From Planctomycetota bacterium (GTDB lineage Bacteria > Planctomycetota > Planctomycetia > Gemmatales > Gemmataceae), in assembly GCA_021413735.1 (NCBI GenBank), contig JAIOPV010000158.1, positions 1 through 64,000 of the forward strand: 64,000 nucleotides of DNA. Direction: 5' to 3'. Positions 1 through 64,000 of the stretch are shown piece after piece. Numbering within the stretch: position 1 is the stretch's first letter; every line of letters starts with the position of its first letter. A model generated the notes under the pieces. That model saw only the letters and a program-made list of their open reading frames with translations, was not told the origin of the DNA and made no database searches. The position numbers and the translations under genes are program-made.

Positions 1-684
1 GTTCACCGTGATTTGAAGCCGTCGAACGTGATTCTCACCCAGGAGGGGCGAGCGAAGATTCTTGATCTGGGGTTCGCGTTCGCACCAGGCGAACCGCTCC
101 CCGACGACCCCACAATCGTTGGCGGCGTAGGATACATCGTCGGTACGATGAATTTCATCTCGCCAGAACAGGCTCGCGATGCGCTCGCCGCACGTCCCGC
201 ATCCGATCTGTATTCGCTCGGTTGCTCGCTGTACTGCGTACTCACTGGCACCCCACCCTTCCCTGGTGGCACTGCCAAGGACAAAATTCGCCGACAGCAA
301 ACTCTCACGCCAACCTCGGTTTCTGAACTCAATCCGGAAGTGCCACGCGAATTTGTGCGGGTGATCGAACGGCTTATGGCGAAGAACCCAGCCGACCGAC
401 CATCGACTGCAAAAGCCGCACGGGAATTGCTTCTTCCATTCGCCACGGCACCGAAGAAAGTGGCAAGTTTGTCCGGGGCGGCAGCGGTTGCTGCCGTGGA
501 TTCCCCAGAAGAACATCCGGAGTTATGGACTGACGACGACACCGATGAAGCCCCCAGCGAGCCCGAGTTGCTTTCGCTGCCCGACGATGAAACAGCGAAC
601 ACCCACTCGTGGAAACTAGCGGTCGGCGTGATGTTCGCAATGATCCTCCTCGGCATCCTCCTGACACAGCTCCGGCGGATATGA
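1..684 (+). CDS. Ser/Thr protein kinase, C-terminal part (cut by window edge)
   Basis: The frame is open at base 1 and begins in the catalytic loop of a Hanks-type kinase (HRDLKPSN), so the N-lobe lies outside the window. Next comes DLG in place of the usual DFG magnesium-binding motif, then an activation segment ending in the APE-like SPEQ, and the C-lobe pattern DLYSLGCSLY. After the kinase fold (about residue 150) comes an acidic linker, then one hydrophobic segment (about residues 202-222) ending in LRRI at the stop. That suggests a membrane-anchored kinase with a cytoplasmic catalytic domain and almost nothing outside. Substrates cannot be told from sequence. DLG variants are common among bacterial kinases and need not abolish activity. 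Confidence 0.93.
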   Translation, partial: VHRDLKPSNVILTQEGRAKILDLGFAFAPGEPLPDDPTIVGGVGYIVGTMNFISPEQARDALAARPASDLYSLGCSLYCVLTGTPPFPGGTAKDKIRRQQTLTPTSVSELNPEVPREFVRVIERLMAKNPADRPSTAKAARELLLPFATAPKKVASLSGAAAVAAVDSPEEHPELWTDDDTDEAPSEPELLSLPDDETANTHSWKLAVGVMFAMILLGILLTQLRRI

Positions 685-722
685 TGATGTGTTGAACTCC
701 CACCGTTGGATGTTTTCCAGTC

Positions 723-1292
723 ATGCGAAAGGTGAGGTACTTCAAACGGCACCGCATGGAGTTGGAACTTCGGCATCCGCGCCCACCCGCTGAGTTGCCG
801 GAGGGGTGCTACTGGATGCCGTGGTCCGGCCAACTCCTCGATATGCACGCCCAGGTTCTCTGTGCGTGCTTTGCTGGCGAAACCGATTCCGAAGTCTTTC
901 CGTGTCTGGCCAACCTGAACGGCTGTCGCGACCTGATGACGGCAATTGCGAATCGTGCGGGGTTCTGCCCTGGTGGAACCTGGCTTGTGGCGAACAAGGA
1001 TTGCTGCATCGGCACGGTTCAGGGGTTGCTCGACGACAGCGGGTTCGGTGGTATTCAGAATCTTGGCGTGGTCGCGAATTGCCGGGGTGCTGGAATCGGT
1101 CGGGCACTTCTCCTGAAGGCGTTGGAAGGGTTCGAGGCGACCGGTGTGAAGCGGGCATTTCTGGAAGTGACAGCCGCGAATACCACAGCCGTCCGGATGT
1201 ATCGCTGGCTCGGCTTCCGGTCGTCCAAGACCATCTACCGCGAGGTTGAAGTGAAGCCGCCGGTGCCAGATTACGTCGGGGTTGGGATTTGA
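723..1292 (+). CDS. GNAT-family N-acetyltransferase
   Basis: This 189-residue protein has a GNAT fold in its C-terminal half. The acetyl-CoA pyrophosphate-binding motif A is visible as LGVVANCRGAGIGRALL, followed by the motif B region (FLEVTAANTTAVRMYRWLGF) in which an Asn/Tyr pair packs on CoA. The N-terminal half (RYFKRHRMELELRH and on) is typical of GNAT proteins seen in planctomycetes and probably forms the acceptor-binding half. The acceptor substrate is unknown. The ATG at 723 is used; an internal ATG at 756 is possible but would remove conserved-looking residues. It lies 38 bases after the kinase and just before the M16 pair on the same strand. Confidence 0.85.
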   Translation: MRKVRYFKRHRMELELRHPRPPAELPEGCYWMPWSGQLLDMHAQVLCACFAGETDSEVFPCLANLNGCRDLMTAIANRAGFCPGGTWLVANKDCCIGTVQGLLDDSGFGGIQNLGVVANCRGAGIGRALLLKALEGFEATGVKRAFLEVTAANTTAVRMYRWLGFRSSKTIYREVEVKPPVPDYVGVGI

Positions 1293-1361
1293 CGCTTGCG
1301 CTCCGTAGAATCCCCAAAGCTGACTTCTGCGATAGCTGGGGCGAACTGCACGGAGAGCGAC

Positions 1362-2597
1362 GTGGGACAACAGGTTTTCCAACATACGCTGGCGAACGGG
1401 CTAGTGCTGCTCGCGGAGCGCATGGAACACGTTCGCTCGGCGGCGTTCAACTTCCTCGTGCCCGCCGGCTGCGCGAACGATCCAACCGGTCAATTGGGTG
1501 TCGCCTCCATTCTTGCCGACATGATGACTCGCGGTGCGGGTGATCGCGATAGCCGCGAGTTGTCGCTCGCACTCGACGGGCTTGGCGTTGACCGTGACGA
1601 AAGCGTCGGCGTTTACAACATGCGTTTCTGGGGTTCGACACTCGCTCGAAACGTCCCCTCCGCCCTCGAAATCTATGCAGACATTCTTTTGCGTCCGCAC
1701 TTGCCCGAAGACGAACTCGAACCGGTTCAGTCGCTGGCGATTCAGGACATTGAAGCCCTCGAAGACGCCCCGCAAGCGAAGGTGATGATCGAATTGCGGA
1801 AGCGATATTACCCGTCGCCGTTGGACAAGGACCGTCGCGGCAAGATCGAAGACATCGAGGCTCTGACTCCTGCTGCGGTGCGCGGTTACCACACGAAGTT
1901 GTTCCGCCCGAACGGCTCGATTCTGTCGGTAGCCGGGAATGTCGAGTGGGAAGCGCTGAAGGCTCAGGTTGAGCGGCTGTTCGGCGGATGGTCGCGTGGA
2001 ACCGAGGCTGATCTCACTCCCGAAGCCGACAAACCGACATCGGGGCACCTCGCGAAAGAAACCGCACAGACTCACATCGCGATTGCGTATCCAAGCGTGC
2101 CCGTCACGCATCCGGAATACTACGCTGCACGCGCTGCCGAGAGCGTGCTTTCGGGCGGCATGAGTGCTCGACTGTTCACGGAAGTTCGCGAAAAGCGTGG
2201 GCTGTGTTATTCCGTTGGCGTGCGTCACGAGACGTTCAAGGATCGCGGCACAATCATTGGTTACGCAGGCACCGGAGCCGAACGCGCACAACAAACGCTC
2301 GACGTGACGATGGCCGAACTTCGCAAGCTGAAAGATGGCGTGACCGACGACGAAATCCTTCGAGTGAAAGCCGGGTTGAAGTCGTCGCTCATCATGCAGG
2401 AAGAATCGACCTCGTCGCGTGCGGGTTCGATCGCTTCGGACTGGTACCACCTTGGCCGTGTGCGGTCATTCGATGAAGTTCAGGCAGCGATTGATGGCCT
2501 CACGCCGTCGATGGTCGTCGAACACCTCGCGAGGTTCCCGGTCAAGGATGTCACGCTCGTAACGCTCGGCCCTGCCCCGCTGACCATGCCGGATTGA
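1362..2597 (+). CDS. M16-family peptidase subunit without the zinc motif (alpha-like)
   Basis: This 411-residue pitrilysin/MPP-like protein has two M16 half domains. The HxxEH zinc motif, which would fall at residues 49-53, reads SILAD, so His, Glu and His are all replaced. The C-terminal half keeps the substrate-binding Arg/Tyr segment (MSARLFTEVREKRGLCYSV). This matches the non-catalytic subunit of heterodimeric bacterial M16 peptidases. GTG at 1362 is chosen because GGAGAG lies 4 bases upstream and the M16 fold starts right there; the frame is open further upstream. The catalytic partner is two genes downstream. Location is probably cytoplasmic, as no signal peptide is seen. Confidence 0.9.
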   Translation: MGQQVFQHTLANGLVLLAERMEHVRSAAFNFLVPAGCANDPTGQLGVASILADMMTRGAGDRDSRELSLALDGLGVDRDESVGVYNMRFWGSTLARNVPSALEIYADILLRPHLPEDELEPVQSLAIQDIEALEDAPQAKVMIELRKRYYPSPLDKDRRGKIEDIEALTPAAVRGYHTKLFRPNGSILSVAGNVEWEALKAQVERLFGGWSRGTEADLTPEADKPTSGHLAKETAQTHIAIAYPSVPVTHPEYYAARAAESVLSGGMSARLFTEVREKRGLCYSVGVRHETFKDRGTIIGYAGTGAERAQQTLDVTMAELRKLKDGVTDDEILRVKAGLKSSLIMQEESTSSRAGSIASDWYHLGRVRSFDEVQAAIDGLTPSMVVEHLARFPVKDVTLVTLGPAPLTMPD

Positions 2598-2600
2598 CCA

Positions 2601-2738
2601 ATGCATCAACTCAAACGTTCCATCGTCCGCGAACCGGATGAACTGCTCGCGCCGCTCGTTTTCCTGTACATGGCTGGCGTGATTGCCACCCTGACCGCAG
2701 CGCTTGCGTGGGTCTTCTGGTTCCGCGGTTACGCCTGA
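2601..2738 (+). CDS. 45-residue single-pass membrane microprotein
   Basis: A short frame starts 3 bases after the stop of the first M16 subunit and ends 12 bases before the ATG of the second. It encodes 45 residues: a polar N-terminus (MHQLKRSIVREPDE), then a hydrophobic stretch of about 25 residues (LLAPLVFLYM, GVIATLTAALAWVFWF) and a short RGYA tail. The tight packing between two genes whose products should form one enzyme supports a real coding gene, perhaps a membrane tether or regulator of the peptidase. Function is inference only; I recognise no family. Confidence 0.6.
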   Translation: MHQLKRSIVREPDELLAPLVFLYMAGVIATLTAALAWVFWFRGYA

Positions 2739-2750
2739 TAAGAGATCGCC

Positions 2751-4004
2751 ATGCCATTCCATCACACACGCCTTCCGAACGGCCTCAGCATCATCGGTGA
2801 AACCAGCCCCTCGGCCCGGTCGGTGGCCATTGGGTTCTTCGTTCGCACGGGCTCCCGCGACGAAACGGTTCCCGAAGCTGGCGTCTCGCACTTCCTCGAA
2901 CACATGATGTTCAAGGGCACGCCACGCCGCACAGCCGAGCAGGTGAACCTCGATTTCGACCGCATCGGTTCCAGTCCGAACGCCTACACCAGCGAAGAGA
3001 ACACCGTCTACTACGCGGCCGGGTTGCCCGAATATCTGCCACAAATGGTCGATATCCTGGGGGACATTCTGCGGCCGAGTCTTCGCGATGATGACTTCAA
3101 CACCGAGAAGAAGGTCATCATCGAAGAGATCAAGATGTATGAAGACCAACCTGGTTCAGTGGCCGGCGAAAATGCTCGCCGCATCTACTACGGCGGTCAC
3201 CCGCTTGGCAACAGCGTACTCGGCACGCAAGAAAGTGTCGGTGCACTGACCCGCGACCAGATGCAGGCGTACTTCACACGCCGTTATGCCGCGAACAACA
3301 TCATCCTGTCAGTAGCGGGGAACTACGACTGGAACCAGTTGGTGTCGCTCGCAACGGCAGCGTGTTCGGGTTGGAACACGGCCGAGGTTGGCCGCACGCA
3401 CCGCACCGAGTGGAGCGGCGTTGGCGGACTGCATGTTCTCACTCGCCCGAAGGTTCAGCAGGAATACGCTCTGTTCCTCGCCGGCGGACCACCCGCCGAC
3501 TCGAAGATGCGCTACGCGGCCGACACGATGGCACTCGCGGTCGGCGACGATTCCGGAAGCCATCTTTACTGGGCACTGATCGACCCAGGTCTCGCGGACT
3601 CGGCCGATTGCAGTTACTACGAGAACGACGGCAGCGGCATTGTCTATGCTTCGTTCACGAGCGAACTCGAACAGGCTGAATCGAATCTGCGGATTGTTCG
3701 CAAAGTGCTGGCAGACGTTCAACGCAACGGTCTGACTGCGGACGAACTGAAACTGGCGAAGAGCAAGATCACGTCGCGGTGGGTTCGCGGCAGCGAGCGA
3801 CCGATGGGCCGTATGAACGCGATCGCTTCCATGTGGGCCTACACCGGCGAGTACCGCGATGTCGATAAGGAGCTGGCGAACTACGACGCGGTGACGCTCG
3901 ACGATGTGCGGGCCTACCTCGACAAGTACCCCGTGGATCGACTGACGACCGTGGCTTTCGGCCCCGCAACGGAGCTGGAAGGCGTCGCTGGCAAGGTCGT
4001 GTGA
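2751..4004 (+). CDS. M16-family zinc peptidase, catalytic subunit (beta-like)
   Basis: This 417-residue insulinase-type metallopeptidase has the inverted zinc motif HFLEH (His47, Glu50, His51) and the downstream Glu ligand in IIEEIKMYED (about residue 126). The family cuts peptides inside a closed clam-shell chamber. The Arg/Tyr segment expected in the C-terminal half is missing: the corresponding stretch reads GDDSGSHLYWALIDPGLADS. The upstream subunit supplies it, so the two proteins look like complementary halves of one enzyme, as in characterised bacterial heterodimeric M16 peptidases and mitochondrial MPP. There is no signal peptide. ATG at 2751, preceded by AAGAGAT. Confidence 0.93.
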   Translation: MPFHHTRLPNGLSIIGETSPSARSVAIGFFVRTGSRDETVPEAGVSHFLEHMMFKGTPRRTAEQVNLDFDRIGSSPNAYTSEENTVYYAAGLPEYLPQMVDILGDILRPSLRDDDFNTEKKVIIEEIKMYEDQPGSVAGENARRIYYGGHPLGNSVLGTQESVGALTRDQMQAYFTRRYAANNIILSVAGNYDWNQLVSLATAACSGWNTAEVGRTHRTEWSGVGGLHVLTRPKVQQEYALFLAGGPPADSKMRYAADTMALAVGDDSGSHLYWALIDPGLADSADCSYYENDGSGIVYASFTSELEQAESNLRIVRKVLADVQRNGLTADELKLAKSKITSRWVRGSERPMGRMNAIASMWAYTGEYRDVDKELANYDAVTLDDVRAYLDKYPVDRLTTVAFGPATELEGVAGKVV

Positions 4005-4053
4005 CGGGGGGCAACTCGGCACATTCGGCAGCTTCCGCAGAATCTGATCGTGA

Positions 4054-4084
4054 GCGTGAGAAACCGTTCCGGTTCCTCTCACGC
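4054..4084 (+). terminator. Hairpin after the M16 genes
   Basis: An imperfect stem, GCGTGAG pairing with CTCACGC and continued by AACCG/CGGTT with a small bulge, lies 50 bases after the M16 stop and 110 bases before the next gene. There is no clear T-run, so it may be a weak terminator or RNA-stabilising hairpin. Confidence 0.4.
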
Positions 4085-4193
4085 TTCGTAGGTCACATCC
4101 AGCCAGCAACAAATTTCCGCACTTCCCTTGGAAATTCCACTCAACCGAGAGACGATGGAAGAGGAAGACGCGCCCGTATCCGGATGCCATCCC

Positions 4194-6962
4194 ATGACAC
4201 ACGCCCGCTTTGCTGCTGTCGCACTGGCCGTTCTGCTTGGCGTTAGCGCTCTCGGTGCGCAAGAGCGCGAGAAAGATGAACCGCGTGTCAAGGAGCCTGC
4301 ACGAACTGAGAAGGTGGACGTTCAGATCCGCTATCGCATTCGAGCCGATCGCGATGAGCGAGTCCGGCAGTTCCGCGGTCTTGAGAAGCATCTCGCGGCC
4401 CTCGGCTTCGAGGATTCCCGCAAGGAAGACCCGGACCTCGACCTCGATATCCTCGATCCGAACGCGGAGCGGTTCACCGGCACCATTACATCGGCGAAGG
4501 TTCTTTCGCTGCTCGACGACCCGCGTGTGCAGCAGATCCTGTTCGCCCCAAGCGGGTACATGTACCCCGAAGATCGCAGCAAGGGCGTGCCGATTCGTGT
4601 GGTGCTGCGTGCCGACATGATCCCAACCGTTCAGCAGGCGTTCCATTTTCAGGTATTGCAGCAACTCGAAAAGCTCGGGTTCCGCGAAGCCCTCGGCTAC
4701 GACACGCAGGGCTACAAGCAACTCAAGGGCACCATCCCGTACAAGTACCTCGACCGACTCGTGAAGGATCTGCGAACCGAACCCGCCGGCTGGTTCTTCA
4801 CCGACACGCCCACCGATCGTTTGCCGCGACCCTTCGCTGATCGCAATCCGGTTCGCTGGGTTGAGGTGATGCCGTCTGCTGAACCACCCGCTGCGTTTGT
4901 TCCCGAGGTTGTGCCGCCAACGCGAGCCAAGATGCCGCCAGACTTGCGTGCGGTTCTCAATGATCCTGCTCAGAAAGAGATTCCGCTACGGGTCATCGTT
5001 CTGTTCGCGGAACCGATCGACAACAGGCTCGAAGAACTCCGCAATCGACTCACCAGTGGCTTCTCACCGACCGTGAAACGCGACGAGAACAACAACCCGA
5101 TCAAGGGGCCAGATGGTTTGCCGTCGCTCACCGAAGGTGCGGCACTCGATGGTGCGGCCGGCAACCTCGCGAGCATCCGTTTTGACCACCCCAGCGATGT
5201 CGAACGATTCGCGCAGTTCCCAGATGTGCTTTCGATTCGCCTGCCGCGACTCGCGAGCGAAACGGTCACACCGATTCCCGCGCCAGGCAAACCAGCAGCC
5301 GCCAGCGAGGTCCTGAAGGGTTCCGGCGTCGAAGCGATGTTGAAGCTCGGCTACACGGGCGCTGGCGTGAAGGTTCTCGTCATCGGGACTGACTTCACGG
5401 GAGCTGAAAAGCTGTTCGGAAATGGGCTGCCGAAGAACACACAGATTCTCGACCTCACTACCGAGTTGAACCCGGAAATTCTGCCGTCGCCCGCCGACCC
5501 GAACCGTGCTGGTCTCGGCACCTCGGCTGCTCTCGCTGTGGCGCTTGCCGCTCCGGATGCTGAGTTGGTTCTGGTTCGCATCGACCCAGGGGCGATCTTC
5601 CAGTTGTTCGGCATCATCCGCGTCGTTCGCAAAGAAGCGACTTTCTCGGATGCCCTGCGATCCCGACTGGTCGATATCTCGAACAAGACCGCCGAGTTGA
5701 CCAAGCGGAAGGAAGTCGCGATTACCGAATATCGGCTGGCATTCGATGACCTTGCGGACGATGAACCGACCAAGGCCCGCCGTGTGCGAGCCAAGGCCGC
5801 GCTTGATATCGTTCTCGCTGAACAGGTCGCCCTCACGCAGCGAATCGACCGCTTCAACGTGTTCCAGAAGCGTGTCGTTTCCACACTGATTGGTGCGCGT
5901 GTGATCGTGAATACGCTCGAATGGGAAAGCGGATATCCGCTCGATGCGCTGAGTCAATTGAGCCGAACGCTCGATGCACTCGCCGTGCCGCAGCCGCCGC
6001 GAATCGCCAAGCGTGCTGGCGATCCCTTGGCTGGTCCACTGCCCCCGATTGTCTGGGTGCAGGCTGCAAGCGCTGCGGGTGCAACCGTCTGGGGTGGTCC
6101 GTTCCTCGACCCGAACCGCGACACCGCGATGGAGTTCGCTCCGCCTGATCAGAAGCTGCCGCCGATGAACTGGTCGGCCGACATGAACTTCGTCGGCTTC
6201 CAGAGCCCGACCGGCGAAACCGTCGCTGATCTCCCGGCTGGTGCGAAGGTGCGATTCACGATTCAATGGCGTGAGCCGACCGATCCGAACTTCCCCACGG
6301 TCGATCGTCCATCGTTCCCGGTCGTGCTGCGATTGTTCCGCCAACTCGACCCCAAGGGCGAGAAGATTCCGAGCGACGAAATGGCTGAAGAAGCTCGTTC
6401 GGCAGGCGGACCATATCCGCTGTTGTTCACGCGAACGTACGTCGTCTTCGAGCAAGTGCTGGATTTCACCGTGAAGGATCCTGGTCGCTATGCTCTGATC
6501 GTGGCGAAGGGCTACGAGCCTGAGGCATTGCTGCCCGGATTGAAGCGGAACATCGAGGTTCACCCGCGAATCGTCATCGAGACGCTTTCCGCCAAGCCCG
6601 GCGAGGGGCGAGCCGTGTTCCGTTCGTACATCACTCCGGAAGCTGGCGTCGGCATCCCCGGCGACTCCTCGGGTGCCATCACCATTGGCGTGCCTGTGAA
6701 GGGCGAACTCTTCGGTGGTGGAACTGGTTTGAGCTTGCGAGGCAAACCCGATCTGTTCGGGCCAGACTCCATCGAGGTCAGCGGTCCGGGTGTCCGAGGC
6801 ACCGGCATCGCCACGGGCTTTGTCGGCGGCATGGCTGCGGGCTTGGTTCAGGCTGGCGCTGCTGGGGCGAACCCGTTCAAGTCCGCAGGATTCGATCCCG
6901 GCAAGATGGCGATCATGCCCGAAGTTTGGCTGAAGATTTTGAAACCTGCCGCGAAGCCGTGA
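4194..6962 (+). CDS. Secreted subtilase-fold (S8) pseudoprotease with repeated N-terminal modules
   Basis: The 922-residue product starts with a signal peptide (MTHARFAAVALAVLLG, cleavage near LGAQ). Residues about 41-119, 131-201 and 262-357 look like three copies of one alpha/beta module, each opening with a strand such as VQIRYRI or IPLRVIVLF and ending near a segment like VQQILF. A subtilase-like region follows: GYTGAGVKVLVIGTDFTG (384-403) aligns with the Asp motif, GLGTSAALAVA (440-450) with the GHGT His motif, and KPDL...RGTGIATGFVGG (869-879) with the GTSxA Ser motif. The catalytic positions are Gly398, Leu441 and Gly871, so the triad is gone. The frame opens at 4128; ATG 4194 is preferred because the signal peptide starts there. 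Confidence 0.75.
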   Translation: MTHARFAAVALAVLLGVSALGAQEREKDEPRVKEPARTEKVDVQIRYRIRADRDERVRQFRGLEKHLAALGFEDSRKEDPDLDLDILDPNAERFTGTITSAKVLSLLDDPRVQQILFAPSGYMYPEDRSKGVPIRVVLRADMIPTVQQAFHFQVLQQLEKLGFREALGYDTQGYKQLKGTIPYKYLDRLVKDLRTEPAGWFFTDTPTDRLPRPFADRNPVRWVEVMPSAEPPAAFVPEVVPPTRAKMPPDLRAVLNDPAQKEIPLRVIVLFAEPIDNRLEELRNRLTSGFSPTVKRDENNNPIKGPDGLPSLTEGAALDGAAGNLASIRFDHPSDVERFAQFPDVLSIRLPRLASETVTPIPAPGKPAAASEVLKGSGVEAMLKLGYTGAGVKVLVIGTDFTGAEKLFGNGLPKNTQILDLTTELNPEILPSPADPNRAGLGTSAALAVALAAPDAELVLVRIDPGAIFQLFGIIRVVRKEATFSDALRSRLVDISNKTAELTKRKEVAITEYRLAFDDLADDEPTKARRVRAKAALDIVLAEQVALTQRIDRFNVFQKRVVSTLIGARVIVNTLEWESGYPLDALSQLSRTLDALAVPQPPRIAKRAGDPLAGPLPPIVWVQAASAAGATVWGGPFLDPNRDTAMEFAPPDQKLPPMNWSADMNFVGFQSPTGETVADLPAGAKVRFTIQWREPTDPNFPTVDRPSFPVVLRLFRQLDPKGEKIPSDEMAEEARSAGGPYPLLFTRTYVVFEQVLDFTVKDPGRYALIVAKGYEPEALLPGLKRNIEVHPRIVIETLSAKPGEGRAVFRSYITPEAGVGIPGDSSGAITIGVPVKGELFGGGTGLSLRGKPDLFGPDSIEVSGPGVRGTGIATGFVGGMAAGLVQAGAAGANPFKSAGFDPGKMAIMPEVWLKILKPAAKP

Positions 6963-6963
6963 G

Positions 6964-7043
6964 TTGGCGAGCGGGGGACGTCAGTCCCCCCGGTGAATCG
7001 CAATTGGATCAGAACCGGAGGATTGACGTCCCCCGCTCGCCAA
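6964..7043. repeat. 20-bp perfect inverted repeat between convergent genes
   Basis: Arms at 6964-6983 and 7024-7043 are perfect reverse complements, separated by 40 bases that hold a second, shorter GGGGGAC/GTCCCCC-type pairing. It fills nearly the whole gap between two convergent genes, so it can act as a two-way terminator. Its sequence (GCGAGCGGGGGACGTCA) looks like a dispersed REP-like element. Confidence 0.8.
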
Positions 7044-7046
7044 GAG

Positions 7047-8123
7047 TCACTTCACCTTGCGGATGCGGTGGCTATTCGTGTCGCCGATGTAGATGCCGCC
7101 ATCCGGACCAATCGCAACGCCGTGCGGACGACCGAGCGTTGCGTTTGTTGCGGCTCCGCCATCACCCAACCCCGGCGTCTTCGTTCGACCCTTCCCCGCC
7201 ACCGTTGACACCAGCCCCGTCTTCGCGTCGATGCAGCGAATCGCTTCGTTCTCCGTGTCCACGATGTAGACGTTCCCCGCACGGTCGATGTCGATTTCCT
7301 TGGGGCCGTCGAAGGTCGCGTCGAGCGCTTTGCCACCGTCGCCGGTGAAACCCTTCTTGCTGGTGCCTGCGAAGCGGTCGATCGTGCCCTTCGCGATGTC
7401 GATGCGGCGGATCGTGTTGCCGTTGCGTTCCACCAGAAACAGCGAGCCATCCGGGTGCATCGCCACCGCACGCGGACCGTTCACCGATGCGTCCTTGAGC
7501 GCACCGCCGTCGCCAACAGTCGCGCCTTTCCCGTTGCCGATGAGTGTGTCGATGTTGCCCGTCTTCAGATCGACAACACGAACACGGTGCCCAGCGACGT
7601 CTGCGATGTAGAGCTTGCCCTTGCCGTCGAGACAGAGGCCGTTCGGCTCGACGAGCAGCGCTTTATCCGCCGCAGCGCCGTCGCCTGCGAATCCGGACTT
7701 GCCGCCGGTGCCCGCGATGGTCGAAATGTTGCCCGCCTTCGCATCGACGCGTCGAATGCAGAAGTTCAGCCGATCGACGATGAAGAGGTTGCCGTCGGCG
7801 TCGATCTCGATGCCGTAGGGTTCGTTCAGGCTCGCGTCGGTGGCCTTCGCGCCGTCGCCCGCAAAGCCTTTCTTGCCGTTGCCAGCCACGGTGGTGATGA
7901 TGCCCGTCTTCGCATCGACACGTCGAACGCGGTGGTTGTTCGTGTCCGAGAAGTAGAGGTTGGCGTTGGTGTCGAACGCCACATCGAACGGTTGATCGAG
8001 CTTCGCTTTGTCAGCAGGGCCGCCATCACCAGCGAAGCCTTTTTCGCCCGTGCCCGCAACCGATGTGATCGTGGGTGCAGCGTCGGCGCTCAACACGCAT
8101 GCGACGAGAATGAACGACGTCAT
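7047..8123 (-). CDS. Secreted NHL-repeat beta-propeller protein
   Basis: This 358-residue protein has a short signal peptide (MTSFILVACVLSADA) and then about six NHL blades. Each blade repeats the pattern GFAGDGG(P)A..A.L..P..(V/I)..D..GN.LY..D..N..(V/I)R.VD..TG.I.T(V/I)AG. Examples are LYFSDTNNHRVRRVDAKTG and VYIVDTENEAIRCIDAKTG. NHL propellers are binding platforms for protein, RNA or sugar; such exported copies are abundant in planctomycetes, mostly without a known ligand. There is no extra domain, so it is a free six-bladed propeller. ATG at 8123; transcribed in the same direction as pyruvate carboxylase, 55 bases downstream of it. Confidence 0.9.
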   Translation of the reverse strand: MTSFILVACVLSADAAPTITSVAGTGEKGFAGDGGPADKAKLDQPFDVAFDTNANLYFSDTNNHRVRRVDAKTGIITTVAGNGKKGFAGDGAKATDASLNEPYGIEIDADGNLFIVDRLNFCIRRVDAKAGNISTIAGTGGKSGFAGDGAAADKALLVEPNGLCLDGKGKLYIADVAGHRVRVVDLKTGNIDTLIGNGKGATVGDGGALKDASVNGPRAVAMHPDGSLFLVERNGNTIRRIDIAKGTIDRFAGTSKKGFTGDGGKALDATFDGPKEIDIDRAGNVYIVDTENEAIRCIDAKTGLVSTVAGKGRTKTPGLGDGGAATNATLGRPHGVAIGPDGGIYIGDTNSHRIRKVK

Positions 8124-8178
8124 GTGTCACCGTGATGGGTTGGCCGCTGCGATGCGGCGGCCTCTAAACGTAATGGGT

Positions 8179-11100
8179 TTACTCGAATCGAATCACGAGA
8201 TCGCCGCCTTCGACTTGTGTGCCGGGGCGAACTAACACTTCAGCGACCTTGCCCGGACGTTCCGCATACAGCGTCGTTTCCATCTTCATCGCTTCGAGCG
8301 CCAGCAGTTTCTGCCCTGCGGTCACCTCGTCGCCGGCTGCAACAGAGACGCCCACGATCGAACCGGGCATCGGGGCGGCGACGTGCTTCGCATTGCCAGC
8401 CTCGGCCTTCGGGCGTGCCTTCACGGCCACCGCGTCGAGCGAACGATCTGTCACGAACACCTCGCGCGGCTGCCCGTTCAACTCGAAGTACACGACTCGC
8501 CGACCGTCGGGCGCTGCTTCGCCCACCGTCAGGAACTTGATGATGAGCGTCTTGCCCGGCTCGATGTCGATGCTCACTTCTTCGCCGCGTTGCATTCCGT
8601 AGAAGAACACCGGCGTCGGCAACACGCTCAAATCCGAATACTTCGCCTGCGTTTCCGCGAACTCCACGAACACCTTCGGATACAGCAAATACGAGTTCAC
8701 TTCCTGATCGTTCACGGGTCGTCGCAGTTTCGCTTCGAGATCCGTGCGAGCCTTCGTGAAGTCAGCAGCCGGTAGCAGCGCGCCGGGACGATCGGTCATC
8801 GGCTTGCGGCCGCGGAGAATCTTCGTTTGCAGTGCCGGCGGGAAGCCACCCGGCGGTTGACCGAGCTTGCCTTCAAAGAATTCGACAATCGACTCCGGGA
8901 ACGCGATGTCTCGCTTGGGGTCCAGCACCTGCTCTGGCGTGAGGTTGTTCGCGATCATGAACAGCGTCATGTCGCCGACGACCTTCGAGGTTGGCGTCAC
9001 TTTCACGATGTCGCCAAACATCTTGTTCACGGCCGCGTACATGCGCCCGACTTCCGGCCAGCGGTCGCCGACGCCGAGCGAATGCGCCTGCTGATAGAGG
9101 TTCGCGTACTGGCCACCGGGCATCTCGTGCAAGTACACTTCGGCGGAGCTTGCAAGCTGGCCCGTCTCGAACGGAGCGTAATACTTCCGCACGCCATCCC
9201 AGTAGTTCGCCGTGGTCTGAAGCGTGTCGAACGCAAGATTCGTGTCGCGATCCGAGAACCGCATCGACTCGACGAGTGCGTTCAGGCTCGGCTGTGCTGT
9301 GACACCCGCGAGCGGGGCGAACGCACAATCGACGATGTTCACGCCTTCTTCCGCGGCCAGCAGATACGAGGCGAGTTGTCCACCGGCGCTGTCGTGCGTG
9401 TGGAAGTGGATCGGCACGCCGACGTTCTCGCGCAGCGTCTTCACGAGCTTCTTCGCGGCGAGCGGCTTCAGCAATCCGGCCATGTCCTTGATGGCGAGGA
9501 AGTGCGTGCCGGCCTTCTCCAGTTCCTTCGCGAGATTCACGAAGTACGTCAGCGAGTACTTGTCGCGCTTGGGGTCGAGGATGTCTCCGGTGTAGCAGAT
9601 CGCTGCTTCGCAAATGGCGTTCGTCTTCAGAACAGCGTCGATGCCGAGGCGGATGTTCGGCAGCCAGTTGTTCGCGTCGAAGATGCGGAAGATGTCCATG
9701 CCTGCTTCGGCCGACAGCCGCACGAACTCGTACACGACGTTGTCGGGGTAGTTCGTGTAGCCGACGGCACTCGCGGCACGCACGAGCATCTGGAACAGGA
9801 TGTTCGGGATGCGTTCGCGAAGTCGTGCGAGCCGATCCCACGGCGACTCTTTCAGGAAGCGCATGGCGGTATCGAACGTCGCGCCGCCCCACATTTCGAG
9901 CGAAAACAAATCGGCGTGTTCGGCAGCATAGCGGTCCGCGATGGCGACCATGTCAGCGGTTCGCATTCGCGTCGCGAGCAACGACTGATGGGCGTCGCGC
10001 ATCGTTGTATCGGTGATGAGCAATCGCTTCTGAGCGCGAACCCACGTGGCGAAGCGGGACGGGCCGAGTTCCTTGAAGACATCTCGTGTCCCGCGTGGAA
10101 GCGTGGAAGCGGGAGTGACTCGCGGGGTCGGAGATGAGGCAGCGCGAGCCGGGATCTTCTCGCCCTTGCGAACTTCCGGGTGCCCGTTCACGATCACTTC
10201 CGCGATGTACGAAAGCAGTTTGCTCGCACGGTCGCGGCGTGACTGGAACTGGAAGAGTTGCGGCGTTTCGTCGAGGAAGCGGGTCGTCACGTCGCCTTCG
10301 AGGAACTGCGGGTGATCGATCAGGTTCAGCAGAAACGGAATGTTCGTCTTCACGCCGCGAACGCGAAATTCCTGGAGCGCACGCTTCATGCGGCGGGCCG
10401 CGTCCTCGAAGCGCAACCCGAATGCACTCACTTTCACGAGCAGCGAATCGTAGAAGGGCGTGATGACAGCGCCGCCGAAAGCCGTGCCTGCGTCGAGGCG
10501 AATGCCAGGGCCGCCACTCGAACGGTACGCACTCAGTCGGCCGTAGTCAGGCACAAAGCCGTTCGCGGGGTCTTCGGTTGTAACACGGCACTGGATGGCG
10601 AAACCGCGTGCCGAGATGTCCGCTTGCTTCAGGCCGACGGCGGGGTCTTCGAGCTTGTGGCCGCCTGCGATCATGATCTGCGAGCGAACGATGTCGATGC
10701 CCGTGATCTGCTCGGTGACCGTGTGCTCAACCTGAATTCGAGGGTTCACCTCGATGAAGTAGAACTTCTTCGAGTCGGTGTCGTACAGGAACTCGACGGT
10801 GCTCGCATTGTCGATGCCGCACGCACGACCCACGGCAAGGGCTGCATCGAGGATGCCCTGTCGCACGCCTTGCGGCAGGTTCGGCGCTGGTGCAAGCTCC
10901 ACGACCTTCTGGTGGCGTCGTTGGATGGAGCAGTCGCGCTCGAACAAGTGAACGAGGCCGCCGTGACGATCGCCGATGAGTTGCACCTCGATGTGCTTCG
11001 CCCGCTGCACAAACTTTTCGAGGAACACATCCGAGATGCCGAACGCGGTGCCGGCTTCACGTCGTGCTGACTCAATGCTCTCTTCGAGCTTGTCGGCAGT

Positions 11101-11640
11101 GTGAACAACTCGCATTCCGCGCCCGCCACCCCCCATCGACGCCTTCACGATGATCGGGTAGCCGAGTTTCGCCGCGAGTTCCTTCGCTTCTGCGATTGAT
11201 GCAACCGGGCTATCACCGCCGGAGAGAATCGGCACAGCGGCCTTCTTCGCGATGGCCCGAGCGCTCACCTTGTCGCCCAAACTTTCGAGAACTTCCGGAC
11301 GCGGGCCGACGAACTGAATGTTCGCCTCGGCACACGCACGGGCGAAGATCGCGTTCTCGGAGAGGAAGCCGTAGCCTGGGTGAATCGCATCGACACCGAT
11401 ATCGCGAGCGAGTTGCACGATGCTTGGGATGTCGAGATAAGCGCGAATCGGCTCGCCGGGCTTGCCGACGTGATACGCTTCGTCTGCTTTGAAGCGATGC
11501 AGCGCGAAGCGGTCTTCGTGCGAGTAAATCGCAACAGTGCGGATTCCGAGTTCGTGTGCGGAGCGAAACACGCGAATCGCGATCTCGCTGCGATTTGCAA
11601 CGAGCAGCTTCTTGAAGTGCCGGAGAGGAGCGGTCGACAT
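8179..11640 (-). CDS. pyc: Pyruvate carboxylase
   Basis: This 1153-residue single-chain enzyme carries out ATP-dependent carboxylation of pyruvate to oxaloacetate, which refills the TCA cycle. Domains in order: biotin carboxylase with ATP-grasp (about 8-460; KASMGGGGRGMR and the EVNPRIQVEHTVTE segment), carboxyltransferase/HMGL barrel (about 545-820; TDTTMRDAHQSLLATR start, with the HFHTHDSAGG metal-binding motif), PYC/OADA conserved domain, and C-terminal biotinyl domain (EAMKMET, biotin on about Lys1119). Length and order match alpha4-type bacterial Pyc. The linker at about 500-530 is Ala/Pro/Ser-rich. ATG at 11640. It is not placed with other TCA genes here. Confidence 0.97.
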   Translation of the reverse strand: MSTAPLRHFKKLLVANRSEIAIRVFRSAHELGIRTVAIYSHEDRFALHRFKADEAYHVGKPGEPIRAYLDIPSIVQLARDIGVDAIHPGYGFLSENAIFARACAEANIQFVGPRPEVLESLGDKVSARAIAKKAAVPILSGGDSPVASIAEAKELAAKLGYPIIVKASMGGGGRGMRVVHTADKLEESIESARREAGTAFGISDVFLEKFVQRAKHIEVQLIGDRHGGLVHLFERDCSIQRRHQKVVELAPAPNLPQGVRQGILDAALAVGRACGIDNASTVEFLYDTDSKKFYFIEVNPRIQVEHTVTEQITGIDIVRSQIMIAGGHKLEDPAVGLKQADISARGFAIQCRVTTEDPANGFVPDYGRLSAYRSSGGPGIRLDAGTAFGGAVITPFYDSLLVKVSAFGLRFEDAARRMKRALQEFRVRGVKTNIPFLLNLIDHPQFLEGDVTTRFLDETPQLFQFQSRRDRASKLLSYIAEVIVNGHPEVRKGEKIPARAASSPTPRVTPASTLPRGTRDVFKELGPSRFATWVRAQKRLLITDTTMRDAHQSLLATRMRTADMVAIADRYAAEHADLFSLEMWGGATFDTAMRFLKESPWDRLARLRERIPNILFQMLVRAASAVGYTNYPDNVVYEFVRLSAEAGMDIFRIFDANNWLPNIRLGIDAVLKTNAICEAAICYTGDILDPKRDKYSLTYFVNLAKELEKAGTHFLAIKDMAGLLKPLAAKKLVKTLRENVGVPIHFHTHDSAGGQLASYLLAAEEGVNIVDCAFAPLAGVTAQPSLNALVESMRFSDRDTNLAFDTLQTTANYWDGVRKYYAPFETGQLASSAEVYLHEMPGGQYANLYQQAHSLGVGDRWPEVGRMYAAVNKMFGDIVKVTPTSKVVGDMTLFMIANNLTPEQVLDPKRDIAFPESIVEFFEGKLGQPPGGFPPALQTKILRGRKPMTDRPGALLPAADFTKARTDLEAKLRRPVNDQEVNSYLLYPKVFVEFAETQAKYSDLSVLPTPVFFYGMQRGEEVSIDIEPGKTLIIKFLTVGEAAPDGRRVVYFELNGQPREVFVTDRSLDAVAVKARPKAEAGNAKHVAAPMPGSIVGVSVAAGDEVTAGQKLLALEAMKMETTLYAERPGKVAEVLVRPGTQVEGGDLVIRFE

Positions 11641-11731
11641 AAGCTGGCGTACCCTTCAGTGTGGGGAACGCCGGTTTGATACGGAAATGTGTCGGCGGTG
11701 ACAGGTTCGTTTCGTCGCTCTCACAAAACGA

Positions 11732-11754
11732 CGGCAGCCCCGATGGGGCTGCCG
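11732..11754 (-). terminator. Terminator-like hairpin after the DUF1573 gene
   Basis: A perfect 10-bp stem (CGGCAGCCCC / GGGGCTGCCG) with a 3-base loop is followed on the minus strand by TCGTTTTG. It lies 34 bases after the stop of the minus-strand DUF1573 gene, which is the expected place for an intrinsic terminator ahead of pyc. Confidence 0.7.
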
Positions 11755-11787
11755 CGAAACATCTCGTTGTCCTTGCGAATCAATCGC

Positions 11788-12777
11788 TTACTTTTCGACC
11801 ACCTTCGCGGTGACTGGAATAATCAACTTCGGCTGGTCCTTGTCGTCGGTCGTGATTTCAACCATGCGGGTGAAGCCGCCGACAGCCTTCGGATTCGCGG
11901 CGACCACGATCGTGTGAACGTCGCTCGAAGCATTCTTATCAACGGTGATCTTGAGTTGTTCGTCGGCACCCTTCACTTCGAGAATCTTGAACGGCTTGCC
12001 GCTCTTCAGGGTGATCTTCTTTTCCATCTCGACGCCCATCGGCAGGTTGCCGAATGTTGCGCTCTCAGGGGTGATCGCAACCTGAGGAACGGTCACATTC
12101 ACCGTCACGGGAACGCGGAGTTTCCCGACAGCAGGGTTCGAGGTCGTCAAGTTGATGTCCGAGACCCAGTTGCCCGCAGGGCAAGCCTTGTCGAGAATCG
12201 CACTCACTTCGTAGGTCACCATGCTGCCACTGCGGCTCTCTTCCTTAACTTCTGCCTGAACGAAGCCGCCGGTGCTCTTCGCTTCGGTGATCTTCCAGTT
12301 CGGGTCGCTCATGAACGTCACTTTCGTCGACATCTTCGCACCGGCACCCGCCTTTACGTTGCCGATCGCGATTGTGTCGGGCGACATCATGAGATCGTCG
12401 CGAGCTACCGTTTGAACTCGCAGTGTCACTTCCTCTTGCGTCGGGCTGAGGAATGGCACATAGACGAGGACCGACTTCGTGACGTTCGGGGTTGGGATGC
12501 GGCGAGTATCCATGTACGCAATCACTGCCGCGGTTTCGCCTGGGGCGACTTGTGCCTTGCTGACCGAAGCGCTCGTGCAACCGCAAGAGACTCGCGGCGT
12601 GCCCAGGTTCAAAGTCTGGGTTGTGTTGTTCGTGAAGCGGAAGTAATGGACGAGAACCGTGCCCCGTGGGGTGGTGCCGAAGTCCATGACCTTTTCGGTG
12701 AACAGGTCGCCAGGGCCGGCAAGAGCCGACGCGGCGGTGCCGAGTAGCGCAGCAACTGCATACACAAGATGTTTCAT
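11788..12777 (-). CDS. Secreted DUF1573 protein
   Basis: This 329-residue protein has a signal peptide (MKHLVYAVAALLGTAASALA) and then a DUF1573 domain: DFGTTPRGTVLVHYFRFTN and the strongly conserved VSCGCTSA Cys pair. A second Ig-like beta domain with a similar start (ATFGNLPMGVEMEKKI) and possibly a third strand-rich region follow. DUF1573 domains are ASH/MSP-like beta sandwiches found in exported proteins of planctomycetes and Bacteroidetes; biochemical role is unknown. ATG at 12777 is preferred over the TTG two codons earlier because GGGGA lies 8 bases upstream. A terminator-like hairpin follows it. Confidence 0.88.
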   Translation of the reverse strand: MKHLVYAVAALLGTAASALAGPGDLFTEKVMDFGTTPRGTVLVHYFRFTNNTTQTLNLGTPRVSCGCTSASVSKAQVAPGETAAVIAYMDTRRIPTPNVTKSVLVYVPFLSPTQEEVTLRVQTVARDDLMMSPDTIAIGNVKAGAGAKMSTKVTFMSDPNWKITEAKSTGGFVQAEVKEESRSGSMVTYEVSAILDKACPAGNWVSDINLTTSNPAVGKLRVPVTVNVTVPQVAITPESATFGNLPMGVEMEKKITLKSGKPFKILEVKGADEQLKITVDKNASSDVHTIVVAANPKAVGGFTRMVEITTDDKDQPKLIIPVTAKVVEK

Positions 12778-12952
12778 CGCCAAGTTCCCCAGTATTGCGG
12801 CCGGCTTGGCGTTCCCCCGAACACCAAACCGACGTTAATCCCTTCGTATCAGATGCGGCCAACTCACTTCATCAGCAATTCGCCAAGGCAGTCGAAACTC
12901 GTGGTGTTTTCGGCCAGCGTTCTCAGTACCACCGGACCAGTTTTCGCGATCC

Positions 12953-13690
12953 TCAATGTCGGGCGAGAACCGCGACCACCACTTTTATCGCTCCGGCGGC
13001 TTTCAGCGTGCGAGCGGCCTCGCTTGCTGTGCTGCCGGTGGTCATCACGTCGTCCACCAGTAGGACTGTGAGACCCGTGAGGCTTGCGCCCCACGCGATC
13101 CGAAACGCGCCCTTCACGTTCTCTCGACGGGCCAAGGCTGACGGTTGCACTTGTTGGGGGGTATGCCGTACCCTTCGTAAGCTAGTTGCAAACTGTATGC
13201 CCAAGCCCGAAGCAAGTTCCCGCGCGACGCCTTCAGCTTGATTGTGCCCTCTTGCGAATCGCCGCCTCCAGTGCAGCGGCACCGGCACGACAACCGTTAT
13301 CCCCTGTTCGCGCAGCCGAGTGCCCAACATCCCCCAAAGCACTCGGCCCATCATTTCCGCAAGCCCTTCCCCGTTGGGCTGCTTCATTCGCAGAATCGCA
13401 TCGCGTCGGCGGTCGGCGTACAACCCCATGCGGACCGCATAATCGAATCCGAGAGACAATCCGCTACAAACCGCACAACCGGAACTCGTATCGGTGTGCG
13501 GTCCGACCGTTGCCGCACACCAGTGACACGTTTCCAGCGGGTCGAGTGTGACAGCTCGATGACACTCGGCGCACATTCCGTGTTCAAAGTCGCTGCGGTC
13601 GCCTTCCGGACTGTCACAAATCAAACACGCGTTCGGAAACACCAGTTGGGCGACACCGTGGGCGACATCGGATAGCCCACGCAACCACAT
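12953..13690 (-). CDS. comF: ComF-family phosphoribosyltransferase-like protein
   Basis: The N-terminal zinc finger is visible as CLICDSPEGDRSDFEHGMCAEC and CHWCAATVGPHTDTSSGCAVC (paired CxxC-type clusters, about residues 22-75). The C-terminal PRTase fold has the PRPP-binding loop VLLVDDVMTTGSTASEAA and the ComF signature RGHNQAEGVARELA. ComF proteins take part in DNA uptake or recombination; in Bacillus ComF acts with the ComFA helicase. No other competence genes lie here. ATG at 13690 gives 245 residues; an in-frame TTG at 13702 would add four. Confidence 0.9.
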   Translation of the reverse strand: MWLRGLSDVAHGVAQLVFPNACLICDSPEGDRSDFEHGMCAECHRAVTLDPLETCHWCAATVGPHTDTSSGCAVCSGLSLGFDYAVRMGLYADRRRDAILRMKQPNGEGLAEMMGRVLWGMLGTRLREQGITVVVPVPLHWRRRFARGHNQAEGVARELASGLGIQFATSLRRVRHTPQQVQPSALARRENVKGAFRIAWGASLTGLTVLLVDDVMTTGSTASEAARTLKAAGAIKVVVAVLARH

Positions 13691-13863
13691 TCCGCGACCC
13701 AATCACATTGGTTGAAACGACACTACCCCGACGTTAGCGGACAAAAAATTCATCAGCAAGTGGCGAAACCACGCGATTCTCTGAGTACTTGAGCTTCGTT
13801 GTCAGGTTGAGGTTCACCAGCGTTCGCAGCTTGCCCAGATTTCCACAAGTGGGTTGCAACGTC

Positions 13864-13893
13864 GCAAGCGGTGGATGGGTTTCAGCCGCTTGC
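13864..13893 (-). terminator. Hairpin after the histidine kinase
   Basis: An 8-bp perfect stem (GCAAGCGG / CCGCTTGC) with a 14-base loop lies 16 bases beyond the stop of the minus-strand histidine kinase. Its core resembles the CCGCTTGCGG hairpins at 29148 and 38508. There is no T-run. Confidence 0.4.
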
Positions 13894-13908
13894 GGCGTTG
13901 CCCTTCCA

Positions 13909-15585
13909 TCATGCAGAGCGGAGGGTAAGGATCTCGTGCGCGATGGCTCGGCGAGCCGTCAGCACGAAACGGGTGGGTCCATCGCGGGCGGTGTCGTGGC
14001 GGAGGTCGCCGCCATTTTGTCGCGTGAGTCGCCAGGCTGTCGAAAGTCCAAGACCACAGCCGCGCCCTGCCGAACGACCCGAGTAGAATGGGTCGAACGC
14101 GTGGGCCGCGACTTCAGGCGTCAGTCCTGGGCCGCTGTCTTCGACCCCAATCACAACTTCAGCAGCATCTTCAGGGGCGGAACAACTCACACGCACCCAA
14201 CCGTTGGTAGAGGCCGCTTCGATCGCATTGCGGACAACAGCGGTCAGTGCGTGGCGAACCTGCGCAGGATCGCCTTGCAACAACACGTCGGCATCCACGG
14301 GTTCGAGTTCAAACCGCTGCCCACGTTCGAGGACGAGCGGCGCGACGTGTTTCTCAACTTCGGCGAACAACTCCGACACGGAGAACTCGCGTGACTCTGG
14401 ACGGGCTGGCCGTGCGAACTGCATCAGATCGCGAAGAATGCCCGCGATTCGCTGGGTCTGCCGCATGACAGCACGAAGCGATTCGCCACGCTCGGGGTCC
14501 GGTTCTGTGCGAAGCAATCGCTGTGCGTTGCTCGAAATCACAGCCAGTGGGTTGTTGATCTCGTGCCCTGCCCCGGCGGCGAGTTCCGCGAGTCCTTCGA
14601 GCTTCGCATCACGCAACCGGTCGCCCACTTCATCGCCAAGATCAGCCGCGACGCCGTGCAACTGATCGACGTGCTGTTCGAGGCGTTCAACAAGTGCGGG
14701 GCCATTCCGTCGCCGACTCTCGGCCGCGAGCTTCAACAGATTCGGCAGCAGCGGAACGCAGTGCGGATCGGCGGGGTAAGTCGACAGCACCCGCGGAGCG
14801 CGCGGTTCCGGCAACGGCAGCACCAATTCCCGAATCGCAGTTTCGTCGAGGTGCAAGTGATTCAGCAATTCTTCGCGGTTCGCGCCATGGGTGAGGCCGA
14901 AGTTCGTGCCGAGGCGTTCGGCTTCGATCACGGCCAACTGCGTGATTGCGAAGATGTCGCGATGCGAGACGAGATGCGCCGCAACCCGTAACGGCAGCGT
15001 GAGTGAGCCGAGTGTGCTTGAAATCCAGAGCGGCAACCGCCAGCGAGCAGTAAGTCTTCGCGTGATGCTCGCGTGATCGAGACCCCACAACTTCATCTGC
15101 ACTTCAGCGGGGTGCGCTGCGAAAGCCGAATCGTTCACCGGATCGGCCGCGTCGAAGAGATCGACCGCCGAAACCGCGTACCACCCGAGTGGCGCGAGTC
15201 GTGCGACAGCCGCGACGGCGTCCGCCGGAGCCACGCGAGTGACTTCCGCAATCCGCCCCGCGATCTGAGCAGCGCGTTGTGCCACCTGGCGGACGCGAGT
15301 TTGTGCGAGTGATTCTGTCGGAAGCGTAGCACCTGGCACGGCAGCCAAGTATGCAGCAGCGGTGTCAGGAAGCGAAGCCGCGTGAACGGCTCCTGCGGCG
15401 AAATCGAATGGTGCCGGTTCTGGTGCGGACTGGGCGAAACGGAACAGGAATACCGCCAGTGCCGGGTCGGAGGCCGACAAGCCGGGCACGGTCGCCGGAG
15501 CTTCGGCGAGTGCGATCAGACTGTCGGTGTTGGGGCAGAGCCACGGCAGTTCCACCGCGGCTCGGCCCGCCGCCTTCCGTGGCAC
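13909..15585 (-). CDS. Cytosolic HDOD-domain sensor histidine kinase
   Basis: This 558-residue protein has no membrane segment. About residues 90-270 have HDOD character (LAPLGWYAVSAVDL; RRLTARWRLPLWISSTLG; AITQLAVIEAERLG), a degenerate HD-like output or sensing fold. The kinase core follows: H-box AGAGHEINNPLAV (phosphoacceptor His), N-box VRNAIEAA, G1 DSGPGL, F-box FDPFYSG, G2 GRGCGLGLS. GTG at 15585 is chosen because GGAG sits 7 bases upstream. It lies downstream of the HTH-receiver gene on the same strand, which is its likely partner. HDOD coupled directly to a HisKA core suggests an intracellular signal. Confidence 0.88.
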   Translation of the reverse strand: MPRKAAGRAAVELPWLCPNTDSLIALAEAPATVPGLSASDPALAVFLFRFAQSAPEPAPFDFAAGAVHAASLPDTAAAYLAAVPGATLPTESLAQTRVRQVAQRAAQIAGRIAEVTRVAPADAVAAVARLAPLGWYAVSAVDLFDAADPVNDSAFAAHPAEVQMKLWGLDHASITRRLTARWRLPLWISSTLGSLTLPLRVAAHLVSHRDIFAITQLAVIEAERLGTNFGLTHGANREELLNHLHLDETAIRELVLPLPEPRAPRVLSTYPADPHCVPLLPNLLKLAAESRRRNGPALVERLEQHVDQLHGVAADLGDEVGDRLRDAKLEGLAELAAGAGHEINNPLAVISSNAQRLLRTEPDPERGESLRAVMRQTQRIAGILRDLMQFARPARPESREFSVSELFAEVEKHVAPLVLERGQRFELEPVDADVLLQGDPAQVRHALTAVVRNAIEAASTNGWVRVSCSAPEDAAEVVIGVEDSGPGLTPEVAAHAFDPFYSGRSAGRGCGLGLSTAWRLTRQNGGDLRHDTARDGPTRFVLTARRAIAHEILTLRSA

Positions 15586-15597
15586 GGGACATCTCCA

Positions 15598-15694
15598 GAA
15601 GGATGAAGGATGAAGGATGAAGGATGAATCCGAGGAAGGATGGAGCCACTTTATTGGCTTCGTTCATCCTTCATCCTTCACCCTTCATCCTTCC
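15598..15694. repeat. Heptanucleotide AAGGATG tandem repeat with an inverted copy
   Basis: Four head-to-tail copies of AAGGATG (15599-15626) face four or more copies of its complement CATCCTT (about 15663-15693), so the region can fold into a long stem with a loop of about 35 bases. It fills the gap between the receiver gene and the histidine kinase gene. It may damp or terminate transcription between the two, or expand and contract by slippage. Confidence 0.8.
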
Positions 15695-15697
15695 CGT

Positions 15698-16279
15698 TCA
15701 GGCCAAAACGCCCGTCTCGATTTCGAGTTGGGCACACATCTTCTCGATCAGCACATCGACGTCGAACGGTTTCGGAACGAAGTCGTCGGCTCCCGCGAGC
15801 TTCAACTCCTGAACCTTGTCGTCCTCGATCATGCCCGAGATGCAGATGATTCGCACATCTTCCATCGTCGAGTCGGCGCGAACGCGATGGCAGACTTCCT
15901 TGCCGTTAATGTCAGGCAACATCACGTCAAGAATGATCAGATCCGGGCGGTATTCTTTCACCATCATGCCCGCGTCGAAGCCGTTCGAGGCGATTCGCAC
16001 TTCAAAGCGGCCGTCCGCCATGAGGGCCTCGTTCACGGTTGCGACCAGGTCTGGCTCATCGTCAACCAGCAGCACTTTCCGCTTGCCGCTCTCCAAAGCG
16101 TCAGTCGGGATGCCGTTATCCTTCATGAACTTGTACAGTGCTTCTCGCGGGATGCGTCGGAACTTGGATCCGGGAACGCGGAAGCCCTTGAGCTGTCCGT
16201 TGTCGAAGCAACGGATGATGGTTTGCTGCGAAACCTTGCAAATCTTGGCGGCTTCGCCAGTTGTGAACACGGTCTTCAT
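15698..16279 (-). CDS. Response regulator with N-terminal excisionase/MerR-type HTH
   Basis: This 193-residue protein has a DNA-binding winged HTH of the excisionase/MerR type at the N-terminus (TTGEAAKICKVSQQTIIRCFDNGQLKGFRV, about 4-35, then PGSKFRRIPREALYKFM). A receiver domain follows with the acidic pair LLVDDEPDL, phosphoacceptor Asp in LIILDVMLPD, Thr/Ser-type switch ICISGM and Lys in FVPKPFD. The order HTH-then-REC is the reverse of most response regulators. ATG at 16279 is chosen because the HTH starts there and AAGGTG precedes it, although the frame is open upstream. It precedes the HDOD histidine kinase in one transcription unit. Confidence 0.92.
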   Translation of the reverse strand: MKTVFTTGEAAKICKVSQQTIIRCFDNGQLKGFRVPGSKFRRIPREALYKFMKDNGIPTDALESGKRKVLLVDDEPDLVATVNEALMADGRFEVRIASNGFDAGMMVKEYRPDLIILDVMLPDINGKEVCHRVRADSTMEDVRIICISGMIEDDKVQELKLAGADDFVPKPFDVDVLIEKMCAQLEIETGVLA

Positions 16280-16488
16280 ACGCTCGTCACCTTGCCGGCG
16301 CGGCCGGCTCGCATGAAAGAGGTCCACGAACGGCTGTGCGACCGAGCCGAAACGGGACCGGAATCCATCCGTGAATCGCTGTCGAGCAATACACCCCAAC
16401 ACCGCGCGCTGAGAAACTCAGCAGGCGACGCAAGGCGGGGTAAAAACTCAGGTTGTCCTTGCCGGGGCGTTTGCAGAAGCGGAGTCGG

Positions 16489-16632
16489 CTAGAGGGGTAA
16501 AGCACCCACCTCCATGATAACCGTGGTGGGTGGCCGATCAACGCGAAGGGTCCATTCAGCCGGGGCGTACCCGGTTTCCGAACTGGCGTTCCTTCGCACG
16601 ACCGGCACGCCTTCCCAGGCTTGCCGCTTCAC
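16489..16632 (-). CDS. Possible 47-residue small protein
   Basis: A minus-strand frame begins with GTG at 16632 just after an AAGGAG sequence (spacing 3, tighter than ideal) and runs to TAG at 16489-16491. The product (starting MKRQAWEGVPVVRR, ending TTVIMEVGALPL) has a protein-like composition and no hydrophobic anchor. It lies 210 bases upstream of the HTH-receiver start on the same strand and could be a leader or a separate small gene. No family is recognised, and it may be chance. Confidence 0.25.
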   Translation of the reverse strand: MKRQAWEGVPVVRRNASSETGYAPAEWTLRVDRPPTTVIMEVGALPL

Positions 16633-16740
16633 CGTCTCCTTACGCTCACCCCCTGATTGATGCGGACGGATTAACCGTCAGAGTCAACCAGTTTGTTCGG
16701 ACGAACCGTTGCCTATTCCCTGTGTAGGCCGCAGCATTCC

Positions 16741-16774
16741 CAACCTACCCTGGTTCCACACCAGAGTTAGGTTG
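16741..16774. other. Stem-loop in the unassigned leader region
   Basis: CAACCTA at 16741-16747 pairs with TAGGTTG at 16768-16774, and an inner TGGT/ACCA stem closes a TCCAC loop. It could be part of a structured leader RNA. Confidence 0.4.
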
Positions 16775-17041
16775 CCGACTCGGTCATAACATTCATCGGC
16801 TACCCAGCCCACGCAGGTCACTCCATTTTGCCATTTCCCCACGCCGGGTCAAATGGTCCTTGGAGAAACTGCGCGGATTCTGACGATGCCGGTGTCTGAA
16901 ACGCCGATCGGCCGCGCCGCCGGAGGGGGAAATTTCCGGCCGCGACGCAATAGCGGACCGCTACGCAGCGGTTACCACCGTGCCCGCTGAGGTTGCTCCG
17001 GTTACCCGGCTTTCCCCTGCGGACGAACCCCCCATAACCAC

Positions 17042-18949
17042 TCATCCCAGATAAAACAACAGCACTGCTAAATCAGCCGGGGTGATGCCACTGATGCGAC
17101 TCGCCTGCCCTACGCTCGCAGGCCGAACCCTCGTGAACTTCTCCCGTGCCTCGGTGCGAAGCTGCGTGACCACGGAATAGTCGAATTGTGCGGGAATGCG
17201 TCGGTCTTCCATGCGGCGGAAGCGTTCGACCTCGACCGCCTGCCGATCCACATACCCGCTATACTTCGCCGCCACCACGACCTGCTCAACCACATCCGGA
17301 CGTGCATTCCACGCATTCAATGCAGGGTGCCGTTCGCACAAATCCGCCCATTCGACACTGGTTCGCTTGAGCCACGTTTCGAGGCTGTCGCCATCGCTGC
17401 GGTTCTGCTTCAGATAAAGTTGCAGGTCCGCGATCCCCTGCTCTTTCATCTGGAACCGTTCCCATTCCGCATCCGACACGGAACCCACTCGCCGACCGAT
17501 TGCCGTGAGCCGACGGTCGGCGTTGTCGTGCCGCAATAGCAGCCGATACTCGGCCCGCGACGTGAACATGCGGTACGGCTCGTCGACGCCCTTCGTGACG
17601 AGATCGTCGATCAGCACGCCGATGTACGCCTGGCTGCGGTCGATGACGAGCGGCGGCTCGCCCTTCAGTTTGAGGGCGGCATTCAGCCCGGCCATCAAGC
17701 CCTGGGCAGCCGCTTCTTCGTAGCCGGTCGTGCCGTTGATTTGCCCGGCGAAGTAAAGCCCGCTGACTGGCTTGGTTTCGAGCGTTGGGTGAAGCTGCGT
17801 CGGCGGGGCGTAATCGTACTCGACGGCATACCCCCAGCGCATGACCTCCGCGTTCTCCAGACCGGGGATCAGCTTCAGCATTCGGGCCTGCACGTCTTTC
17901 GGCAGGCTCGTGCTGATGCCGTTGCAGTAATACTCGTGGGTGTTCAGTCCTTCGGGTTCGAGGAAGATGAGGTGCGAGTCCTTTTCGGCGAACCGCACGA
18001 CCTTGTCCTCTATAGAGGGGCAATACCGCGGACCGCGGCCGCTGATCTGCCCTGAGTACATGGGGGCACGGTGCAGATTCTCGCGGATGACATCGTGAAC
18101 GGCCTGCGTGGTGGTCGTGGAATGGCACACCAACTGTGGCACGGTGATCTTTTCCGTTGAGAAGCTGAACGGTCGCGGCGGGTTGTCGCCGGGCTGCACT
18201 TCGCACTTGGAGAAGTCGATGGTGCGTCCGTTGAGGCGGCACGGCGTCCCGGTCTTGAAGCGAGCCAACTCGAAGCCGGCAGACGCGAGACTATCGCTCA
18301 TGTTCTCGGCGGAGTTATCGCCGGCACGACCTCCAACGGTCTTCGCTTCGCCGGTGTGCATGATCGCTTTGAGGAACGTGCCCGTCGTGAGAATGACCGC
18401 CCTCGCGCGATAGATCGTGTCGCCGCGAGTGGTGATTCCGACCGCACGCTTTCTTGAAGACCCCTCCCCAACCCCTCCCCCAAGGGGAGAGGGGCTAAAT
18501 CCGGCCCCCCCTTCCTTCCCAGGGAAGGGGGTTGGGGGGTTAGGTTCTTCACACTCCTCAAGCAGCAACCCCTCCACCAATTCCTGCCGCAGTGTCAGGT
18601 TCGCTTGCTCCTCGACCCAGCGCTTCATGGTGAACTGGTAGAGCTTCTTGTCGCACTGGGCACGTGGCGAGTGCATCGCCGGCCCCTTTGACAGATTCAG
18701 CACGCGAAACTGAATGCCGCTCGCGTCGGTGCACTTCCCCATCACACCGCCGAGAGCGTCGATTTCGCGAACGATCTGCCCCTTCGCGACGCCACCGATG
18801 GCCGGGTTGCAACTCATCTGCGCGACCGCGTCGGCGTTCATGGTGAGCAAACACGTCTTGAGGCCGAGGCGTGCGGAAGCCATCGCGGCTTCGGTGCCCG
18901 CGTGCCCTGCCCCGACCACCACCACATCGAACTGATACGTCAACTGCAC
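17042..18949 (-). CDS. mnmG: tRNA uridine-5-carboxymethylaminomethyl modification enzyme MnmG
   Basis: FAD-dependent MnmG (GidA) works with the GTPase MnmE to install the cmnm5 group on wobble uridine 34. Visible motifs: Rossmann [80 protein letters not shown], and the C-terminal [11 protein letters not shown] for MnmE binding. An extra stretch of roughly 27 residues (about 136-162, [13 protein letters not shown] and following Gly/Pro/Ser residues) interrupts the conserved segment before RAVGITT; at DNA level it is a C/G palindrome. GTG at 18949 is preferred to GTG at 18961 because GGGGG lies 5 bases upstream. mnmE is not in this window. Confidence 0.96.
18461..18545. repeat. C/G-rich palindromic element inserted in frame in mnmG
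   Basis: About 85 bases of alternating CCCCTCCCC, AAGGGGAGAGGGG, CCCCCCTTCC and GGGAAGGGGG blocks make two nested palindromes. They translate without a stop into a Pro/Gly-rich segment that MnmG proteins normally lack. The blocks resemble the CCCTCTCCCC element at 31366-31505. This looks like a dispersed repeat that landed in a surface loop without breaking the frame. Confidence 0.8.
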
Positions 18950-19025
18950 AGCAACCCCCACGAAATAATCGTTTTCCCTTCATCATACCAGCAGCAAACC
19001 CTCGCGGTGAAGCGAGCCGTCGGAT

Positions 19026-21038
19026 ATGACAACTCCAGATGCTCCTTGGTTCTCGGAGTCCGTCATGGAATTGCTCTCCGCAGCGAATTCTGGGTTCGCC
19101 ACAATCGACGCTGACGCTGCCCTCAAGGAAAAGGCGCTCGCGAACCTCAACGCCTGGCTCACGCAGCCCGACTTCGCCGCGTATCGACCGCAACTCGAAT
19201 GGCTCATCAAAACCGCGAAGTGGTCCGTGCTGCTCGATTCCTTCTATCAGATCATGCCGTTCGGCACCGGCGGGCGCCGCGGAGCGGTCGGCATCGGTCC
19301 GAACCGCATGAACCTCTGGACGCTCGGCGCCAGCGTCCAAGGGAACTCGGAATATCTCAAGCAGCGATTCCCGGGCATCAACCCGCTTCATGTCGTGCTG
19401 GCGTTCGACGTGCGACAGTTCGAGGATCGGCGAAAGGTCTACAACCCCGACTTGCCGAACCCGGTGCTGCACCTTTCGAGTCGCGAGTTCTGCCAGTACG
19501 CGGCAGGTGTCTACGCTGCGAATGGCATTCACGCCCACATTCTGCCGCAGGACAGCAAGCGGTACGTGCCGACGCCGGAATTGTCGTTCACGATCCGCCA
19601 CTTGCACGCGCACGGCGGCCTGAACATGACCGCGAGCCACAATCCACCCGACGACAACGGCAGCAAGTTTTACAACGAACTCGGCGCACAGCCGGTGCCG
19701 CCCGAAGACCAACTCATGAGCGAGTTCGTCGATCAGGTGACACACATCAAGCACATCCCCTTCAACGACGCCGTTCGCAGCGGGAAGGTGCACCTGCTCG
19801 ATGACGGCCCGCACCGTGCGTACATCGAACTGTGCCGAAAAGAGAGTCTTATTCCCGCGCCAAAGCTGGACGAAATCCGTGTTGTGTTCACGCCGTTGCA
19901 CGGTTGTGGTGGCTTCTGTGCCGGCGAACTCCTCGAAGTGCAAGGCTTCCGACCGATCCCCGTTCCCGAGCAAACCAACCCGGATGGCCAGTTCCCGAAC
20001 GTAACCGGCTCGCCGAACCCAGAACTGCCGCCGTGCATGGATCGCGCCGAGAAAGTGGCTCGCGAACACTCCGCCGATCTCGTCATCTCGACCGACCCGG
20101 ACGCCGACCGCGTCGGCGTGCTGACGAACACTCGCCACGACGGAAAAGGCGACTTCCGTTTCATCACGGGCAACGAAATCGCGGCACTCGTGACGCACTT
20201 CAAGGTGTCGCAACTGGCACGTTCGGGGTCGCTACCCGCGTCGCCGTTGGTCGTCACGACGGAAGTGACCACAGGACAAATCACTCGAATCGGGCGGTCA
20301 TTTGGGGTACAAGTTATCGCCGATCTTCTCGTCGGTTTCAAGTACCACGCGGATGTCGTGGCCCAACTCGAAGCGACGGGACAATACGGCGACATCCGGG
20401 CTACGGTGGCCGATTTTGTGATCGCCACGGAGGAAAGTCACGGCGTTATGGCGACGGCTGGCCTTCGCGACAAAGATTCGGCGTGTGCGGCGTTGCTGCT
20501 TGCAGAAGCGGCGCTCTTCGAGAAGCGGCAGGGTCGCACGCTGGTCGAGTATCTCGACGACCTGAACCGTCAGTTCGGCTACTTCCGCAACGAGCTGCTG
20601 AACATCGTGATGACCGGCCTCGAAGGCAAGATCAACATGGCCAAGATGCTGAACACGATGCGGAACTCGCACCCGAAACAGATCGGCGGGCTGCCGGTGG
20701 CGTCGTTCGAGGATTTGCAGAACGAGGATGGTCGCATGGGGCCGTTCAAGGGCGAGACTGACAAGGCTGCGCGAAATTTCCTGATCTTCCGGTTAGGCGG
20801 AACGGGAGGAATGACCGCGAAAGTCTGCCTGCGACCGAGTGGCACGGAGCCAAAGGCAAAAGCGTACATTGAAGTCGCGTCGGAGCCATGCAAAGCTGGC
20901 ACGCCGCAAGCGTCTTGGGATGCGACGTGTGCGGCGGTTGATGTTCAGGTGCAGAAGATCGCCACGGATTTCCTGACGCTCGCGATGGCAACCGTCGGGC
21001 AAACCCCCGCACCGGGTGCCGACAAACTGAGTCGGTAA
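19026..21038 (+). CDS. Alpha-D-phosphohexomutase (phosphoglucomutase/phosphomannomutase family)
   Basis: This 670-residue protein belongs to the phosphohexomutase superfamily, which moves phosphate between C1 and C6 of hexose phosphates through a phosphoserine. Seen in sequence: active-site loop NMTASHNPPDDNGSKFY (phosphoserine in TASHNP), metal-binding DPDADRVGV, sugar-binding TEESHG and the C-terminal phosphate-binding RPSGTEPKAKAY. It is longer than typical bacterial mutases (about 450-580), with an N-terminal extension of around 60 residues, closer to PgcA/PGM2-like enzymes. Divergent from mnmG with a 76-base promoter gap. Substrate (glucose, mannose or ribose phosphate) is undecided. Confidence 0.92.
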   Translation: MTTPDAPWFSESVMELLSAANSGFATIDADAALKEKALANLNAWLTQPDFAAYRPQLEWLIKTAKWSVLLDSFYQIMPFGTGGRRGAVGIGPNRMNLWTLGASVQGNSEYLKQRFPGINPLHVVLAFDVRQFEDRRKVYNPDLPNPVLHLSSREFCQYAAGVYAANGIHAHILPQDSKRYVPTPELSFTIRHLHAHGGLNMTASHNPPDDNGSKFYNELGAQPVPPEDQLMSEFVDQVTHIKHIPFNDAVRSGKVHLLDDGPHRAYIELCRKESLIPAPKLDEIRVVFTPLHGCGGFCAGELLEVQGFRPIPVPEQTNPDGQFPNVTGSPNPELPPCMDRAEKVAREHSADLVISTDPDADRVGVLTNTRHDGKGDFRFITGNEIAALVTHFKVSQLARSGSLPASPLVVTTEVTTGQITRIGRSFGVQVIADLLVGFKYHADVVAQLEATGQYGDIRATVADFVIATEESHGVMATAGLRDKDSACAALLLAEAALFEKRQGRTLVEYLDDLNRQFGYFRNELLNIVMTGLEGKINMAKMLNTMRNSHPKQIGGLPVASFEDLQNEDGRMGPFKGETDKAARNFLIFRLGGTGGMTAKVCLRPSGTEPKAKAYIEVASEPCKAGTPQASWDATCAAVDVQVQKIATDFLTLAMATVGQTPAPGADKLSR

Positions 21039-21209
21039 CTACTGTTGTTTCCTGGGGTGGATCTGGGACCAATCCTCGATCCACAACTTCCGGTTCGGAT
21101 CAAATGGAACAGGCAAGTCCTTCACTTCATTGTTGCGCGAAACACCGGCACATCCCGCGACAGCGATGAAGGAACCGACGACGACAAACATGATCGTCAC
21201 ACGCCGCAT
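21039..21209 (-). CDS. Small lipoprotein (56 residues)
   Basis: A minus-strand frame starts with ATG at 21209, preceded by GGAGG at 8-12 bases, and ends with a stop at 21039-21041 immediately next to the stop of the convergent mutase gene. The product has a clear lipoprotein signal: MRRVTIMFVVVGSF, then lipobox VAGC (Cys20). The mature part is 37 residues, polar, with DLPVPFDPNR and KLWIEDWSQIHP. The strong ribosome site and lipobox argue for a real gene. Function is unknown. Confidence 0.7.
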   Translation of the reverse strand: MRRVTIMFVVVGSFIAVAGCAGVSRNNEVKDLPVPFDPNRKLWIEDWSQIHPRKQQ

Positions 21210-21391
21210 CACCAACCTCCGAATCTATCGCGATCTTCGGCAGTTCCAGCACCGAACCTGAGCAATTCTCTCTTGAAATTCACCTTCACGGGAGCTTCGT
21301 ATTGGGTCACTTTGGGCGCAACCGACATCGCAATCAAATAACTCACAAGTGTACACTTACTCCATCAGAACCAACCCGATGGAGATGTCCC

Positions 21392-22291
21392 ATGACCACA
21401 ACCGAACCCCTAACTCCGCGCGACCCACAACTGCAACTCATCGCAGCGGCGTTGTCCGCACCGTTCGAGCCGAAAGAAGTGAAATTCAAGCCGCAAATGG
21501 TGAAAAACAACCGTGCCCTCGCGATGGGCTACATCGACGCACGGCTGATTCAGGATCGACTCGACGAAGTTCTCGGCGTCGAAAACTGGCAGGACAAGTA
21601 CGACTTCTTGCCGGATGGTTCCGTCGTCTGTCGATTGCGGTTGAAGCTCGGCGGTCGATGGATCACGAAGACGGATGTCGGTTCGCCAAGCGAACAACCC
21701 GATTCCGGCGATCGCGTGAAAGCGGCTGTGTCGGACGCCCTGAAACGCGCTGCCGTAAAGTTCGGCATCGGGAGATATCTCTATCGGTTGCCGGCGCAGT
21801 GGGTTGACTACGATCCCGTGAAGAAGCAACTCGTTCAGTTGCCGCAGATGCCCGCGTTCGCCATCCCGAAGCCAAAACCACAGGCTCCGGTTCAGACACC
21901 CAAAGCGTCCAAACCCGCGCCTGTTCCTCCTCCGCCGGCAGAACCAAAGCCGGATATCGTTGTCGAAGCGAAGACCCAACCCGTTCCCAAGATCGAAACG
22001 CCAAAGGTCGAGGCACCAAAGCCCGAAGCCCCGAAATCGGCGGCGGGACTTCCGACGAACGGCCAGGAACTTCACCGTCGGTTGCAGGAGTACGACGCGA
22101 AACTTGCTTCGCAGAAACTCTGTGTGCGGGGTGCTTTGCTTGCCCACGTTACCCAGGCTGGCGTGAAAGCTGGATACACTGCCAACATGACCGACTGGAC
22201 TGGCCCCGCAATTCCATTCGCTGTGGACATCGTGAAGGAGTTCGAGCAGACCGTTCGCAGCAGCAAATCTGAACCGCGAACTGCGGCGTAA
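21392..22291 (+). CDS. Rad52/Rad22-like single-strand annealing protein
   Basis: The 299-residue product has a Rad52/Rad22 fold in residues about 25-150: VKFKPQMVKNNRALAMGYIDARLIQDRLDEVLGVENW at the start and SGDRVKAAVSDALKRAAVKFGIGRYLYRLP at its end, the latter being a hallmark of the family. A Pro/Lys-rich, low-complexity linker (about 165-240) and a C-terminal segment of around 60 residues follow. Family members bind ssDNA and promote strand annealing in repair. ATG at 21392 with GGAG 8 bases upstream is chosen; the frame is open upstream. No phage genes lie around it, so it is probably a housekeeping repair gene like DdrA rather than a prophage recombinase. Confidence 0.85.
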   Translation: MTTTEPLTPRDPQLQLIAAALSAPFEPKEVKFKPQMVKNNRALAMGYIDARLIQDRLDEVLGVENWQDKYDFLPDGSVVCRLRLKLGGRWITKTDVGSPSEQPDSGDRVKAAVSDALKRAAVKFGIGRYLYRLPAQWVDYDPVKKQLVQLPQMPAFAIPKPKPQAPVQTPKASKPAPVPPPPAEPKPDIVVEAKTQPVPKIETPKVEAPKPEAPKSAAGLPTNGQELHRRLQEYDAKLASQKLCVRGALLAHVTQAGVKAGYTANMTDWTGPAIPFAVDIVKEFEQTVRSSKSEPRTAA

Positions 22292-22303
22292 ATGCTGATA
22301 ATA

Positions 22304-22376
22304 TCGTCGGCACAGTCCGTATGCCGTGCTTGGCTCATGCAATCCGACAAGAACGGCACACGGACTGTGCCGACGA
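22304..22376. repeat. 17-bp perfect inverted repeat
   Basis: Arms at 22304-22320 and 22360-22376 are exact reverse complements (core GTCGGCACAGTCCGT). The 39-base loop itself has GCCGT/ACGGC pairing next to the arms, extending the stem. It lies right after the Rad52-like gene, fits a terminator or a dispersed REP-like unit, and is unrelated in sequence to the other repeats here. Confidence 0.8.
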
Positions 22377-22506
22377 CATTTTCCGAGCCGTCACATTTCT
22401 TCGCGCAAGTCTCGTCTCAAACCGCATTACAATTGCGAATCACGGAGCTTCTTGCGCGGAAAACTCCGTTCCGTTGTGCGCTCAAGCGCCAATCTGGCAT
22501 GAGTTT

Positions 22507-22890
22507 ATGATGCTGCTCGCCACTACCTCACTCCTGCGAACCGTGGTTGCGCTCACGGCTCTTTTTTGTTCCACCGGAGCCGCGTCCGCCAACTGGATCA
22601 CCATCAAAAACGACACCGGCAAGCCCATCGTGGTGCAAGAAATCGTCGTCGTGAACGGGCAGGTTCGACGCGGGAAGCCCACGACCCTTTTGTCAGGCGA
22701 AACCCTCCGCGAGTTCATTCCAGGGCCGACTGTCAAACGCGTGGAAGTTTACGATGCCGCTGCACCCAACCAAGCTGCGTGGTCCGGCAATCTCAACTGC
22801 AAAGACGACAACCAGATGTTCTCGGTCACCGTCGCGGGCGGGCGGGTCGCCGTCGGACAGGTCGCCGCGCCGGCAGTCCCGAAGAAGTGA
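22507..22890 (+). CDS. Small secreted protein of unknown function
   Basis: The 127-residue product starts with a signal peptide (MMLLATTSLLRTVVALTALF, cleavage near ASA). The mature part is beta-rich (WITIKNDTGKPIVVQEIVVVNG, VYDAAAPNQAAWSGNLNC, FSVTVAGGRVAVGQV), suggesting one Ig-like sandwich, and it has a single Cys. ATG at 22507 is chosen because the signal peptide begins there. I recognise no named family, and neighbours give no hint. Confidence 0.75.
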   Translation: MMLLATTSLLRTVVALTALFCSTGAASANWITIKNDTGKPIVVQEIVVVNGQVRRGKPTTLLSGETLREFIPGPTVKRVEVYDAAAPNQAAWSGNLNCKDDNQMFSVTVAGGRVAVGQVAAPAVPKK

Positions 22891-22986
22891 CGTTTCTCGC
22901 CGGGTCCGCGTTTTTCGTTCACGTCCGAACACATCTCGGCTACAGTAAGCACTTCCCACCCCGAACCGCTCTCCACGAAGCGTCGA

Positions 22987-24480
22987 ATGACTCCAACGCT
23001 CGATTCCACCGCCCGCGCCACACGGGTTCGCTATGTCGTTCTGTTCATGCTCTGCCTGCTGGCCATGATTACCTACATGGACAGAGCCGCCAACGGCAGC
23101 GCCAAAGAAGCGATCATGAAGGAGTTGAACGAGAAGCAACGCGCCGACATCGAAAGCGCTGGCGGAGTCGTGAAGGAAGCGGATCTCTGGAACGCCGCCG
23201 ACTTCTTCTGGGTGCTGATCGCGTTTCAACTCGCATATGCGATTTTCGAGATCCCCTCCGGCTGGCTCGGCGATACGCAAGGACCGCGTTCGACGCTGCT
23301 GCGTGTCGTCTTGTGGTGGTCGCTCTTCGTCGCCCTCACCGGTTTGGTGGGTTTGCGACTGACGCCGACGCTCTACCTTGGCTTCGTCTCGCTGCTGCTC
23401 CTGCAATTCTTCTTCGGCGTCGGCGAAGCGGGGGCATTTCCGAACATCGCCAAAGCCCTTTACAACTGGTTCCCGGCCACGGATCGCGGCTTTGCCAAGT
23501 CCATCATCTGGATGTCCGCTCGCTTCATGGGCGGGCTGACGCCTCTCATTTGGGTGCTGATGACCGATGCCCGGTTCGGTGGTCTCGACTGGCACGCTGC
23601 GATGTGGATCTTCGCGGGAATCGCTGCTCTGTGGTGTGTGATCTTCTACCTCTACTTCCGAAATAAGCCCGGCGAACACCCCGGCGTGAACGCACTGGAG
23701 CGTGCTGAAATCGACCTCGGTCGCATCGAAACCAAGGGCAAGGTTCGCGTGCCGTGGGGCAAACTGATTCGCTCGCGGAACCTGTGGGCGATCTGCTTCA
23801 TGTACGTCGTCACGAACTACTGCTGGTACTTCCTGATGTACTTCCTGCCCAGCACGATGCGGAAGAACTTTTCCAGTTGGAACGAAACGGTCAGCGGCAC
23901 CATCATGTTGAATCTGCTCGCGGGCTGTCCGCTGCTGATCGGCATGTTCGGTTGCCTTCTCGGGGGAACGCTCTCGGACCGCTACATCAAGCGAACGGGC
24001 GACAAGAAATGGGGTCGCCGCCTGTTTGGCATGATCGGCTACGGCGGGGCGGGGTTGTGCTACTTCGCGGCCGCGGGTGTGAAGGTCGCAGATCCGGATA
24101 ACCTGTTCCTGTTCGCGTTCTTCGTGATTCTGATGGGGTTCATGAACGACCTCATCATGGCTCCCGCGTGGGCTGTCTGTCAGGACATCGGGCGTGATTA
24201 CGCTGCGACGGTTTCGGGAGCGATGAATATGTTCGGCAACCTCGTGGGAGCAGTTTCAACACTGCTCATCACGGGGTTAATCATGAAGGAGTACAAGGAC
24301 AACGAATCGCGAGGCATCTTGATTTGCTTCACGATGTACGGCTTCGTGTATTTCTTCGGTGTGGGAATGTGGATGCTGATTGACCCCACGAAGCCGATCG
24401 AAGGACCGGAAGAGGTGCTTGTCGTGCCTGCTCCGACGGCAGTTGAGGAATCGCGGGAACCGGGCGTCGAAGAGCCATAA
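22987..24480 (+). CDS. MFS transporter, anion:cation symporter type
   Basis: This 497-residue membrane protein has about 12 hydrophobic segments. TM1 ends with the ACS-family hallmark MLCLLAMITYMDRAANGSAK, and EIPSGWLGDTQGPRSTLLR is the loop 2-3 MFS signature. EAGAFPNIAKALYNWFPATDRGFAKS matches the conserved TM4-TM5 region of organic-anion transporters such as those for hexuronate, glucarate or tartrate. The substrate is likely a carboxylate sugar or similar anion, but cannot be fixed. An unusual extended segment (about 45-75, SAKEAIMKELNEKQRADIES) lies between TM1 and TM2. ATG at 22987. No catabolic gene lies next to it. Confidence 0.9.
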   Translation: MTPTLDSTARATRVRYVVLFMLCLLAMITYMDRAANGSAKEAIMKELNEKQRADIESAGGVVKEADLWNAADFFWVLIAFQLAYAIFEIPSGWLGDTQGPRSTLLRVVLWWSLFVALTGLVGLRLTPTLYLGFVSLLLLQFFFGVGEAGAFPNIAKALYNWFPATDRGFAKSIIWMSARFMGGLTPLIWVLMTDARFGGLDWHAAMWIFAGIAALWCVIFYLYFRNKPGEHPGVNALERAEIDLGRIETKGKVRVPWGKLIRSRNLWAICFMYVVTNYCWYFLMYFLPSTMRKNFSSWNETVSGTIMLNLLAGCPLLIGMFGCLLGGTLSDRYIKRTGDKKWGRRLFGMIGYGGAGLCYFAAAGVKVADPDNLFLFAFFVILMGFMNDLIMAPAWAVCQDIGRDYAATVSGAMNMFGNLVGAVSTLLITGLIMKEYKDNESRGILICFTMYGFVYFFGVGMWMLIDPTKPIEGPEEVLVVPAPTAVEESREPGVEEP

Positions 24481-24481
24481 A

Positions 24482-25219
24482 TCAAACCCCGACGGGGCTT
24501 GCGATCTGCACTTCGTTCGGAGCCTCGTCCGGCATCGCCTCGGTATAACTCGCGAGTGCGATCACGCCATCCAGAACTGTCAGGTAATGGCAGGGCTTCT
24601 CAGTCCAGCAACCGCTGTTGAAGTAATGCACTGGCCCCGTCGTGTTTGCGATGGGGTGGTGCGTGTGCCCACAACACACCACCTGACAGCCGCGTTTCTC
24701 GGCATATCGCAGTGATCCGGCCTCGATCTTCTGGGTGCTTCGCAGGAAGGTCTTGCTGTTCCGCTTGGCAAACTTCGCGAACGTGTGCGACTTGTCGATC
24801 TTCTGCATCAGGTTGTACACGCGATCCGCGAACCAGGTGAAAAACGGATACCGCGAAATGAACTCGTCGAACCGATGACCGTGCAGGAACAGAATCTTCC
24901 GCCCTCCGCTCTCGACAATGATTTCGTCCGCGCACTCCACGCCCAGCAAATGCGACACAATTTCCGCCGGTCCGTCGTGATTCCCGTTGATCCAAACCAC
25001 TTCGATTTCATCCGAGAGCTTCCGGATTTCGGACAAAATGCCCCAGTGATGCTTCTTCAGGCGTCGAAAGTCGATCGAATCGAACACATCTCCATTGAGA
25101 ATCAGCCGTTTCGTCGCCATGACCCCGCGACGGATCGACGCGAGAAAGTGAACGAGATACTTCGCCTGGCAGTTATCGCTGCCAAGGTGGATGTCGGAAA
25201 TGACCAATGCGTCGAACAC
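24482..25219 (-). CDS. LpxH-like calcineurin-type phosphoesterase
   Basis: This 245-residue metallophosphoesterase has SDIHLG (first Asp/His), NGDVFD, NGNHD and CGHTHHP, the complete dimetal-binding set, plus FLHGHRFDEF. It resembles the UDP-2,3-diacylglucosamine pyrophosphatase family (LpxH/LpxI-type step of lipid A synthesis), particularly the variants seen outside proteobacteria, some of which act on other nucleotide or lipid substrates. GTG at 25219 is preceded by GGAG at 5 bases. Convergent with the MFS gene, with only one base between stops. The exact substrate is not settled. Confidence 0.85.
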   Translation of the reverse strand: MFDALVISDIHLGSDNCQAKYLVHFLASIRRGVMATKRLILNGDVFDSIDFRRLKKHHWGILSEIRKLSDEIEVVWINGNHDGPAEIVSHLLGVECADEIIVESGGRKILFLHGHRFDEFISRYPFFTWFADRVYNLMQKIDKSHTFAKFAKRNSKTFLRSTQKIEAGSLRYAEKRGCQVVCCGHTHHPIANTTGPVHYFNSGCWTEKPCHYLTVLDGVIALASYTEAMPDEAPNEVQIASPVGV

Positions 25220-25706
25220 GGCAGCTCCTGAAAAGAGCCAGATGGCAGTTTTTCTGTCTTACCGCAAGAATTTTGAGATTTGATGTGAGGAATGTGAAGA
25301 CCCAACGTTTCTCCGATTAACCGACCCTTTCTATCCGCGTAACCGGCTATTTTAACACACTTTGCATCATTGATGATGAATTGAGAACGTGCCACTGTGT
25401 CGGATTCCCAGACACGTCAAACGCGACCCCTGGCGAAAAATCAGGCATACCCGGTTGCTCTTTCGGAACTTGTCACCTACTATCACATTGTCCCGCCGGG
25501 TGGTAGTTGTGGTGAATGGGCGACGCCGCAGCAGCCTCCGGCGGGATACTTTTTTCTCTCCCGCAAATCTGATCAATCAATTCGACTGCCTTTCTTCAAC
25601 ATGCGAATGAAAATTTGGCAGGCCACGTTCTCATTCAATTCGCACAATCTCAAGAATCAATCGCGTTCGCAACGGCTCCGCATTCGTCAGCGCACTACAG
25701 TTCGCT
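25220..25706. other. 487-bp noncoding gap with a long-range hairpin
   Basis: The gap separates two divergent genes and should hold both promoters. A weak frame from 25397 overlaps the next gene and does not look coding. CCCGCCGG (25492-25499) can pair with CCGGCGGG (25538-25545), followed by ATACTTTTTTCTC, so a short transcript ending here is possible. I see nothing else. Confidence 0.5.
25492..25556 (+). terminator. Terminator-like stem with T-run upstream of the orphan gene
   Basis: An 8-bp GC stem (25492-25499 with 25538-25545) encloses 38 bases and is followed by six T residues. It lies 150 bases before the 1144-residue orphan gene, so it could be an attenuator or the end of a small RNA. 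The large loop makes it uncertain. Confidence 0.35.
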
Positions 25707-28700
25707 ATGCCAGCGCTATTCTTCCCGAACCTGAATGCGCTCCGAATCGCTCTCGCGAGCGGTCTCGTTCCTGTTGAAATCAGCCAAAGTCCGGCGGATG
25801 CGGGCTTCGACGTTCACGGGCGGTTGTGGCTTGAACCGACGGAATCGCTGCCTCGCGAAGCGCTTGCAGCACTCGCACGGGTCGGGGTGCAGGCTCTTGG
25901 GGATGCCGGCGTTCAGACGACGCCCATCAGTTGTTGGGCGGAACTGCTTCCCCTTCAAGCCGACGCTGAACGTCCGCTCGGTCCGGTTCTCTTCCTCGTC
26001 CCCGAAAAACAACTCGCTCGGTTCACGGCCAAACTTCGACGGGCTTCGCGAAGTTCGTTCGGCGTGCTCCTCCCCGATCTTGGCGACGGTGTCGGTTGGG
26101 TGACCGTGGCTCAACCACCTGCCGAACTGCTGACGGAAGCGAGTGAACCGACGTGTGCATTCGAGGCGCTCGTGGAACAGGCGCCCAGCGTGTGGGTGCG
26201 GCACGGCTGGCGCCACCAAGTTCCCGAGCATCTGGCGATTCCTGAAGGCTGCGTTCTCTTCGTTCGGCCGCCGCGGTCGGTGGTCGCTCGTCCGTGCGAT
26301 GTGCCATTGGCTGAAGCCGACGAATTTGGGTTGGCCTCTGTCCAGGCTGAACCCACGGAAGCACCCCCGCTCGCGCCGCCGGTAGCCGTGCGGCTCACTC
26401 TCGGTGTTCGCACCACGTCCGAGCGCGAGTCGTTGTGGGTTCTCGATGCGGCGCAGGAATCGGAGTTCTGGGCGTCTTGCGTCTCGGCTGCTGCTTCACT
26501 GACTGCCCGACTCGAAGCGACGCTCGCCGGGGCGGGCTCGGAAACGCGGCTCGTGGTTCGCGTCGCTGGCAAGCGGCTGGCAACAACACTTCCGTTTCCG
26601 GTTTCTGGCTACTGCCCAGACCCACGAGTGCCGGGACTGTTCGTTCCCGTGGATCGGATCGTGCGGCCCACGCTGCGGGTCCGGGAACTGGGGCGAACAC
26701 TCGGAACCAAACCCGGCTGGATTGTCTGGCTCGAAACTGGCCCCGATGGCGGTGTGGTTCCGAACTCGGTGGCGGAGTCTGCGTTCCGGCCGGTTCAAGA
26801 TTTATTGGAGTATCACGCTCCGGCCGTGACCACGCTTGCGGCCATCCCCAGAACCGATTTGTTTCCGCTCGCACGATTCGTTGTGGCGAACGACCTTGTC
26901 CCCATTCCCGAGGCACAACCGAAACCGCAACCCGTCCGCGTGGAAGAAGAACTGGAGGAACTTCCGGAGATCGAGGTTTCGGAGGAACCCAACTGGATTC
27001 GGCGAGCGCTTCGGAACCTTGTGGCGAAGCTGCGCCCCACGCGGGAGCAGGAAACGACGGAAGAGCCGCAACCCGACGACCACCCGCAACTTCACCCCAC
27101 CGGCGAACGTGTCGAGCGAAAACTCGCTTCCCCCGATGCCCTGCTCCACGGCCACGACTGGACCGCCCGACGGCAAAATCTGGAAGCGAGGTTATTCACC
27201 GACCTCCCGAAACTCGGGCCGGCTGGCCGAGCCGAACGCTGGTCGGAACTCGCTGGCGTGTACTCGGCAATCGGAAACTCAACCGACGCTGCGGTCTGCT
27301 GGATGAATGCCGTCTGGGAATCATCGACTCCCTCGGGGAACTGGTTGGAACAGTGGTTCATGGCGGAATCACGAGCGGCGAAACTGACGGACACGGCGGG
27401 TGGTCTGGAACGCTGGTTGAGCGAACCGGGGCGTGCTGGCGTGGGTCGTGTGGTTGCGGCGTACACGGCTGCGGTCGGAATGACTCCCAATCCGCCACCC
27501 GAATTTCTGGCAGCACTTCCCAGGCTCCACGCGTTCCTCGATCTTCATTTCGATGATGTGCCGGTGCGAGCGGCTTGGCTGGCGCGATATGCTACGGCCC
27601 GTGTTTGCGATGGCGACGCACTCGGACTCGCACGCTGGCGTGACCGCGTTCTCGCGCGGTTGGCGGAACGTGGCCCCGGTCTCGATCTTGATGAGCCGTC
27701 GTTCTTGCGGTTTCACGGAACAGCTTCGGCAGAGCGATTCCAGGCAGCACGAGAATGGGTCTTGGGGGTTCGTGATCGGGTCATGGCCTGGGTCGAGAAA
27801 CTTGCGAGCGGCAAACTCCGGTGGGCGGGCCTCGATGCGGAAACCGACTGCACCGCGGCTTACGCTCAGTTCATGCTCGCGTGGGGACTGGCGTGTCTTG
27901 GTGAGCGAACAAAGGCGAAGCAATGGGCGGGCCTCGCACGCAAGATCGTTTCGCGTGTCACTGGTCCGGGCGTCGATGCCTCCGCACACGCCGTTCTTGG
28001 CGATCTCTTCCTGCTCCGTGTTCGCGACGCCCAGGAAGGTCGCACTGCGAAGCCCGGCTTGCCGCCCGAGATCCAGACTCGCCTCGAAGCACTACCAGAA
28101 TTAGCTCGCTACGCCGTGGAGCGACTCCGAGAACATTGCCGCATCCTCGAACCCGTCGATCGCGTGCGTGCGTTTCGTGGGTTGGATCTCAAAGCATTCT
28201 GGGGCAACGACGAACTCGGCGAACGGTTGTTCGTCCTCACAAGCCGCAACGACCGTGGCCATCTCGCCGAGGAAGCGAACGAACTGCTACGACTCTGCAC
28301 CGAGAACCCATCCACCGAGACGGTTCCGCGGATTGTGTTTACGCTTCTCGATCTTGCGCCGTGGCTCGATCGCCCTGCCCTGCCCCGTGTGCTGGATTTG
28401 CTACCGACCGCAGTCGATTGGACCGAAGCGTGGTTATCTACGGGAAAGTGGACCGAAGCAGAACGCCCGAATCGGTTGCTGCGTTACCAGACCCGGATGT
28501 TGGCGACTGGCTTCTCGGCCGCTGCGACTCTTGATCCCACTTCAGCCGGTTTGGTTTCGGAGTTGGTTCGGCGTCTCATGTCGAGTGGCGACCGTCTGCG
28601 AGGGCCACTCCTGGCGACCTCGGGACAGGTGTTCCGTGTCCTGCGACAACTTGGCCTGAGCGGAACCGCTGAAACGCTCGTGAAGTTCCTTGATCCTGGG

Positions 28701-29141
28701 CAATCGGGCGTGCGACGTGACCCGGCTCGTGTTGGGTTGGCTGGCGGTTGGTATGCCGCCGGCAACGAGGACGCCGGGAACCGCATTCTCGACGAAGCAC
28801 GCGAGCGGCTGTTCCTGGGCTCGGGAGCCGATTCACGGATTCGTACGCCGCTTGCGGTCGCCTACGCCGAGGCTTTGGGGTTTGCTCCCGCACGCATTGC
28901 ACACGGCCGCCTGGAAGAGATCTTTCAACGGCTTGGGCCGGTCGAAGTGATGGGCTCGACGAACAGTTATTTCACGTTGCGACCGCTGCAACTGATCGAC
29001 GCAGTGATTCGCTCAGTTGTGACAGACGAGTTCGCGCTGGGTCCGTCCGTGCGAGGCTGGCTCGACGACGACGAGTTCTTGATCCGAGGTCGGATTCACC
29101 GCGATTTAGCCGCCGTGCTGCGGGAACAAGACATCAGGTGA
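25707..29141 (+). CDS. 1144-residue orphan protein, probably repeat-rich
   Basis: No signal peptide and no obvious membrane segment. The N-terminal region (about 1-240) alternates short beta strands and Pro-rich loops, starting FFPNLNALRIALASGLVPVE. An acidic/Pro linker (about 405-480, VEEELEELPEIEVSEEP) follows. The rest, about 490-1140, is helical and Trp/Arg/Leu-rich with TPR-like pairs (RAERWSELAGVYSAIGNSTDAAVCWMNAVW; LAWGLACLGERTKAKQWAGLA). I cannot name the family. The N-terminus vaguely recalls bpX domains of MoxR-vWA-beta-propeller systems, a low-confidence memory. It stands alone between a hairpin and the respiratory operon. Confidence 0.8.
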   Translation: MPALFFPNLNALRIALASGLVPVEISQSPADAGFDVHGRLWLEPTESLPREALAALARVGVQALGDAGVQTTPISCWAELLPLQADAERPLGPVLFLVPEKQLARFTAKLRRASRSSFGVLLPDLGDGVGWVTVAQPPAELLTEASEPTCAFEALVEQAPSVWVRHGWRHQVPEHLAIPEGCVLFVRPPRSVVARPCDVPLAEADEFGLASVQAEPTEAPPLAPPVAVRLTLGVRTTSERESLWVLDAAQESEFWASCVSAAASLTARLEATLAGAGSETRLVVRVAGKRLATTLPFPVSGYCPDPRVPGLFVPVDRIVRPTLRVRELGRTLGTKPGWIVWLETGPDGGVVPNSVAESAFRPVQDLLEYHAPAVTTLAAIPRTDLFPLARFVVANDLVPIPEAQPKPQPVRVEEELEELPEIEVSEEPNWIRRALRNLVAKLRPTREQETTEEPQPDDHPQLHPTGERVERKLASPDALLHGHDWTARRQNLEARLFTDLPKLGPAGRAERWSELAGVYSAIGNSTDAAVCWMNAVWESSTPSGNWLEQWFMAESRAAKLTDTAGGLERWLSEPGRAGVGRVVAAYTAAVGMTPNPPPEFLAALPRLHAFLDLHFDDVPVRAAWLARYATARVCDGDALGLARWRDRVLARLAERGPGLDLDEPSFLRFHGTASAERFQAAREWVLGVRDRVMAWVEKLASGKLRWAGLDAETDCTAAYAQFMLAWGLACLGERTKAKQWAGLARKIVSRVTGPGVDASAHAVLGDLFLLRVRDAQEGRTAKPGLPPEIQTRLEALPELARYAVERLREHCRILEPVDRVRAFRGLDLKAFWGNDELGERLFVLTSRNDRGHLAEEANELLRLCTENPSTETVPRIVFTLLDLAPWLDRPALPRVLDLLPTAVDWTEAWLSTGKWTEAERPNRLLRYQTRMLATGFSAAATLDPTSAGLVSELVRRLMSSGDRLRGPLLATSGQVFRVLRQLGLSGTAETLVKFLDPGQSGVRRDPARVGLAGGWYAAGNEDAGNRILDEARERLFLGSGADSRIRTPLAVAYAEALGFAPARIAHGRLEEIFQRLGPVEVMGSTNSYFTLRPLQLIDAVIRSVVTDEFALGPSVRGWLDDDEFLIRGRIHRDLAAVLREQDIR

Positions 29142-29147
29142 AATGGA

Positions 29148-29202
29148 TTTTGCCGCTTGCGGCGTAGCGCTCATCGGGAGCGCTACGCCGCAAGCGGCAA
29201 AA
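29148..29202. repeat. 25-bp perfect hairpin between convergent genes
   Basis: Arms 29148-29172 and 29178-29202 are exact complements with a 5-base loop, bounded by TTTT and AAAA, so they work as an intrinsic terminator for both converging genes. The outer core (TGCCGCTTGCGGCGT) recurs at 38508-38553. Confidence 0.9.
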
Positions 29203-29226
29203 CAATCAGCGGCTCCGATATCACGG

Positions 29227-30708
29227 TCACTTCTTCGTAGTTTGCCCGGCGGTCTTGGCGGGCGGTTGCCCCTCGGGACGCAGGCTCACCAAAAACGCCA
29301 CCATCGCATCCATCTCGGCTGGTCGAACGTGCTTCCCATAAGCAGGCATATTCCCGCCACCGGGGGTGCCGTTGTTGATCTGGTCGATGAGTTGATCGCG
29401 CGTCAACCGCACGCCAACACTGCTCAGGTCGGGTCCGCGTTTCCCACCAATTCCCTCGAGTGCGTGACAGTTCCGGCAGTTCTTGTTTTGGAACACCGCC
29501 GCACCTTGCAATTCCAGAGGCGTTGATCGCTTCACGACCGCTGTCGGAATGGTATCGCCACTCCACGCGCCCATCTGGGGCGACCACGGCGACGTCATCC
29601 CTTCGTAGGTCAACACGGCGAGAGTCGTTCCGCCAACGAGCACGACCAACACCGCCACAGGTCGCCGACTCGGGGCACGTTCACCGCGGTTCGACACGAA
29701 TGGCACGAGAAGCAGGCAAACCACCAGCACGGCCGGGAACGCGAGCATCACGAACGTTTCGAGACCCGCAGGACTGAGTGACAGCAAGCCGAACAGCCAC
29801 AAGAACGGCCAGTCCGGTCGTGGGTTTGCCCCGGTCAGGGTCGGATCAGGCAAACCACCCGGCCCCTTCGGCCCGATGATCGCAGCAAGCGCGACGATCA
29901 CCAGCACGACCAGCGACGAGAACAGAGCGTCCTTCGTCATCGCGTCGCCGAGGAACGGTTTGCCCTTTTTGACTTCTTCGTGATATTTCGCGTCGTAAGT
30001 CTTCGGATCGACGGGCTGCCCCGGCACCGGCGGTTCGCTGATCCCACGGGTAATCACCAGCCAGAGGTGCCCACCAACGAGCGCGAGGAGCAACCCCGGA
30101 ATGATGAACACGTGCAGCGCGAAGAAGCGACTCAGCGTGCTGGCTCCAATCGTCGGCCCGCCAATCAGCAACTCCACGATGCCGGGACCAGCGACAGGAA
30201 CACGACCAGCCATCGAAGCCCCGACACCCACACCCCAATAAGCGTCAGCGTCCCATCGAAGCACTTGCCCCGTGAACGCCATTCCGAGCGTGAGCAACAG
30301 CAAACACACGCCGAAGATCCACGTCAGTTCCCGCGGGTACTTGTATGACCCGTGGAGGAACACTTGCGTCATGTGGACGACGACCATGACCACCATGCCC
30401 GAGCCGGACCAGTAATGGATCGACCGCAGGAACCAGCCGAACGGCTGCCGATAGTTCAGGTATTCGAGGCTCTGATACGCTTGATCGGCTGAGGGAACGT
30501 AGACGAGAGCCAGGCCGATGCCGGTGGCGATCTGAAGGAACAGCAGCGTCATGGATGCGCTACCGAAGACGTACCACCACCCTTTCGGGCCAGCAGCTCC
30601 GGCGGGGATCGGGTGTTCGAGAATCGGCATGACGGACTCTTTGAGCCGTAACCGAGCCTCGAACCAACCGCCCACGGTATTGGCGACGGCCTTCAGGATG
30701 CGCTTCAT
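29227..30708 (-). CDS. Cytochrome b fused to a C-terminal cytochrome c domain
   Basis: This 493-residue membrane subunit of a quinol:cytochrome c reductase has the cytochrome b N-terminal four-helix part with haem ligand pairs His...His in IHYWSGSGMVVMVVVH (13 residues between) and LHVFIIPGLLLALVGGH (14 between, b6-like). The Qo-site motif reads PDWP in place of PEWY. After the C-terminal helices comes a single-haem cytochrome c domain (CRNCH, axial Met in GGGNMPAYGKH). The ATG at 30708 is used; the frame extends upstream into the Rieske gene. It is the last gene of the operon. Confidence 0.93.
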   Translation of the reverse strand: MKRILKAVANTVGGWFEARLRLKESVMPILEHPIPAGAAGPKGWWYVFGSASMTLLFLQIATGIGLALVYVPSADQAYQSLEYLNYRQPFGWFLRSIHYWSGSGMVVMVVVHMTQVFLHGSYKYPRELTWIFGVCLLLLTLGMAFTGQVLRWDADAYWGVGVGASMAGRVPVAGPGIVELLIGGPTIGASTLSRFFALHVFIIPGLLLALVGGHLWLVITRGISEPPVPGQPVDPKTYDAKYHEEVKKGKPFLGDAMTKDALFSSLVVLVIVALAAIIGPKGPGGLPDPTLTGANPRPDWPFLWLFGLLSLSPAGLETFVMLAFPAVLVVCLLLVPFVSNRGERAPSRRPVAVLVVLVGGTTLAVLTYEGMTSPWSPQMGAWSGDTIPTAVVKRSTPLELQGAAVFQNKNCRNCHALEGIGGKRGPDLSSVGVRLTRDQLIDQINNGTPGGGNMPAYGKHVRPAEMDAMVAFLVSLRPEGQPPAKTAGQTTKK

Positions 30709-30733
30709 GGTACCTGCTCTTCTGGATGCTGAT

Positions 30734-31351
30734 TCACGCCCGTTCGCCACGATCCCGCTTGATGATTCCTAACTGCACCACGTCGGACGGCTTTTCCAGC
30801 GTGTCCTGCAACGTCGGCAAGTGCGGTGCTTGAACTTCCAGCACGCCTTCCTTGATTCGCCACGGCATCTTGTACAGCCCACGCGGCGGCGGTCCCGAGG
30901 CTCGGTCGCCGTTCTCGTAGTAGACACCACCGTGACACGGGCACATGAACAATGCCGACTGCGGAAACCACGTCACCGGGCAACCCAGGTGGGCACAGAT
31001 CATCGAGAAGACCCAGAACTGCTCCTGCCCCTTGTCGTCTTTGCCGAGGTTGCGGATGTATGCTCCGGTCTTCGCGGAGTCGCCATCCCACTCTTCGTGA
31101 ATCGGATTGCGGAAGATATGCAATCGCGTCTCATTCACCGGGAACAACGCGGCATCTGTGACTTTCCCGATGGGCACCCAATCGATTGGGCGTGCTCGAA
31201 CAGCCCCCGCGAGGAAGCCGACGACTGGCACACCAACCGCAGCGGCAGCAGCCGCCCCGACGCCGCCCGTGATCCAGAGCATTGCCGAGCGCCGCGTTGG
31301 TTCTTCAGGCGTGGGTGCGTCAGCGGGTTTAGGGGCAGTCGGTTCCGACAT
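30734..31351 (-). CDS. Rieske 2Fe-2S protein
   Basis: This 205-residue subunit has a twin-arginine signal/anchor (RRSAMLWITGGVGAAAAA) and the two cluster-binding loops CAHLGC (Cys, His) and CPCHGG (Cys, His), with the disulphide Cys in each. It hands electrons from quinol to the cytochrome c centre. ATG at 31351 with GGAG at 7 bases; an adjacent ATG at 31354 is equally possible. Gly replaces Ser in the CPCHG(S) loop, which in other Rieske proteins tends to lower redox potential (known of the family, inferred here). It precedes the cytochrome b-c gene by 25 bases. Confidence 0.95.
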   Translation of the reverse strand: MSEPTAPKPADAPTPEEPTRRSAMLWITGGVGAAAAAAVGVPVVGFLAGAVRARPIDWVPIGKVTDAALFPVNETRLHIFRNPIHEEWDGDSAKTGAYIRNLGKDDKGQEQFWVFSMICAHLGCPVTWFPQSALFMCPCHGGVYYENGDRASGPPPRGLYKMPWRIKEGVLEVQAPHLPTLQDTLEKPSDVVQLGIIKRDRGERA

Positions 31352-31365
31352 CATGCGTCTCCGGG

Positions 31366-31505
31366 TTTTGCCCTCTCCCCTTGCGGGAGAGGGTGGCCGC
31401 GCTTCGCGGCCGGGTGAGGGGTGAAGCTCCCACATTTCCGTCGGCCTTACCCCCTCACCCGCTCACTTCGTGAGTTGCCCTCTCCCGCAAGGGGAGAGGG
31501 CGAAA
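31366..31505. repeat. Compound palindrome within the respiratory operon
   Basis: CCCTCTCCCCTTGCGGGAGAGGG at 31371-31393 (itself palindromic) has its reverse complement at 31478-31500, and inner arms GGGTGAGGGG/CCCCTCACCC (31412-31421, 31451-31460) plus GGCCGCGCTTCGCGGCC extend the fold. It fills the gap between the dihaem cytochrome and Rieske genes and may set the mRNA ratio of the two halves. It resembles the element inside mnmG. Confidence 0.8.
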
Positions 31506-31513
31506 GCAGTCAA

Positions 31514-32224
31514 TCACTTCGTCGCGGGGCTTCGCCACGAATCCAACAAGCTCGTGAGATCGGCCACGTCTTGTGCGGTCAACGTCTTGAAGTTGTGCGG
31601 CCGGTTCGTCTTCTCGTTGTAACTCGGCATCCCTAAATCCGGCCGACCGGTGATGATGTATCGCCGCAATGCCTGATTGCTCGACAGCGCCAGATAGGCC
31701 GGATCGTTGATCGCTCCGACACGCTGCTCGCCCGACTTGCCACCTTTACCGTTCTCGCCGTGACAACTCGCGCAAGCCATCATGAACGTCATCATCCCGT
31801 CTTCGGAGTTGCCGCCGGGGGCCAGCGCGTAACCCGGCACATCGGTCATGACACCCGGCGTACCCCACTTCGTTTTCAGTCCTGCCGCAAGAATCTTCAC
31901 TTGAGCCGTCGTCAGCGGGCCACCCTTCGAGTGATCGAACGGAGCCATCGGCGTGCCTGCCCTGCCCTCGGTAATGACGCGGACCAACTCAGCATCTGGC
32001 ACGATTCGCAGGAAGAGCGGATCGTTCAGTGGCGGAGCTGGTCCGAGGGTGCCGTCCTTTCCGTGGCACGCGGCGCAGTTGCTCGAGTACAGCGCATCGA
32101 AATCCTTGAGGTCTTCCGGGCGACCGGAGGTTTGCGGCAGGGTCGGCTTCCCTGGCGGGTTGCATCCTGATGCGAGAAACGCAATCGCCAGCCAAACGGG
32201 GACCCATTTTGGTGCGAGTGTCAT
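31514..32224 (-). CDS. Dihaem cytochrome c lipoprotein
   Basis: This 236-residue product starts with a lipoprotein signal (MTLAPKWVPVWLAIAFLASGC, lipobox ASGC) and has two c-type haem sites, CAACH and CASCH, each followed by a methionine-bearing segment (GTPMAPF; LGMPSYN). It probably carries electrons from the bc part to the oxidase while anchored to the membrane. Its ATG overlaps the stop of the previous gene (ATGA at 32221-32224), indicating translational coupling. The frame extends upstream but the lipobox fixes the start. Confidence 0.9.
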   Translation of the reverse strand: MTLAPKWVPVWLAIAFLASGCNPPGKPTLPQTSGRPEDLKDFDALYSSNCAACHGKDGTLGPAPPLNDPLFLRIVPDAELVRVITEGRAGTPMAPFDHSKGGPLTTAQVKILAAGLKTKWGTPGVMTDVPGYALAPGGNSEDGMMTFMMACASCHGENGKGGKSGEQRVGAINDPAYLALSSNQALRRYIITGRPDLGMPSYNEKTNRPHNFKTLTAQDVADLTSLLDSWRSPATK

Positions 32225-33030
32225 GCCCGTTCTCCCACGGTTCCACTGCCCGCAGGCGGGACGATAACTTTCTCGGAACGCACAACAACGATCGCGGCTG
32301 CCAAGCCGAAGACGTATTGCGACAGAGCGTAGTAGAGCCAGTCGACATTGTGCTGAAGGGCGGGATTCGCAATTCCCATGCTTCCTCGGCTGAACCCGGT
32401 CCAGATCAGCGGGAGCACGATGCCCCCAACGAGTATCTGCCAGCGAGCAGCACCGGGGATCGTCGGGAGCAACACGCCGTAGATCAACCCAACGGTGAGC
32501 GACATGACAGCGTGCCCCACCACGCCGATCACGAACCACAGCATGTTGAACTTCTGCAACTCATCGGCCGGCATCTCGTCCAGCCCAGGAAGCACAATAC
32601 CGGCGAGGAGGTTTACAGGGAACCAGAGAGAGTGGTTGCTGAGGACAGCCCACACAAGCGCCGGAATCGGCATCACCAACCCGCCGACAATGCCACCCTT
32701 GATGCCCGCAGAGATCGGATGCACCTTCTCAGGCAAGCGGAAACGATAGCCCGTCATGCCCGGCTGAAGGTGTTCGACCGTTCCAACTTGGCCCGTAATC
32801 GGCGTCGGCAAGGCACGCAGCGGTTCGTGCTCGTGTCCCCGATGCGGAAGGAGAGCATTCATCCAGCCGCAGAAGCTCGTGACGAAGAGCAATCCGCCGA
32901 TGACCGCGAACGCTGGCGCTCCGAGAGCCGCAGCAGCCGCGATGAGCGTAATTGACAGCGCGAGAATCATCGGCCAAACCGTTGGCTTCGGCATCTCGAC
33001 GCCGGGCTTCTTATCTGTCGTGTGTGTCAT
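32221..33030 (-). CDS. Membrane protein of the oxidase operon, subunit IV-like at its N-terminus
   Basis: The 269-residue product has about seven hydrophobic segments. The first 75 residues (KPTVWPMILALSITLIAAAAALG, then GWMNALLPHRGHEHEPL) look like the small two-helix subunit IV of actinobacterial-type cytochrome c oxidases. The remainder (GGIVGGLVMPIPALVWAVL, GIVLPGLDEMPADELQKFN and so on) is not familiar to me. Placed between coxC and the dihaem cytochrome with 4-base gaps and an ATGA overlap, it is surely part of the same complex, perhaps linking the oxidase and bc halves. No haem or metal motif is evident. Confidence 0.75.
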   Translation of the reverse strand: MTHTTDKKPGVEMPKPTVWPMILALSITLIAAAAALGAPAFAVIGGLLFVTSFCGWMNALLPHRGHEHEPLRALPTPITGQVGTVEHLQPGMTGYRFRLPEKVHPISAGIKGGIVGGLVMPIPALVWAVLSNHSLWFPVNLLAGIVLPGLDEMPADELQKFNMLWFVIGVVGHAVMSLTVGLIYGVLLPTIPGAARWQILVGGIVLPLIWTGFSRGSMGIANPALQHNVDWLYYALSQYVFGLAAAIVVVRSEKVIVPPAGSGTVGERA

Positions 33031-33034
33031 TGGG

Positions 33035-33673
33035 TCAGCGCCCCACCACGTAAACGATCAGGAAGACGATGATCCAGACGACATCGACAAAGTGCCAGTA
33101 CCACCCGATAAGCGTAACCGGCATCGGAGACTTCCCACGCAGCTCGCCCATGAACGAGACGAGCAGCACCGCCGAGAGTGCAATCACCCCGAGCGTGACG
33201 TGGAAGGCATGGAACCCAACCAACGTGTAGTAGGTCGAGCCGAACAGATTCACGCCGATGGTCAGGCCGTGATCGCGAATCAGCCCATTCCACTCAATGC
33301 CAGTACCGACCAGAAACCACACGCCCAGCACGATGGTCGCGAACCACAGGACGCGGAACAGTCCGGTTTTCCCGGCGTGTAGTGCCTTCTCCGCGAAGTG
33401 TACCGTGAAACTACTGAGGATCAGTGCTGCGGTGTTCACCAGCACCATCGGCAGCGAGAACACCTGATCCGGCGTCGGACCGGTTGAGCCGTGCCGCAGG
33501 TAGATCACATACGCCATGATGAGCGTGCTGAAGAACGCCACCTCCGACCCCAGAAAGCAGATCATGCCGACTTTGTGGACGTCCGGGCGCACCTCGATTC
33601 CCAGGGTGGGATCGGGTGGCGCTGCCTCCGATTCGGGCATCACCTTTTCTGCTGGTGCGGAAGGTTCCGTCAC
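33035..33673 (-). CDS. ctaE: Cytochrome c oxidase subunit III
   Basis: This 212-residue membrane protein has five to seven helices. VHKVGMICFLGSEVAFFSTLIMAYVIYLRHG matches the start of five-helix subunit III, and FHAFHVTLGVIAL and WYWHFVDVVWIIVFLIVYVVG match the conserved C-terminal helices. The subunit has no redox centre and supports the lipid and oxygen path of subunit I. GTG at 33673 is preferred over TTG at 33688 since GGGGG lies 8 bases upstream. Confidence 0.93.
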   Translation of the reverse strand: MTEPSAPAEKVMPESEAAPPDPTLGIEVRPDVHKVGMICFLGSEVAFFSTLIMAYVIYLRHGSTGPTPDQVFSLPMVLVNTAALILSSFTVHFAEKALHAGKTGLFRVLWFATIVLGVWFLVGTGIEWNGLIRDHGLTIGVNLFGSTYYTLVGFHAFHVTLGVIALSAVLLVSFMGELRGKSPMPVTLIGWYWHFVDVVWIIVFLIVYVVGR

Positions 33674-33728
33674 GCTCGTTACCCCCAAGTATTCTTTTTT
33701 ATCCCCTCTCCCCTGCCCCTATCCCCTG

Positions 33729-35387
33729 CTACTCGTACTTCCAGTCCGGGTCGTCAGGGTGCTTCAAATCCCAGAGCGGTCGGCGACTCTTCACCGTCGG
33801 CACAACCTCGAAGTTATACGGCGGCGGCGGTGACGTCGTTGCCCATTCGAGCGTCCAGGCGTCCCAGGGGTCGTCGCCCGCAATGTCGCCCTTCCAGAGC
33901 GAAATTACGAGGTTGTGCGCGAAGATCAGATAGCTCGGTGCCTGGATGAATGCGCCGATCGTGGCGAGTTGGTTCCAGATTTCCCACGGTCGATCAGAGC
34001 CGTAGGTGTAGATGCGGCGCGGCATCCCGAGAATGCCTGCGAAGTGCATCGGGCCGAACGTCAGGATGAAGCCGATCAGGAACAGCCAGAATTGCCAGCA
34101 GGCGAGCCGTTCCGAGAGCATTCGTCCGGTGACCTTCGGATACCAGTAATGCACAGCCGAGAACACGCCGAACATCGTGCCACCGATCAGCACCCAGTGG
34201 AAGTGTGCCACCACGAAGTAGGTATCCGTTACCTGGAAGGTGATCGGGGCACACGCAAGGATCACGCCCGTGAGCCCACCGATCACGAACATCGACAGGA
34301 AGCCGAGCGCGAACAGCATCGGCGACTTCAGCACGAGTTTGCCACCGTAAACGGTCGCGAGCCAGTTAAAGAGCTTGATCCCCGTCGGCACACTCACAAG
34401 CATCGTTGCGCCAACGAAGAACAGGTCCAGCGTTCGGCTCATGCCGACCGAGAACATATGGTGTGCCCACACGCCAAAGCTGATGAACACGATGGCGGCG
34501 GTTGCGGCAGCCATGAATTCGTAGCCGAAAAGCACCTTCCGCGAGAACACCGGGATCACTTCCGAGATCATGCCGAACGCGGGCAGCACGAGGATGTATA
34601 CTTCCGGGTGCCCGAAGAACCAGAACAGGTGTTGCCAGAGATACGCCGAGCCGCCCGCCTGCGTGTCGAAGAAGTGCGACCCAAGTTGGCGGTCGAATTC
34701 GAGCATCGTCAGCGCGACGGTCAACGGCGGCATCACAATGATGATCTGCAGCGACGTCCAGAACATCACCCACACGAAGAACGGCACCTTCCGCAGCGTC
34801 ATGCCCGGACAACGCATACACAGAATCGTGGCGACGAAGTTGATCGCACCCGTTGAGGTGCCGATGCCGCTGACGATCAACCCAAGTGCCCAGCAATCGA
34901 CCCCCGGCCCACGAGCAAACGAGTTCTCGGTCAGCGGAGCATACGCGAACCAGCCAATCGCTGGTGGACCACCCGGCACCAGGAAGCTGAAGTAAACCAG
35001 CACCGCACCGAAGAATGTGGACCAGAAGCCAAAGGCGTTCATTCGTGGGAACGCCATGTCACGGGCACCGATCATCAACGGGACGGCGTAGTTCGCGATG
35101 CCGATGAGGATGGGCATTCCGACGAAGAACACCATCGTCGTGCCGTGCAGCGTGAAGAACTGGTTGAATGTGATCGGTTGCAAGATACTGAGTTGTGGTG
35201 CCCAGAGCTGAACCCGCATCAGGAGCGCGGCAGCCCCTCCAACAAGCAGGAAGAACACCGCCATGAGCACATACAGCACGCCGATTTTTTTGTGATCGAC
35301 GGTGACGAGCCATTCGTGGAGCGCAGCGGTCCACGGCGGTGGGCTTTCGCTCGGAGCGGGTGCGGATACTATCTCAGCGGTCGCCAT
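33729..35387 (-). CDS. ctaD: Cytochrome c oxidase subunit I
   Basis: This 552-residue haem-copper oxidase core has low-spin haem ligand His in FTLHGTTMVFF, CuB ligands in WFFGHPEVYILVLP (His and cross-linked Tyr, with the Glu of the A1 family D-channel) and HHMFSVGM, and haem a3/a ligands in VAHFHWVLIGG. This is a type A1, mitochondrial-like oxidase that reduces oxygen to water with proton pumping. ATG at 35387 with AGGA 7 bases upstream. Second gene of the operon, separated from coxB by a hairpin. Confidence 0.97.
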   Translation of the reverse strand: MATAEIVSAPAPSESPPPWTAALHEWLVTVDHKKIGVLYVLMAVFFLLVGGAAALLMRVQLWAPQLSILQPITFNQFFTLHGTTMVFFVGMPILIGIANYAVPLMIGARDMAFPRMNAFGFWSTFFGAVLVYFSFLVPGGPPAIGWFAYAPLTENSFARGPGVDCWALGLIVSGIGTSTGAINFVATILCMRCPGMTLRKVPFFVWVMFWTSLQIIIVMPPLTVALTMLEFDRQLGSHFFDTQAGGSAYLWQHLFWFFGHPEVYILVLPAFGMISEVIPVFSRKVLFGYEFMAAATAAIVFISFGVWAHHMFSVGMSRTLDLFFVGATMLVSVPTGIKLFNWLATVYGGKLVLKSPMLFALGFLSMFVIGGLTGVILACAPITFQVTDTYFVVAHFHWVLIGGTMFGVFSAVHYWYPKVTGRMLSERLACWQFWLFLIGFILTFGPMHFAGILGMPRRIYTYGSDRPWEIWNQLATIGAFIQAPSYLIFAHNLVISLWKGDIAGDDPWDAWTLEWATTSPPPPYNFEVVPTVKSRRPLWDLKHPDDPDWKYE

Positions 35388-35418
35388 GAGCGAGTCCTGT
35401 CAGTTGCAATCTGCCATC

Positions 35419-35496
35419 TTGCGAGCCACGGGGTTTATCCCCGTGGTCTGTTCTTCCCTTTAGCCAACCCACGGGGATAAACCCCGTGACTCGCAA
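35419..35496. repeat. 28-bp inverted repeat between coxB and coxA
   Basis: Arms 35419-35446 and 35469-35496 pair with one mismatch; each arm is itself nearly palindromic (CACGGGGTTTATCCCCGTG), so two small hairpins or one long one can form. The same unit recurs at 46141-46216. Within the operon it may change the subunit II to I ratio. Confidence 0.9.
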
Positions 35497-35507
35497 AACC
35501 GTTGATC

Positions 35508-36533
35508 TCACTTCAACGACTTCAGATAACCGATCACCGAGTTCATCTCTTTCTCGTTCAGCTCGAAGCCAGCCATCAGGCAGCCGGGTTTGATCGCGTT
35601 CGGACTGAACACCCACTTCCGCAAATTCTCGGGCGTGTTCTCGATCATCCCCGCCGCGAGCGTTTTGCGAGCCATCAAGTGCGTCAGGTCCGGGCCGAAG
35701 GTGCCGTTCACCCGCGTGTCCTGCTTGTCGCGAATCGTGTGGCAGTTCACGCACGACAGCGAGCGAAACGCGTTCTTGTCCGCGAGTGCAAGTTTGTCGG
35801 TCGGGTCGATCGCGGGTTTGGCTTCCGCGGCGAGGTACTTCTCGAAGTCTTCAGGCGATTCCACCACAACGCGAAGCAGCATGTTCGCATGCTGCGTGCC
35901 GCAGTACTCGGCGCACTGCCCCAGGAAAAGCCCGGGCTCGTTCGCCTGGAGCCACATCTGGTTCGAGCGCCCGGGAAGCAGGTCGGTCTTCCCGCCGAGC
36001 CTCGGCACCCAGAAGCTATGGCACACGTCGGCCGACTGGAGATTCAAGTACACGGGGCGCTGCGGTTGGCCTGGCGCACTGACCGGAATGTGCAGCTCGT
36101 TCGCTGTGGTGATGCCGAGTTCGCGGCCATCGTAGGAGTCGTAGCGATACTCCCACCACCACTGATGCCCGACCACGGTCACGTAAAGCGGCTTCGCCCC
36201 CGCGGGCGGCGTATCCGGGTCGGGGCGAACTTCCCACAGCACACGCCCGACCAACAGAACCAGCACGAAGACCACGATGCATGGCGCGACTGTCCAGGCG
36301 ATCTCGATGGGCTTGCTGCCGTAAACTTGCGGTGGTTCGGCATCCTCTCGATTTGCCCGTCGGCGACTCCGGACGAGAGCGTACACGAGAATGCCTTCGA
36401 CAAGCAGCAGGATGCCGCCCATGATGGCCAGGACAAGAATGAACAGACCCTTGATTGATTCAGCAGATGGGGACGCGGGTGAAAACGTGGACAGATTTTC
36501 GGGAGTGGTCGTTGCGGCAAGAACAGCCAACAT
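35508..36533 (-). CDS. ctaC: Cytochrome c oxidase subunit II with C-terminal cytochrome c (caa3 type)
   Basis: This 341-residue product has two N-terminal helices (about 28-50, 80-103), the WWWEYRYD aromatic patch and the CuA site: HSFWVP His, then QCAEYCGTQHANM providing Cys, Glu, Cys, His and Met. A class I cytochrome c domain follows with CVNCH and the axial Met in GCLMAGFEL. The fused haem marks a caa3 enzyme that can take electrons from the membrane-bound cytochrome c. ATG at 36533 with GAGGAA 5 bases upstream; the frame reads upstream but lacks a better signal. First gene of the operon. Confidence 0.96.
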   Translation of the reverse strand: MLAVLAATTTPENLSTFSPASPSAESIKGLFILVLAIMGGILLLVEGILVYALVRSRRRANREDAEPPQVYGSKPIEIAWTVAPCIVVFVLVLLVGRVLWEVRPDPDTPPAGAKPLYVTVVGHQWWWEYRYDSYDGRELGITTANELHIPVSAPGQPQRPVYLNLQSADVCHSFWVPRLGGKTDLLPGRSNQMWLQANEPGLFLGQCAEYCGTQHANMLLRVVVESPEDFEKYLAAEAKPAIDPTDKLALADKNAFRSLSCVNCHTIRDKQDTRVNGTFGPDLTHLMARKTLAAGMIENTPENLRKWVFSPNAIKPGCLMAGFELNEKEMNSVIGYLKSLK

Positions 36534-36652
36534 TGCGATTCCTCTTCGCCGTTCTGTCCCAGACTTTCGGTGCAAGGAACAGGATATGTGCGAGTCCGAT
36601 GGTGTGCAAGAATATACCGTTTATGTTGTGAAAGCTTGTGCGGGGGTGCATC

Positions 36653-37201
36653 GTGCGTGAATGTTCGGTGTGGGGTGTGCGAATTACGCGTTTGCTGTTG
36701 GTTGGTTTGCTGCTGACCCTCAGCGTGGAACCCGCACGAGCTGATGGCGGCACGGTTCGCGCGTCGGTTCGTAAAGGTCCGTGGCAGATCACGGTGTTCA
36801 CGTCACCGACACCATTACGGGCTGGCGCGATCGACGTGAGCGTTCTCGTTCAGAATGCAGCCACCGGGCAACCGGACAGCAGCGTTCGGGTGTGGGTTCG
36901 CGCAGAACCGCTGAACGAATCGACGCGCCGGATCGCTGAACGCGCCACGAAGGAGAACGCCACGAACAAGCTGCTCCTCGCGGCCGTGTTCGAGCTGTCG
37001 GAACCGGGTTGGTGGCATTTTCGCGTCACAATTTACCACGGCGACGACACGGAAGAGGTCGCGTTCGATCTGGAAGCGGGCGAACCGTTGCCGCGTTGGA
37101 TGTCGCTGGCGGGCTGGATTGCGTGGCCAGTGGGGGTGATTCTCGTGTTCGCAGTGCATCAACGATTGGTGCGGCGAAAGAACGCACGCAGACGCTTGTG
37201 A
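36653..37201 (+). CDS. Membrane-anchored FixH/YtkA-like protein
   Basis: This 182-residue product has an N-terminal signal (RITRLLLVGLLLTLSVEPARA), an Ig-like domain (ITVFTSPTPLRAGAIDVSVLVQNAATG, typical of FixH/YtkA-like sandwiches) and a C-terminal helix (WIAWPVGVILVFAVHQRL) with a basic tail inside. It diverges from coxB, sharing a promoter gap of about 120 bases, so a role in assembly or copper supply of the oxidase is plausible but only inferred. GTG at 36653 is preferred since GGGGG lies 7 bases upstream. Confidence 0.75.
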   Translation: MRECSVWGVRITRLLLVGLLLTLSVEPARADGGTVRASVRKGPWQITVFTSPTPLRAGAIDVSVLVQNAATGQPDSSVRVWVRAEPLNESTRRIAERATKENATNKLLLAAVFELSEPGWWHFRVTIYHGDDTEEVAFDLEAGEPLPRWMSLAGWIAWPVGVILVFAVHQRLVRRKNARRRL

Positions 37202-37281
37202 AAACTCAAACTGTGTTGGCGTTGCCGCGATTGCGGTTATTGAAATAGCATGTGTGTACCGCCAACCCGAAGGAATCGACA

Positions 37282-38496
37282 ATGACCACAGCCTCGCGCT
37301 TCAACATTGGCCTCCTCGAAGCTGCCCAGAAGGTGCCGGGTAAGCCTCGCCATAAGACCCGCGAGGTCAAGGTTGGCAACGTCGTCATTGGCGGAACGAA
37401 CCCCATCGTTGTGCAGTCGATGACCACCACCGACACGTTCGACGTCGAAGGCACCATCAAGCAGATTCTGGCTCTCGAAGAAGCCGGCTGTGAATTAGTT
37501 CGCGTTACCGTGCCGAAGCCCGAGGACGCCGGAGCACTGACGCAGATCAAGAACCGCATTGGCATCCCGTTGATCTGCGACATCCATTTCGATTACAAGA
37601 TGGCGCTCGCGGCTCTCGATCACCCCATCGACAAAATCCGCATCAACCCGGGTAACATCGGCGGGCACGATCGCTTCCGACAGGTGGTTCGCAAGGCGAA
37701 GGAACGCGGGCTTCCCATGCGAATCGGCGTGAACGCCGGCAGCCTCGAACGCGATTTGTGCGAGAAGTACGAGTTCCCCTGCCCTCCCGCAATCGTCGAG
37801 AGTGCCCTGCGATACATCGAAATGGCCGAGTCCGAAGGGTATCACGATATCGTCGTGTCCTTGAAGTCGTCGGATGTGCTGGTCGCGGTCGAAGCGTATC
37901 GGCTCTACGCGCAGTTGTGCGACTACCCGACACACATCGGCATCACGGAAGCCGGCAAGCCGCCGTATGCCGTGACGAAGAGTGCCGCGGGGCTGTCGCC
38001 GATTCTCCTCGATGGCATCGGCGACACGATCCGCATTTCGCTGCTCGGCGATCCCGTCCCGGAAATCGCAGCGGCGTTCGACATCCTGCAAGCCACGCAA
38101 CGCCGCGTTCGTCGACCAGAGTTGATCGCGTGCCCGACCTGCGGCCGCCTTGCGATCGACTTGGAGAAGATCATCGCGGAACTGGAAACACGACTGCAAG
38201 GGAAGCGTCTGCCGGTGAAGATTAGCGTGTTGGGCTGCGTGGTGAATGGCCCCGGCGAGGCTCGTGAAGCAGACATCGGCATCGCGGCTGGCAACGGTCA
38301 GGGCATGATCTTCCGCAATGGCGAAATGGTTCGTCGTGTCGCGGAAGCCGACATCGTGGAAGGGTTGATGGAAGAGTTGGCACGCTGGGAGAGCGAGAAC
38401 GCGGGGAAGATCGCAATGGCTAGCGGGGGACGTGAGTCTTCCGGTGCGGGCGTGGAAGGCATCGGTCGCCGGAAGCTGCCGGTGATTGCGGGATAA
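37282..38496 (+). CDS. ispG: (E)-4-hydroxy-3-methylbut-2-enyl-diphosphate synthase
   Basis: IspG (GcpE), the penultimate enzyme of the MEP isoprenoid pathway, reduces MEcPP to HMBPP using a 4Fe-4S cluster. The TIM barrel shows VKVGNVVIGGTNPIVVQSMTTTDT, DIHFDYKMAL and KIRINPGNIG. The C-terminal cluster domain has CPTCGR and the conserved VLGCVVNGPGEA. A short Gly/Ser-rich tail (GGRESSGAGVEG) ends the protein. ATG at 37282 with AAGGAA 7 bases upstream. 404 residues, the usual length for the short bacterial form. Other MEP genes are not here. Confidence 0.97.
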   Translation: MTTASRFNIGLLEAAQKVPGKPRHKTREVKVGNVVIGGTNPIVVQSMTTTDTFDVEGTIKQILALEEAGCELVRVTVPKPEDAGALTQIKNRIGIPLICDIHFDYKMALAALDHPIDKIRINPGNIGGHDRFRQVVRKAKERGLPMRIGVNAGSLERDLCEKYEFPCPPAIVESALRYIEMAESEGYHDIVVSLKSSDVLVAVEAYRLYAQLCDYPTHIGITEAGKPPYAVTKSAAGLSPILLDGIGDTIRISLLGDPVPEIAAAFDILQATQRRVRRPELIACPTCGRLAIDLEKIIAELETRLQGKRLPVKISVLGCVVNGPGEAREADIGIAAGNGQGMIFRNGEMVRRVAEADIVEGLMEELARWESENAGKIAMASGGRESSGAGVEGIGRRKLPVIAG

Positions 38497-38507
38497 CGGT
38501 TGGAATC

Positions 38508-38553
38508 TGCCGCTTGCGGCGTTGCACAATCGAGTGCAACGCCGCAAGCGGCA
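38508..38553. repeat. 20-bp perfect hairpin between ispG and purE
   Basis: Arms 38508-38527 and 38534-38553 are exact complements with a 6-base loop, followed by AAAAA on the plus strand. The core (TGCCGCTTGCGGCGT) matches the hairpin at 29148. It lies between two convergent genes and fits a two-way terminator. Confidence 0.9.
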
Positions 38554-38561
38554 AAAATGGC

Positions 38562-39074
38562 TTACTCCTTCCGCGGGTCCGAGTTATCGAGGACGGTCTG
38601 CGTCTGCTTCGCCCGGAACTCGCGGAGAGCCTCACGGATCTCGGGAGACTTCCCGGCGAGAATTGCAGCGGCAAAGAGGCCGGCGTTCACCGCTCCGGCC
38701 TTTCCGATGGCGAGCGTGCCGACTGGGATTCCCGCTGGCATCTGCACAATCGAGAGCAGCGAATCCACGCCTCGCAACACCGCCGATTCCACCGGCACGC
38801 CCAGCACCGGCAAGCACGTCTTCGCGGCACACATCCCTGGCAAGTGGGCCGCCCCACCAGCTCCCGCAATGATGACTTCGATGCCGCGAGCCTCGGCTTG
38901 TTCGGCGTACTGGAACAACAGGTCGGGCGTCCGGTGTGCTGACACCACGCGAACCTCGTGCGGCACCCCCAACTGCGTTAGCGTTTCGGAAGCGTGCTGC
39001 ATGGTGGACCAATCACTTCGGGAACCCATGATGATCCCGACACGCGGTTGCTCGGCGGTTGGTTCTTTGCTCAA
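38562..39074 (-). CDS. purE: 5-(carboxyamino)imidazole ribonucleotide mutase
   Basis: PurE class I converts N5-CAIR to CAIR in purine synthesis. Seen: [15 protein letters not shown] (active-site loop), VVSAHRTPD with the catalytic His, [21 protein letters not shown] and [22 protein letters not shown]. The TTG at 39074 is chosen because GGAG sits 6 bases upstream; the annotated frame extends only four codons further. It works with PurK, which lies 2.7 kb away on the other strand instead of in one operon. Confidence 0.95.
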
Positions 39075-39149
39075 GGTTATCTCCAAGCTAATCTTTCCAT
39101 AACCGACGCGGCGATTTTACCGTTGCGGGTGCGAGTTGCGAGACTGGCT

Positions 39150-40169
39150 ATGCCGAAACCAACCGGTGAGGGAGCGGCGCTACTCAAGGCGATTTGCGAT
39201 AACCCCGAAGAAGACACGCCGCGATTGGTGTATGCCGACTGGCTCGACGAGCAGGGTGGCGACGCGAACGTGGCTCGCGCCGAGTTCATCCGAATCCAGG
39301 TCGCGGAGGAAGCGAAGGGCGAAGTCCATTTGAACGAACGACCGAGGACGCCACGCGAAGACGAATTGTTCCGCAAGTGGTGCATGTCGCCCGAGTGGGA
39401 TGTGGAAATCTCTCGATATACCGGCGTGAGCGTTCATGTTCACCACTACGACCGTGGGTTCCCGTACCACGTCTACGCGAAGTCGGTGCGGTCATTCCTG
39501 AAGGCCGCTCCCGATTTGTACTCACGCATACCCGCAACGTGGGTTCGCTTCTCGACATTCACACCCCGAACAGCGATCGAACTTGCGAAGTCGCCATTCA
39601 TGAACCGCATCCGTTACCTCGATCAACTGAACGGCATCGGCGACGAAGAGTTGGAAGGGCTCGCAACGAGTCCGCACCTCGGCAACCTCACGAGGGTCGA
39701 TTTTGGAGGCGGACTGACGGCTCGGGGAATGCGACCATTCCTTCGCAATCCGAGCCTGACGCGAATGAAAACGTTCAGGCCGGGCTCTTGCTGGAAGGTG
39801 GGCCCCGACATGCTGCCGATGGTGCTCGAATGCGCGTCGGCACCGGTACTGGAAGATGTGAGCCTGAGGTCCATGCATCTGACGGCGGATTCCGGCCCGC
39901 ATCTCCTGGCGTTACTCCGGTTGCCCAAACTTGTCCGGTTGGACCTCGACGGCAACCAGATGGACGACGATCTCGGAAAGTTACTCGCTGGCATCGAACG
40001 AACCAAGCCACTCAGTGTGAACTTGGGCTTCAACCAGTTCACCGATGTTACCGGCGATGCGTTTCTTACTGGCTCGCTGTTCCGTTCGCAAATTGTCCGT
40101 GCGAATCTGCATGGAAACCAATTTTCGGACGAGATGAAGGCGAAGCTCAAGAATCGCTTTGGATTGTAA
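39150..40169 (+). CDS. TIGR02996-domain leucine-rich-repeat protein
   Basis: This 339-residue product starts with the TIGR02996 repeat-companion domain (ALLKAICDNPEEDTPRLVYADWLDE, then ARAEFIRIQ), a marker of Gemmata-type genomes. A loose Trp-rich segment follows, then ribonuclease-inhibitor-like LRRs in the C-terminal half: SLRSMHLTADSGPHLLALL, VRLDLDGNQMDDDLGKLL, VNLGFNQFTDVTGDAF and VRANLHGNQFSDEM. There is no signal peptide, so it is probably a cytoplasmic scaffold of unknown partner. ATG at 39150 is chosen at the domain start; the ribosome site is weak. Divergent from purE. Confidence 0.9.
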   Translation: MPKPTGEGAALLKAICDNPEEDTPRLVYADWLDEQGGDANVARAEFIRIQVAEEAKGEVHLNERPRTPREDELFRKWCMSPEWDVEISRYTGVSVHVHHYDRGFPYHVYAKSVRSFLKAAPDLYSRIPATWVRFSTFTPRTAIELAKSPFMNRIRYLDQLNGIGDEELEGLATSPHLGNLTRVDFGGGLTARGMRPFLRNPSLTRMKTFRPGSCWKVGPDMLPMVLECASAPVLEDVSLRSMHLTADSGPHLLALLRLPKLVRLDLDGNQMDDDLGKLLAGIERTKPLSVNLGFNQFTDVTGDAFLTGSLFRSQIVRANLHGNQFSDEMKAKLKNRFGL

Positions 40170-40176
40170 CCATGCC

Positions 40177-40210
40177 GCGTTTGCGGCTTCGCACGCGAAG
40201 CCGCAAACGC
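40177..40210. terminator. 16-bp hairpin between convergent genes
   Basis: GCGTTTGCGGCTTCGC (40177-40192) pairs exactly with 40195-40210 across a 2-base loop. It lies between the LRR protein and zwf, which converge. The sequence is related to the CCGCTTGCGG hairpins but shorter. Confidence 0.8.
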
Positions 40211-40219
40211 CAACTCCAG

Positions 40220-41683
40220 CTATCCGATCGGCTGCCACTTGCGACCCTCTGCTGCAAGCAGTTCCGTCGAGCAGTTCGGGCCTTCCGTGCCGACCGCGTA
40301 TGCCTCGGGTTGAATCGCGTCGCCACGCTCCGTCGCCGCGATAATCGGGTCCATGATCTCCCAGGCTCGTTCGATTTCGTCGGCTCGCATGAACAGAGCC
40401 GCGTCGCCCTGAATCCCGTCGAGCAACAGCCGCTCATACGCTTCCGGCAACGACTTCTCGTGATACGCATCCTTGTAATCGAACGAGAGGTCACGTGGTT
40501 GGAGATTCACCCCGTCCACGTCGGGCACCTTGGTCTGGAAGTTCAATTTAATGCCTTCGTTCGGCTGAATCATGATTGTGAGGTGATTGCAGCGCAGCAC
40601 CTCCCCCGGTGGCAACGGGAACATCAGGTGCGCTGGGCAACGGAACTGAATCATCACTTCGCTGTAACGATTCTTCAGCCCCTTCCCGGAGCGGAGGTAG
40701 AACGGCACGCCGTGCCAGCGACGGTTCTCAATTTCCAATCGTACAGCCGCGAAGGTTGGAGTTTTGGAGGTTGCAGGCACGCCCGGTTCCGCGTGGTAGC
40801 CCGTGTACTGACCGAGCGCCACACCCTTGCGGGCTTTCTCAATCGTCGGCACCGGGATCGCCGAAAGCACCTTCATCTTCTCGTTGCGAAGATTCTCCGC
40901 TGTGAACCGCGTCGGGTCTTCCATCGCCACCATCGTCATGATCTGCAGGATGTGGTTTTGCAGCATGTCCCGCATGACGCCGCTGCCGTCGTAGTACCCA
41001 CCGCGACGGCCAACAGTCACCTTTTCCGCGACCGTGATCTGAACGTGGTCGATGTACTGATAGTTCCACAGCGGCTCGAACAACGTGTTCGCGAAGCGGA
41101 ACACCAGGATGTTCTGGACCGTGTCTTTCCCGAGGTAGTGGTCGATGCGATAGAGTTGGTCTTCTCGCCAGTGCTTGTGCAGCGCTTCGTTCAGCGCAAC
41201 GGCAGTCTCGCGGTTGTGACCGAACGGCTTCTCGATAATGAGTCGGCGGAAGCCAGTGCTTTCGTTGTTCATTCCGGCGCTGCCGAGGTGGCCAGCGAGT
41301 TGCGGATAAATGTCGGGCGACACCGACAGATAGAACAACCGTCGACCGCCATTTGGGCCTTCGTTCGCCGTGAACCAATCCTGCAAGGGCTTCAGTCCCT
41401 CAAGTTTGGTGGCATCGGCTGCGACATAATGGATGCGCTTGGCGAACTCGGCCCACTTCGCAGGGTCGAACGAATCGCCGGCACCGGTGATTGCTTCCTG
41501 AACTTTCGGCGTGAGGTGATCGCGGAATGCATCGTCCGTGTACGCGGTGCGGGCCACGCCGAGAACCTTCGCCTCGGTTGGGAGGCGACCCTTCAGGGCC
41601 AGGTTGTACAAGGCAGGAATGAGCTTGCGGGATGTTAAATCCCCCGAAGCGCCGAAAATCACGACCGTCAGCGGCGATGCCAT
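40220..41683 (-). CDS. zwf: Glucose-6-phosphate 1-dehydrogenase
   Basis: This 487-residue NAD(P)-dependent enzyme makes 6-phosphogluconolactone, the entry step of the oxidative pentose phosphate pathway. Seen: coenzyme-binding GASGDLTSRKLIPAL, substrate-binding and catalytic RIDHYLGKD, IIEKPFGHN, and the C-terminal DALRL-like segment. ATG at 41683 with GAGG 7 bases upstream; the longer frame has no extra support. Divergent from purK with a gap of about 107 bases holding both promoters. No pgl or gnd gene lies nearby. Confidence 0.97.
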   Translation of the reverse strand: MASPLTVVIFGASGDLTSRKLIPALYNLALKGRLPTEAKVLGVARTAYTDDAFRDHLTPKVQEAITGAGDSFDPAKWAEFAKRIHYVAADATKLEGLKPLQDWFTANEGPNGGRRLFYLSVSPDIYPQLAGHLGSAGMNNESTGFRRLIIEKPFGHNRETAVALNEALHKHWREDQLYRIDHYLGKDTVQNILVFRFANTLFEPLWNYQYIDHVQITVAEKVTVGRRGGYYDGSGVMRDMLQNHILQIMTMVAMEDPTRFTAENLRNEKMKVLSAIPVPTIEKARKGVALGQYTGYHAEPGVPATSKTPTFAAVRLEIENRRWHGVPFYLRSGKGLKNRYSEVMIQFRCPAHLMFPLPPGEVLRCNHLTIMIQPNEGIKLNFQTKVPDVDGVNLQPRDLSFDYKDAYHEKSLPEAYERLLLDGIQGDAALFMRADEIERAWEIMDPIIAATERGDAIQPEAYAVGTEGPNCSTELLAAEGRKWQPIG

Positions 41684-41790
41684 GTGTGGGCCTCTGTGAA
41701 GGTGATGGTTCCAAGGGATCATGGTATGAGCGGAGGCGATTGCTATAAGTACCCGCGTGGCTGCGACACTCAGCGGAGCGAGAAAAACTG

Positions 41791-42900
41791 ATGCGAGTTG
41801 GCATTCTCGGCGGTGGGCAACTTGGACGTATGATCGCGCTGGCGGGCTACCCGCTCGGCGTCCGTTCCACCGTTCTCGAACCTGGCGAAGAATCGTCGGC
41901 AGGGCAAGTTTGCCCTCAAATTTCAGGCGAATTCGATGATTTCCGGGCGCTGTACGAACTCGCCCGAGCTTCCGATGTGGTCACCTTCGAGTTTGAGAAC
42001 GTGCCTGTCGAAAGTGCCCGCTGGCTCGCCGAACGGGTGCCGGTGTTCCCCCCGCCGCGGGCGCTGGAAGTGTCGCAAGAAAGACTCGCGGAGAAACAAT
42101 TCTTCGCGTCGCTCGGCATCCCGACGCCACCGTTTGCGGCGGTCGATTCGCGGGAACAGTTCGACGATGCTGTGACGAAGATCGGTTTGCCAGCCGTGCT
42201 GAAGACTCGTCGTTTCGGCTACGACGGCAAGGGGCAGGCAGTTCTGCGAACGCAAACGGATTGCGAAGTGGCATGGGCAAAGCTCGGTGGGCGTCCGCTG
42301 ATTCTCGAAGGATTCGTGCAATTCGATCGCGAGCTTTCGATCATCGCCGTGCGGGGTCGCAACGGACAGATCGCCACGTATCCGCTGATCGAGAATGTTC
42401 ACCGCGACGGTATTCTTCATCGGTCGATTGCACCCGCAGACAACCCAGGCGAAGAACTCAACGAACGAGCCGCGGAATATGCTTCGCGTGTGCTGTCGGA
42501 GTTGGATTACGTCGGTGTGCTAACCATTGAGTGGTTTCAGGATGGGCCGCGATTGCTCGCAAACGAAATGGCTCCGCGTGTTCACAATTCCGGGCACTGG
42601 ACGATTGACGCCGCGATCACGAGTCAGTTCGAGAACCATGTGCGAGCCGTGTGTGGGTTGCCGTTGGGTCGCTGTGATGCGGTCGGTCATTCGGCGATGT
42701 ACAACTTCATCGGTGCTGTGCCGTCCATCACGGAAGTGCTGGCGAATCCGGACGCGAAGTTGCACGTCTACGGCAAGAGCTTCCGTGCTGCTCGGAAGGT
42801 GGGGCATGTGACGCTACGAGCCGCGACCGCGGACGAACTTGCCGAGAAATTGCCGGAATGGGATCGGCAGTTCGAGCGTATATCTGGTGACGTCGTCTGA
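41791..42900 (+). CDS. purK: N5-carboxyaminoimidazole ribonucleotide synthase
   Basis: PurK uses ATP and bicarbonate to turn AIR into N5-CAIR, the substrate of PurE. This 369-residue ATP-grasp protein has N-terminal VGILGGGQLGRMIALA, ATP-binding KTRRFGYDGKGQ, EGFVQFDRELSII and the metal-binding ANEMAPRVHNSGHWT, with the usual ending for the family. ATG at 41791. In many bacteria purE and purK are adjacent; here zwf and an LRR gene separate them. Confidence 0.96.
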   Translation: MRVGILGGGQLGRMIALAGYPLGVRSTVLEPGEESSAGQVCPQISGEFDDFRALYELARASDVVTFEFENVPVESARWLAERVPVFPPPRALEVSQERLAEKQFFASLGIPTPPFAAVDSREQFDDAVTKIGLPAVLKTRRFGYDGKGQAVLRTQTDCEVAWAKLGGRPLILEGFVQFDRELSIIAVRGRNGQIATYPLIENVHRDGILHRSIAPADNPGEELNERAAEYASRVLSELDYVGVLTIEWFQDGPRLLANEMAPRVHNSGHWTIDAAITSQFENHVRAVCGLPLGRCDAVGHSAMYNFIGAVPSITEVLANPDAKLHVYGKSFRAARKVGHVTLRAATADELAEKLPEWDRQFERISGDVV

Positions 42901-43028
42901 ACCCGCGATGAGAGCATTCTTCAGCGTCGCTTGCCTCCGACACCCGGTTAGGTCACAATGCTGGGTAGTACAAAGGGCCGACCACCTCTCTTTGAAACGC
43001 GGCCCAACTCAGCCACCGTTCCCAAACG

Positions 43029-43058
43029 GATGAGAATGCGACCTGTCGAGTTCTCATC
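43029..43058 (+). promoter_or_regulatory. Hairpin in the leader of the DUF4129/MoxR operon
   Basis: GATGAGAA (43029-43036) pairs exactly with TTCTCATC (43051-43058), ending 12 bases before the GGAGG ribosome site of the first gene. It is a possible control point for translation or mRNA decay of the operon. Confidence 0.45.
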
Positions 43059-43079
43059 CACTCCAACTGGAGGCGACCC

Positions 43080-44558
43080 ATGACCGCCGGCCGCCGTCGC
43101 ATCCTGCTGTCAGCCGTCTTCTTGGGTCTCGCGAGTCTGCTCACCAGTACCCCTGCTCGCGCGCAGGACACGTCCTCGCACAAACTCTGGCAGACTCGAC
43201 CCCTCACACCAGACCAGGTGCGTGAGGCACTCGCCAGAATGGGTGCCGGTGAATCCGGCGACCTCGATCCGTTTCAGGAGATGGTCAAGGATTATCTGCA
43301 GAAGAACAATCCGCAACTCGACTCGGATCAGACCAAAGAGATCATCAAGCGGTTGACCGGCGACAAGCAGTTAATGGATCAGTTGAAGCAGTTCTCGAAG
43401 CAGAAGCAGACCGATCCCGGTCGCCCCGGCAAACTCAATCAAGACGACCTTGCAAAGCTGTTCAACTCGAAGCAAGGCGGAAAACTACCTGAACTGCCCC
43501 CAGATCTGAACCTCAAGGGATTTCTGCCCAAGATTGATCCCTTCAAGGTCGATCCGAAAATCGGACCACAACCACCGATCGACCCCAAGGTCGAGCCGAA
43601 GGTCGAGCCCAACATCAAGCCCGATCCCGTCGAAGACCCCAACAAGGTCGATCCTGAGCCGACTCTGCCGATGCCGCCTGAACTCGGGAAACAGAACCCC
43701 GATAAGGACACCGTCTCGCTCGACAAGAACCCGTTCCCCGAGCCTGAGGACGCGACCGACGCTCGAACGAAGTCGCTCCAGGCGTTCGCGGCACTCTGGG
43801 AACGCAACGTCGGTCCGTTGAGCGAAACGCCAGAGGTTCAACGCGCACTTTTCGAAGCCTTCAGCGAGAACGGCCTCGACTTCGACATGAAGGACGACAA
43901 GGGGAATAGCATCTGGGATCTGCTCAAAAACAGCGACGGGAGCAGTTCCAATTTCAATGATCTGTTCAACAATTCGGGGAGCATGGGGAAGTGGGATTTC
44001 GGGAAGTGGGAGTTGCCGAAAGTTGGCGATTGGTTCAGTTCGCGCCGTCAGTCCGACAACACCCCGCCGAGTTGGCTCAACTCGAATCCCTCGCCACCGC
44101 GACCCAGTTCGTCGTCGGGTTGGGGGCTGGGAAGTGGCAGCGGATGGAGCGGGTTTGAAGCCTGGCTCCCATTCCTCATCCTGTTCGTGATTGTTCTCGG
44201 TGTGGTCCTCTGGTTCCAGTTGAAGAACTTGCGGGCACAATCCTCGGCTGTCGCGTTCGCCGGTGCCGACCTCGGTGCGTGGCCGGTCGATCCGCGATCC
44301 ATCAACACACGGCAAGAAGTGGTCCTCGCCTTCGAATACCTGAGTGTTCTGATCTGCGGTCCGTCCGCACGCAACTGGACACACAGCACGATTGCGGCTG
44401 CCCTGGCCGATCTCGCGACGACGCACGAAGAGACGGCAATGATGCTGGCCCGACTCTACGAACTCGCACGATACGCACCGCTCGACGAGCCGTTGACCTC
44501 GCCTGAGTTAATCGAAACCCGCAAACTGGTTTGCTCGCTCGCGGGGGTGTCGTACTGA
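43080..44558 (+). CDS. Secreted/membrane DUF4129-like protein
   Basis: The 492-residue product has a signal peptide (RRRILLSAVFLGLASLL, cleavage near ARAQ), then a long Asp/Pro/Lys-rich outer region (about 80-220; many DPK, VEPKVEP and PDKD units), a Gly/Ser-rich stretch and one membrane helix (about 363-383, FLILFVIVLGVVLWF). The cytoplasmic C-terminal domain (NTRQEVVLAFEYLSV...RLYELARYAPLDEPLT) matches the DUF4129 pattern found next to MoxR/DUF58 genes. GGAGG lies 6 bases before ATG. The next gene overlaps its stop (TGATG), so they are coupled. Confidence 0.8.
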   Translation: MTAGRRRILLSAVFLGLASLLTSTPARAQDTSSHKLWQTRPLTPDQVREALARMGAGESGDLDPFQEMVKDYLQKNNPQLDSDQTKEIIKRLTGDKQLMDQLKQFSKQKQTDPGRPGKLNQDDLAKLFNSKQGGKLPELPPDLNLKGFLPKIDPFKVDPKIGPQPPIDPKVEPKVEPNIKPDPVEDPNKVDPEPTLPMPPELGKQNPDKDTVSLDKNPFPEPEDATDARTKSLQAFAALWERNVGPLSETPEVQRALFEAFSENGLDFDMKDDKGNSIWDLLKNSDGSSSNFNDLFNNSGSMGKWDFGKWELPKVGDWFSSRRQSDNTPPSWLNSNPSPPRPSSSSGWGLGSGSGWSGFEAWLPFLILFVIVLGVVLWFQLKNLRAQSSAVAFAGADLGAWPVDPRSINTRQEVVLAFEYLSVLICGPSARNWTHSTIAAALADLATTHEETAMMLARLYELARYAPLDEPLTSPELIETRKLVCSLAGVSY

Positions 44559-46129
44559 TGTTCCGCATTCCCATTCTTGCAATTGTCGCGGCGCTACTGG
44601 CCCCACTCAGTGCGATCGCGCAGCATCGCCCGGTCGCCGAACCCACACCCGCCAGGCCCGTCGAGATTCCAGCCGATGGAACCGAGCTCTTTCGCGCGCT
44701 CCTCGATCGCGCCGGCGTGAAGCCAATCAAAGAACAGGATGTGTGGAATCTGCATGAGATGTGGAATCTGCACGGGTCGCGAGACTACATCGTGATTGTG
44801 TTGGGGTCAACCCATCATGGCCGTCACGGGAATGGAATCGACTTCGTGCAGCAGGTTCTCAAGAACGGCGGAGCTGCTCTCATCGCCACGGACACTTCGC
44901 TAAACCTCGACCGTTTCGTCTGGGGGCAGCAACGAGCCGAGGTTGCACCAGCTCGGATTCGGTGCAAGAACCCCGACCTCGTTCACAATGTGATACAACC
45001 AGACGGCAGCCTGCAACCGCAATGGGAATGCCCTTACGTCATTCCGATGGCGTCACTCAAGGAACACCGGAATGAGTTCCGCAACCCACTGACGCACATC
45101 TTCAGCGGGGATGGAATGGAGATCAAGCCACTCACCCGAGTTGCGACCAACAACAGCTCTTACATCTTTGTGGACCAATTTCAGGGCGAGATCCGTCAAC
45201 CACTTGCAAAGTTCCCGAAACGCTGCCTCGCTGTGCGGACGGACCAGTTCCGGTTTGTTGAACCAGAACGGATCGACGACGCTCTCTTTGCAGTCGGTGG
45301 TTATGGGCCGAACGGGGTCGATGACCGGACTTACCGCTTCATTGCGATGGCCGATCACAGCGTGTTCATTAATCAGATGCTCATCGAGCCTGGCACGGAG
45401 AACCTTGAGCTGACGTACCGCGTGATCGACTACCTTCAAGGCCCCGAGAAAAGGAAGAAGTGCCTCTTTATCGAAAACGGCCGGGTGATCGACAGGTTCG
45501 ATGGACTTCGGCAGGCGTTCGCAAAACCGAAGCCGCAAATGCCGATGCCGAACCCGAAAGCCGTGCAAGACAAGGTGGTCGATATGGGCAACCGGCTCAT
45601 CGACCATTTTGAAACGAACAACATGCTGAACAGGGGGCTGCTGCAAATCTTCAAGTTGCCTTCGATCGCGCGGTTCTTCTTGCTGTTGCTGATGGTCTAC
45701 GCGACGTGGTTTCTGTTGAAGCGAATGTTCTCGTCGCGCAAGCCAACGGACATTCCGCCATCACCGATGGTGGCAGGAGTTCCATCCGGTCCGCCGGGTG
45801 TCTTTGATCGGCGACAGAAGGAACTGATTCGGCGAAATAACATCTACGAGCCGGTGCGCGACATGGTCCGCGAGTTCTTCGCGACCGTGGGGGTTCACGG
45901 TGAACCTGGCCCGAAGTGTCCGAAGGTCGTGATTTCGAGAGCGGTTCGCAAGCCTGAGTCGCTGCGGCTTGCAGTGAAGGACTTCTGGGCGCTGGCTTTC
46001 GGTCCTCCGCAAGAAATGACTGTGAACCGCTGGCGTGAACTGAGCGTGTACCTCGACCGCGTCCGGGTGGCACACGCTGAGCGCAAATGGCACTTTGCCG
46101 ATGTGCCGGCCCCAGCGCTGGGTTCTTGA
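44558..46129 (+). CDS. DUF4350-like membrane protein
   Basis: This 523-residue protein has a signal peptide (MFRIPILAIVAALLAPLSAIA), a large outer domain with an alpha/beta Rossmann-like core (DYIVIVLGSTHHGRHGNG; VLKNGGAALIATD), as in DUF4350/GATase-like proteins of MoxR loci, one helix (about 377-394, FFLLLLMVYATWFLLKRM) and a cytoplasmic tail that contains QKELIRRNNIYEPVRDMVREFF. Its ATG shares a base with the previous stop. In known loci such proteins accompany MoxR and DUF58; role is undefined, perhaps stress or envelope assembly. Confidence 0.75.
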   Translation: MFRIPILAIVAALLAPLSAIAQHRPVAEPTPARPVEIPADGTELFRALLDRAGVKPIKEQDVWNLHEMWNLHGSRDYIVIVLGSTHHGRHGNGIDFVQQVLKNGGAALIATDTSLNLDRFVWGQQRAEVAPARIRCKNPDLVHNVIQPDGSLQPQWECPYVIPMASLKEHRNEFRNPLTHIFSGDGMEIKPLTRVATNNSSYIFVDQFQGEIRQPLAKFPKRCLAVRTDQFRFVEPERIDDALFAVGGYGPNGVDDRTYRFIAMADHSVFINQMLIEPGTENLELTYRVIDYLQGPEKRKKCLFIENGRVIDRFDGLRQAFAKPKPQMPMPNPKAVQDKVVDMGNRLIDHFETNNMLNRGLLQIFKLPSIARFFLLLLMVYATWFLLKRMFSSRKPTDIPPSPMVAGVPSGPPGVFDRRQKELIRRNNIYEPVRDMVREFFATVGVHGEPGPKCPKVVISRAVRKPESLRLAVKDFWALAFGPPQEMTVNRWRELSVYLDRVRVAHAERKWHFADVPAPALGS

Positions 46130-46140
46130 GAAGGAACTTT

Positions 46141-46216
46141 TGCGAGCCACGGGGTTTATCCCCGTGGTCTGGGCGAGACGAGGCAAATGCCCACGGGGAT
46201 AAACCCCGTGGCTCGC
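46141..46216. repeat. Second copy of the CACGGGGTTTATCCCCGTG inverted repeat
   Basis: Arms at 46141-46167 and 46191-46216 are complementary over 26 bases; the loop of 23 bases differs from the copy at 35419-35496. It lies between the DUF4350-like and MoxR genes of one operon. Confidence 0.9.
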
Positions 46217-46299
46217 CGTAGTCCAACGTGAGTTAAGACGGCTGGCGAAGCTCAACCTACAATGACGAATCACCAGGAAACGACGACAGGGAGTGTGGC

Positions 46300-47313
46300 A
46301 TGAGTTTGGCCCCGCCGACCGGCACGCACGCGACACACGATGCCCCACCACCCGACGGACGGCCCGCTCACGAGTTGGCCCACCAAGCCAAGCAACTCAA
46401 CCAAAAGGTCGCTTCCGAGATCGCCCGCGTGGTTGTCGGCGTCGAAGCCGTCACGCAGCAGCTCCTCATCGCGATGCTCGCCGGGGGACACGTTCTGCTC
46501 GAAGGCGTTCCGGGAGTCGCGAAGACGACGCTCTCGAAAGTCTTCGCCCGCATCCTGGGCTGTCAGTACCAGCGAGTGCAGTTCACGCCTGACCTGCTGC
46601 CGTCCGACGTGACCGGCACCTCCATCTTCGACCGCAACGCGAACGACTTCGTGCTTCGCAAGGGGCCGATCTTCACGCAGGTTCTGCTCGCCGATGAAAT
46701 CAACCGTGCCCCCGCGAAGACGCAAGCCGCACTCCTCGAAGCGATGCAGGAATATCAGGTCACGGTCGATGGTGCGTCGCTTCCGTTGACGTTGCCGTTC
46801 ATCGTGCTGGCGACGCAGAATCCCGTCGAACAAGAAGGCGTTTACAGGCTGCCCGAAGCGCAGCTTGACCGCTTCCTGCTTCGCATCGAGATGGGTTACC
46901 CTGGCTTCGGGCACGAAGTGAGTCTGCTGCGATTGCACAGCAAACCAACCGTTGACGTCGATCCGCTGTTCACCCCAGAACTAATCCTGTCGCTTCAGCG
47001 GAAACTGCCGTATGTGTACGGCCACGATTCGCTGTTCGAGTACATCGTGCGGCTGGCCGAAGAGAGCCGACGCCACCCCGACGTGGCTCTTGGCGCAAGT
47101 CCGCGTGCGGCGTTGAACCTTCTTCGCTGTGCCCGTGCTCGTGCGGTTCTGGAAGGCCGGCACTTCTTCACACACGAAGACGTCCAGGCCATCGCGTATG
47201 GCGTGCTGGGTCACCGGCTCATCCTGCGCCCCGAAGCCGAGATCGAGGGCAAGCACGTCTCCGATATCGTTCGCGATATCCTGCATGCCGTTCCGGTATT
47301 GGAAACGGTGTAA
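46300..47313 (+). CDS. MoxR-family AAA+ ATPase
   Basis: This 337-residue chaperone-like AAA+ ATPase has Walker A GVPGVAKTT, Walker B LLADEINRAPAKTQAALLEAMQE, sensor 1 IVLATQNPVEQEG, Arg finger region RLPEAQLDRFLLR and the C-terminal lid with GASPRAALNLL. MoxR proteins act on vWA/DUF58 partners to insert cofactors or remodel complexes. The neighbours on both sides are the classical partners. ATG at 46300; no signal peptide, so cytoplasmic. Confidence 0.95.
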   Translation: MSLAPPTGTHATHDAPPPDGRPAHELAHQAKQLNQKVASEIARVVVGVEAVTQQLLIAMLAGGHVLLEGVPGVAKTTLSKVFARILGCQYQRVQFTPDLLPSDVTGTSIFDRNANDFVLRKGPIFTQVLLADEINRAPAKTQAALLEAMQEYQVTVDGASLPLTLPFIVLATQNPVEQEGVYRLPEAQLDRFLLRIEMGYPGFGHEVSLLRLHSKPTVDVDPLFTPELILSLQRKLPYVYGHDSLFEYIVRLAEESRRHPDVALGASPRAALNLLRCARARAVLEGRHFFTHEDVQAIAYGVLGHRLILRPEAEIEGKHVSDIVRDILHAVPVLETV

Positions 47314-47370
47314 CCCGTTCAGATTCGCGTCCTGTCGAAACGTGGCGATCCCATCCGCAACGGGTATCTC

Positions 47371-49512
47371 ATGCTCAGTTCACGCGGGTTATGGTTTCTC
47401 GTGGTCGTCAGCCTTGTGCTGATGATCGGCGCGTTTGCCATCCCGTATTACTCCGTCGTCCCTGCCATCATCGCGGTCACGCTGCTGCTCTGGTTCATGC
47501 TGGAGTGGACGCTATTTCATGTGCGGTCGAACGCGGCCGTGTCACGGTTGAAGATCACACGTCACGTTCTTCAGGGCGGTCGCGAAGTGCCGATGGTCTG
47601 GGCCGGACTGCCGTTTGAAGTGCGAGTGACGATCGAGAATCCGTCGGCAGTGAGCATCCCATTCGCGGTGATGGAAGATCGCGGAGCGGTGGCGACAGAG
47701 CGAGTCGAAGGCTCCACGAAACGGTTCGTGTCCATCCCCGCTGGCGCTGTCGTCGGGATCGTCTACACCTTGAAGGCTCCGTCGCCGGGCATCCTGCGAT
47801 TCGAGGGCGTGAAGGTTCGCGTCGCCGATCTCAACGGCTTCTTCTATCGCCGGGTGTTTCTTCGCGACGCGGTCGAGTTTCTCGTGCTGCCGCCGCTCAC
47901 CGACGACGATGGCAAGCAGCGCGCGACGAAACGCGACAACACGCTGCCACCGCCCGGCATCCACCGTCTTCGCCGCCCTGGTTCCGGAAGCGAACTCCTC
48001 GACTTGCGAGATTACCGACCCGGCGACCCACCGAAGATGATCGCGTGGAAAGCATCTGCTCGCCGCGATCGGCTCATCACGAAGGAGTTCGAGAACGACG
48101 TGCCGGTGCGTGCCGTGTTGTTCCTCGACACGAGCGAAGGCGTGCGACTTGGCCCGCCCGGTAACACGCTGCTCACGCGAATGGCTGGCGTTGCCGCGGC
48201 TGTCGCACAGGCGTCGGCGGGCAATCGCGACCTCGTGGGGCTCACCACTTTCGACGAGAAGGAGTCGAAGGCGAGTTCACCTGCACGCACCAAGATTCAC
48301 ATGATTGGCATCCTGCGACGGCTCGCGGAAGCGTCGGCGTTGCAACCGGGCGTGGCTGGCGTGCCGATGGATCAACTCACGCGCCGGGCGTATCCGCTGG
48401 CTCAGGATCTCTACCCCGAACTGATGACGAAGCGCGTCAATTCGATGCCGTTGAGTCGGCTGTGGATTCCGCTGCTCGACCGCAAGTACGGCTGGATTGC
48501 GCTGGTGCTCTTGCTCATGGGGTTGGGGCTGTTCTCACTCGGTTCGATGGCCATGTCCACGGCGATTTTCGATCCGGAAGTTCTCGCGGATCGCAACAGC
48601 TTGAAGACGGATGTGCTGCTCGCTGCTCGCAAGTGGTTCCTGCGTTCGATCAATTATGCCGCGTCGCTCGTTCCTGCGAAGTGGCCGCTGTTGGCGAAGT
48701 TCGCATGGATGAACTTGATGTTCGTTGTCACGTTCTTCCCGCCCGCCACGGTCGCGGTGATCTTCTGGTTCTTCCACGGGATTCGCGGTTGGTTCGGCGA
48801 CCGGAAGACGGAACTCACGCGGCGGAAACAACTGGCGACGCTGTTCTCACTGCAAGACGGCACCGGTCCGGACGGCATCGAGCGCTATGTCTTCGACGAT
48901 GATGCTTTCGCGAAGCGGGTCGCGCAGTTCTTACAACACCATTTGCTGCGTTGCCCCGTGCCGTTGTACGACGACCAGGGACGCTATCGGTTCCGCTGCA
49001 TCGAGAAAGCGCCTGTGCTGGCCGATGCCATGCTTCGCGCTGTCGGTCGAGCCCGCGACAACGAACTGTATGTCTTGCTGGCCGATCTCTCGGAACTCGG
49101 CGCGGACCTTGGCCCCGTCATCAAGGCGTGCCGGGTTGCCCGAGCGCGACATCATCACATCCTCGTGATTGTGCCGTGGCCTGCCGATGTGCCTTCGCCC
49201 GACGACCCCGACGGAGCAACCACAGCCTCGGCCGCAGCGGATGAAGACGCTCCGGGACGCAAATCGTGGGGCGCAACGAAGAGCAAGCCGGGTGCGAAGG
49301 GCAAGATGGGTCGCCCTGGCGACATGAAGGGCAACAGCTTGGTGAAGTTCGTCCGTCAGAGCCTCACGAAGCAGTATCACGAATCGTTCAAGACGCTGCG
49401 GCGTGAACTTGGTCGAGTGGGCGCAACGGTGATGCGAGTCAACGACGGCGACCCCGTGCGTCTGGTTCTGGATCGCCTCGACCGACTCCGCGGCATGCGA
49501 AGCCGGCGCTAA
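47371..49512 (+). CDS. Large DUF58/vWA-like membrane protein
   Basis: This 713-residue product starts with two helices (about 5-45), then beta-sandwich segments, then the DUF58 signature GSELLDLRDYRPGDPPKMIAWKASARRDRLITKEFEND and a vWA-like strand AVLFLDTSEGV, whose MIDAS reads DTSEG rather than DxSxS. About residues 365-480 hold more helices (ALVLLLMGLGLFSLG; FVVTFFPPATVAVIFWFFHGI), and a C-terminal half (about 480-713) carries an alpha/beta region and a Lys/Gly-rich linker. Ordinary DUF58 proteins have about 300-450 residues, so the C-terminal part is extra. Follows MoxR by 57 bases. Confidence 0.88.
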   Translation: MLSSRGLWFLVVVSLVLMIGAFAIPYYSVVPAIIAVTLLLWFMLEWTLFHVRSNAAVSRLKITRHVLQGGREVPMVWAGLPFEVRVTIENPSAVSIPFAVMEDRGAVATERVEGSTKRFVSIPAGAVVGIVYTLKAPSPGILRFEGVKVRVADLNGFFYRRVFLRDAVEFLVLPPLTDDDGKQRATKRDNTLPPPGIHRLRRPGSGSELLDLRDYRPGDPPKMIAWKASARRDRLITKEFENDVPVRAVLFLDTSEGVRLGPPGNTLLTRMAGVAAAVAQASAGNRDLVGLTTFDEKESKASSPARTKIHMIGILRRLAEASALQPGVAGVPMDQLTRRAYPLAQDLYPELMTKRVNSMPLSRLWIPLLDRKYGWIALVLLLMGLGLFSLGSMAMSTAIFDPEVLADRNSLKTDVLLAARKWFLRSINYAASLVPAKWPLLAKFAWMNLMFVVTFFPPATVAVIFWFFHGIRGWFGDRKTELTRRKQLATLFSLQDGTGPDGIERYVFDDDAFAKRVAQFLQHHLLRCPVPLYDDQGRYRFRCIEKAPVLADAMLRAVGRARDNELYVLLADLSELGADLGPVIKACRVARARHHHILVIVPWPADVPSPDDPDGATTASAAADEDAPGRKSWGATKSKPGAKGKMGRPGDMKGNSLVKFVRQSLTKQYHESFKTLRRELGRVGATVMRVNDGDPVRLVLDRLDRLRGMRSRR

Positions 49513-49539
49513 GTAATCTGTTCACTCACGACCACGACT

Positions 49540-50499
49540 ATGAGCCCACAATCCCGCACCCCCGAAACTTCTGCCCCAGACGCCAAAGCGGCGCAGAGTG
49601 AACTGTTGCGCGAGGATGGCTCCATCGAACTGACACAGCGAACGCGGTTTCATCTGCTTTTCAACGATCCCGCGATCCGTAACTACGTCATCGCTGCGTT
49701 CTCGGCTCTCGCGATGATCTTCCTGATTCTGGCCCAGCAAGGCGGCGATCTCGGTGGGTTGCTCATCGTCGTCATTGGAACTGCCGGGATCACGCTCCGC
49801 TGGACAGCAGCCCCCGCGTTCGTGCTGTTCGTGTTGACCTACTTCATGGTATTTCCCACCGGTGCGCCCATTGGCGCAACTCCCATGAGTTGGGAAATCG
49901 AGGAAGGATTGTTCCGACCGCACGACCTCATGCTCGCAATGGCCGTGATGGTGTATGTCGCAACGCAGTTCCGGATCCTCGGATTCGTGCATCAGGCCAT
50001 CGCAGTTGAAGGCGCGGTTCGACGCCACGACGAACCCGTAACTCGACGCCCGTCTGCTGTCATTTCCAGCTCGGAACTCGGAATGTTGATGTTCGTCTTG
50101 TTCGTGATGGTGGTCGTCGGTCAACTCGTCTGGTGGGTCTTGAATTCCGTTGAGATCATGCCCGGAGAAGAGTTCCCATTCAAGTGGATCGGAACCAGTC
50201 GAAGGTATCGCAGATTAGAAGACGCGCCGGGAGGCATGCCAGCGGGTCTCACGCGGTTCGTCCTGATGATCGGGCTGTTCGGCTTCGGCGTCCTTCTCGC
50301 TCGGCTCGTGTTTGGGTACTGGCGACTGCGGGCGATGCCTCCTGCCGAGGGCGCGATGATTCTGATCGACGACGGCTGGCTGGAAACGAAGCGCGAGCGC
50401 TCGCGACAAGAGAAATGGCGCATCTGGGGACGAGAGCGAGCGAAGACAATGGCCGAGGCGGAAGCCAAAGAAGCTGCAAAAACCAAGGGGAAACGATGA
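49540..50499 (+). CDS. Multi-pass membrane protein of the MoxR operon
   Basis: This 319-residue protein has about five hydrophobic segments (IRNYVIAAFSALAMIFLIL; GGLLIVVIGTAGITL; WTAAPAFVLFVLTYFMVF; LGMLMFVLFVMVVVGQLVWWVL; FVLMIGLFGFGVLLARLVF). Cytoplasmic-looking ends are polar, and the C-terminus (KRERSRQEKWRIWGRERAKTMAEAEAKEAAK) forms a long charged helix, probably coiled-coil. I recognise no family. Its stop overlaps the ATG of the next gene, so both are translated together; likely the membrane partner of the DUF58 protein. Confidence 0.8.
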   Translation: MSPQSRTPETSAPDAKAAQSELLREDGSIELTQRTRFHLLFNDPAIRNYVIAAFSALAMIFLILAQQGGDLGGLLIVVIGTAGITLRWTAAPAFVLFVLTYFMVFPTGAPIGATPMSWEIEEGLFRPHDLMLAMAVMVYVATQFRILGFVHQAIAVEGAVRRHDEPVTRRPSAVISSSELGMLMFVLFVMVVVGQLVWWVLNSVEIMPGEEFPFKWIGTSRRYRRLEDAPGGMPAGLTRFVLMIGLFGFGVLLARLVFGYWRLRAMPPAEGAMILIDDGWLETKRERSRQEKWRIWGRERAKTMAEAEAKEAAKTKGKR

Positions 50500-50831
50500 G
50501 GTTCGCATATTGGAGCCGGGAACTCGCCGGGTGGCTACTCATCCTGGCCGGGCTGTTCTTCTTCTGGCAATCGTACTCGTTGCTGCTGAACAAGCGGGTG
50601 TTCGAGGCAGCGCCGGTTTCCTTTATCGGGTTCATTGTGTTCCGTGGCGGCATTCACATCCTGAAGGTCGCGGTCGCGGCGCAGGTGGCCCGCAATCTCC
50701 CCGACACACTCCAACCATCTGGTCGGCGTGTCGTCCGCCCACCGGTCAGGAGCATCGCACCAACCCAGGCCAGCGCTGTGCTGCCAGGCCCGAAGAGCGG
50801 CCGTGGCGTCGCGACCAACAGCCCAGCGTGA
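50496..50831 (+). CDS. Small two-helix membrane protein (111 residues)
   Basis: The frame starts with ATG inside the stop of the previous gene (ATGA at 50496-50499). The product begins with MRFAYWSRELAGWLLILAGL and has a second hydrophobic segment (PVSFIGFIVFRGGIHILKVA), then a Pro/Arg/Ser-rich tail of about 45 residues. Overlap and strand strongly support a real operon member. No family is recognised. Confidence 0.75.
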   Translation: MRFAYWSRELAGWLLILAGLFFFWQSYSLLLNKRVFEAAPVSFIGFIVFRGGIHILKVAVAAQVARNLPDTLQPSGRRVVRPPVRSIAPTQASAVLPGPKSGRGVATNSPA

Positions 50832-50837
50832 CGAAAA

Positions 50838-51530
50838 ATGCCCATCTGGCTTCACCCTGAGATTCGGGCCGTGTTTTTTGACGCGGTCGGGACACTCCTT
50901 TTCCCGAATCCGTCGGCTCCGACGATCTACGCGGAAGTGGCTCGTCGTGCGGGCGTCGAGCTGTCTTCAGCCGATGTGCGAACGCGATTTGTCGAAGCAT
51001 TTCGGAAGCAGGAAGCGTTCGATCGCGCCGCCGGATGGGTCACTTCGGAAGCCCGTGAGCACGACCGCTGGCGCGTGATCGTCAGCGAAACGCTGGCTGG
51101 CGTCCCCGATGTCGATGGGTGTTTCCTCGCACTGTATGAACATTTCTCGAAGCCGACCGCGTGGAAAGTGGATCCTTGCGCTACGGAAGTGATTCAACGG
51201 CTCGCCGAACGCGGCATTCGCGTCGGCATGGGGTCAAACTACGACGCGAGATTGTGGTCGGTGCTGGATGGCTTCCCCCAACTGGCACCGTTGCGAGAAC
51301 GCACAGTGGTCAGCGCCACGGTCGGGTTCCGCAAGCCAGCGACCGAGTTCTTCCGCGAAGTCACGCGAGTTGCGGAGTGCGCTCCAAATCAGATTCTGTT
51401 CGTCGGCGACGACCTCGACAACGACTACCACGGGGCAACGGCGGCTGGTCTGACCGCGGTTTTGCTCGATGCCTCAAACCGCCCCCATAGCGTGAACCGC
51501 CTCAACAATCTGCGAGAACTCACGGATTGA
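50838..51530 (+). CDS. HAD-superfamily hydrolase (HDHD3-like)
   Basis: This 230-residue HAD phosphatase has motif I FFDAVGTLLF, motif II around VGMGSNYD, Lys in TVGFRKPATEFFREV and motif IV LFVGDDLDNDYHGA. The helical cap lies at about 20-90. The second Asp of motif I is replaced by Val (DAVGT), as in HDHD3-type members, which remain active phosphatases with other acid-base residues or are weak. It starts 6 bases after the previous gene and so may be co-transcribed with the MoxR operon, though its substrate is unknown. Confidence 0.88.
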   Translation: MPIWLHPEIRAVFFDAVGTLLFPNPSAPTIYAEVARRAGVELSSADVRTRFVEAFRKQEAFDRAAGWVTSEAREHDRWRVIVSETLAGVPDVDGCFLALYEHFSKPTAWKVDPCATEVIQRLAERGIRVGMGSNYDARLWSVLDGFPQLAPLRERTVVSATVGFRKPATEFFREVTRVAECAPNQILFVGDDLDNDYHGATAAGLTAVLLDASNRPHSVNRLNNLRELTD

Positions 51531-51942
51531 CGCTGCGGTTCGCTTGATAGGCACGGTGCAAGATCAGCAGGAATGGCACCCACCAAATCAGGTCGTTTGG
51601 AACGGTCGTGGCAAGTGCGGCAACTTGGGTCTCTCCGGTGAACAAGCCCATCACGAGCCCGATTGGGCCGAAGAACTTTCCGAGAAACCCCACGAACACG
51701 ATTTCCCAGTGCTTCACCGGATCGCGAGCCGCCAACAGGTACGCGATTCCGTAAACGCCAACGATCATGCCGATGCCTTGCCACAGTTGCGGATAGTGCA
51801 TCGGTTTGTCCGGGAACTCCATCCCGGAAAATGCGAACGACATCGTGGGAAACAACACCGTCCAGGTGCCCCACGCGAGGTTGTAAACCCCGGCCAGCAC
51901 CATCACAACGGTCATCCAGCGAGGCGTATTGGGCGTGGTCAT
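51520..51942 (-). CDS. Four-helix membrane protein
   Basis: The 140-residue product has about four hydrophobic segments (RWMTVVMVLAGVYNLAWGTW; IGMIVGVYGIAYLLAA; FVGFLGKFFGPIGLVMGLF; LIWWVPFLLILHRAYQ). It starts at ATG 51942, since the 62 upstream codons of the frame lack any signal and look noncoding. Helices packed with Gly and Trp/Tyr recall alkyl hydroperoxide reductase-like or DoxX-like small membrane proteins, but I cannot assign a family. Its end overlaps the HAD gene on the other strand by 11 bases. Confidence 0.7.
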   Translation of the reverse strand: MTTPNTPRWMTVVMVLAGVYNLAWGTWTVLFPTMSFAFSGMEFPDKPMHYPQLWQGIGMIVGVYGIAYLLAARDPVKHWEIVFVGFLGKFFGPIGLVMGLFTGETQVAALATTVPNDLIWWVPFLLILHRAYQANRSVNP

Positions 51943-52123
51943 GTTTTGCGTTCCACGTTCGAGTTTCACGTTGAATACCAGAAGACGGCTTTGCTTCAAC
52001 TCGAAACACGAAACGTGTCTCCCAGAAACTTGAACGAATCCATCTCGGAGAGTGAATTCCGCAATCGGAATAGCCGATACATCCGATACAGATTGTCTTC
52101 CGCGACTTTCCGGGGATTGGGTC

Positions 52124-53830
52124 ATGAACTTCGCCGTCGTTGCCCTCGTTGGGGTCAGCTTGGCTCAGCCCCCTGCCCCGGCTGCTGCTCCTGACTATTT
52201 CCCGCACAAATCGCGCAAGATCGAACTGCCGATTCAATACTCCAAAGACAGAAAATCGATCCGGCAGATGAAGCTGTTCGTCGCCCGTAACGGTGAGAAC
52301 ACCTGGTATCAGGAATCGGCTGTGACCCCAGATCGCGACGGGTTCACGTTCATCGCCAAGGAAGACGGGCTGTACTGGTTCATCATGATGGAGGAAGATT
52401 TGCAGGGGAAGAACATCCCGGCCGATCTCACTCGCACCCCGCCCGACCTCAAGATTCTCGTGGATACCGTGCAGCCTCGGGTGCAGTTCACGAACGCACG
52501 CAAATCGGGTGATGATGTTGTTGTCGAGTGGCTGGTTGACGACAAGAACCCGGAGGAGAGCAAGACTCAGGTTCACTTCAAGCCCGCGACGGGGGAAGGC
52601 TTCTGGCAGGAAGTCACGCTGCCGGCGGGTCCGAAATCTGGCGTCCGCTTTCCCGCTGGACCAGGCGCGATCACGGTTCGCGTAACCGCCTTCGACATCG
52701 CAGGCAACAAGACCGAAGCTCTCCGTGACGTCGGCGGCACTGGCGGCACGACCACAGCGTTATCCTCGCCAGCGAGCCCGGTCAGTCCGGCTCCGGTCGT
52801 GCCTCCTGTGGGGCCGGGTGGTTCTGGCGCGACCATTCCTCCTCCCGATCTCGGAATGGCTGGTCCGATTGGTCCGGTCGGTCCTGGACCAGCGCCGATG
52901 GGCCCGGTAACGCCACCAGTAACCGGCGGAAACACCGCGGTCGCGCACAATCCTGTTGTTCCGGTTTCGCCCACGCCGGGCGGCTCGGGGCAACCACTGG
53001 CAACCGTGGATCCCAAGCAAACCGTTGTGCCTGCCGTTCCGCCTGCAACCGGAGCCACTGGCGGTCCAACACCCGTTGCCGTGTGGACAGCGGGGAACGC
53101 GGTTGCAGCGCCGACGGTCGAAGTGACCCGCGCTCAGTTCATCAACTACCTCGCGTTCGACATGGGCTATGAAGTCGAATCACGCGGAGTCTCGGGCATC
53201 AGTCGGCTTGATCTTTGGGTGACGCGAGACGATGGCCGTTCGTGGATGAAGTGGAGCCCGCATGACGGCAAGCAGCAGACCGTTCGCGTGAATCTGAACG
53301 TTCCGACGAACCCGATTCCGGAAGGTGCATACGGCTTCCGCGTTGTGCCTGTCAGTGGGGCCGGACTCAGCGAACGCGAACCAACCGGTGGCGACGCCCC
53401 CGATCTGCGGGTGGTGGTGGATGTCACCGCACCGACGCTTGATCTGTTCCCGCCGACCAGTGATCCAACGAACCCGGACACTCTGGTCGTGCAGTGGAAA
53501 GCAGCAGACAAGAACTTCGGCGAAGATCCAATCACGATCGAGTGGAGCGACAAACCAACCGGTCCCTGGCAACCAGCGGCGTCGGCGGAAGTCGCGCAAA
53601 CTGGCACCGGACAGCCAGCACAAACTCGTCGTTTGCCAAACACCGGACAGTTCGCATGGCGTGTTCCTGCTGGCCTTCCGCCGCGAGTGTATCTCAAAGT
53701 GGCGGCACGCGACGCGGCTGGAAATGTCAAGGAAGTGGTCACTCGGGAGCCGATTCTTGTGGATTTGGTGAAACCGCGTGCGAAAATTAGCGGAATCGTT
53801 GCTCCGGCTGGCGGCGTCGTTCGCCCGTGA
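52124..53830 (+). CDS. Secreted protein with Ig-like/fibronectin-like domains and Pro-Gly linker
   Basis: This 568-residue product has a short signal (MNFAVVALVGVSLA). About 20-205 hold Ig-like beta domains (IRQMKLFVARNGENTWYQE, VRVTAFDIAGNKTE), about 215-350 a Pro/Gly/Thr/Val-rich linker (PVGPGGSGATIPPPD; GPIGPVGPGPAPMGP), and about 360-560 two more Ig-like domains (GISRLDLWVTRDDGRSWMKW; TLVVQWKAADKNFG; LKVAARDAAGNVKE). The repeated GNK/GNV edge recalls the 'ball-like' repeats of planctomycete exported proteins. Likely an extracellular scaffold. ATG at 52124 chosen because the signal starts there. Divergent from the membrane protein upstream. Confidence 0.75.
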   Translation: MNFAVVALVGVSLAQPPAPAAAPDYFPHKSRKIELPIQYSKDRKSIRQMKLFVARNGENTWYQESAVTPDRDGFTFIAKEDGLYWFIMMEEDLQGKNIPADLTRTPPDLKILVDTVQPRVQFTNARKSGDDVVVEWLVDDKNPEESKTQVHFKPATGEGFWQEVTLPAGPKSGVRFPAGPGAITVRVTAFDIAGNKTEALRDVGGTGGTTTALSSPASPVSPAPVVPPVGPGGSGATIPPPDLGMAGPIGPVGPGPAPMGPVTPPVTGGNTAVAHNPVVPVSPTPGGSGQPLATVDPKQTVVPAVPPATGATGGPTPVAVWTAGNAVAAPTVEVTRAQFINYLAFDMGYEVESRGVSGISRLDLWVTRDDGRSWMKWSPHDGKQQTVRVNLNVPTNPIPEGAYGFRVVPVSGAGLSEREPTGGDAPDLRVVVDVTAPTLDLFPPTSDPTNPDTLVVQWKAADKNFGEDPITIEWSDKPTGPWQPAASAEVAQTGTGQPAQTRRLPNTGQFAWRVPAGLPPRVYLKVAARDAAGNVKEVVTREPILVDLVKPRAKISGIVAPAGGVVRP

Positions 53831-54045
53831 ATCCGAGAGAATTACCGCGACTCGGGGTTCTGCGGAACCCTGGGAAGCCACCCAGGCAAACGCATATCGC
53901 CCAGTCCGACTTTTCGGGTCGGGCTACGAATCCGCCTCAACTCGCCCAACCTAACTCATTGTCCCCGCCCATTTTCGTAACCTAAACTGTGGTGGGGGCA
54001 GGTGGCGGATTGAATCGTCGCCCGCAACGCACCCGAGCGGGGCAA
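53831..54045. other. Gap with three nested palindromes ahead of the FHA-GGDEF gene
   Basis: GGGGTTCTGCGGAACCC, CCTGGGAAGCCACCCAGG and CCGACTTTTCGGGTCGG follow each other at about 53855-53925. They probably end the upstream transcript. I considered a c-di-GMP riboswitch because of the GGDEF gene downstream, but conserved nucleotides do not fit. Confidence 0.5.
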
Positions 54046-54936
54046 ATGGTCGAAAAAGTGACTGAAACCTGGATCACATCACCGAAACGGCTTTACTCCG
54101 AAGTCGCTCGGGAGGCGTGCCTCGTCCATATCTACCCAACTGGGACGAGTATGGGCTGTCGATATCCGCTGTCGGAACGATCGCTGATTCTCGGTCGTGG
54201 TGAGGATTGCGACATCCGTCTGCAGGATCATTCGGTCTCGCGTCGTCACGCCAAGATTGAACCGACTCCTGATGGATTCTTCGTTCACGACCAACAGAGC
54301 ACGAACGGAACGTTCGTGAACGACCGACAGCTCGATAGCGCCTGGCTCCTTCAGGATGGCGACTACCTTCGCGTCGGCAATTGCATCTATCGGTATCTCG
54401 CGGGCGGCAACATCGAAGCGGAATATCACGAGGAAATCTACCGCCTCACGATCCTCGATGGCCTGACGCAGATTCACAATCAGCGGTATCTCGGTGAGTT
54501 CCTCGACCGTGAGGTTGTTCGATCGCAGCGGCACAATCGCCCGCTGTCGGTGCTGATGCTCGACATTGACCGGTTCAAGTCGATCAATGACACGTTCGGC
54601 CACCTCTGCGGCGACTTCGTGCTGCGGGAACTCGCGGATGTCGTTCGCGTGAGCATGCGGAAGGAAGACCTGTTCGCTCGCTCGGGTGGCGAGGAGTTCG
54701 TGATTGTGTTGGTTGAAGCCGACCGAGATGAGGCACTCGCGGTGGCAGAGCGGATCCGGGAATCGGTCGCGAGTCATCAGTTCCGTTTCGAGGCGACCCC
54801 GATCAATCTGACAATCAGCATCGGTGTCTCAAGCACGTCCGGTGACATGGAAATGAACGCCTCGACGATGTTAAAGATTGCCGACGAGAACTTGTACACC
54901 GCGAAGCGGAACGGCCGCGATCAAGTGGTGGGGTAA
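54046..54936 (+). CDS. FHA-domain diguanylate cyclase
   Basis: This 296-residue cytoplasmic protein has an FHA domain (about 45-115: LILGRGEDCDIRLQDHSVSRRHAKI...STNGTFVN), which binds phosphothreonine, followed by a GGDEF domain. The active-site sequence is SGGEEF (about 213-218), so cyclase activity (2 GTP to c-di-GMP) is expected, and the inhibitory RxxD site is present five residues upstream (RKED). FHA-GGDEF joins kinase signalling to c-di-GMP output. ATG at 54046 is preferred since upstream codons look unconserved, although GTG at 53989 is possible. Convergent with cardiolipin synthase. Confidence 0.93.
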   Translation: MVEKVTETWITSPKRLYSEVAREACLVHIYPTGTSMGCRYPLSERSLILGRGEDCDIRLQDHSVSRRHAKIEPTPDGFFVHDQQSTNGTFVNDRQLDSAWLLQDGDYLRVGNCIYRYLAGGNIEAEYHEEIYRLTILDGLTQIHNQRYLGEFLDREVVRSQRHNRPLSVLMLDIDRFKSINDTFGHLCGDFVLRELADVVRVSMRKEDLFARSGGEEFVIVLVEADRDEALAVAERIRESVASHQFRFEATPINLTISIGVSSTSGDMEMNASTMLKIADENLYTAKRNGRDQVVG

Positions 54937-54944
54937 TTCAAATT

Positions 54945-54974
54945 GTGAGCGGTTGCCCCAGCGGGGCAGCTCAC
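54945..54974. terminator. Hairpin between convergent FHA-GGDEF and cls genes
   Basis: GTGAGC plus TGCCCC pair with GGGGCA plus GCTCAC, with a 3-base bulge and AGC loop. It lies 9 bases after the first stop and immediately overlaps the end of cls, so it may serve both directions. Confidence 0.65.
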
Positions 54975-56419
54975 AGAACTGGCGAGAACAGCCTCGCGGC
55001 GTTCTCCGCCAACCTGCTGACAAGTGGCCGTGCGGCGTAAACCTTCGGATCGAGCCGCAGCGACACTTCCAAATCTTTCAGAAACGCGTGCTCCATCCCC
55101 GCGACCAAATCCGCATCAAAGAGTTGACAGTTCGCCTCGAAGTTGAGCAGCAAGCTGCGGTTGTCTGTGTTCGCGCTGCCAACCGATGCCCATTCGCCAT
55201 CCACGAGAACGTACTTCGAGTGCATCATCCCCGGCATATACTGGTACACCTTCACGCCTGCTGCCAATACATCGGCCCAGTAGAAACGACCCGCGAGAAA
55301 CGGAATCCACTTGTCGGGTCGGAACAGACCAAGGAATCGCACGTCCACACCAGAGCGAGCCGCGAGCATCATCGCATCCCGAATTCCCGCATCCGGAACG
55401 AAGTATGGACTCGCGATCCAGACTCGTTTGCGTGCGTTCAGGATACCCGCGAAGTACGTCTCGCGAATCGCTTTGAACTCAGCATCCGGTCCCGAGTGAA
55501 CAACCTGGACGAGTGCCTTCCCCGGCGTTGCAGCCTTCGGAAAGTAGCGGGCACCGTGCGGTGATTCCTCCGTGGCGAAGAACCAATCTTCGAGAAACAC
55601 TCGCTGTAAACCGTGCGTTGCCGGCCCCTCGATTCGCATGAAAGTGTCACGCCACGGACCGAACTTCGCGTGCTTGCCGAGATATTCGTCGCCGATGTTC
55701 AGACCGCCAGTGAACGCGATTCGGCCGTCGATCACCAGGATCTTCCTGTGATTCCGAAGATTCACACGCAACCGGTACATCGGTCCGAACAGCGGAAGAA
55801 ACGCGGCCGCCTTCCCACCAACATCTCGGAGTCGCATCACGAGGCGAGACGAGATGTTGTAACTGCCGACGGAGTCGTACAGGAACCGCACCTCGACCTT
55901 CCGGCGAACGCAGTCGCAGAGTGCGTCCATGAATCGCCCGCCAGATTCATCGTTCCGGAAGATGAAGAACTGAATGTGAACGTGCCTCTCGGCCGCTTTG
56001 ATCGCAGCGAGCATCGCTTCGTAAGCTGGGTGGCCATCGTGATACAGCGTGACGGCGTTCCCACCGGTGACGGGGAAGCCGTCGCCGTGGAAGCCGAGGC
56101 GTGCGAGCGTATCCCAACGGTCGGGTACGTCGGCGGCTGGTTCGCCTTCTTCGCCTGCTGCGAGGCGTTTGTAGGCTGTGCGCTTCCGTTGCTTACGCTT
56201 GATCGGGCGTGCGATCGACTGTGCTCCAAACAACGAGAACAGCACCGCTCCCAAAAACGGCACCAACAACACGGTCAGACTCCACGCGATGGCGGACATC
56301 GTTTCGCGTTTGGTCTGGAGTACCCAGATCAGCGTTGCCGTGACGACGACGAAATTGAGGACCACCAGTGAACCGGCGATGTCCGACCCGAAGCGTGTGG
56401 CGATTTCCGAGTTGGTCAT
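54971..56419 (-). CDS. cls: Cardiolipin synthase
   Basis: This 482-residue phospholipase-D-family enzyme joins two phosphatidylglycerols into cardiolipin. Two N-terminal helices (about 15-62) anchor it, and both catalytic HKD motifs are intact: NHRKILVIDGRIAFTGG (about 221-237) and MHSKYVLVDGEWASVGSAN (about 398-416). Length is typical for ClsA-type enzymes. ATG at 56419 is used. A 110-base gap separates it from the next gene, which is divergent. Confidence 0.96.
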   Translation of the reverse strand: MTNSEIATRFGSDIAGSLVVLNFVVVTATLIWVLQTKRETMSAIAWSLTVLLVPFLGAVLFSLFGAQSIARPIKRKQRKRTAYKRLAAGEEGEPAADVPDRWDTLARLGFHGDGFPVTGGNAVTLYHDGHPAYEAMLAAIKAAERHVHIQFFIFRNDESGGRFMDALCDCVRRKVEVRFLYDSVGSYNISSRLVMRLRDVGGKAAAFLPLFGPMYRLRVNLRNHRKILVIDGRIAFTGGLNIGDEYLGKHAKFGPWRDTFMRIEGPATHGLQRVFLEDWFFATEESPHGARYFPKAATPGKALVQVVHSGPDAEFKAIRETYFAGILNARKRVWIASPYFVPDAGIRDAMMLAARSGVDVRFLGLFRPDKWIPFLAGRFYWADVLAAGVKVYQYMPGMMHSKYVLVDGEWASVGSANTDNRSLLLNFEANCQLFDADLVAGMEHAFLKDLEVSLRLDPKVYAARPLVSRLAENAARLFSPVL

Positions 56420-56528
56420 GATTCGATGTCGTTCGATTGTTCCGTCAGGACTGCCGCTTCACATTATGCATCTGTTCCCATAATCAACAACGGCGACCCT
56501 GTCACAACACCGCGTTCCGAGGTTCCCC

Positions 56529-57524
56529 GTGAAGCGAGTCGTTTTCGATCAACCCGGACCGCCCGCCGAGGTTTTGCGCGTTCAAGACGATGTGCCAGCC
56601 CCGCAGCCTGCACGCGGCGAAGTGCTCGTGCGAATGCTCGCAAGCCCAGTAAATCCGTCCGACCTGATGTACATCGGCGGAAAGTACGGCATCACGCCGA
56701 CTCTCCCCGCGACCCCGGGATTCGAGGGTGTTGGGGTAGTTGAAGCGAGCGGCGGCGGATTTCTTGGCTGGCTCCGCAAGGGGAAGCGAGTGGCGGTCAT
56801 CAACGATCGCGTTGGCAATTGGGCGGAATACACGCTCACGAAAGCGCGACAGGTCGTGCCAGTGCCCGACGATCTCAGCGACGAACAAGCCGCGACGTTC
56901 TTCGTGAACCCGGCCACAGCCCTTGTGATGACGCAATCCGTGCTGGCACTTCAGCCCGGTGACTGGCTTCTGCAATCAGCCGCAGGGGGCGAACTCGGCA
57001 AGATGATTATTCGGCTCGGAAAGCTGAACGGTTTTCGCACGCTGAATGTCGTTCGGCGTCGCGAGCAGGTTGAAGAGTTGAAAAAACTCGGAGCCGACGC
57101 GGTGATTGTGGAATCTGATGGCCCGCTTCCCGAGCAAGTGCGAGCGGTCGCGCCGAATGGGGTGCGGCACGCGATTGATCCCGTCGGCGGCAAGACCGGC
57201 TCCGATGTGATCGCGTCGCTTGGCCTCGGCGGTCGATGCCTGCTGTATGGTTCGCTCACGGATGACCCGCTGACAGTCCAGCCACGGTTCCTGTTGTCGA
57301 ACAATGTTCGCATCGAAGGCTTCTGGCTCGCGGCCTGGGCGAAGCGTCAGCGCGTGATGACGATGTTGAAGCTGTTCCGCAAGGTGCGAGCGATGATGCG
57401 TGACGGCGTGCTGCAATCGAACTTCGCAGCGACTTACCCGTTGGAGGAAGTGCGAAAGGCCGTCGAACACGCTGCGACGCCCGGAAAGGGCGGCAAGATT
57501 TTGCTGAAGATCGGCACGCGATAG
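56529..57524 (+). CDS. MDR-family oxidoreductase, enoyl-thioester reductase-like
   Basis: This 331-residue medium-chain dehydrogenase/reductase has the N-terminal substrate half (MKRVVFDQPGPPAEVLRVQD; NPSDLMYIGGKYG; PGFEGVGVV) and a Rossmann fold (QSAAGGELGKMIIRLGKLNG; RRREQVEELKKLGADAVI; GGKTGSDVIASLGLGGRCLLYGS). The zinc ligands of alcohol dehydrogenases are missing, so it is a zinc-free enzyme, close to the MECR/ETR1 and quinone oxidoreductase group, which reduces enoyl-thioesters or quinones with NADPH. GTG at 56529 starts the conserved part. Physiological substrate is not determined. Confidence 0.88.
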   Translation: MKRVVFDQPGPPAEVLRVQDDVPAPQPARGEVLVRMLASPVNPSDLMYIGGKYGITPTLPATPGFEGVGVVEASGGGFLGWLRKGKRVAVINDRVGNWAEYTLTKARQVVPVPDDLSDEQAATFFVNPATALVMTQSVLALQPGDWLLQSAAGGELGKMIIRLGKLNGFRTLNVVRRREQVEELKKLGADAVIVESDGPLPEQVRAVAPNGVRHAIDPVGGKTGSDVIASLGLGGRCLLYGSLTDDPLTVQPRFLLSNNVRIEGFWLAAWAKRQRVMTMLKLFRKVRAMMRDGVLQSNFAATYPLEEVRKAVEHAATPGKGGKILLKIGTR

Positions 57525-57886
57525 CTTTGGGAGAGTTCTGGATGGTTCCGGAGGTGAAATGATGGTTCCGGGGCTGAAATGGTGGTTCCGGAGGTGGATT
57601 TTCGGACAGTCCGCAAGAGCGATTAGCCCTGTCACCGCAACAGCCAATTTGGAAAGAGGATGCGCCGGAAGCAATTCGTTTGACTTGTCTGAACGATATT
57701 TCTTCCGGACGAATGGAATGGTTCCGGACCGGAAACAGTTGATTCCGGAGAGGGGTGGGGAAGTGGCCCGGAATCAAGTTGGACAACTTGGCTCTCGGTG
57801 CTACGGCGCTTTACATCTGATGATCGTTGCGGTTACAACTAATTCCCGCAACCTTCACAAAAGCTCACAACACGGATTCACACGTA
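57525..57886. other. 362-bp gap with a triple 20-nt direct repeat
   Basis: Three tandem units with the pattern (G)ATGGTTCCGGAGGTGAAAT occupy 57541-57560, 57561-57580 and 57581-57600 with a few differences. Further TTCCGGA palindromes lie at about 57718 and 57748. No credible gene is seen. The TCCGGA-rich repeats could be protein-binding sites for the downstream MBL gene, or slippage-grown noncoding sequence. Confidence 0.6.
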
Positions 57887-58828
57887 ATGACCGGGCGGTT
57901 CACAGTTTTGGCGAGCGGAAGCAGCGGGAATGCCGCGTTGCTCGAAGCGAACGGCTTCGGTCTGCTCATCGACTGTGGATTGCACCCAAAAATGCTCACA
58001 GCACGGCTCGCCGAAATCTCGGTGTCGTGGAAGGCGATTCACGCGGTGATTCTAACGCACACTCACAGCGACCACTGGAAGGATCCCACGCTCGCGGATC
58101 TGCGAAGCAAGAAAATCCCACTCTGGGCACACCCCGCACAGTTCGATTTCCTCGCTCGCTCTGCTGCTTCGTTCGAGGCGCTCGACCGAGCGGGACTCAC
58201 GCGAGCATATCAGTCGGATCACCCGCACACGCTCGCGCCGGGATTGGTCGTGCGCCCGATCAGAGTTTCGCACGATTGCGACCCGACGTTCGCGTTCCGG
58301 ATCGACGGCTACGATGGAGAACATCTCGCGTGGTCGGTCGGCTACGCGGCAGACCTCGGTTGTGCGTCGCCAGAATTGATCGAGGCGTTCACAGGTGTTG
58401 ACGTTCTTGCCCTGGAGTACAACCACGATTTGAAACTGGAGCGAGCCAGCCCGCGGCCGCGCTTCCTCGTCGAGCGGGTTCTCGGGGATAATGGCCACTT
58501 GTCGAACGATCAGGCAGCCGAACTGACAACCACCATCGCGGCTCGTTCGGGCGATGGCTTCCCAAGCCATCTTGTGCAATTGCATCTGAGCCGCGACTGC
58601 AACCGACCAGAACTCGCGTCAGCGAGTGGTCGCGCCGCACTCGCCATGCTCAATCCGAAAAGCGAAGTTATCACGGCTCAGCAAGATAGCGTCGCGAAAA
58701 GCATTCCGCTTATGCGCCGACCGGATGGCATTCATCGGCTGCGTCCTCGCGGAGCGGCAGTTCTTGCATCGCTTCCGACACCACGGCGTGCGGTCGTTCA
58801 GCCAATGTTGCCCGGTTTCGAGGGATAA
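57887..58828 (+). CDS. MBL-fold metallohydrolase (WalJ/YycJ-like)
   Basis: This 313-residue metallo-beta-lactamase-fold protein has FTVLASGSSGNAALLEANGFGLLIDCGLHPK at the start and the metal-binding THTHSDHWKD, an H-x-H-x-D-H motif. VRPIRVSHDCDPTFAFRID and ALEYNHDLKL follow, as in YycJ/WalJ and related exonuclease-like hydrolases. HLSNDQAAEL is another family-typical piece. Such proteins hydrolyse phosphodiesters of nucleotides. The ATG at 57887 is chosen at the domain start. C-terminus is extended by about 60 residues rich in Arg/Pro without known domain. Confidence 0.87.
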   Translation: MTGRFTVLASGSSGNAALLEANGFGLLIDCGLHPKMLTARLAEISVSWKAIHAVILTHTHSDHWKDPTLADLRSKKIPLWAHPAQFDFLARSAASFEALDRAGLTRAYQSDHPHTLAPGLVVRPIRVSHDCDPTFAFRIDGYDGEHLAWSVGYAADLGCASPELIEAFTGVDVLALEYNHDLKLERASPRPRFLVERVLGDNGHLSNDQAAELTTTIAARSGDGFPSHLVQLHLSRDCNRPELASASGRAALAMLNPKSEVITAQQDSVAKSIPLMRRPDGIHRLRPRGAAVLASLPTPRRAVVQPMLPGFEG

Positions 58829-58985
58829 CCGATGCCGCAGGCTAGGTAAGTTATTCCGGCTTTGCAGCGCGTATCACACTTCCGGGGCGCATTTCCTGCC
58901 CTCCCAACCTCTCCAAAGCGCGTGTTCGTTGCCGATGTTTCTGGCAATCCCCAGGCTGGGACCATTCTTGCCGGAGGCATCGATC

Positions 58986-60374
58986 ATGAAGCGACTCGCC
59001 GCATTCCTACTCCTCGCTGGAACATCACAGATTCCCCTTTGGGCCGGCGACTACTTCACCCGGCAATCAGTGTTCTCTTCGAGCAATTCCGATGAGGCCA
59101 TCGTAAAGGTGAGCGAGATCAAGGCGCCATCCAAGAAGGAAGTCGCCAAGACGACGCCCGCAAAGAAGACTGAGACGACAATCGCTGCAACGAAGGCAAC
59201 GAAGTTCGTTCCGCGAGTGGAACCAACGAAGGGCATCGTTCAGGCTTCGGGAGTTTCGAGCACGCCTCCCGCTCCCACCACGTACATGAAGTTACTGTTT
59301 TCGACCGATTCGACCGCTGCTGTTTCGGTCGGCCAACCAACCGGACCAAACATCGCCGCCGTGCCGCTGACTGGCGTGAGTGTTTACGCCGTTCCGCCAA
59401 AGCCCCCGGTCGAGGCTCCGATGGTCGTGACGACGAAGCCGACAAAGAAGTCAGCAACAGTCGCTCCAGCAGTTCCGCCAACGAACTTCCTGTCAGCCGG
59501 CCCCCTCCCGACTCGGCCGATGATCCCAATGCCAACGCCGACGTCGATGTCGCTGCCTCCGGATACGATCATTCGCCCCGTCGAAGCGACAACAGCCGTT
59601 GCCCCGACCTCCCCAGAAGCGCGAAAGCTGTCCCCGATGCGTCAGCCGGAGTACGTTCCGCCGACGCCCGTTCACCACGCCGCAGCCCAGGCAGCGATGC
59701 CCTTGCCCACCGGCTTCAAGCTCGTCGGGGGTGAATTGCCTGGGCCATATTCTGGGCCTGTCGTAGCACCCGCGGCACCTGCGGCCATGTCCGGGCCATA
59801 CGCAGGACCAACCGCCTCGGGGTGTTGCCCGACTTGCGGTGCGAATCCGCGTGAGTCTGGTGGCATCTTCACTGGTCGCTTGCGGTCATGGATGTTCTAC
59901 CAGCCGACGACTCGTGATGCTCTTCCGCGATGCCAGCCACTTCCGTATGTCGGGCCGATCATCGCGTTCCGATGTGATGGCGGCGCTGGGTGCGGTGCCG
60001 GTGGATACGGTGGCGGTTGTGGGACGGGAAATTGTGCGACAGGAAACTGCGCGACCGGGAACTGTGCCGGGGCCGGTCCAGGGCTGGCGGGTCGGTTCGG
60101 GGGTGGGGATCGCGGGTGTAAGAGTGGGTGCGTTCCTCCTTCAGATGATGTGTTTCCGGGTTACCGATTCGCCACCGGACCAAGCCCAATGGCGGGCGTC
60201 GGACCCTACCAGACTGTGAACTCGTCCACGAGTTACAAACCGGCAGCGCCTGCCCCTGCCGCACCGCCCGTTGCAGATGGATCAGCCAAGTATTACAAGC
60301 CGATGTACACGCCTGACTCGGGCGTGAGACCCGCAAGCGGCGATGTGCTGGCTCGTCCGTTCACACGACCATAA
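58986..60374 (+). CDS. Secreted Pro-rich protein with Cys/Gly repeat tail
   Basis: This 462-residue product has a signal peptide (MKRLAAFLLLAGTSQIPLWAG) and GGAGG 8 bases before ATG. About 30-270 are Pro/Thr/Val/Lys-rich low complexity. About 275-300 have CCPTCG, and about 345-370 a Gly/Cys tandem repeat whose pentamer ATGNC occurs in sequence three times (NCATGNCATGNCAG), followed by CKSGC. The tail is disordered Pro/Ala. It resembles exported Cys-rich proteins of planctomycete envelopes in general composition only. Convergent with the lipoprotein gene. Confidence 0.75.
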   Translation: MKRLAAFLLLAGTSQIPLWAGDYFTRQSVFSSSNSDEAIVKVSEIKAPSKKEVAKTTPAKKTETTIAATKATKFVPRVEPTKGIVQASGVSSTPPAPTTYMKLLFSTDSTAAVSVGQPTGPNIAAVPLTGVSVYAVPPKPPVEAPMVVTTKPTKKSATVAPAVPPTNFLSAGPLPTRPMIPMPTPTSMSLPPDTIIRPVEATTAVAPTSPEARKLSPMRQPEYVPPTPVHHAAAQAAMPLPTGFKLVGGELPGPYSGPVVAPAAPAAMSGPYAGPTASGCCPTCGANPRESGGIFTGRLRSWMFYQPTTRDALPRCQPLPYVGPIIAFRCDGGAGCGAGGYGGGCGTGNCATGNCATGNCAGAGPGLAGRFGGGDRGCKSGCVPPSDDVFPGYRFATGPSPMAGVGPYQTVNSSTSYKPAAPAPAAPPVADGSAKYYKPMYTPDSGVRPASGDVLARPFTRP

Positions 60375-60384
60375 CAAACGAAAA

Positions 60385-60420
60385 CGCGGGCCAGCGGATA
60401 TCCTCCCGCTGGCCCGCGTC
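60385..60420. terminator. 14-bp perfect hairpin, two-way terminator
   Basis: Arms 60385-60398 and 60407-60420 (ACGCGGGCCAGCGG and its complement) with an 8-base loop, with AAAA before it. It lies 10 bases after the Cys-rich gene and 28 bases before the end of the convergent lipoprotein gene. Confidence 0.85.
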
Positions 60421-60447
60421 ATGGGGTTCACCCTCCCAAGGGTGACT

Positions 60448-60855
60448 TCACTGTTTCGGAGTTGCCTTCACTGGTGTCGATCCTTTCGGTCCCAGGCTTG
60501 CACCTTCAGCGCCTGGAGCGGCCATTGGTGGCGCGAACGGAACGCCCTGTGGTGGGATCATGTTCTGCGACGGGAATGGCAACTCATCTGGTCGCGGCAT
60601 CACTCCCGTTTGTGGTTGCGGATAGGTTCCACCGGGGATCACGACCGTTGACGGCGGACACGGCACCGGGCGACCCGTGATGGGGTCGTAGCAGCCTTCC
60701 ATCAGCCTGCCACCGCTTCCGCCTGTCAGCGTGTATGGCACATCAGATCGCGAGTTGATCGAGGTCAACCCCGAGTTGCTTCCGCAATGATTCCTGCAAC
60801 CATTCGCGGAGACCAACACCGCTCCCGAGAGCAGGCAGAACAGGTAACGCGACAT
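60448..60855 (-). CDS. Pro-rich lipoprotein
   Basis: The 135-residue product has a lipoprotein signal (MSRYLFCLLSGAVLVSANGC; lipobox SANGC), then CRNHCGS and two more Cys pairs (EGCYDPITGRPVPCPP), and a Pro/Met/Gly-rich C-terminal half (PPQGVPFAPPMAAPG). No domain is recognised. It is convergent with the Cys-rich secreted protein and shares its Pro- and Cys-rich composition, so the two may belong to one envelope structure; that is inference. Confidence 0.78.
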   Translation of the reverse strand: MSRYLFCLLSGAVLVSANGCRNHCGSNSGLTSINSRSDVPYTLTGGSGGRLMEGCYDPITGRPVPCPPSTVVIPGGTYPQPQTGVMPRPDELPFPSQNMIPPQGVPFAPPMAAPGAEGASLGPKGSTPVKATPKQ

Positions 60856-61210
60856 CGGTCGAACCCTCGCGAACCGTCACGGTGAAACCCACCGCGACCA
60901 GACTTGAGGGAATTCTTACCGATTGCGGCAATCAAGCAATCGCCAGCCACGCACAAAAGCAACCTCGCCGCAAGTTCTCGCACACGCGACCCGCACAGGT
61001 GGCACCGCCAGGAAAATCGGCTCTTTTTCGCGCACAGGCACAGCCCGTGTAAAGGATACTTCTGCCCGCCGTCACCGGATCAAGTCATGCTGTTCGGTGT
61101 TTGTGAGCGTCGAGCCGTCAGGCCGACGGTGGATTTCGTCAGGCCAACGGTTGTTTGACGCCCACCCTCGAGCTTACGCTTCGACGCTCACAATGATTTC
61201 CACACTGCTA
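60856..61210. other. 355-bp gap with an inverted-repeat element
   Basis: No credible gene is seen. It should contain the promoter of the lipoprotein gene. At 61101-61193 lies a repeat unit with 13-bp inverted ends (see separate entry). Confidence 0.5.
61101..61193. repeat. Repeat element with 13-bp inverted ends, copy 1
   Basis: TTGTGAGCGTCGA at 61101-61113 is matched by its reverse complement at 61181-61193. The inner part begins GCCGTCAGGCCGACGG, the same as copy 2 at 62926-63019. It lies 17 bases beyond the end of the beta-helix gene. Confidence 0.8.
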
Positions 61211-62863
61211 TCAGGTCACGGAAGCAGAGAACTGCGATGTATCCCCGGTCGAGAGATCCGTGGCTGTCGCGGTGATGAACCGCATCCCCGGCGGTCGGCT
61301 GAACGACAAACTGAACTGTGGCGTGTTGCCGTCCGCTGCGGTCGTGACGGTTCCAGCCCCGAGGAAGAGCCGTCCTTGCCCGGCGGAACCGCTCGCGAAG
61401 AACTCGATTCGGAAAGTTCTGTTCGGGGTGCTATTCAGCGTGCCACTTACGATGTGCGTGCCGTTCGCGTTCGTGGTTGGAGCGAGCAACACCGGGAAGT
61501 TCTGAAGCCGATTCGGTCCCGGGTCGGGGTCGGATGAATCATTCGGCGTCGTCAGACCCGTGGAAGCGAAGTCGATCGCGATGTGGGCGTTCCCGTAGAT
61601 CGAGTTCTGCGTGAAGGTGTTGCCGACCGTGTTCGCCGTGGGGGAGATATCGACGCTGATCGCGGAGTCGTTGTTGTACGCGATGATGTTCTGCGTGATC
61701 GTATTCAGCGATGGCCCCACCGGAGCACCCAACTGAGCGAGAAAGATGCCGTCGGCGAACGTGACCAAAGTGCTGTTGCCGAGATGGTCGGCCTTGGAGT
61801 TCGTGCCGATGAAGTTGCCTTCGATTGTGTTGTTGTGCGAATCGCCATAGAGGAACACGCCGTTGTAGCCGTTGCCGCTGAGAACATTCGCTTCACCCGT
61901 GACGATGCTGCCGACGAGATTGTAACTCGCATCCTGAATGTAGACGCCATCCGCCTTGTTCGGTAGGATGGCGCGGCCTCCGAGCTTTGTGCCGATGTAA
62001 TTCCCAAGCACCTCGTTCCCCTCGGACCCGTCGCGAATATCGACGCCATCATCAAAGTTCCCTGAGAGCAGGTTGCGTGCCTCCGGCGTGGAACCCCCGA
62101 TGATGTTGAACCCACCCCCGGAAATGCGAACGCCATCGCCGTCGTACTTCACTGACCCGTTCTGGATGGCTGTGTCGCCTGTGATATTTGTGCCAATCAG
62201 GTTGCCGAGAATCGCGTTGCTGACGGAGTTCGTGAAGAGGACGCCCTGAACGGTGTTCCCCGAGATCAAGTTGCGTTGCTTCGCGATGGTGCCGCCGATC
62301 GTGTTGACGTGGCTTCCCGTGAGGACCACGCCAACGCCCGCGTTCGCGCGAGCCGATGTGCCGCTGGAATCCGTGCCAATGAAATCGCCGACGATACCGT
62401 GCTGACCGCCGCCGTTGATCGTGATGCCGTTGCCAGTGAAGCGATTGATAACCAAGCCGCGAATCCGGCTGCCCGTGTGGTTGGTGAGCGTCAAACCATC
62501 CACGGCAGCGCCGGCATTCGTGCCATTAAGTTCAATCACGGGACGGCTGTTGTCCGTGGGTCCAGGTTGCGACCAGCCATCGAGAATCACGGTCTGCGTG
62601 ATTGCGGGCAGCGCGGATGTCGGAGCGATCGACCAGTAATCGCCAGCGTTGAACTTCCCGTTACCATTGGCATCAACGAAGTGCATGTCGCTGGTGGGAA
62701 TCGCGAACGCGATGGTGTCGGCTCCTGGTGATGCGTTCGCTCGCGTGATGGCGTCGCGAAGCGAACCGGCTGCGCCATCTGTGGTGTTGGTGACGGTGAA
62801 TATCGCTGGGGTGTCTCGCGATTCAAGAGTTTCGGCGTTCAGACGGGTTGGCTTCGGCTTCAT
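61211..62863 (-). CDS. Parallel beta-helix surface protein
   Basis: This 550-residue product has no classical signal peptide but carries the planctomycete N-terminal signature LNAETLESRDTPA. Then CSLREAI-like GSLRDAITRANASPGADTIAF, and many right-handed beta-helix turns with N(L/I)ISGN, (N/V)(L/I)GTN and NxIxGNxIGT patterns (for example NVLSGNGYNGVFLYGDSHNNTIEGNFIGT). The C-terminal 120 residues form an Ig-like domain (RTFRIEFFASGSAGQG; GMRFITATATDLSTGDTS). Likely a cell-surface protein of adhesin or carbohydrate-binding type. ATG at 62863 with GGAGG 7 bases upstream. Two related repeats flank the gene. Confidence 0.88.
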   Translation of the reverse strand: MKPKPTRLNAETLESRDTPAIFTVTNTTDGAAGSLRDAITRANASPGADTIAFAIPTSDMHFVDANGNGKFNAGDYWSIAPTSALPAITQTVILDGWSQPGPTDNSRPVIELNGTNAGAAVDGLTLTNHTGSRIRGLVINRFTGNGITINGGGQHGIVGDFIGTDSSGTSARANAGVGVVLTGSHVNTIGGTIAKQRNLISGNTVQGVLFTNSVSNAILGNLIGTNITGDTAIQNGSVKYDGDGVRISGGGFNIIGGSTPEARNLLSGNFDDGVDIRDGSEGNEVLGNYIGTKLGGRAILPNKADGVYIQDASYNLVGSIVTGEANVLSGNGYNGVFLYGDSHNNTIEGNFIGTNSKADHLGNSTLVTFADGIFLAQLGAPVGPSLNTITQNIIAYNNDSAISVDISPTANTVGNTFTQNSIYGNAHIAIDFASTGLTTPNDSSDPDPGPNRLQNFPVLLAPTTNANGTHIVSGTLNSTPNRTFRIEFFASGSAGQGRLFLGAGTVTTAADGNTPQFSLSFSRPPGMRFITATATDLSTGDTSQFSASVT

Positions 62864-62925
62864 GTTTGAACCTCCGGGGTGCGGCTACGGTAGGCATTCT
62901 CACGACAGGGGGCAATACAGATGGA

Positions 62926-63019
62926 TTGAGAGCGTCGAGCCGTCAGGCCGACGGGTTTTCTGCAACACGCCGTTTTGGCTCCGCTGGCAGACGTTGGCCT
63001 GACGGCTCGACGCTCTCAA
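62926..63019. repeat. Repeat element with 24-bp perfect inverted ends, copy 2
   Basis: Arms 62926-62949 and 62996-63019 are exact complements (core GAGCGTCGAGCCGTCAGGCC). It precedes the beta-helix gene on its upstream side, so copies 1 and 2 bracket that gene. The form, long perfect inverted ends around a non-coding interior of 46 bases, resembles a REP or MITE-like unit. Confidence 0.9.
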
Positions 63020-63103
63020 AACCGATCTATTCCTTCACTCCGAATTCTCGGGTATCATCTCACCACCGCGTTCCGACATCATCCCCCGCGACCGAGACCG
63101 CAC

Positions 63104-63994
63104 ATGCAACTCGGGCTGTTCTCCATCAGCTACGGCGGACTTTGGGGCCAGGCGACGCTCGATCTGAAAGCGTTTGTTCGACAGGCCGCGAAGCTGGGAT
63201 TCGACTCCGTCATGCTCGCCGGAAAACGACCTCACCTGTCGCCACTGGATTTCGACACGGCGACAGTTTCCTGGCTCGGTGAGGAGTTGAAATCGAGTGG
63301 CGTGAAGTGTACGGTCATCGCTGCGTATACCGATCTCACGCCAGCGGTCGCGTCGGAAGTGCCGTTCCTCGAAATGCAGATCGCTTACGTCGAGTCGCTG
63401 TGCCGAATCGGGTCGGCACTCGGGGCGAGCATTGTCAGAGTGTTCACGGCATACGAAACGCCCGGTCAAAGTCCGCACGCGAACTGGCTCCGAGTCGTCG
63501 GCGTTCTCCGCGAGATGTGTGACCGAGCCGCACACTTCGGCATCACGGTCGCGATTCAGAATCACCATGATGTCGCGCTTCACACGGCCGCACTGCTGGA
63601 ACTGCTGAACGATGTCGATCGCACGAACTGCAAGCTTGGGTTCGATGCGTGGTCCCCTGCCCTGCGTGGCGAGGATCTCTACGAAGCGGCGAAGCTGGCG
63701 GCTCCGCACACTGCAATCACCACGAACGCCGATTACATCAAGATGCCGCGTTACCGTTATCGGCCCGAGTTGGTGAACTACGAATCGGAAAGTCCGGAGT
63801 TGGTGCGAGCCGTTCCATTTGGAACGGGGTTCATTGACTATGGAGCGTTTTTCAAGGGCTTGCGAGATGGCGGTTTCGATGGTCTCGCGACGTATGAAAT
63901 GTGTTCGCCGATTCGTGGCGGCGGCACACTCGACAACCTCGATAGTTATGCTCGAACTTACCTCCAATGGATGCGAAAGGAGGTATTGAAGTGA
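63104..63994 (+). CDS. Sugar phosphate isomerase/epimerase-like TIM-barrel protein
   Basis: The 296-residue product fits the xylose isomerase-like TIM barrel (AP endonuclease 2 family). Seen: QLGLFSISYGGLWGQATLD, FDSVMLAGKRPH, ALGASIVRVFTAYETPGQ, GITVAIQNHHDVALH (metal-binding Gln/His), NCKLGFDAWSP (Asp) and the C-terminal GFDGLATYEMCSP with a metal-ligand Glu. Members act on hexuloses, inositols or unknown sugars, and are abundant in planctomycetes. ATG at 63104 is chosen at the fold start; the upstream frame is unlikely. Stop at 63992-63994, 6 bases before the window end. Confidence 0.9.
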   Translation: MQLGLFSISYGGLWGQATLDLKAFVRQAAKLGFDSVMLAGKRPHLSPLDFDTATVSWLGEELKSSGVKCTVIAAYTDLTPAVASEVPFLEMQIAYVESLCRIGSALGASIVRVFTAYETPGQSPHANWLRVVGVLREMCDRAAHFGITVAIQNHHDVALHTAALLELLNDVDRTNCKLGFDAWSPALRGEDLYEAAKLAAPHTAITTNADYIKMPRYRYRPELVNYESESPELVRAVPFGTGFIDYGAFFKGLRDGGFDGLATYEMCSPIRGGGTLDNLDSYARTYLQWMRKEVLK

Positions 63995-64000
63995 AGATCT

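Follow-up and report, generated by a model that had tools for sequence, protein, structure and literature searches.

What would a bacterium keep a probably secreted subtilase for, if none of the residues with which such an enzyme cuts is in place? The question is raised by a gene from a member of the Gemmataceae (order Gemmatales, phylum Planctomycetota) in the window, by which we mean the whole 64,000-nucleotide stretch of DNA that was analysed. The gene (4194-6962; this and all features below lie on the forward strand) encodes a protein of 922 aa. Its longest frame opens at TTG 4128, and the start was placed at ATG 4194, because a signal-peptide-like stretch (residues 1-22, 4194-4259, by hydropathy only) begins there and the alignment with two near relatives starts at that point; the signal peptide of the preliminary description corresponds to this hydrophobic stretch. 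By hydropathy, a strongly hydrophobic stretch of 12 residues lies within the first 45 residues of 74/82 family members, a count biased upward by the choice of start codons partly with the same criterion. Cysteine is absent from the window protein, and its most hydrophobic later 19-residue stretch (mean hydropathy 1.67, from residue 445) sits within the His segment of the core and is therefore not read as a membrane span. The product is probably secreted, either to the periplasm or out of the cell.

Behind the N-terminus follow three alpha/beta modules, R1 (about residues 38-120, 4305-4553), R2 (about 130-225, 4581-4868), recognised by its profile match with R1 and by modelling, and R3 (about 258-356, 4965-5261), which stands immediately ahead of the subtilase core. 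The first part of the core (residues 365-465, 5286-5588) carries the Asp and His segments and is followed by an insert of about 100 residues (466-567, 5589-5894), predicted to be helical and not present in compact S8 relatives. The middle part (568-645, 5895-6128) contains Trp577, Gly580 and the oxyanion segment, and the last part (816-890, 6639-6863) the Ser segment; between these two segments lies a second insert of about 170 residues (646-815, 6129-6638) with the highly conserved Glu694, Asp728 and Glu753, where the compact S8s have a shorter stretch. The three S8 landmark segments were thus found where the preliminary description had placed them. With residues numbered from the Met at 4194, the alignment puts Gly398 (5385-5387) at the catalytic Asp position, Leu441 (5514-5516) at that of His and Gly871 (6804-6806) at that of Ser, all three as previously proposed, and the suspected lack of the oxyanion Asn was borne out by Ala627 (6072-6074) in its column. 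These four columns read D, H, N and S in 10/10 intact S8 proteases of the same bacterial family. Neither the Asp-His-Ser triad nor the oxyanion-hole Asn that mark an active S8 protease is therefore present in the window protein. With nucleophile, general base, Asp and oxyanion Asn all gone, the core should no longer form an acyl-enzyme, and we infer that the protein does not carry out proteolysis.

Searched as a single sequence, the window protein has no S8 match in Pfam, NCBIfam or the PDB; as such negatives would wrongly speak against any link to S8, the comparison had to be made with family profiles. Individually, 17 of 45 members match PF00082 at E <=1 (best 1.2e-9), the window protein not being one of them. 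A profile of all 45 members (A2) compared with five intact S8s gave an hhalign probability of 99.7% (E 7.8e-27), and against solved structures the 45-member profile matched subtilisin BPN' best (E 2.3e-11), with the Asp/His stretch and the Ser stretch both in register. Subtilisin BPN' is an active protease with one propeptide and without comparable inserts. To exclude similarity carried by triad-keeping members alone, a further profile was built from 30 members without Asp, His or Ser; it gave 97.9% (E 3.7e-13) against ten intact S8s, versus 0.2% (E 0.3) for the same profile reversed as a control. The similarity is significant along the Asp, His, Asn and Ser segments. An AlphaFold2 model of the whole protein, made from a three-row alignment, reached pLDDT 38 and was excluded from claims on the fold; the helical insert (466-567) is among the better parts of this low-confidence model. 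The S8 relation proposed earlier consequently rises above noise with family profiles and not with the single sequence, and on these comparisons the window protein is a diverged, interrupted S8 derivative that lacks both the triad and the oxyanion Asn.

With the family profile, homologues were detected in 90/102 genomes of the order Gemmatales (69/71 of the good ones), comprising 83/95 genomes of the Gemmataceae and 7/7 of the second family; another search gave 85/95, a compact S8 being the sole match in G032 and G064, which stay outside the 83/95. The family was not found in samples of the wider class and phylum (even draws, with at most two candidates scored per genome), which makes its absence outside the order only probable, and no similar protein was found on plasmids. 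Eighty-two aligned rows come from 81 of the 90 genomes with a match, those left out as split, partial or unretrieved being G007, G019, G029, G030, G048, G080, G089, G090 and G091. Asp, His and Ser are all kept in 11/82 members and all lost in 52/82. The window protein belongs to a clade of seven genera (SH-aLRT 100), in which Asp and Ser are absent from 31/31 rows and His from 30/31 (one row keeps His, two keep Asn). Triad loss in this clade is old and common to its genera; the preliminary description had proposed to look for the same losses in homologues. Of the contrary case that it named, namely intact homologues and a recent mutation of this copy alone, the former exist (the 11/82 above), but the loss is not confined to the window copy. 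On the gene tree, a quick one with some long branches, 11-12 losses of the triad are counted if regain is forbidden, and unordered parsimony gives only 4 full-triad changes. Ser positions of very divergent rows depend on the alignment. The Ser column is empty in 16/82 rows. Two of these run off the contig and one is cut short by an in-frame stop; in the others the segment is missing though the contig continues, so that the fold is incomplete in those lineages, which may have their function in the N-terminal modules and not in the old cleft.

Selection on the family is purifying. Comparison of the window gene with its three nearest relatives gave dN/dS of 0.06, 0.10 and 0.21 (at dS 1.2-1.7, near saturation), and four other pairs of dead members gave 0.06-0.15; in two of these four, with unsaturated dS, the values are 0.10 (dS 0.21) and 0.06 (dS 0.17). 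In the three window pairs dN/dS is 0.045-0.10 for the codons up to about seven residues away from the four old sites, a constraint at least as strong as elsewhere. One little-diverged triad-keeping pair has a core dN/dS of 0.39, obtained from very few changes. The earlier suggestion that the protein is conserved agrees with these values and with a loss common to a whole clade. That every catalytic residue has gone is what one would expect of a gene decaying in the window's organism, but the low dN/dS (0.06-0.21), the open frame, the invariance of 63 positions across all 31 rows of the seven-genus clade and the presence of the family in nearly all good genomes make decay extremely improbable.

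The family has invariant residues of its own. Asp420 and Arg462 are invariant in 82/82 members, with or without triad, and Glu694 is found in 80/80 rows with a letter there, including all 11 triad-keeping members; in the compact S8s the corresponding columns hold Ser, mostly Asn, and mixed residues, respectively. Trp577 and Gly580 occur in 75/82 and 76/82 members and in 10/10 and 9/10 intact S8s; in the alignment they follow what we take to be the strand lining the cleft in subtilisin. In the dead clade, the old Asp column is Gly, Ala or Val and the old Ser column Gly or Ala in 28/31 rows (Gly in 20/31), while the old His column lies at the 96th percentile of core variability (T, S, A, L, G, R, M, H, Q, D, P), Thr being commonest (9/31). 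Among columns filled in at least 70/82 rows none has His, Ser or Cys at >=90%, and none of the 63 dead-clade invariants is one of these residues, so that a replacement triad is not apparent.

Relatives of the protein have been kept in nearly all sampled members of the order and most are disabled, which suggests that they are probably kept for binding. We therefore consider it likely that the window protein is a binding or regulatory pseudoprotease, a probably secreted S8 derivative that works by binding and not by cutting. Its subtilase core would sit in a larger framework consisting of the three N-terminal alpha/beta modules, the helical insert and the second insert before the Ser segment, and either the subtilase cleft or the surface of the uncleaved modules and inserts would hold a peptide or partner protein, which might thereby be sensed, presented or restrained. 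A protein unable to cut cannot process itself, and its N-terminal modules would thus be retained. The binding role was probably gained while the family could still cut; such an early gain would have rendered the triad dispensable and allowed lineages to lose it separately.

A share of the evidence can be read otherwise. The protein may be a scaffold or a structural protein of the cell envelope, with the core as a rigid carrier of the N-terminal modules and the helical insert and an old cleft that binds nothing, a reading that overlaps with binding, so that the likelihoods of the two are not exclusive; the hypervariable old His position speaks for it, as do the several lineages that keep the N-terminal modules without the whole Ser segment, and in the dead clade R1 and R2 are conserved as much as the core (0.65 and 0.62, versus 0.59-0.66 for core segments). 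Against this, Trp577 and Gly580 stay conserved, the codons around the four old sites are constrained at least as strongly as the rest, and the invariant Asp420, Arg462 and Glu694 are located in the core and second insert; we regard a purely structural role as possible, at clearly lower probability than binding. Considerably less probable is a remaining enzymatic activity whose active site has moved or is of another kind, candidate positions being the acidic position 400 or the conserved Asp420, Glu694, Asp728 and Glu753. Position 400 is indeed Asp or Glu in 78/82 members, versus Gly in 8/10 compact S8s, and several carboxylates are conserved, but a conserved Ser, His or Cys to act as nucleophile or base is absent, and Asp420-Arg462 could equally form a structural salt bridge between neighbouring strands.

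The N-terminal modules bear on a further reading, a special case of binding and not exclusive of it, by which the protein would inhibit another S8 in trans or help it to fold, its modules acting like free propeptides and its dead core as a decoy. R1 and R2 match one another (hhalign 96.6%, E 5.5e-10), and R3 was linked to neither by sequence. R3 occupies the place of a subtilisin propeptide. Modelled alone, the N-terminal part reached pLDDT 60; Foldseek gave no match for this model at E <=0.001, and re-alignment gave ferredoxin-like folds, R1 included, with middling Z. In this modest-confidence model pro-subtilisin E matches R1 over its residues 6-71 (Z 7.5); for R3 the match is a chain of 112 residues from Protein T protease (Z 6.5, 22% identity), probably the propeptide of that enzyme. 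These resemblances favour an inhibitor or helper, as does the existence of other S8 proteases, one of them (G000:C59, compact and intact) in the window's own genome. The Z scores lie below 8, however, level with those of ribosomal protein S6 and further ferredoxin-like folds, Inhibitor_I9 is absent among the families matched at E <=1 by 48 R3 and 44 R1-R2 sequences, and the compact S8 type, detected in 32/95 genomes of the Gemmataceae at E 1e-60, was not found in the other 63/95 at this threshold. We consider this reading unlikely; another, less similar S8 could be the partner. By sequence, R1-R3 as subtilisin propeptides are unsupported, since the Inhibitor_I9 model has no match among these sequences at E <=1, and so is the compact S8 as an obligate partner, given its occurrence at E 1e-60.

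Genomic context names no partner, because the neighbours differ between genera. The M16 pair with a dead subunit that had been pointed out upstream is present (1296-2597, without HxxEH, and 2751-4004, with HFLEH), but its relevance is not supported, as only 3/65 loci, from two near relatives, carry such a pair (at 11 of these loci the upstream DNA is shorter than 2.7 kb); the two genes are probably unrelated neighbours, and with no conserved neighbourhood the pair was rejected as a functional partner. A divergent short-chain dehydrogenase is found upstream of the family gene in at least 12 genera and downstream in a further one (the 13th), and an M20 peptidase upstream in at least seven; the neighbour clusters behind these counts contain antisense reading frames, and some genomes appear in them twice. 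For both genes a single example was checked in Pfam. Their recurrence looks like inherited gene order.

The nearest intact relatives found are the compact S8 proteases of the Gemmataceae, of which ten (L063-L067, L110-L114) were checked for the triad. Their alignment with the family spans Asp to Ser, and they share with it the Trp and Gly mentioned above and also a stretch at the corresponding place between the Asn and Ser segments; they differ in keeping all four catalytic residues, in open frames of 433-597 residues and in the absence of R1-R3 and the helical insert. PCSK9, a subtilase with its triad in place that cleaves itself once, works by binding other proteins rather than cutting them; one of its chains turned up among the weaker profile matches (E 2.5e-4). 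S8 pseudoproteases with a known role seem to be few: among the literature matches listed, only CspA and CspC of Clostridioides difficile were bacterial ones, and those listed for S8 pseudoproteases, Gemmata and Planctomycetes contained nothing describing the present family. CspC has Gly485 at the Ser and Thr170 at the His position and keeps Asp105, its prodomain is uncleaved, its subtilase domain carries a jelly-roll insert of roughly 130 residues, and it acts in a system with intact CspB (PMC6636752). CspA and CspC, which serve in spore germination, resemble the Gemmatales protein in a retained subtilase sequence with replaced triad residues, and the Gly and Thr of CspC are also the commonest residues at the Ser and His positions of the dead clade. 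In the Gemmatales protein the Ser segment is preceded by its second insert of about 170 residues. The Gemmatales protein differs in having also lost Asp, in its three N-terminal modules and helical insert, and in lacking a recognised protease partner such as CspB. As the Gemmatales family has triad-keeping relatives, its losses would be independent of those in C. difficile. The profile matches include a solved subtilisin-like protease related to germination (9sj6, E 4.9e-6), with ordinary subtilisins scoring better. Spore formation is not known in Gemmatales.

Beyond the window protein, binding as the main role would extend to an order-wide, normally single-copy S8 family in which binding was acquired first, with about a dozen separate losses of proteolysis afterwards, a history that we put forward tentatively, at somewhat less than an even chance. 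If it is true, the family offers a series from intact Asp-His-Asn-Ser to the loss of all four, in some cases with a deleted Ser segment, in which the origin of a pseudoprotease can be watched and in which the new function would be what active and dead members share. A family with and without the triad, and with invariants of its own, makes the transition from protease to non-enzyme testable on natural homologues, and it suggests that Gemmata-like bacteria have a function, probably an extracytoplasmic one, that has gone unrecognised.

The pseudo-subtilase gene lies in an open frame at 4128-6962 (forward strand) and likely starts at the ATG at 4194, giving a protein of 922 residues whose N-terminus resembles a signal peptide. 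The window protein was aligned with ten intact S8 proteases from its own bacterial family, each of which (10/10) carries Asp, His, Asn and Ser at the four active-site columns. In this alignment it has Gly398, Leu441 and Gly871 in place of the catalytic triad (Asp, His and Ser, in this order), and Ala627 at the oxyanion Asn column. The preliminary description had placed the same three residues at the triad positions and reported the oxyanion Asn as missing; both statements are correct with numbering from ATG 4194.

Searched alone, the window protein matched no S8 model or structure, PF00082 at E ≤ 1 included. Its relatives from 95 genomes of the Gemmataceae comprised full-length proteins and weak matches, and five proteins among the latter were identified as Peptidase_S8 by Pfam (E 1.4e-19 to 2.1e-26). 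A profile of 45 family members aligned with these five intact S8s at 99.7% (E 7.8e-27, 344 aligned columns) and matched subtilisin BPN' among PDB sequences (E 2.3e-11), where both the Asp/His stretch and the Ser stretch were in register. Searched singly, 17 members of this profile matched PF00082 at E ≤ 1 (best 1.2e-9). Because this profile includes triad-keeping members, another was built from 30 members without catalytic Asp, His or Ser. By hhalign it matched the ten intact S8s at 97.9% (E 3.7e-13), against 0.2% for the reversed profile used as control, and by HMMER it gave E 5.3e-20 to 2.5e-14 within the ten-sequence S8 set. The family is an S8 homologue by descent and, by the features tested, not an S8 peptidase. 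The pseudoprotease reading proposed earlier for one gene is supported, and now covers a whole family, spread across the order, in which the loss happened repeatedly.

Two stretches interrupt the subtilase core (residues 365-890): a helical insert that follows the His segment, and a longer region ahead of the Ser segment. The compact S8s, as we call the ten intact proteases, have no such helical insert and a shorter stretch in place of the latter region. Among the three N-terminal modules, R1 and R2 form a repeated pair (hhalign 96.6%, E 5.5e-10), and no sequence link of R3 to either was found. A structure model of modest confidence (pLDDT 60) shows each of the three as an alpha/beta module, and its re-alignment returned ferredoxin-like folds with unrelated folds tied. 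Under the same limits of model confidence and tied folds, R1 resembled the first residues of pro-subtilisin E (Z 7.5) and R3 a chain of 112 residues from Protein T protease that is probably the propeptide of this enzyme (Z 6.5, 22% identity). No sequence match of R1-R3 to the subtilisin propeptide family (Inhibitor_I9) was found.

Of 102 genomes from the order Gemmatales, 90 carry the family (69/71 good genomes; 40/44 genera), namely 83/95 genomes of the Gemmataceae and 7/7 of the second family. The gene is normally single, with two copies in one genome, G004: one (of loci L046 and L061) is full length without Asp, His and Ser, and the other keeps His and lacks the Ser segment. With at most two candidates scored per genome, 100 of 397 genomes sampled across the class matched at 1e-5, eight of them outside the order; all eight were short matches across the Ser segment, which is what ordinary S8s should give. 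A phylum sample of 392 genomes, scored in the same way at 1e-15, yielded nothing beyond the window's own genome.

Active-site residues were tallied in 82 rows from 81 genomes and 38 genera. Asp, His and Ser are all kept in 11 rows (eight with Asn and three with Asp at the Asn place), while one triad residue is lost in six rows, two in 13 and all three in 52; all four residues are missing in 48 rows, and 32 of the 38 genera have no full-triad row. The Ser column is empty in 16 rows, owing to a contig end in two (L109, L122) and to an in-frame stop in one (L060), the other 13 ending or diverging ahead of the segment although the DNA continues. The stop in L060 (genome G081) is a TAA, which could reflect either a disrupted gene or a mistake in the assembly. 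Loci with no recognisable Ser segment on a continuing contig include L103-L108, from the second family of the order, and those of some Gemmataceae genera (g36, g26, g22). At position 400 (window 5391-5393), two residues after the old catalytic Asp, 78 of the 82 members have Asp or Glu and 8 of the 10 compact S8s have Gly.

In a gene tree made without the columns around the four active-site positions, the window protein falls in a clade of 31 rows and seven genera (SH-aLRT 100), in which Asp and Ser are absent from every row, while His is kept in one row and Asn in two. If regain is forbidden, 11-12 losses of the triad are required, and 10 of Asp alone; under unordered parsimony four changes of the triad suffice. 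Because the tree was built by a quick method and contains long branches, these counts are estimates.

The preliminary description had also pointed out that the gene stands just after an M16 pair. We dropped a link to this upstream pair, as only three loci among 65, belonging to two near relatives, have it; 11 of these 65 loci have less than 2.7 kb of upstream DNA. A divergently transcribed short-chain dehydrogenase lies upstream in 12 genera and an M20 peptidase in seven (one example of each confirmed by Pfam). The window's genome also has a compact intact S8; this type occurs in just 32/95 genomes of the family at E 1e-60, which does not support it as an obligate partner. The convergent junction downstream of the pseudo-subtilase gene (6964-7043), which begins two bases past its stop codon, contains a long hairpin (RNA folding -66.6 kcal/mol, z -9.9). 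A segment of 24 bases from this hairpin has 34 copies genome-wide when two mismatches are allowed (0 for the backward control), several times in inverted pairs with starts 43-62 bases apart; the hairpin is a REP-like repeated palindrome.

Between the window gene and its three nearest relatives dN/dS was 0.06, 0.10 and 0.21, at dS values (1.2-1.7) near saturation. Four other pairs without the triad gave 0.10 (dS 0.21), 0.06 (dS 0.17), 0.15 (dS 0.69) and 0.09 (dS 1.26), a pair keeping Asp without His and Ser gave 0.15, and two triad-keeping pairs gave 0.17 and 0.19. Around the four old sites, to a distance of about seven residues, codons show the same constraint as the other codons (0.045-0.10 for the pairs with the window gene). 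Within the 31-row clade, variability at the former His column reaches the 96th percentile of core columns. The former Asp column is restricted to Gly, Ala or Val, and at the former Ser column 20 rows have Gly, eight have Ala and one each has Met, Asp and Ile.

Asp420 and Arg462 are invariant in 82/82 rows, and so is Glu694 wherever its column is filled (80 rows); at these three positions the compact S8s show Ser, mostly Asn, and a mixture of residues, respectively. In columns with a residue in 70 rows or more, no His, Ser or Cys attains 90%, and the clade's 63 invariants include none of these residues. The conserved features are therefore not those of the catalytic apparatus, and are the same with and without the triad. 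That they are common to both kinds of member is our chief reason for proposing that a non-proteolytic function arose first; we infer, short of proof, that it would have preceded the loss and made catalysis dispensable.

The nearest functional precedent is CspC/CspA of C. difficile. As described in PMC6636752, CspC has Gly485 at the Ser place and Thr170 at the His place, an uncleaved prodomain and a jelly-roll insert within the subtilase domain. The Gemmatales family shows changes of this type at Ser and His; unlike CspC, it has also lost Asp and is differently built. Nothing on this family was found among the literature matches listed. Its most likely role would be to bind a partner, either a peptide or a protein, outside the cytoplasm.
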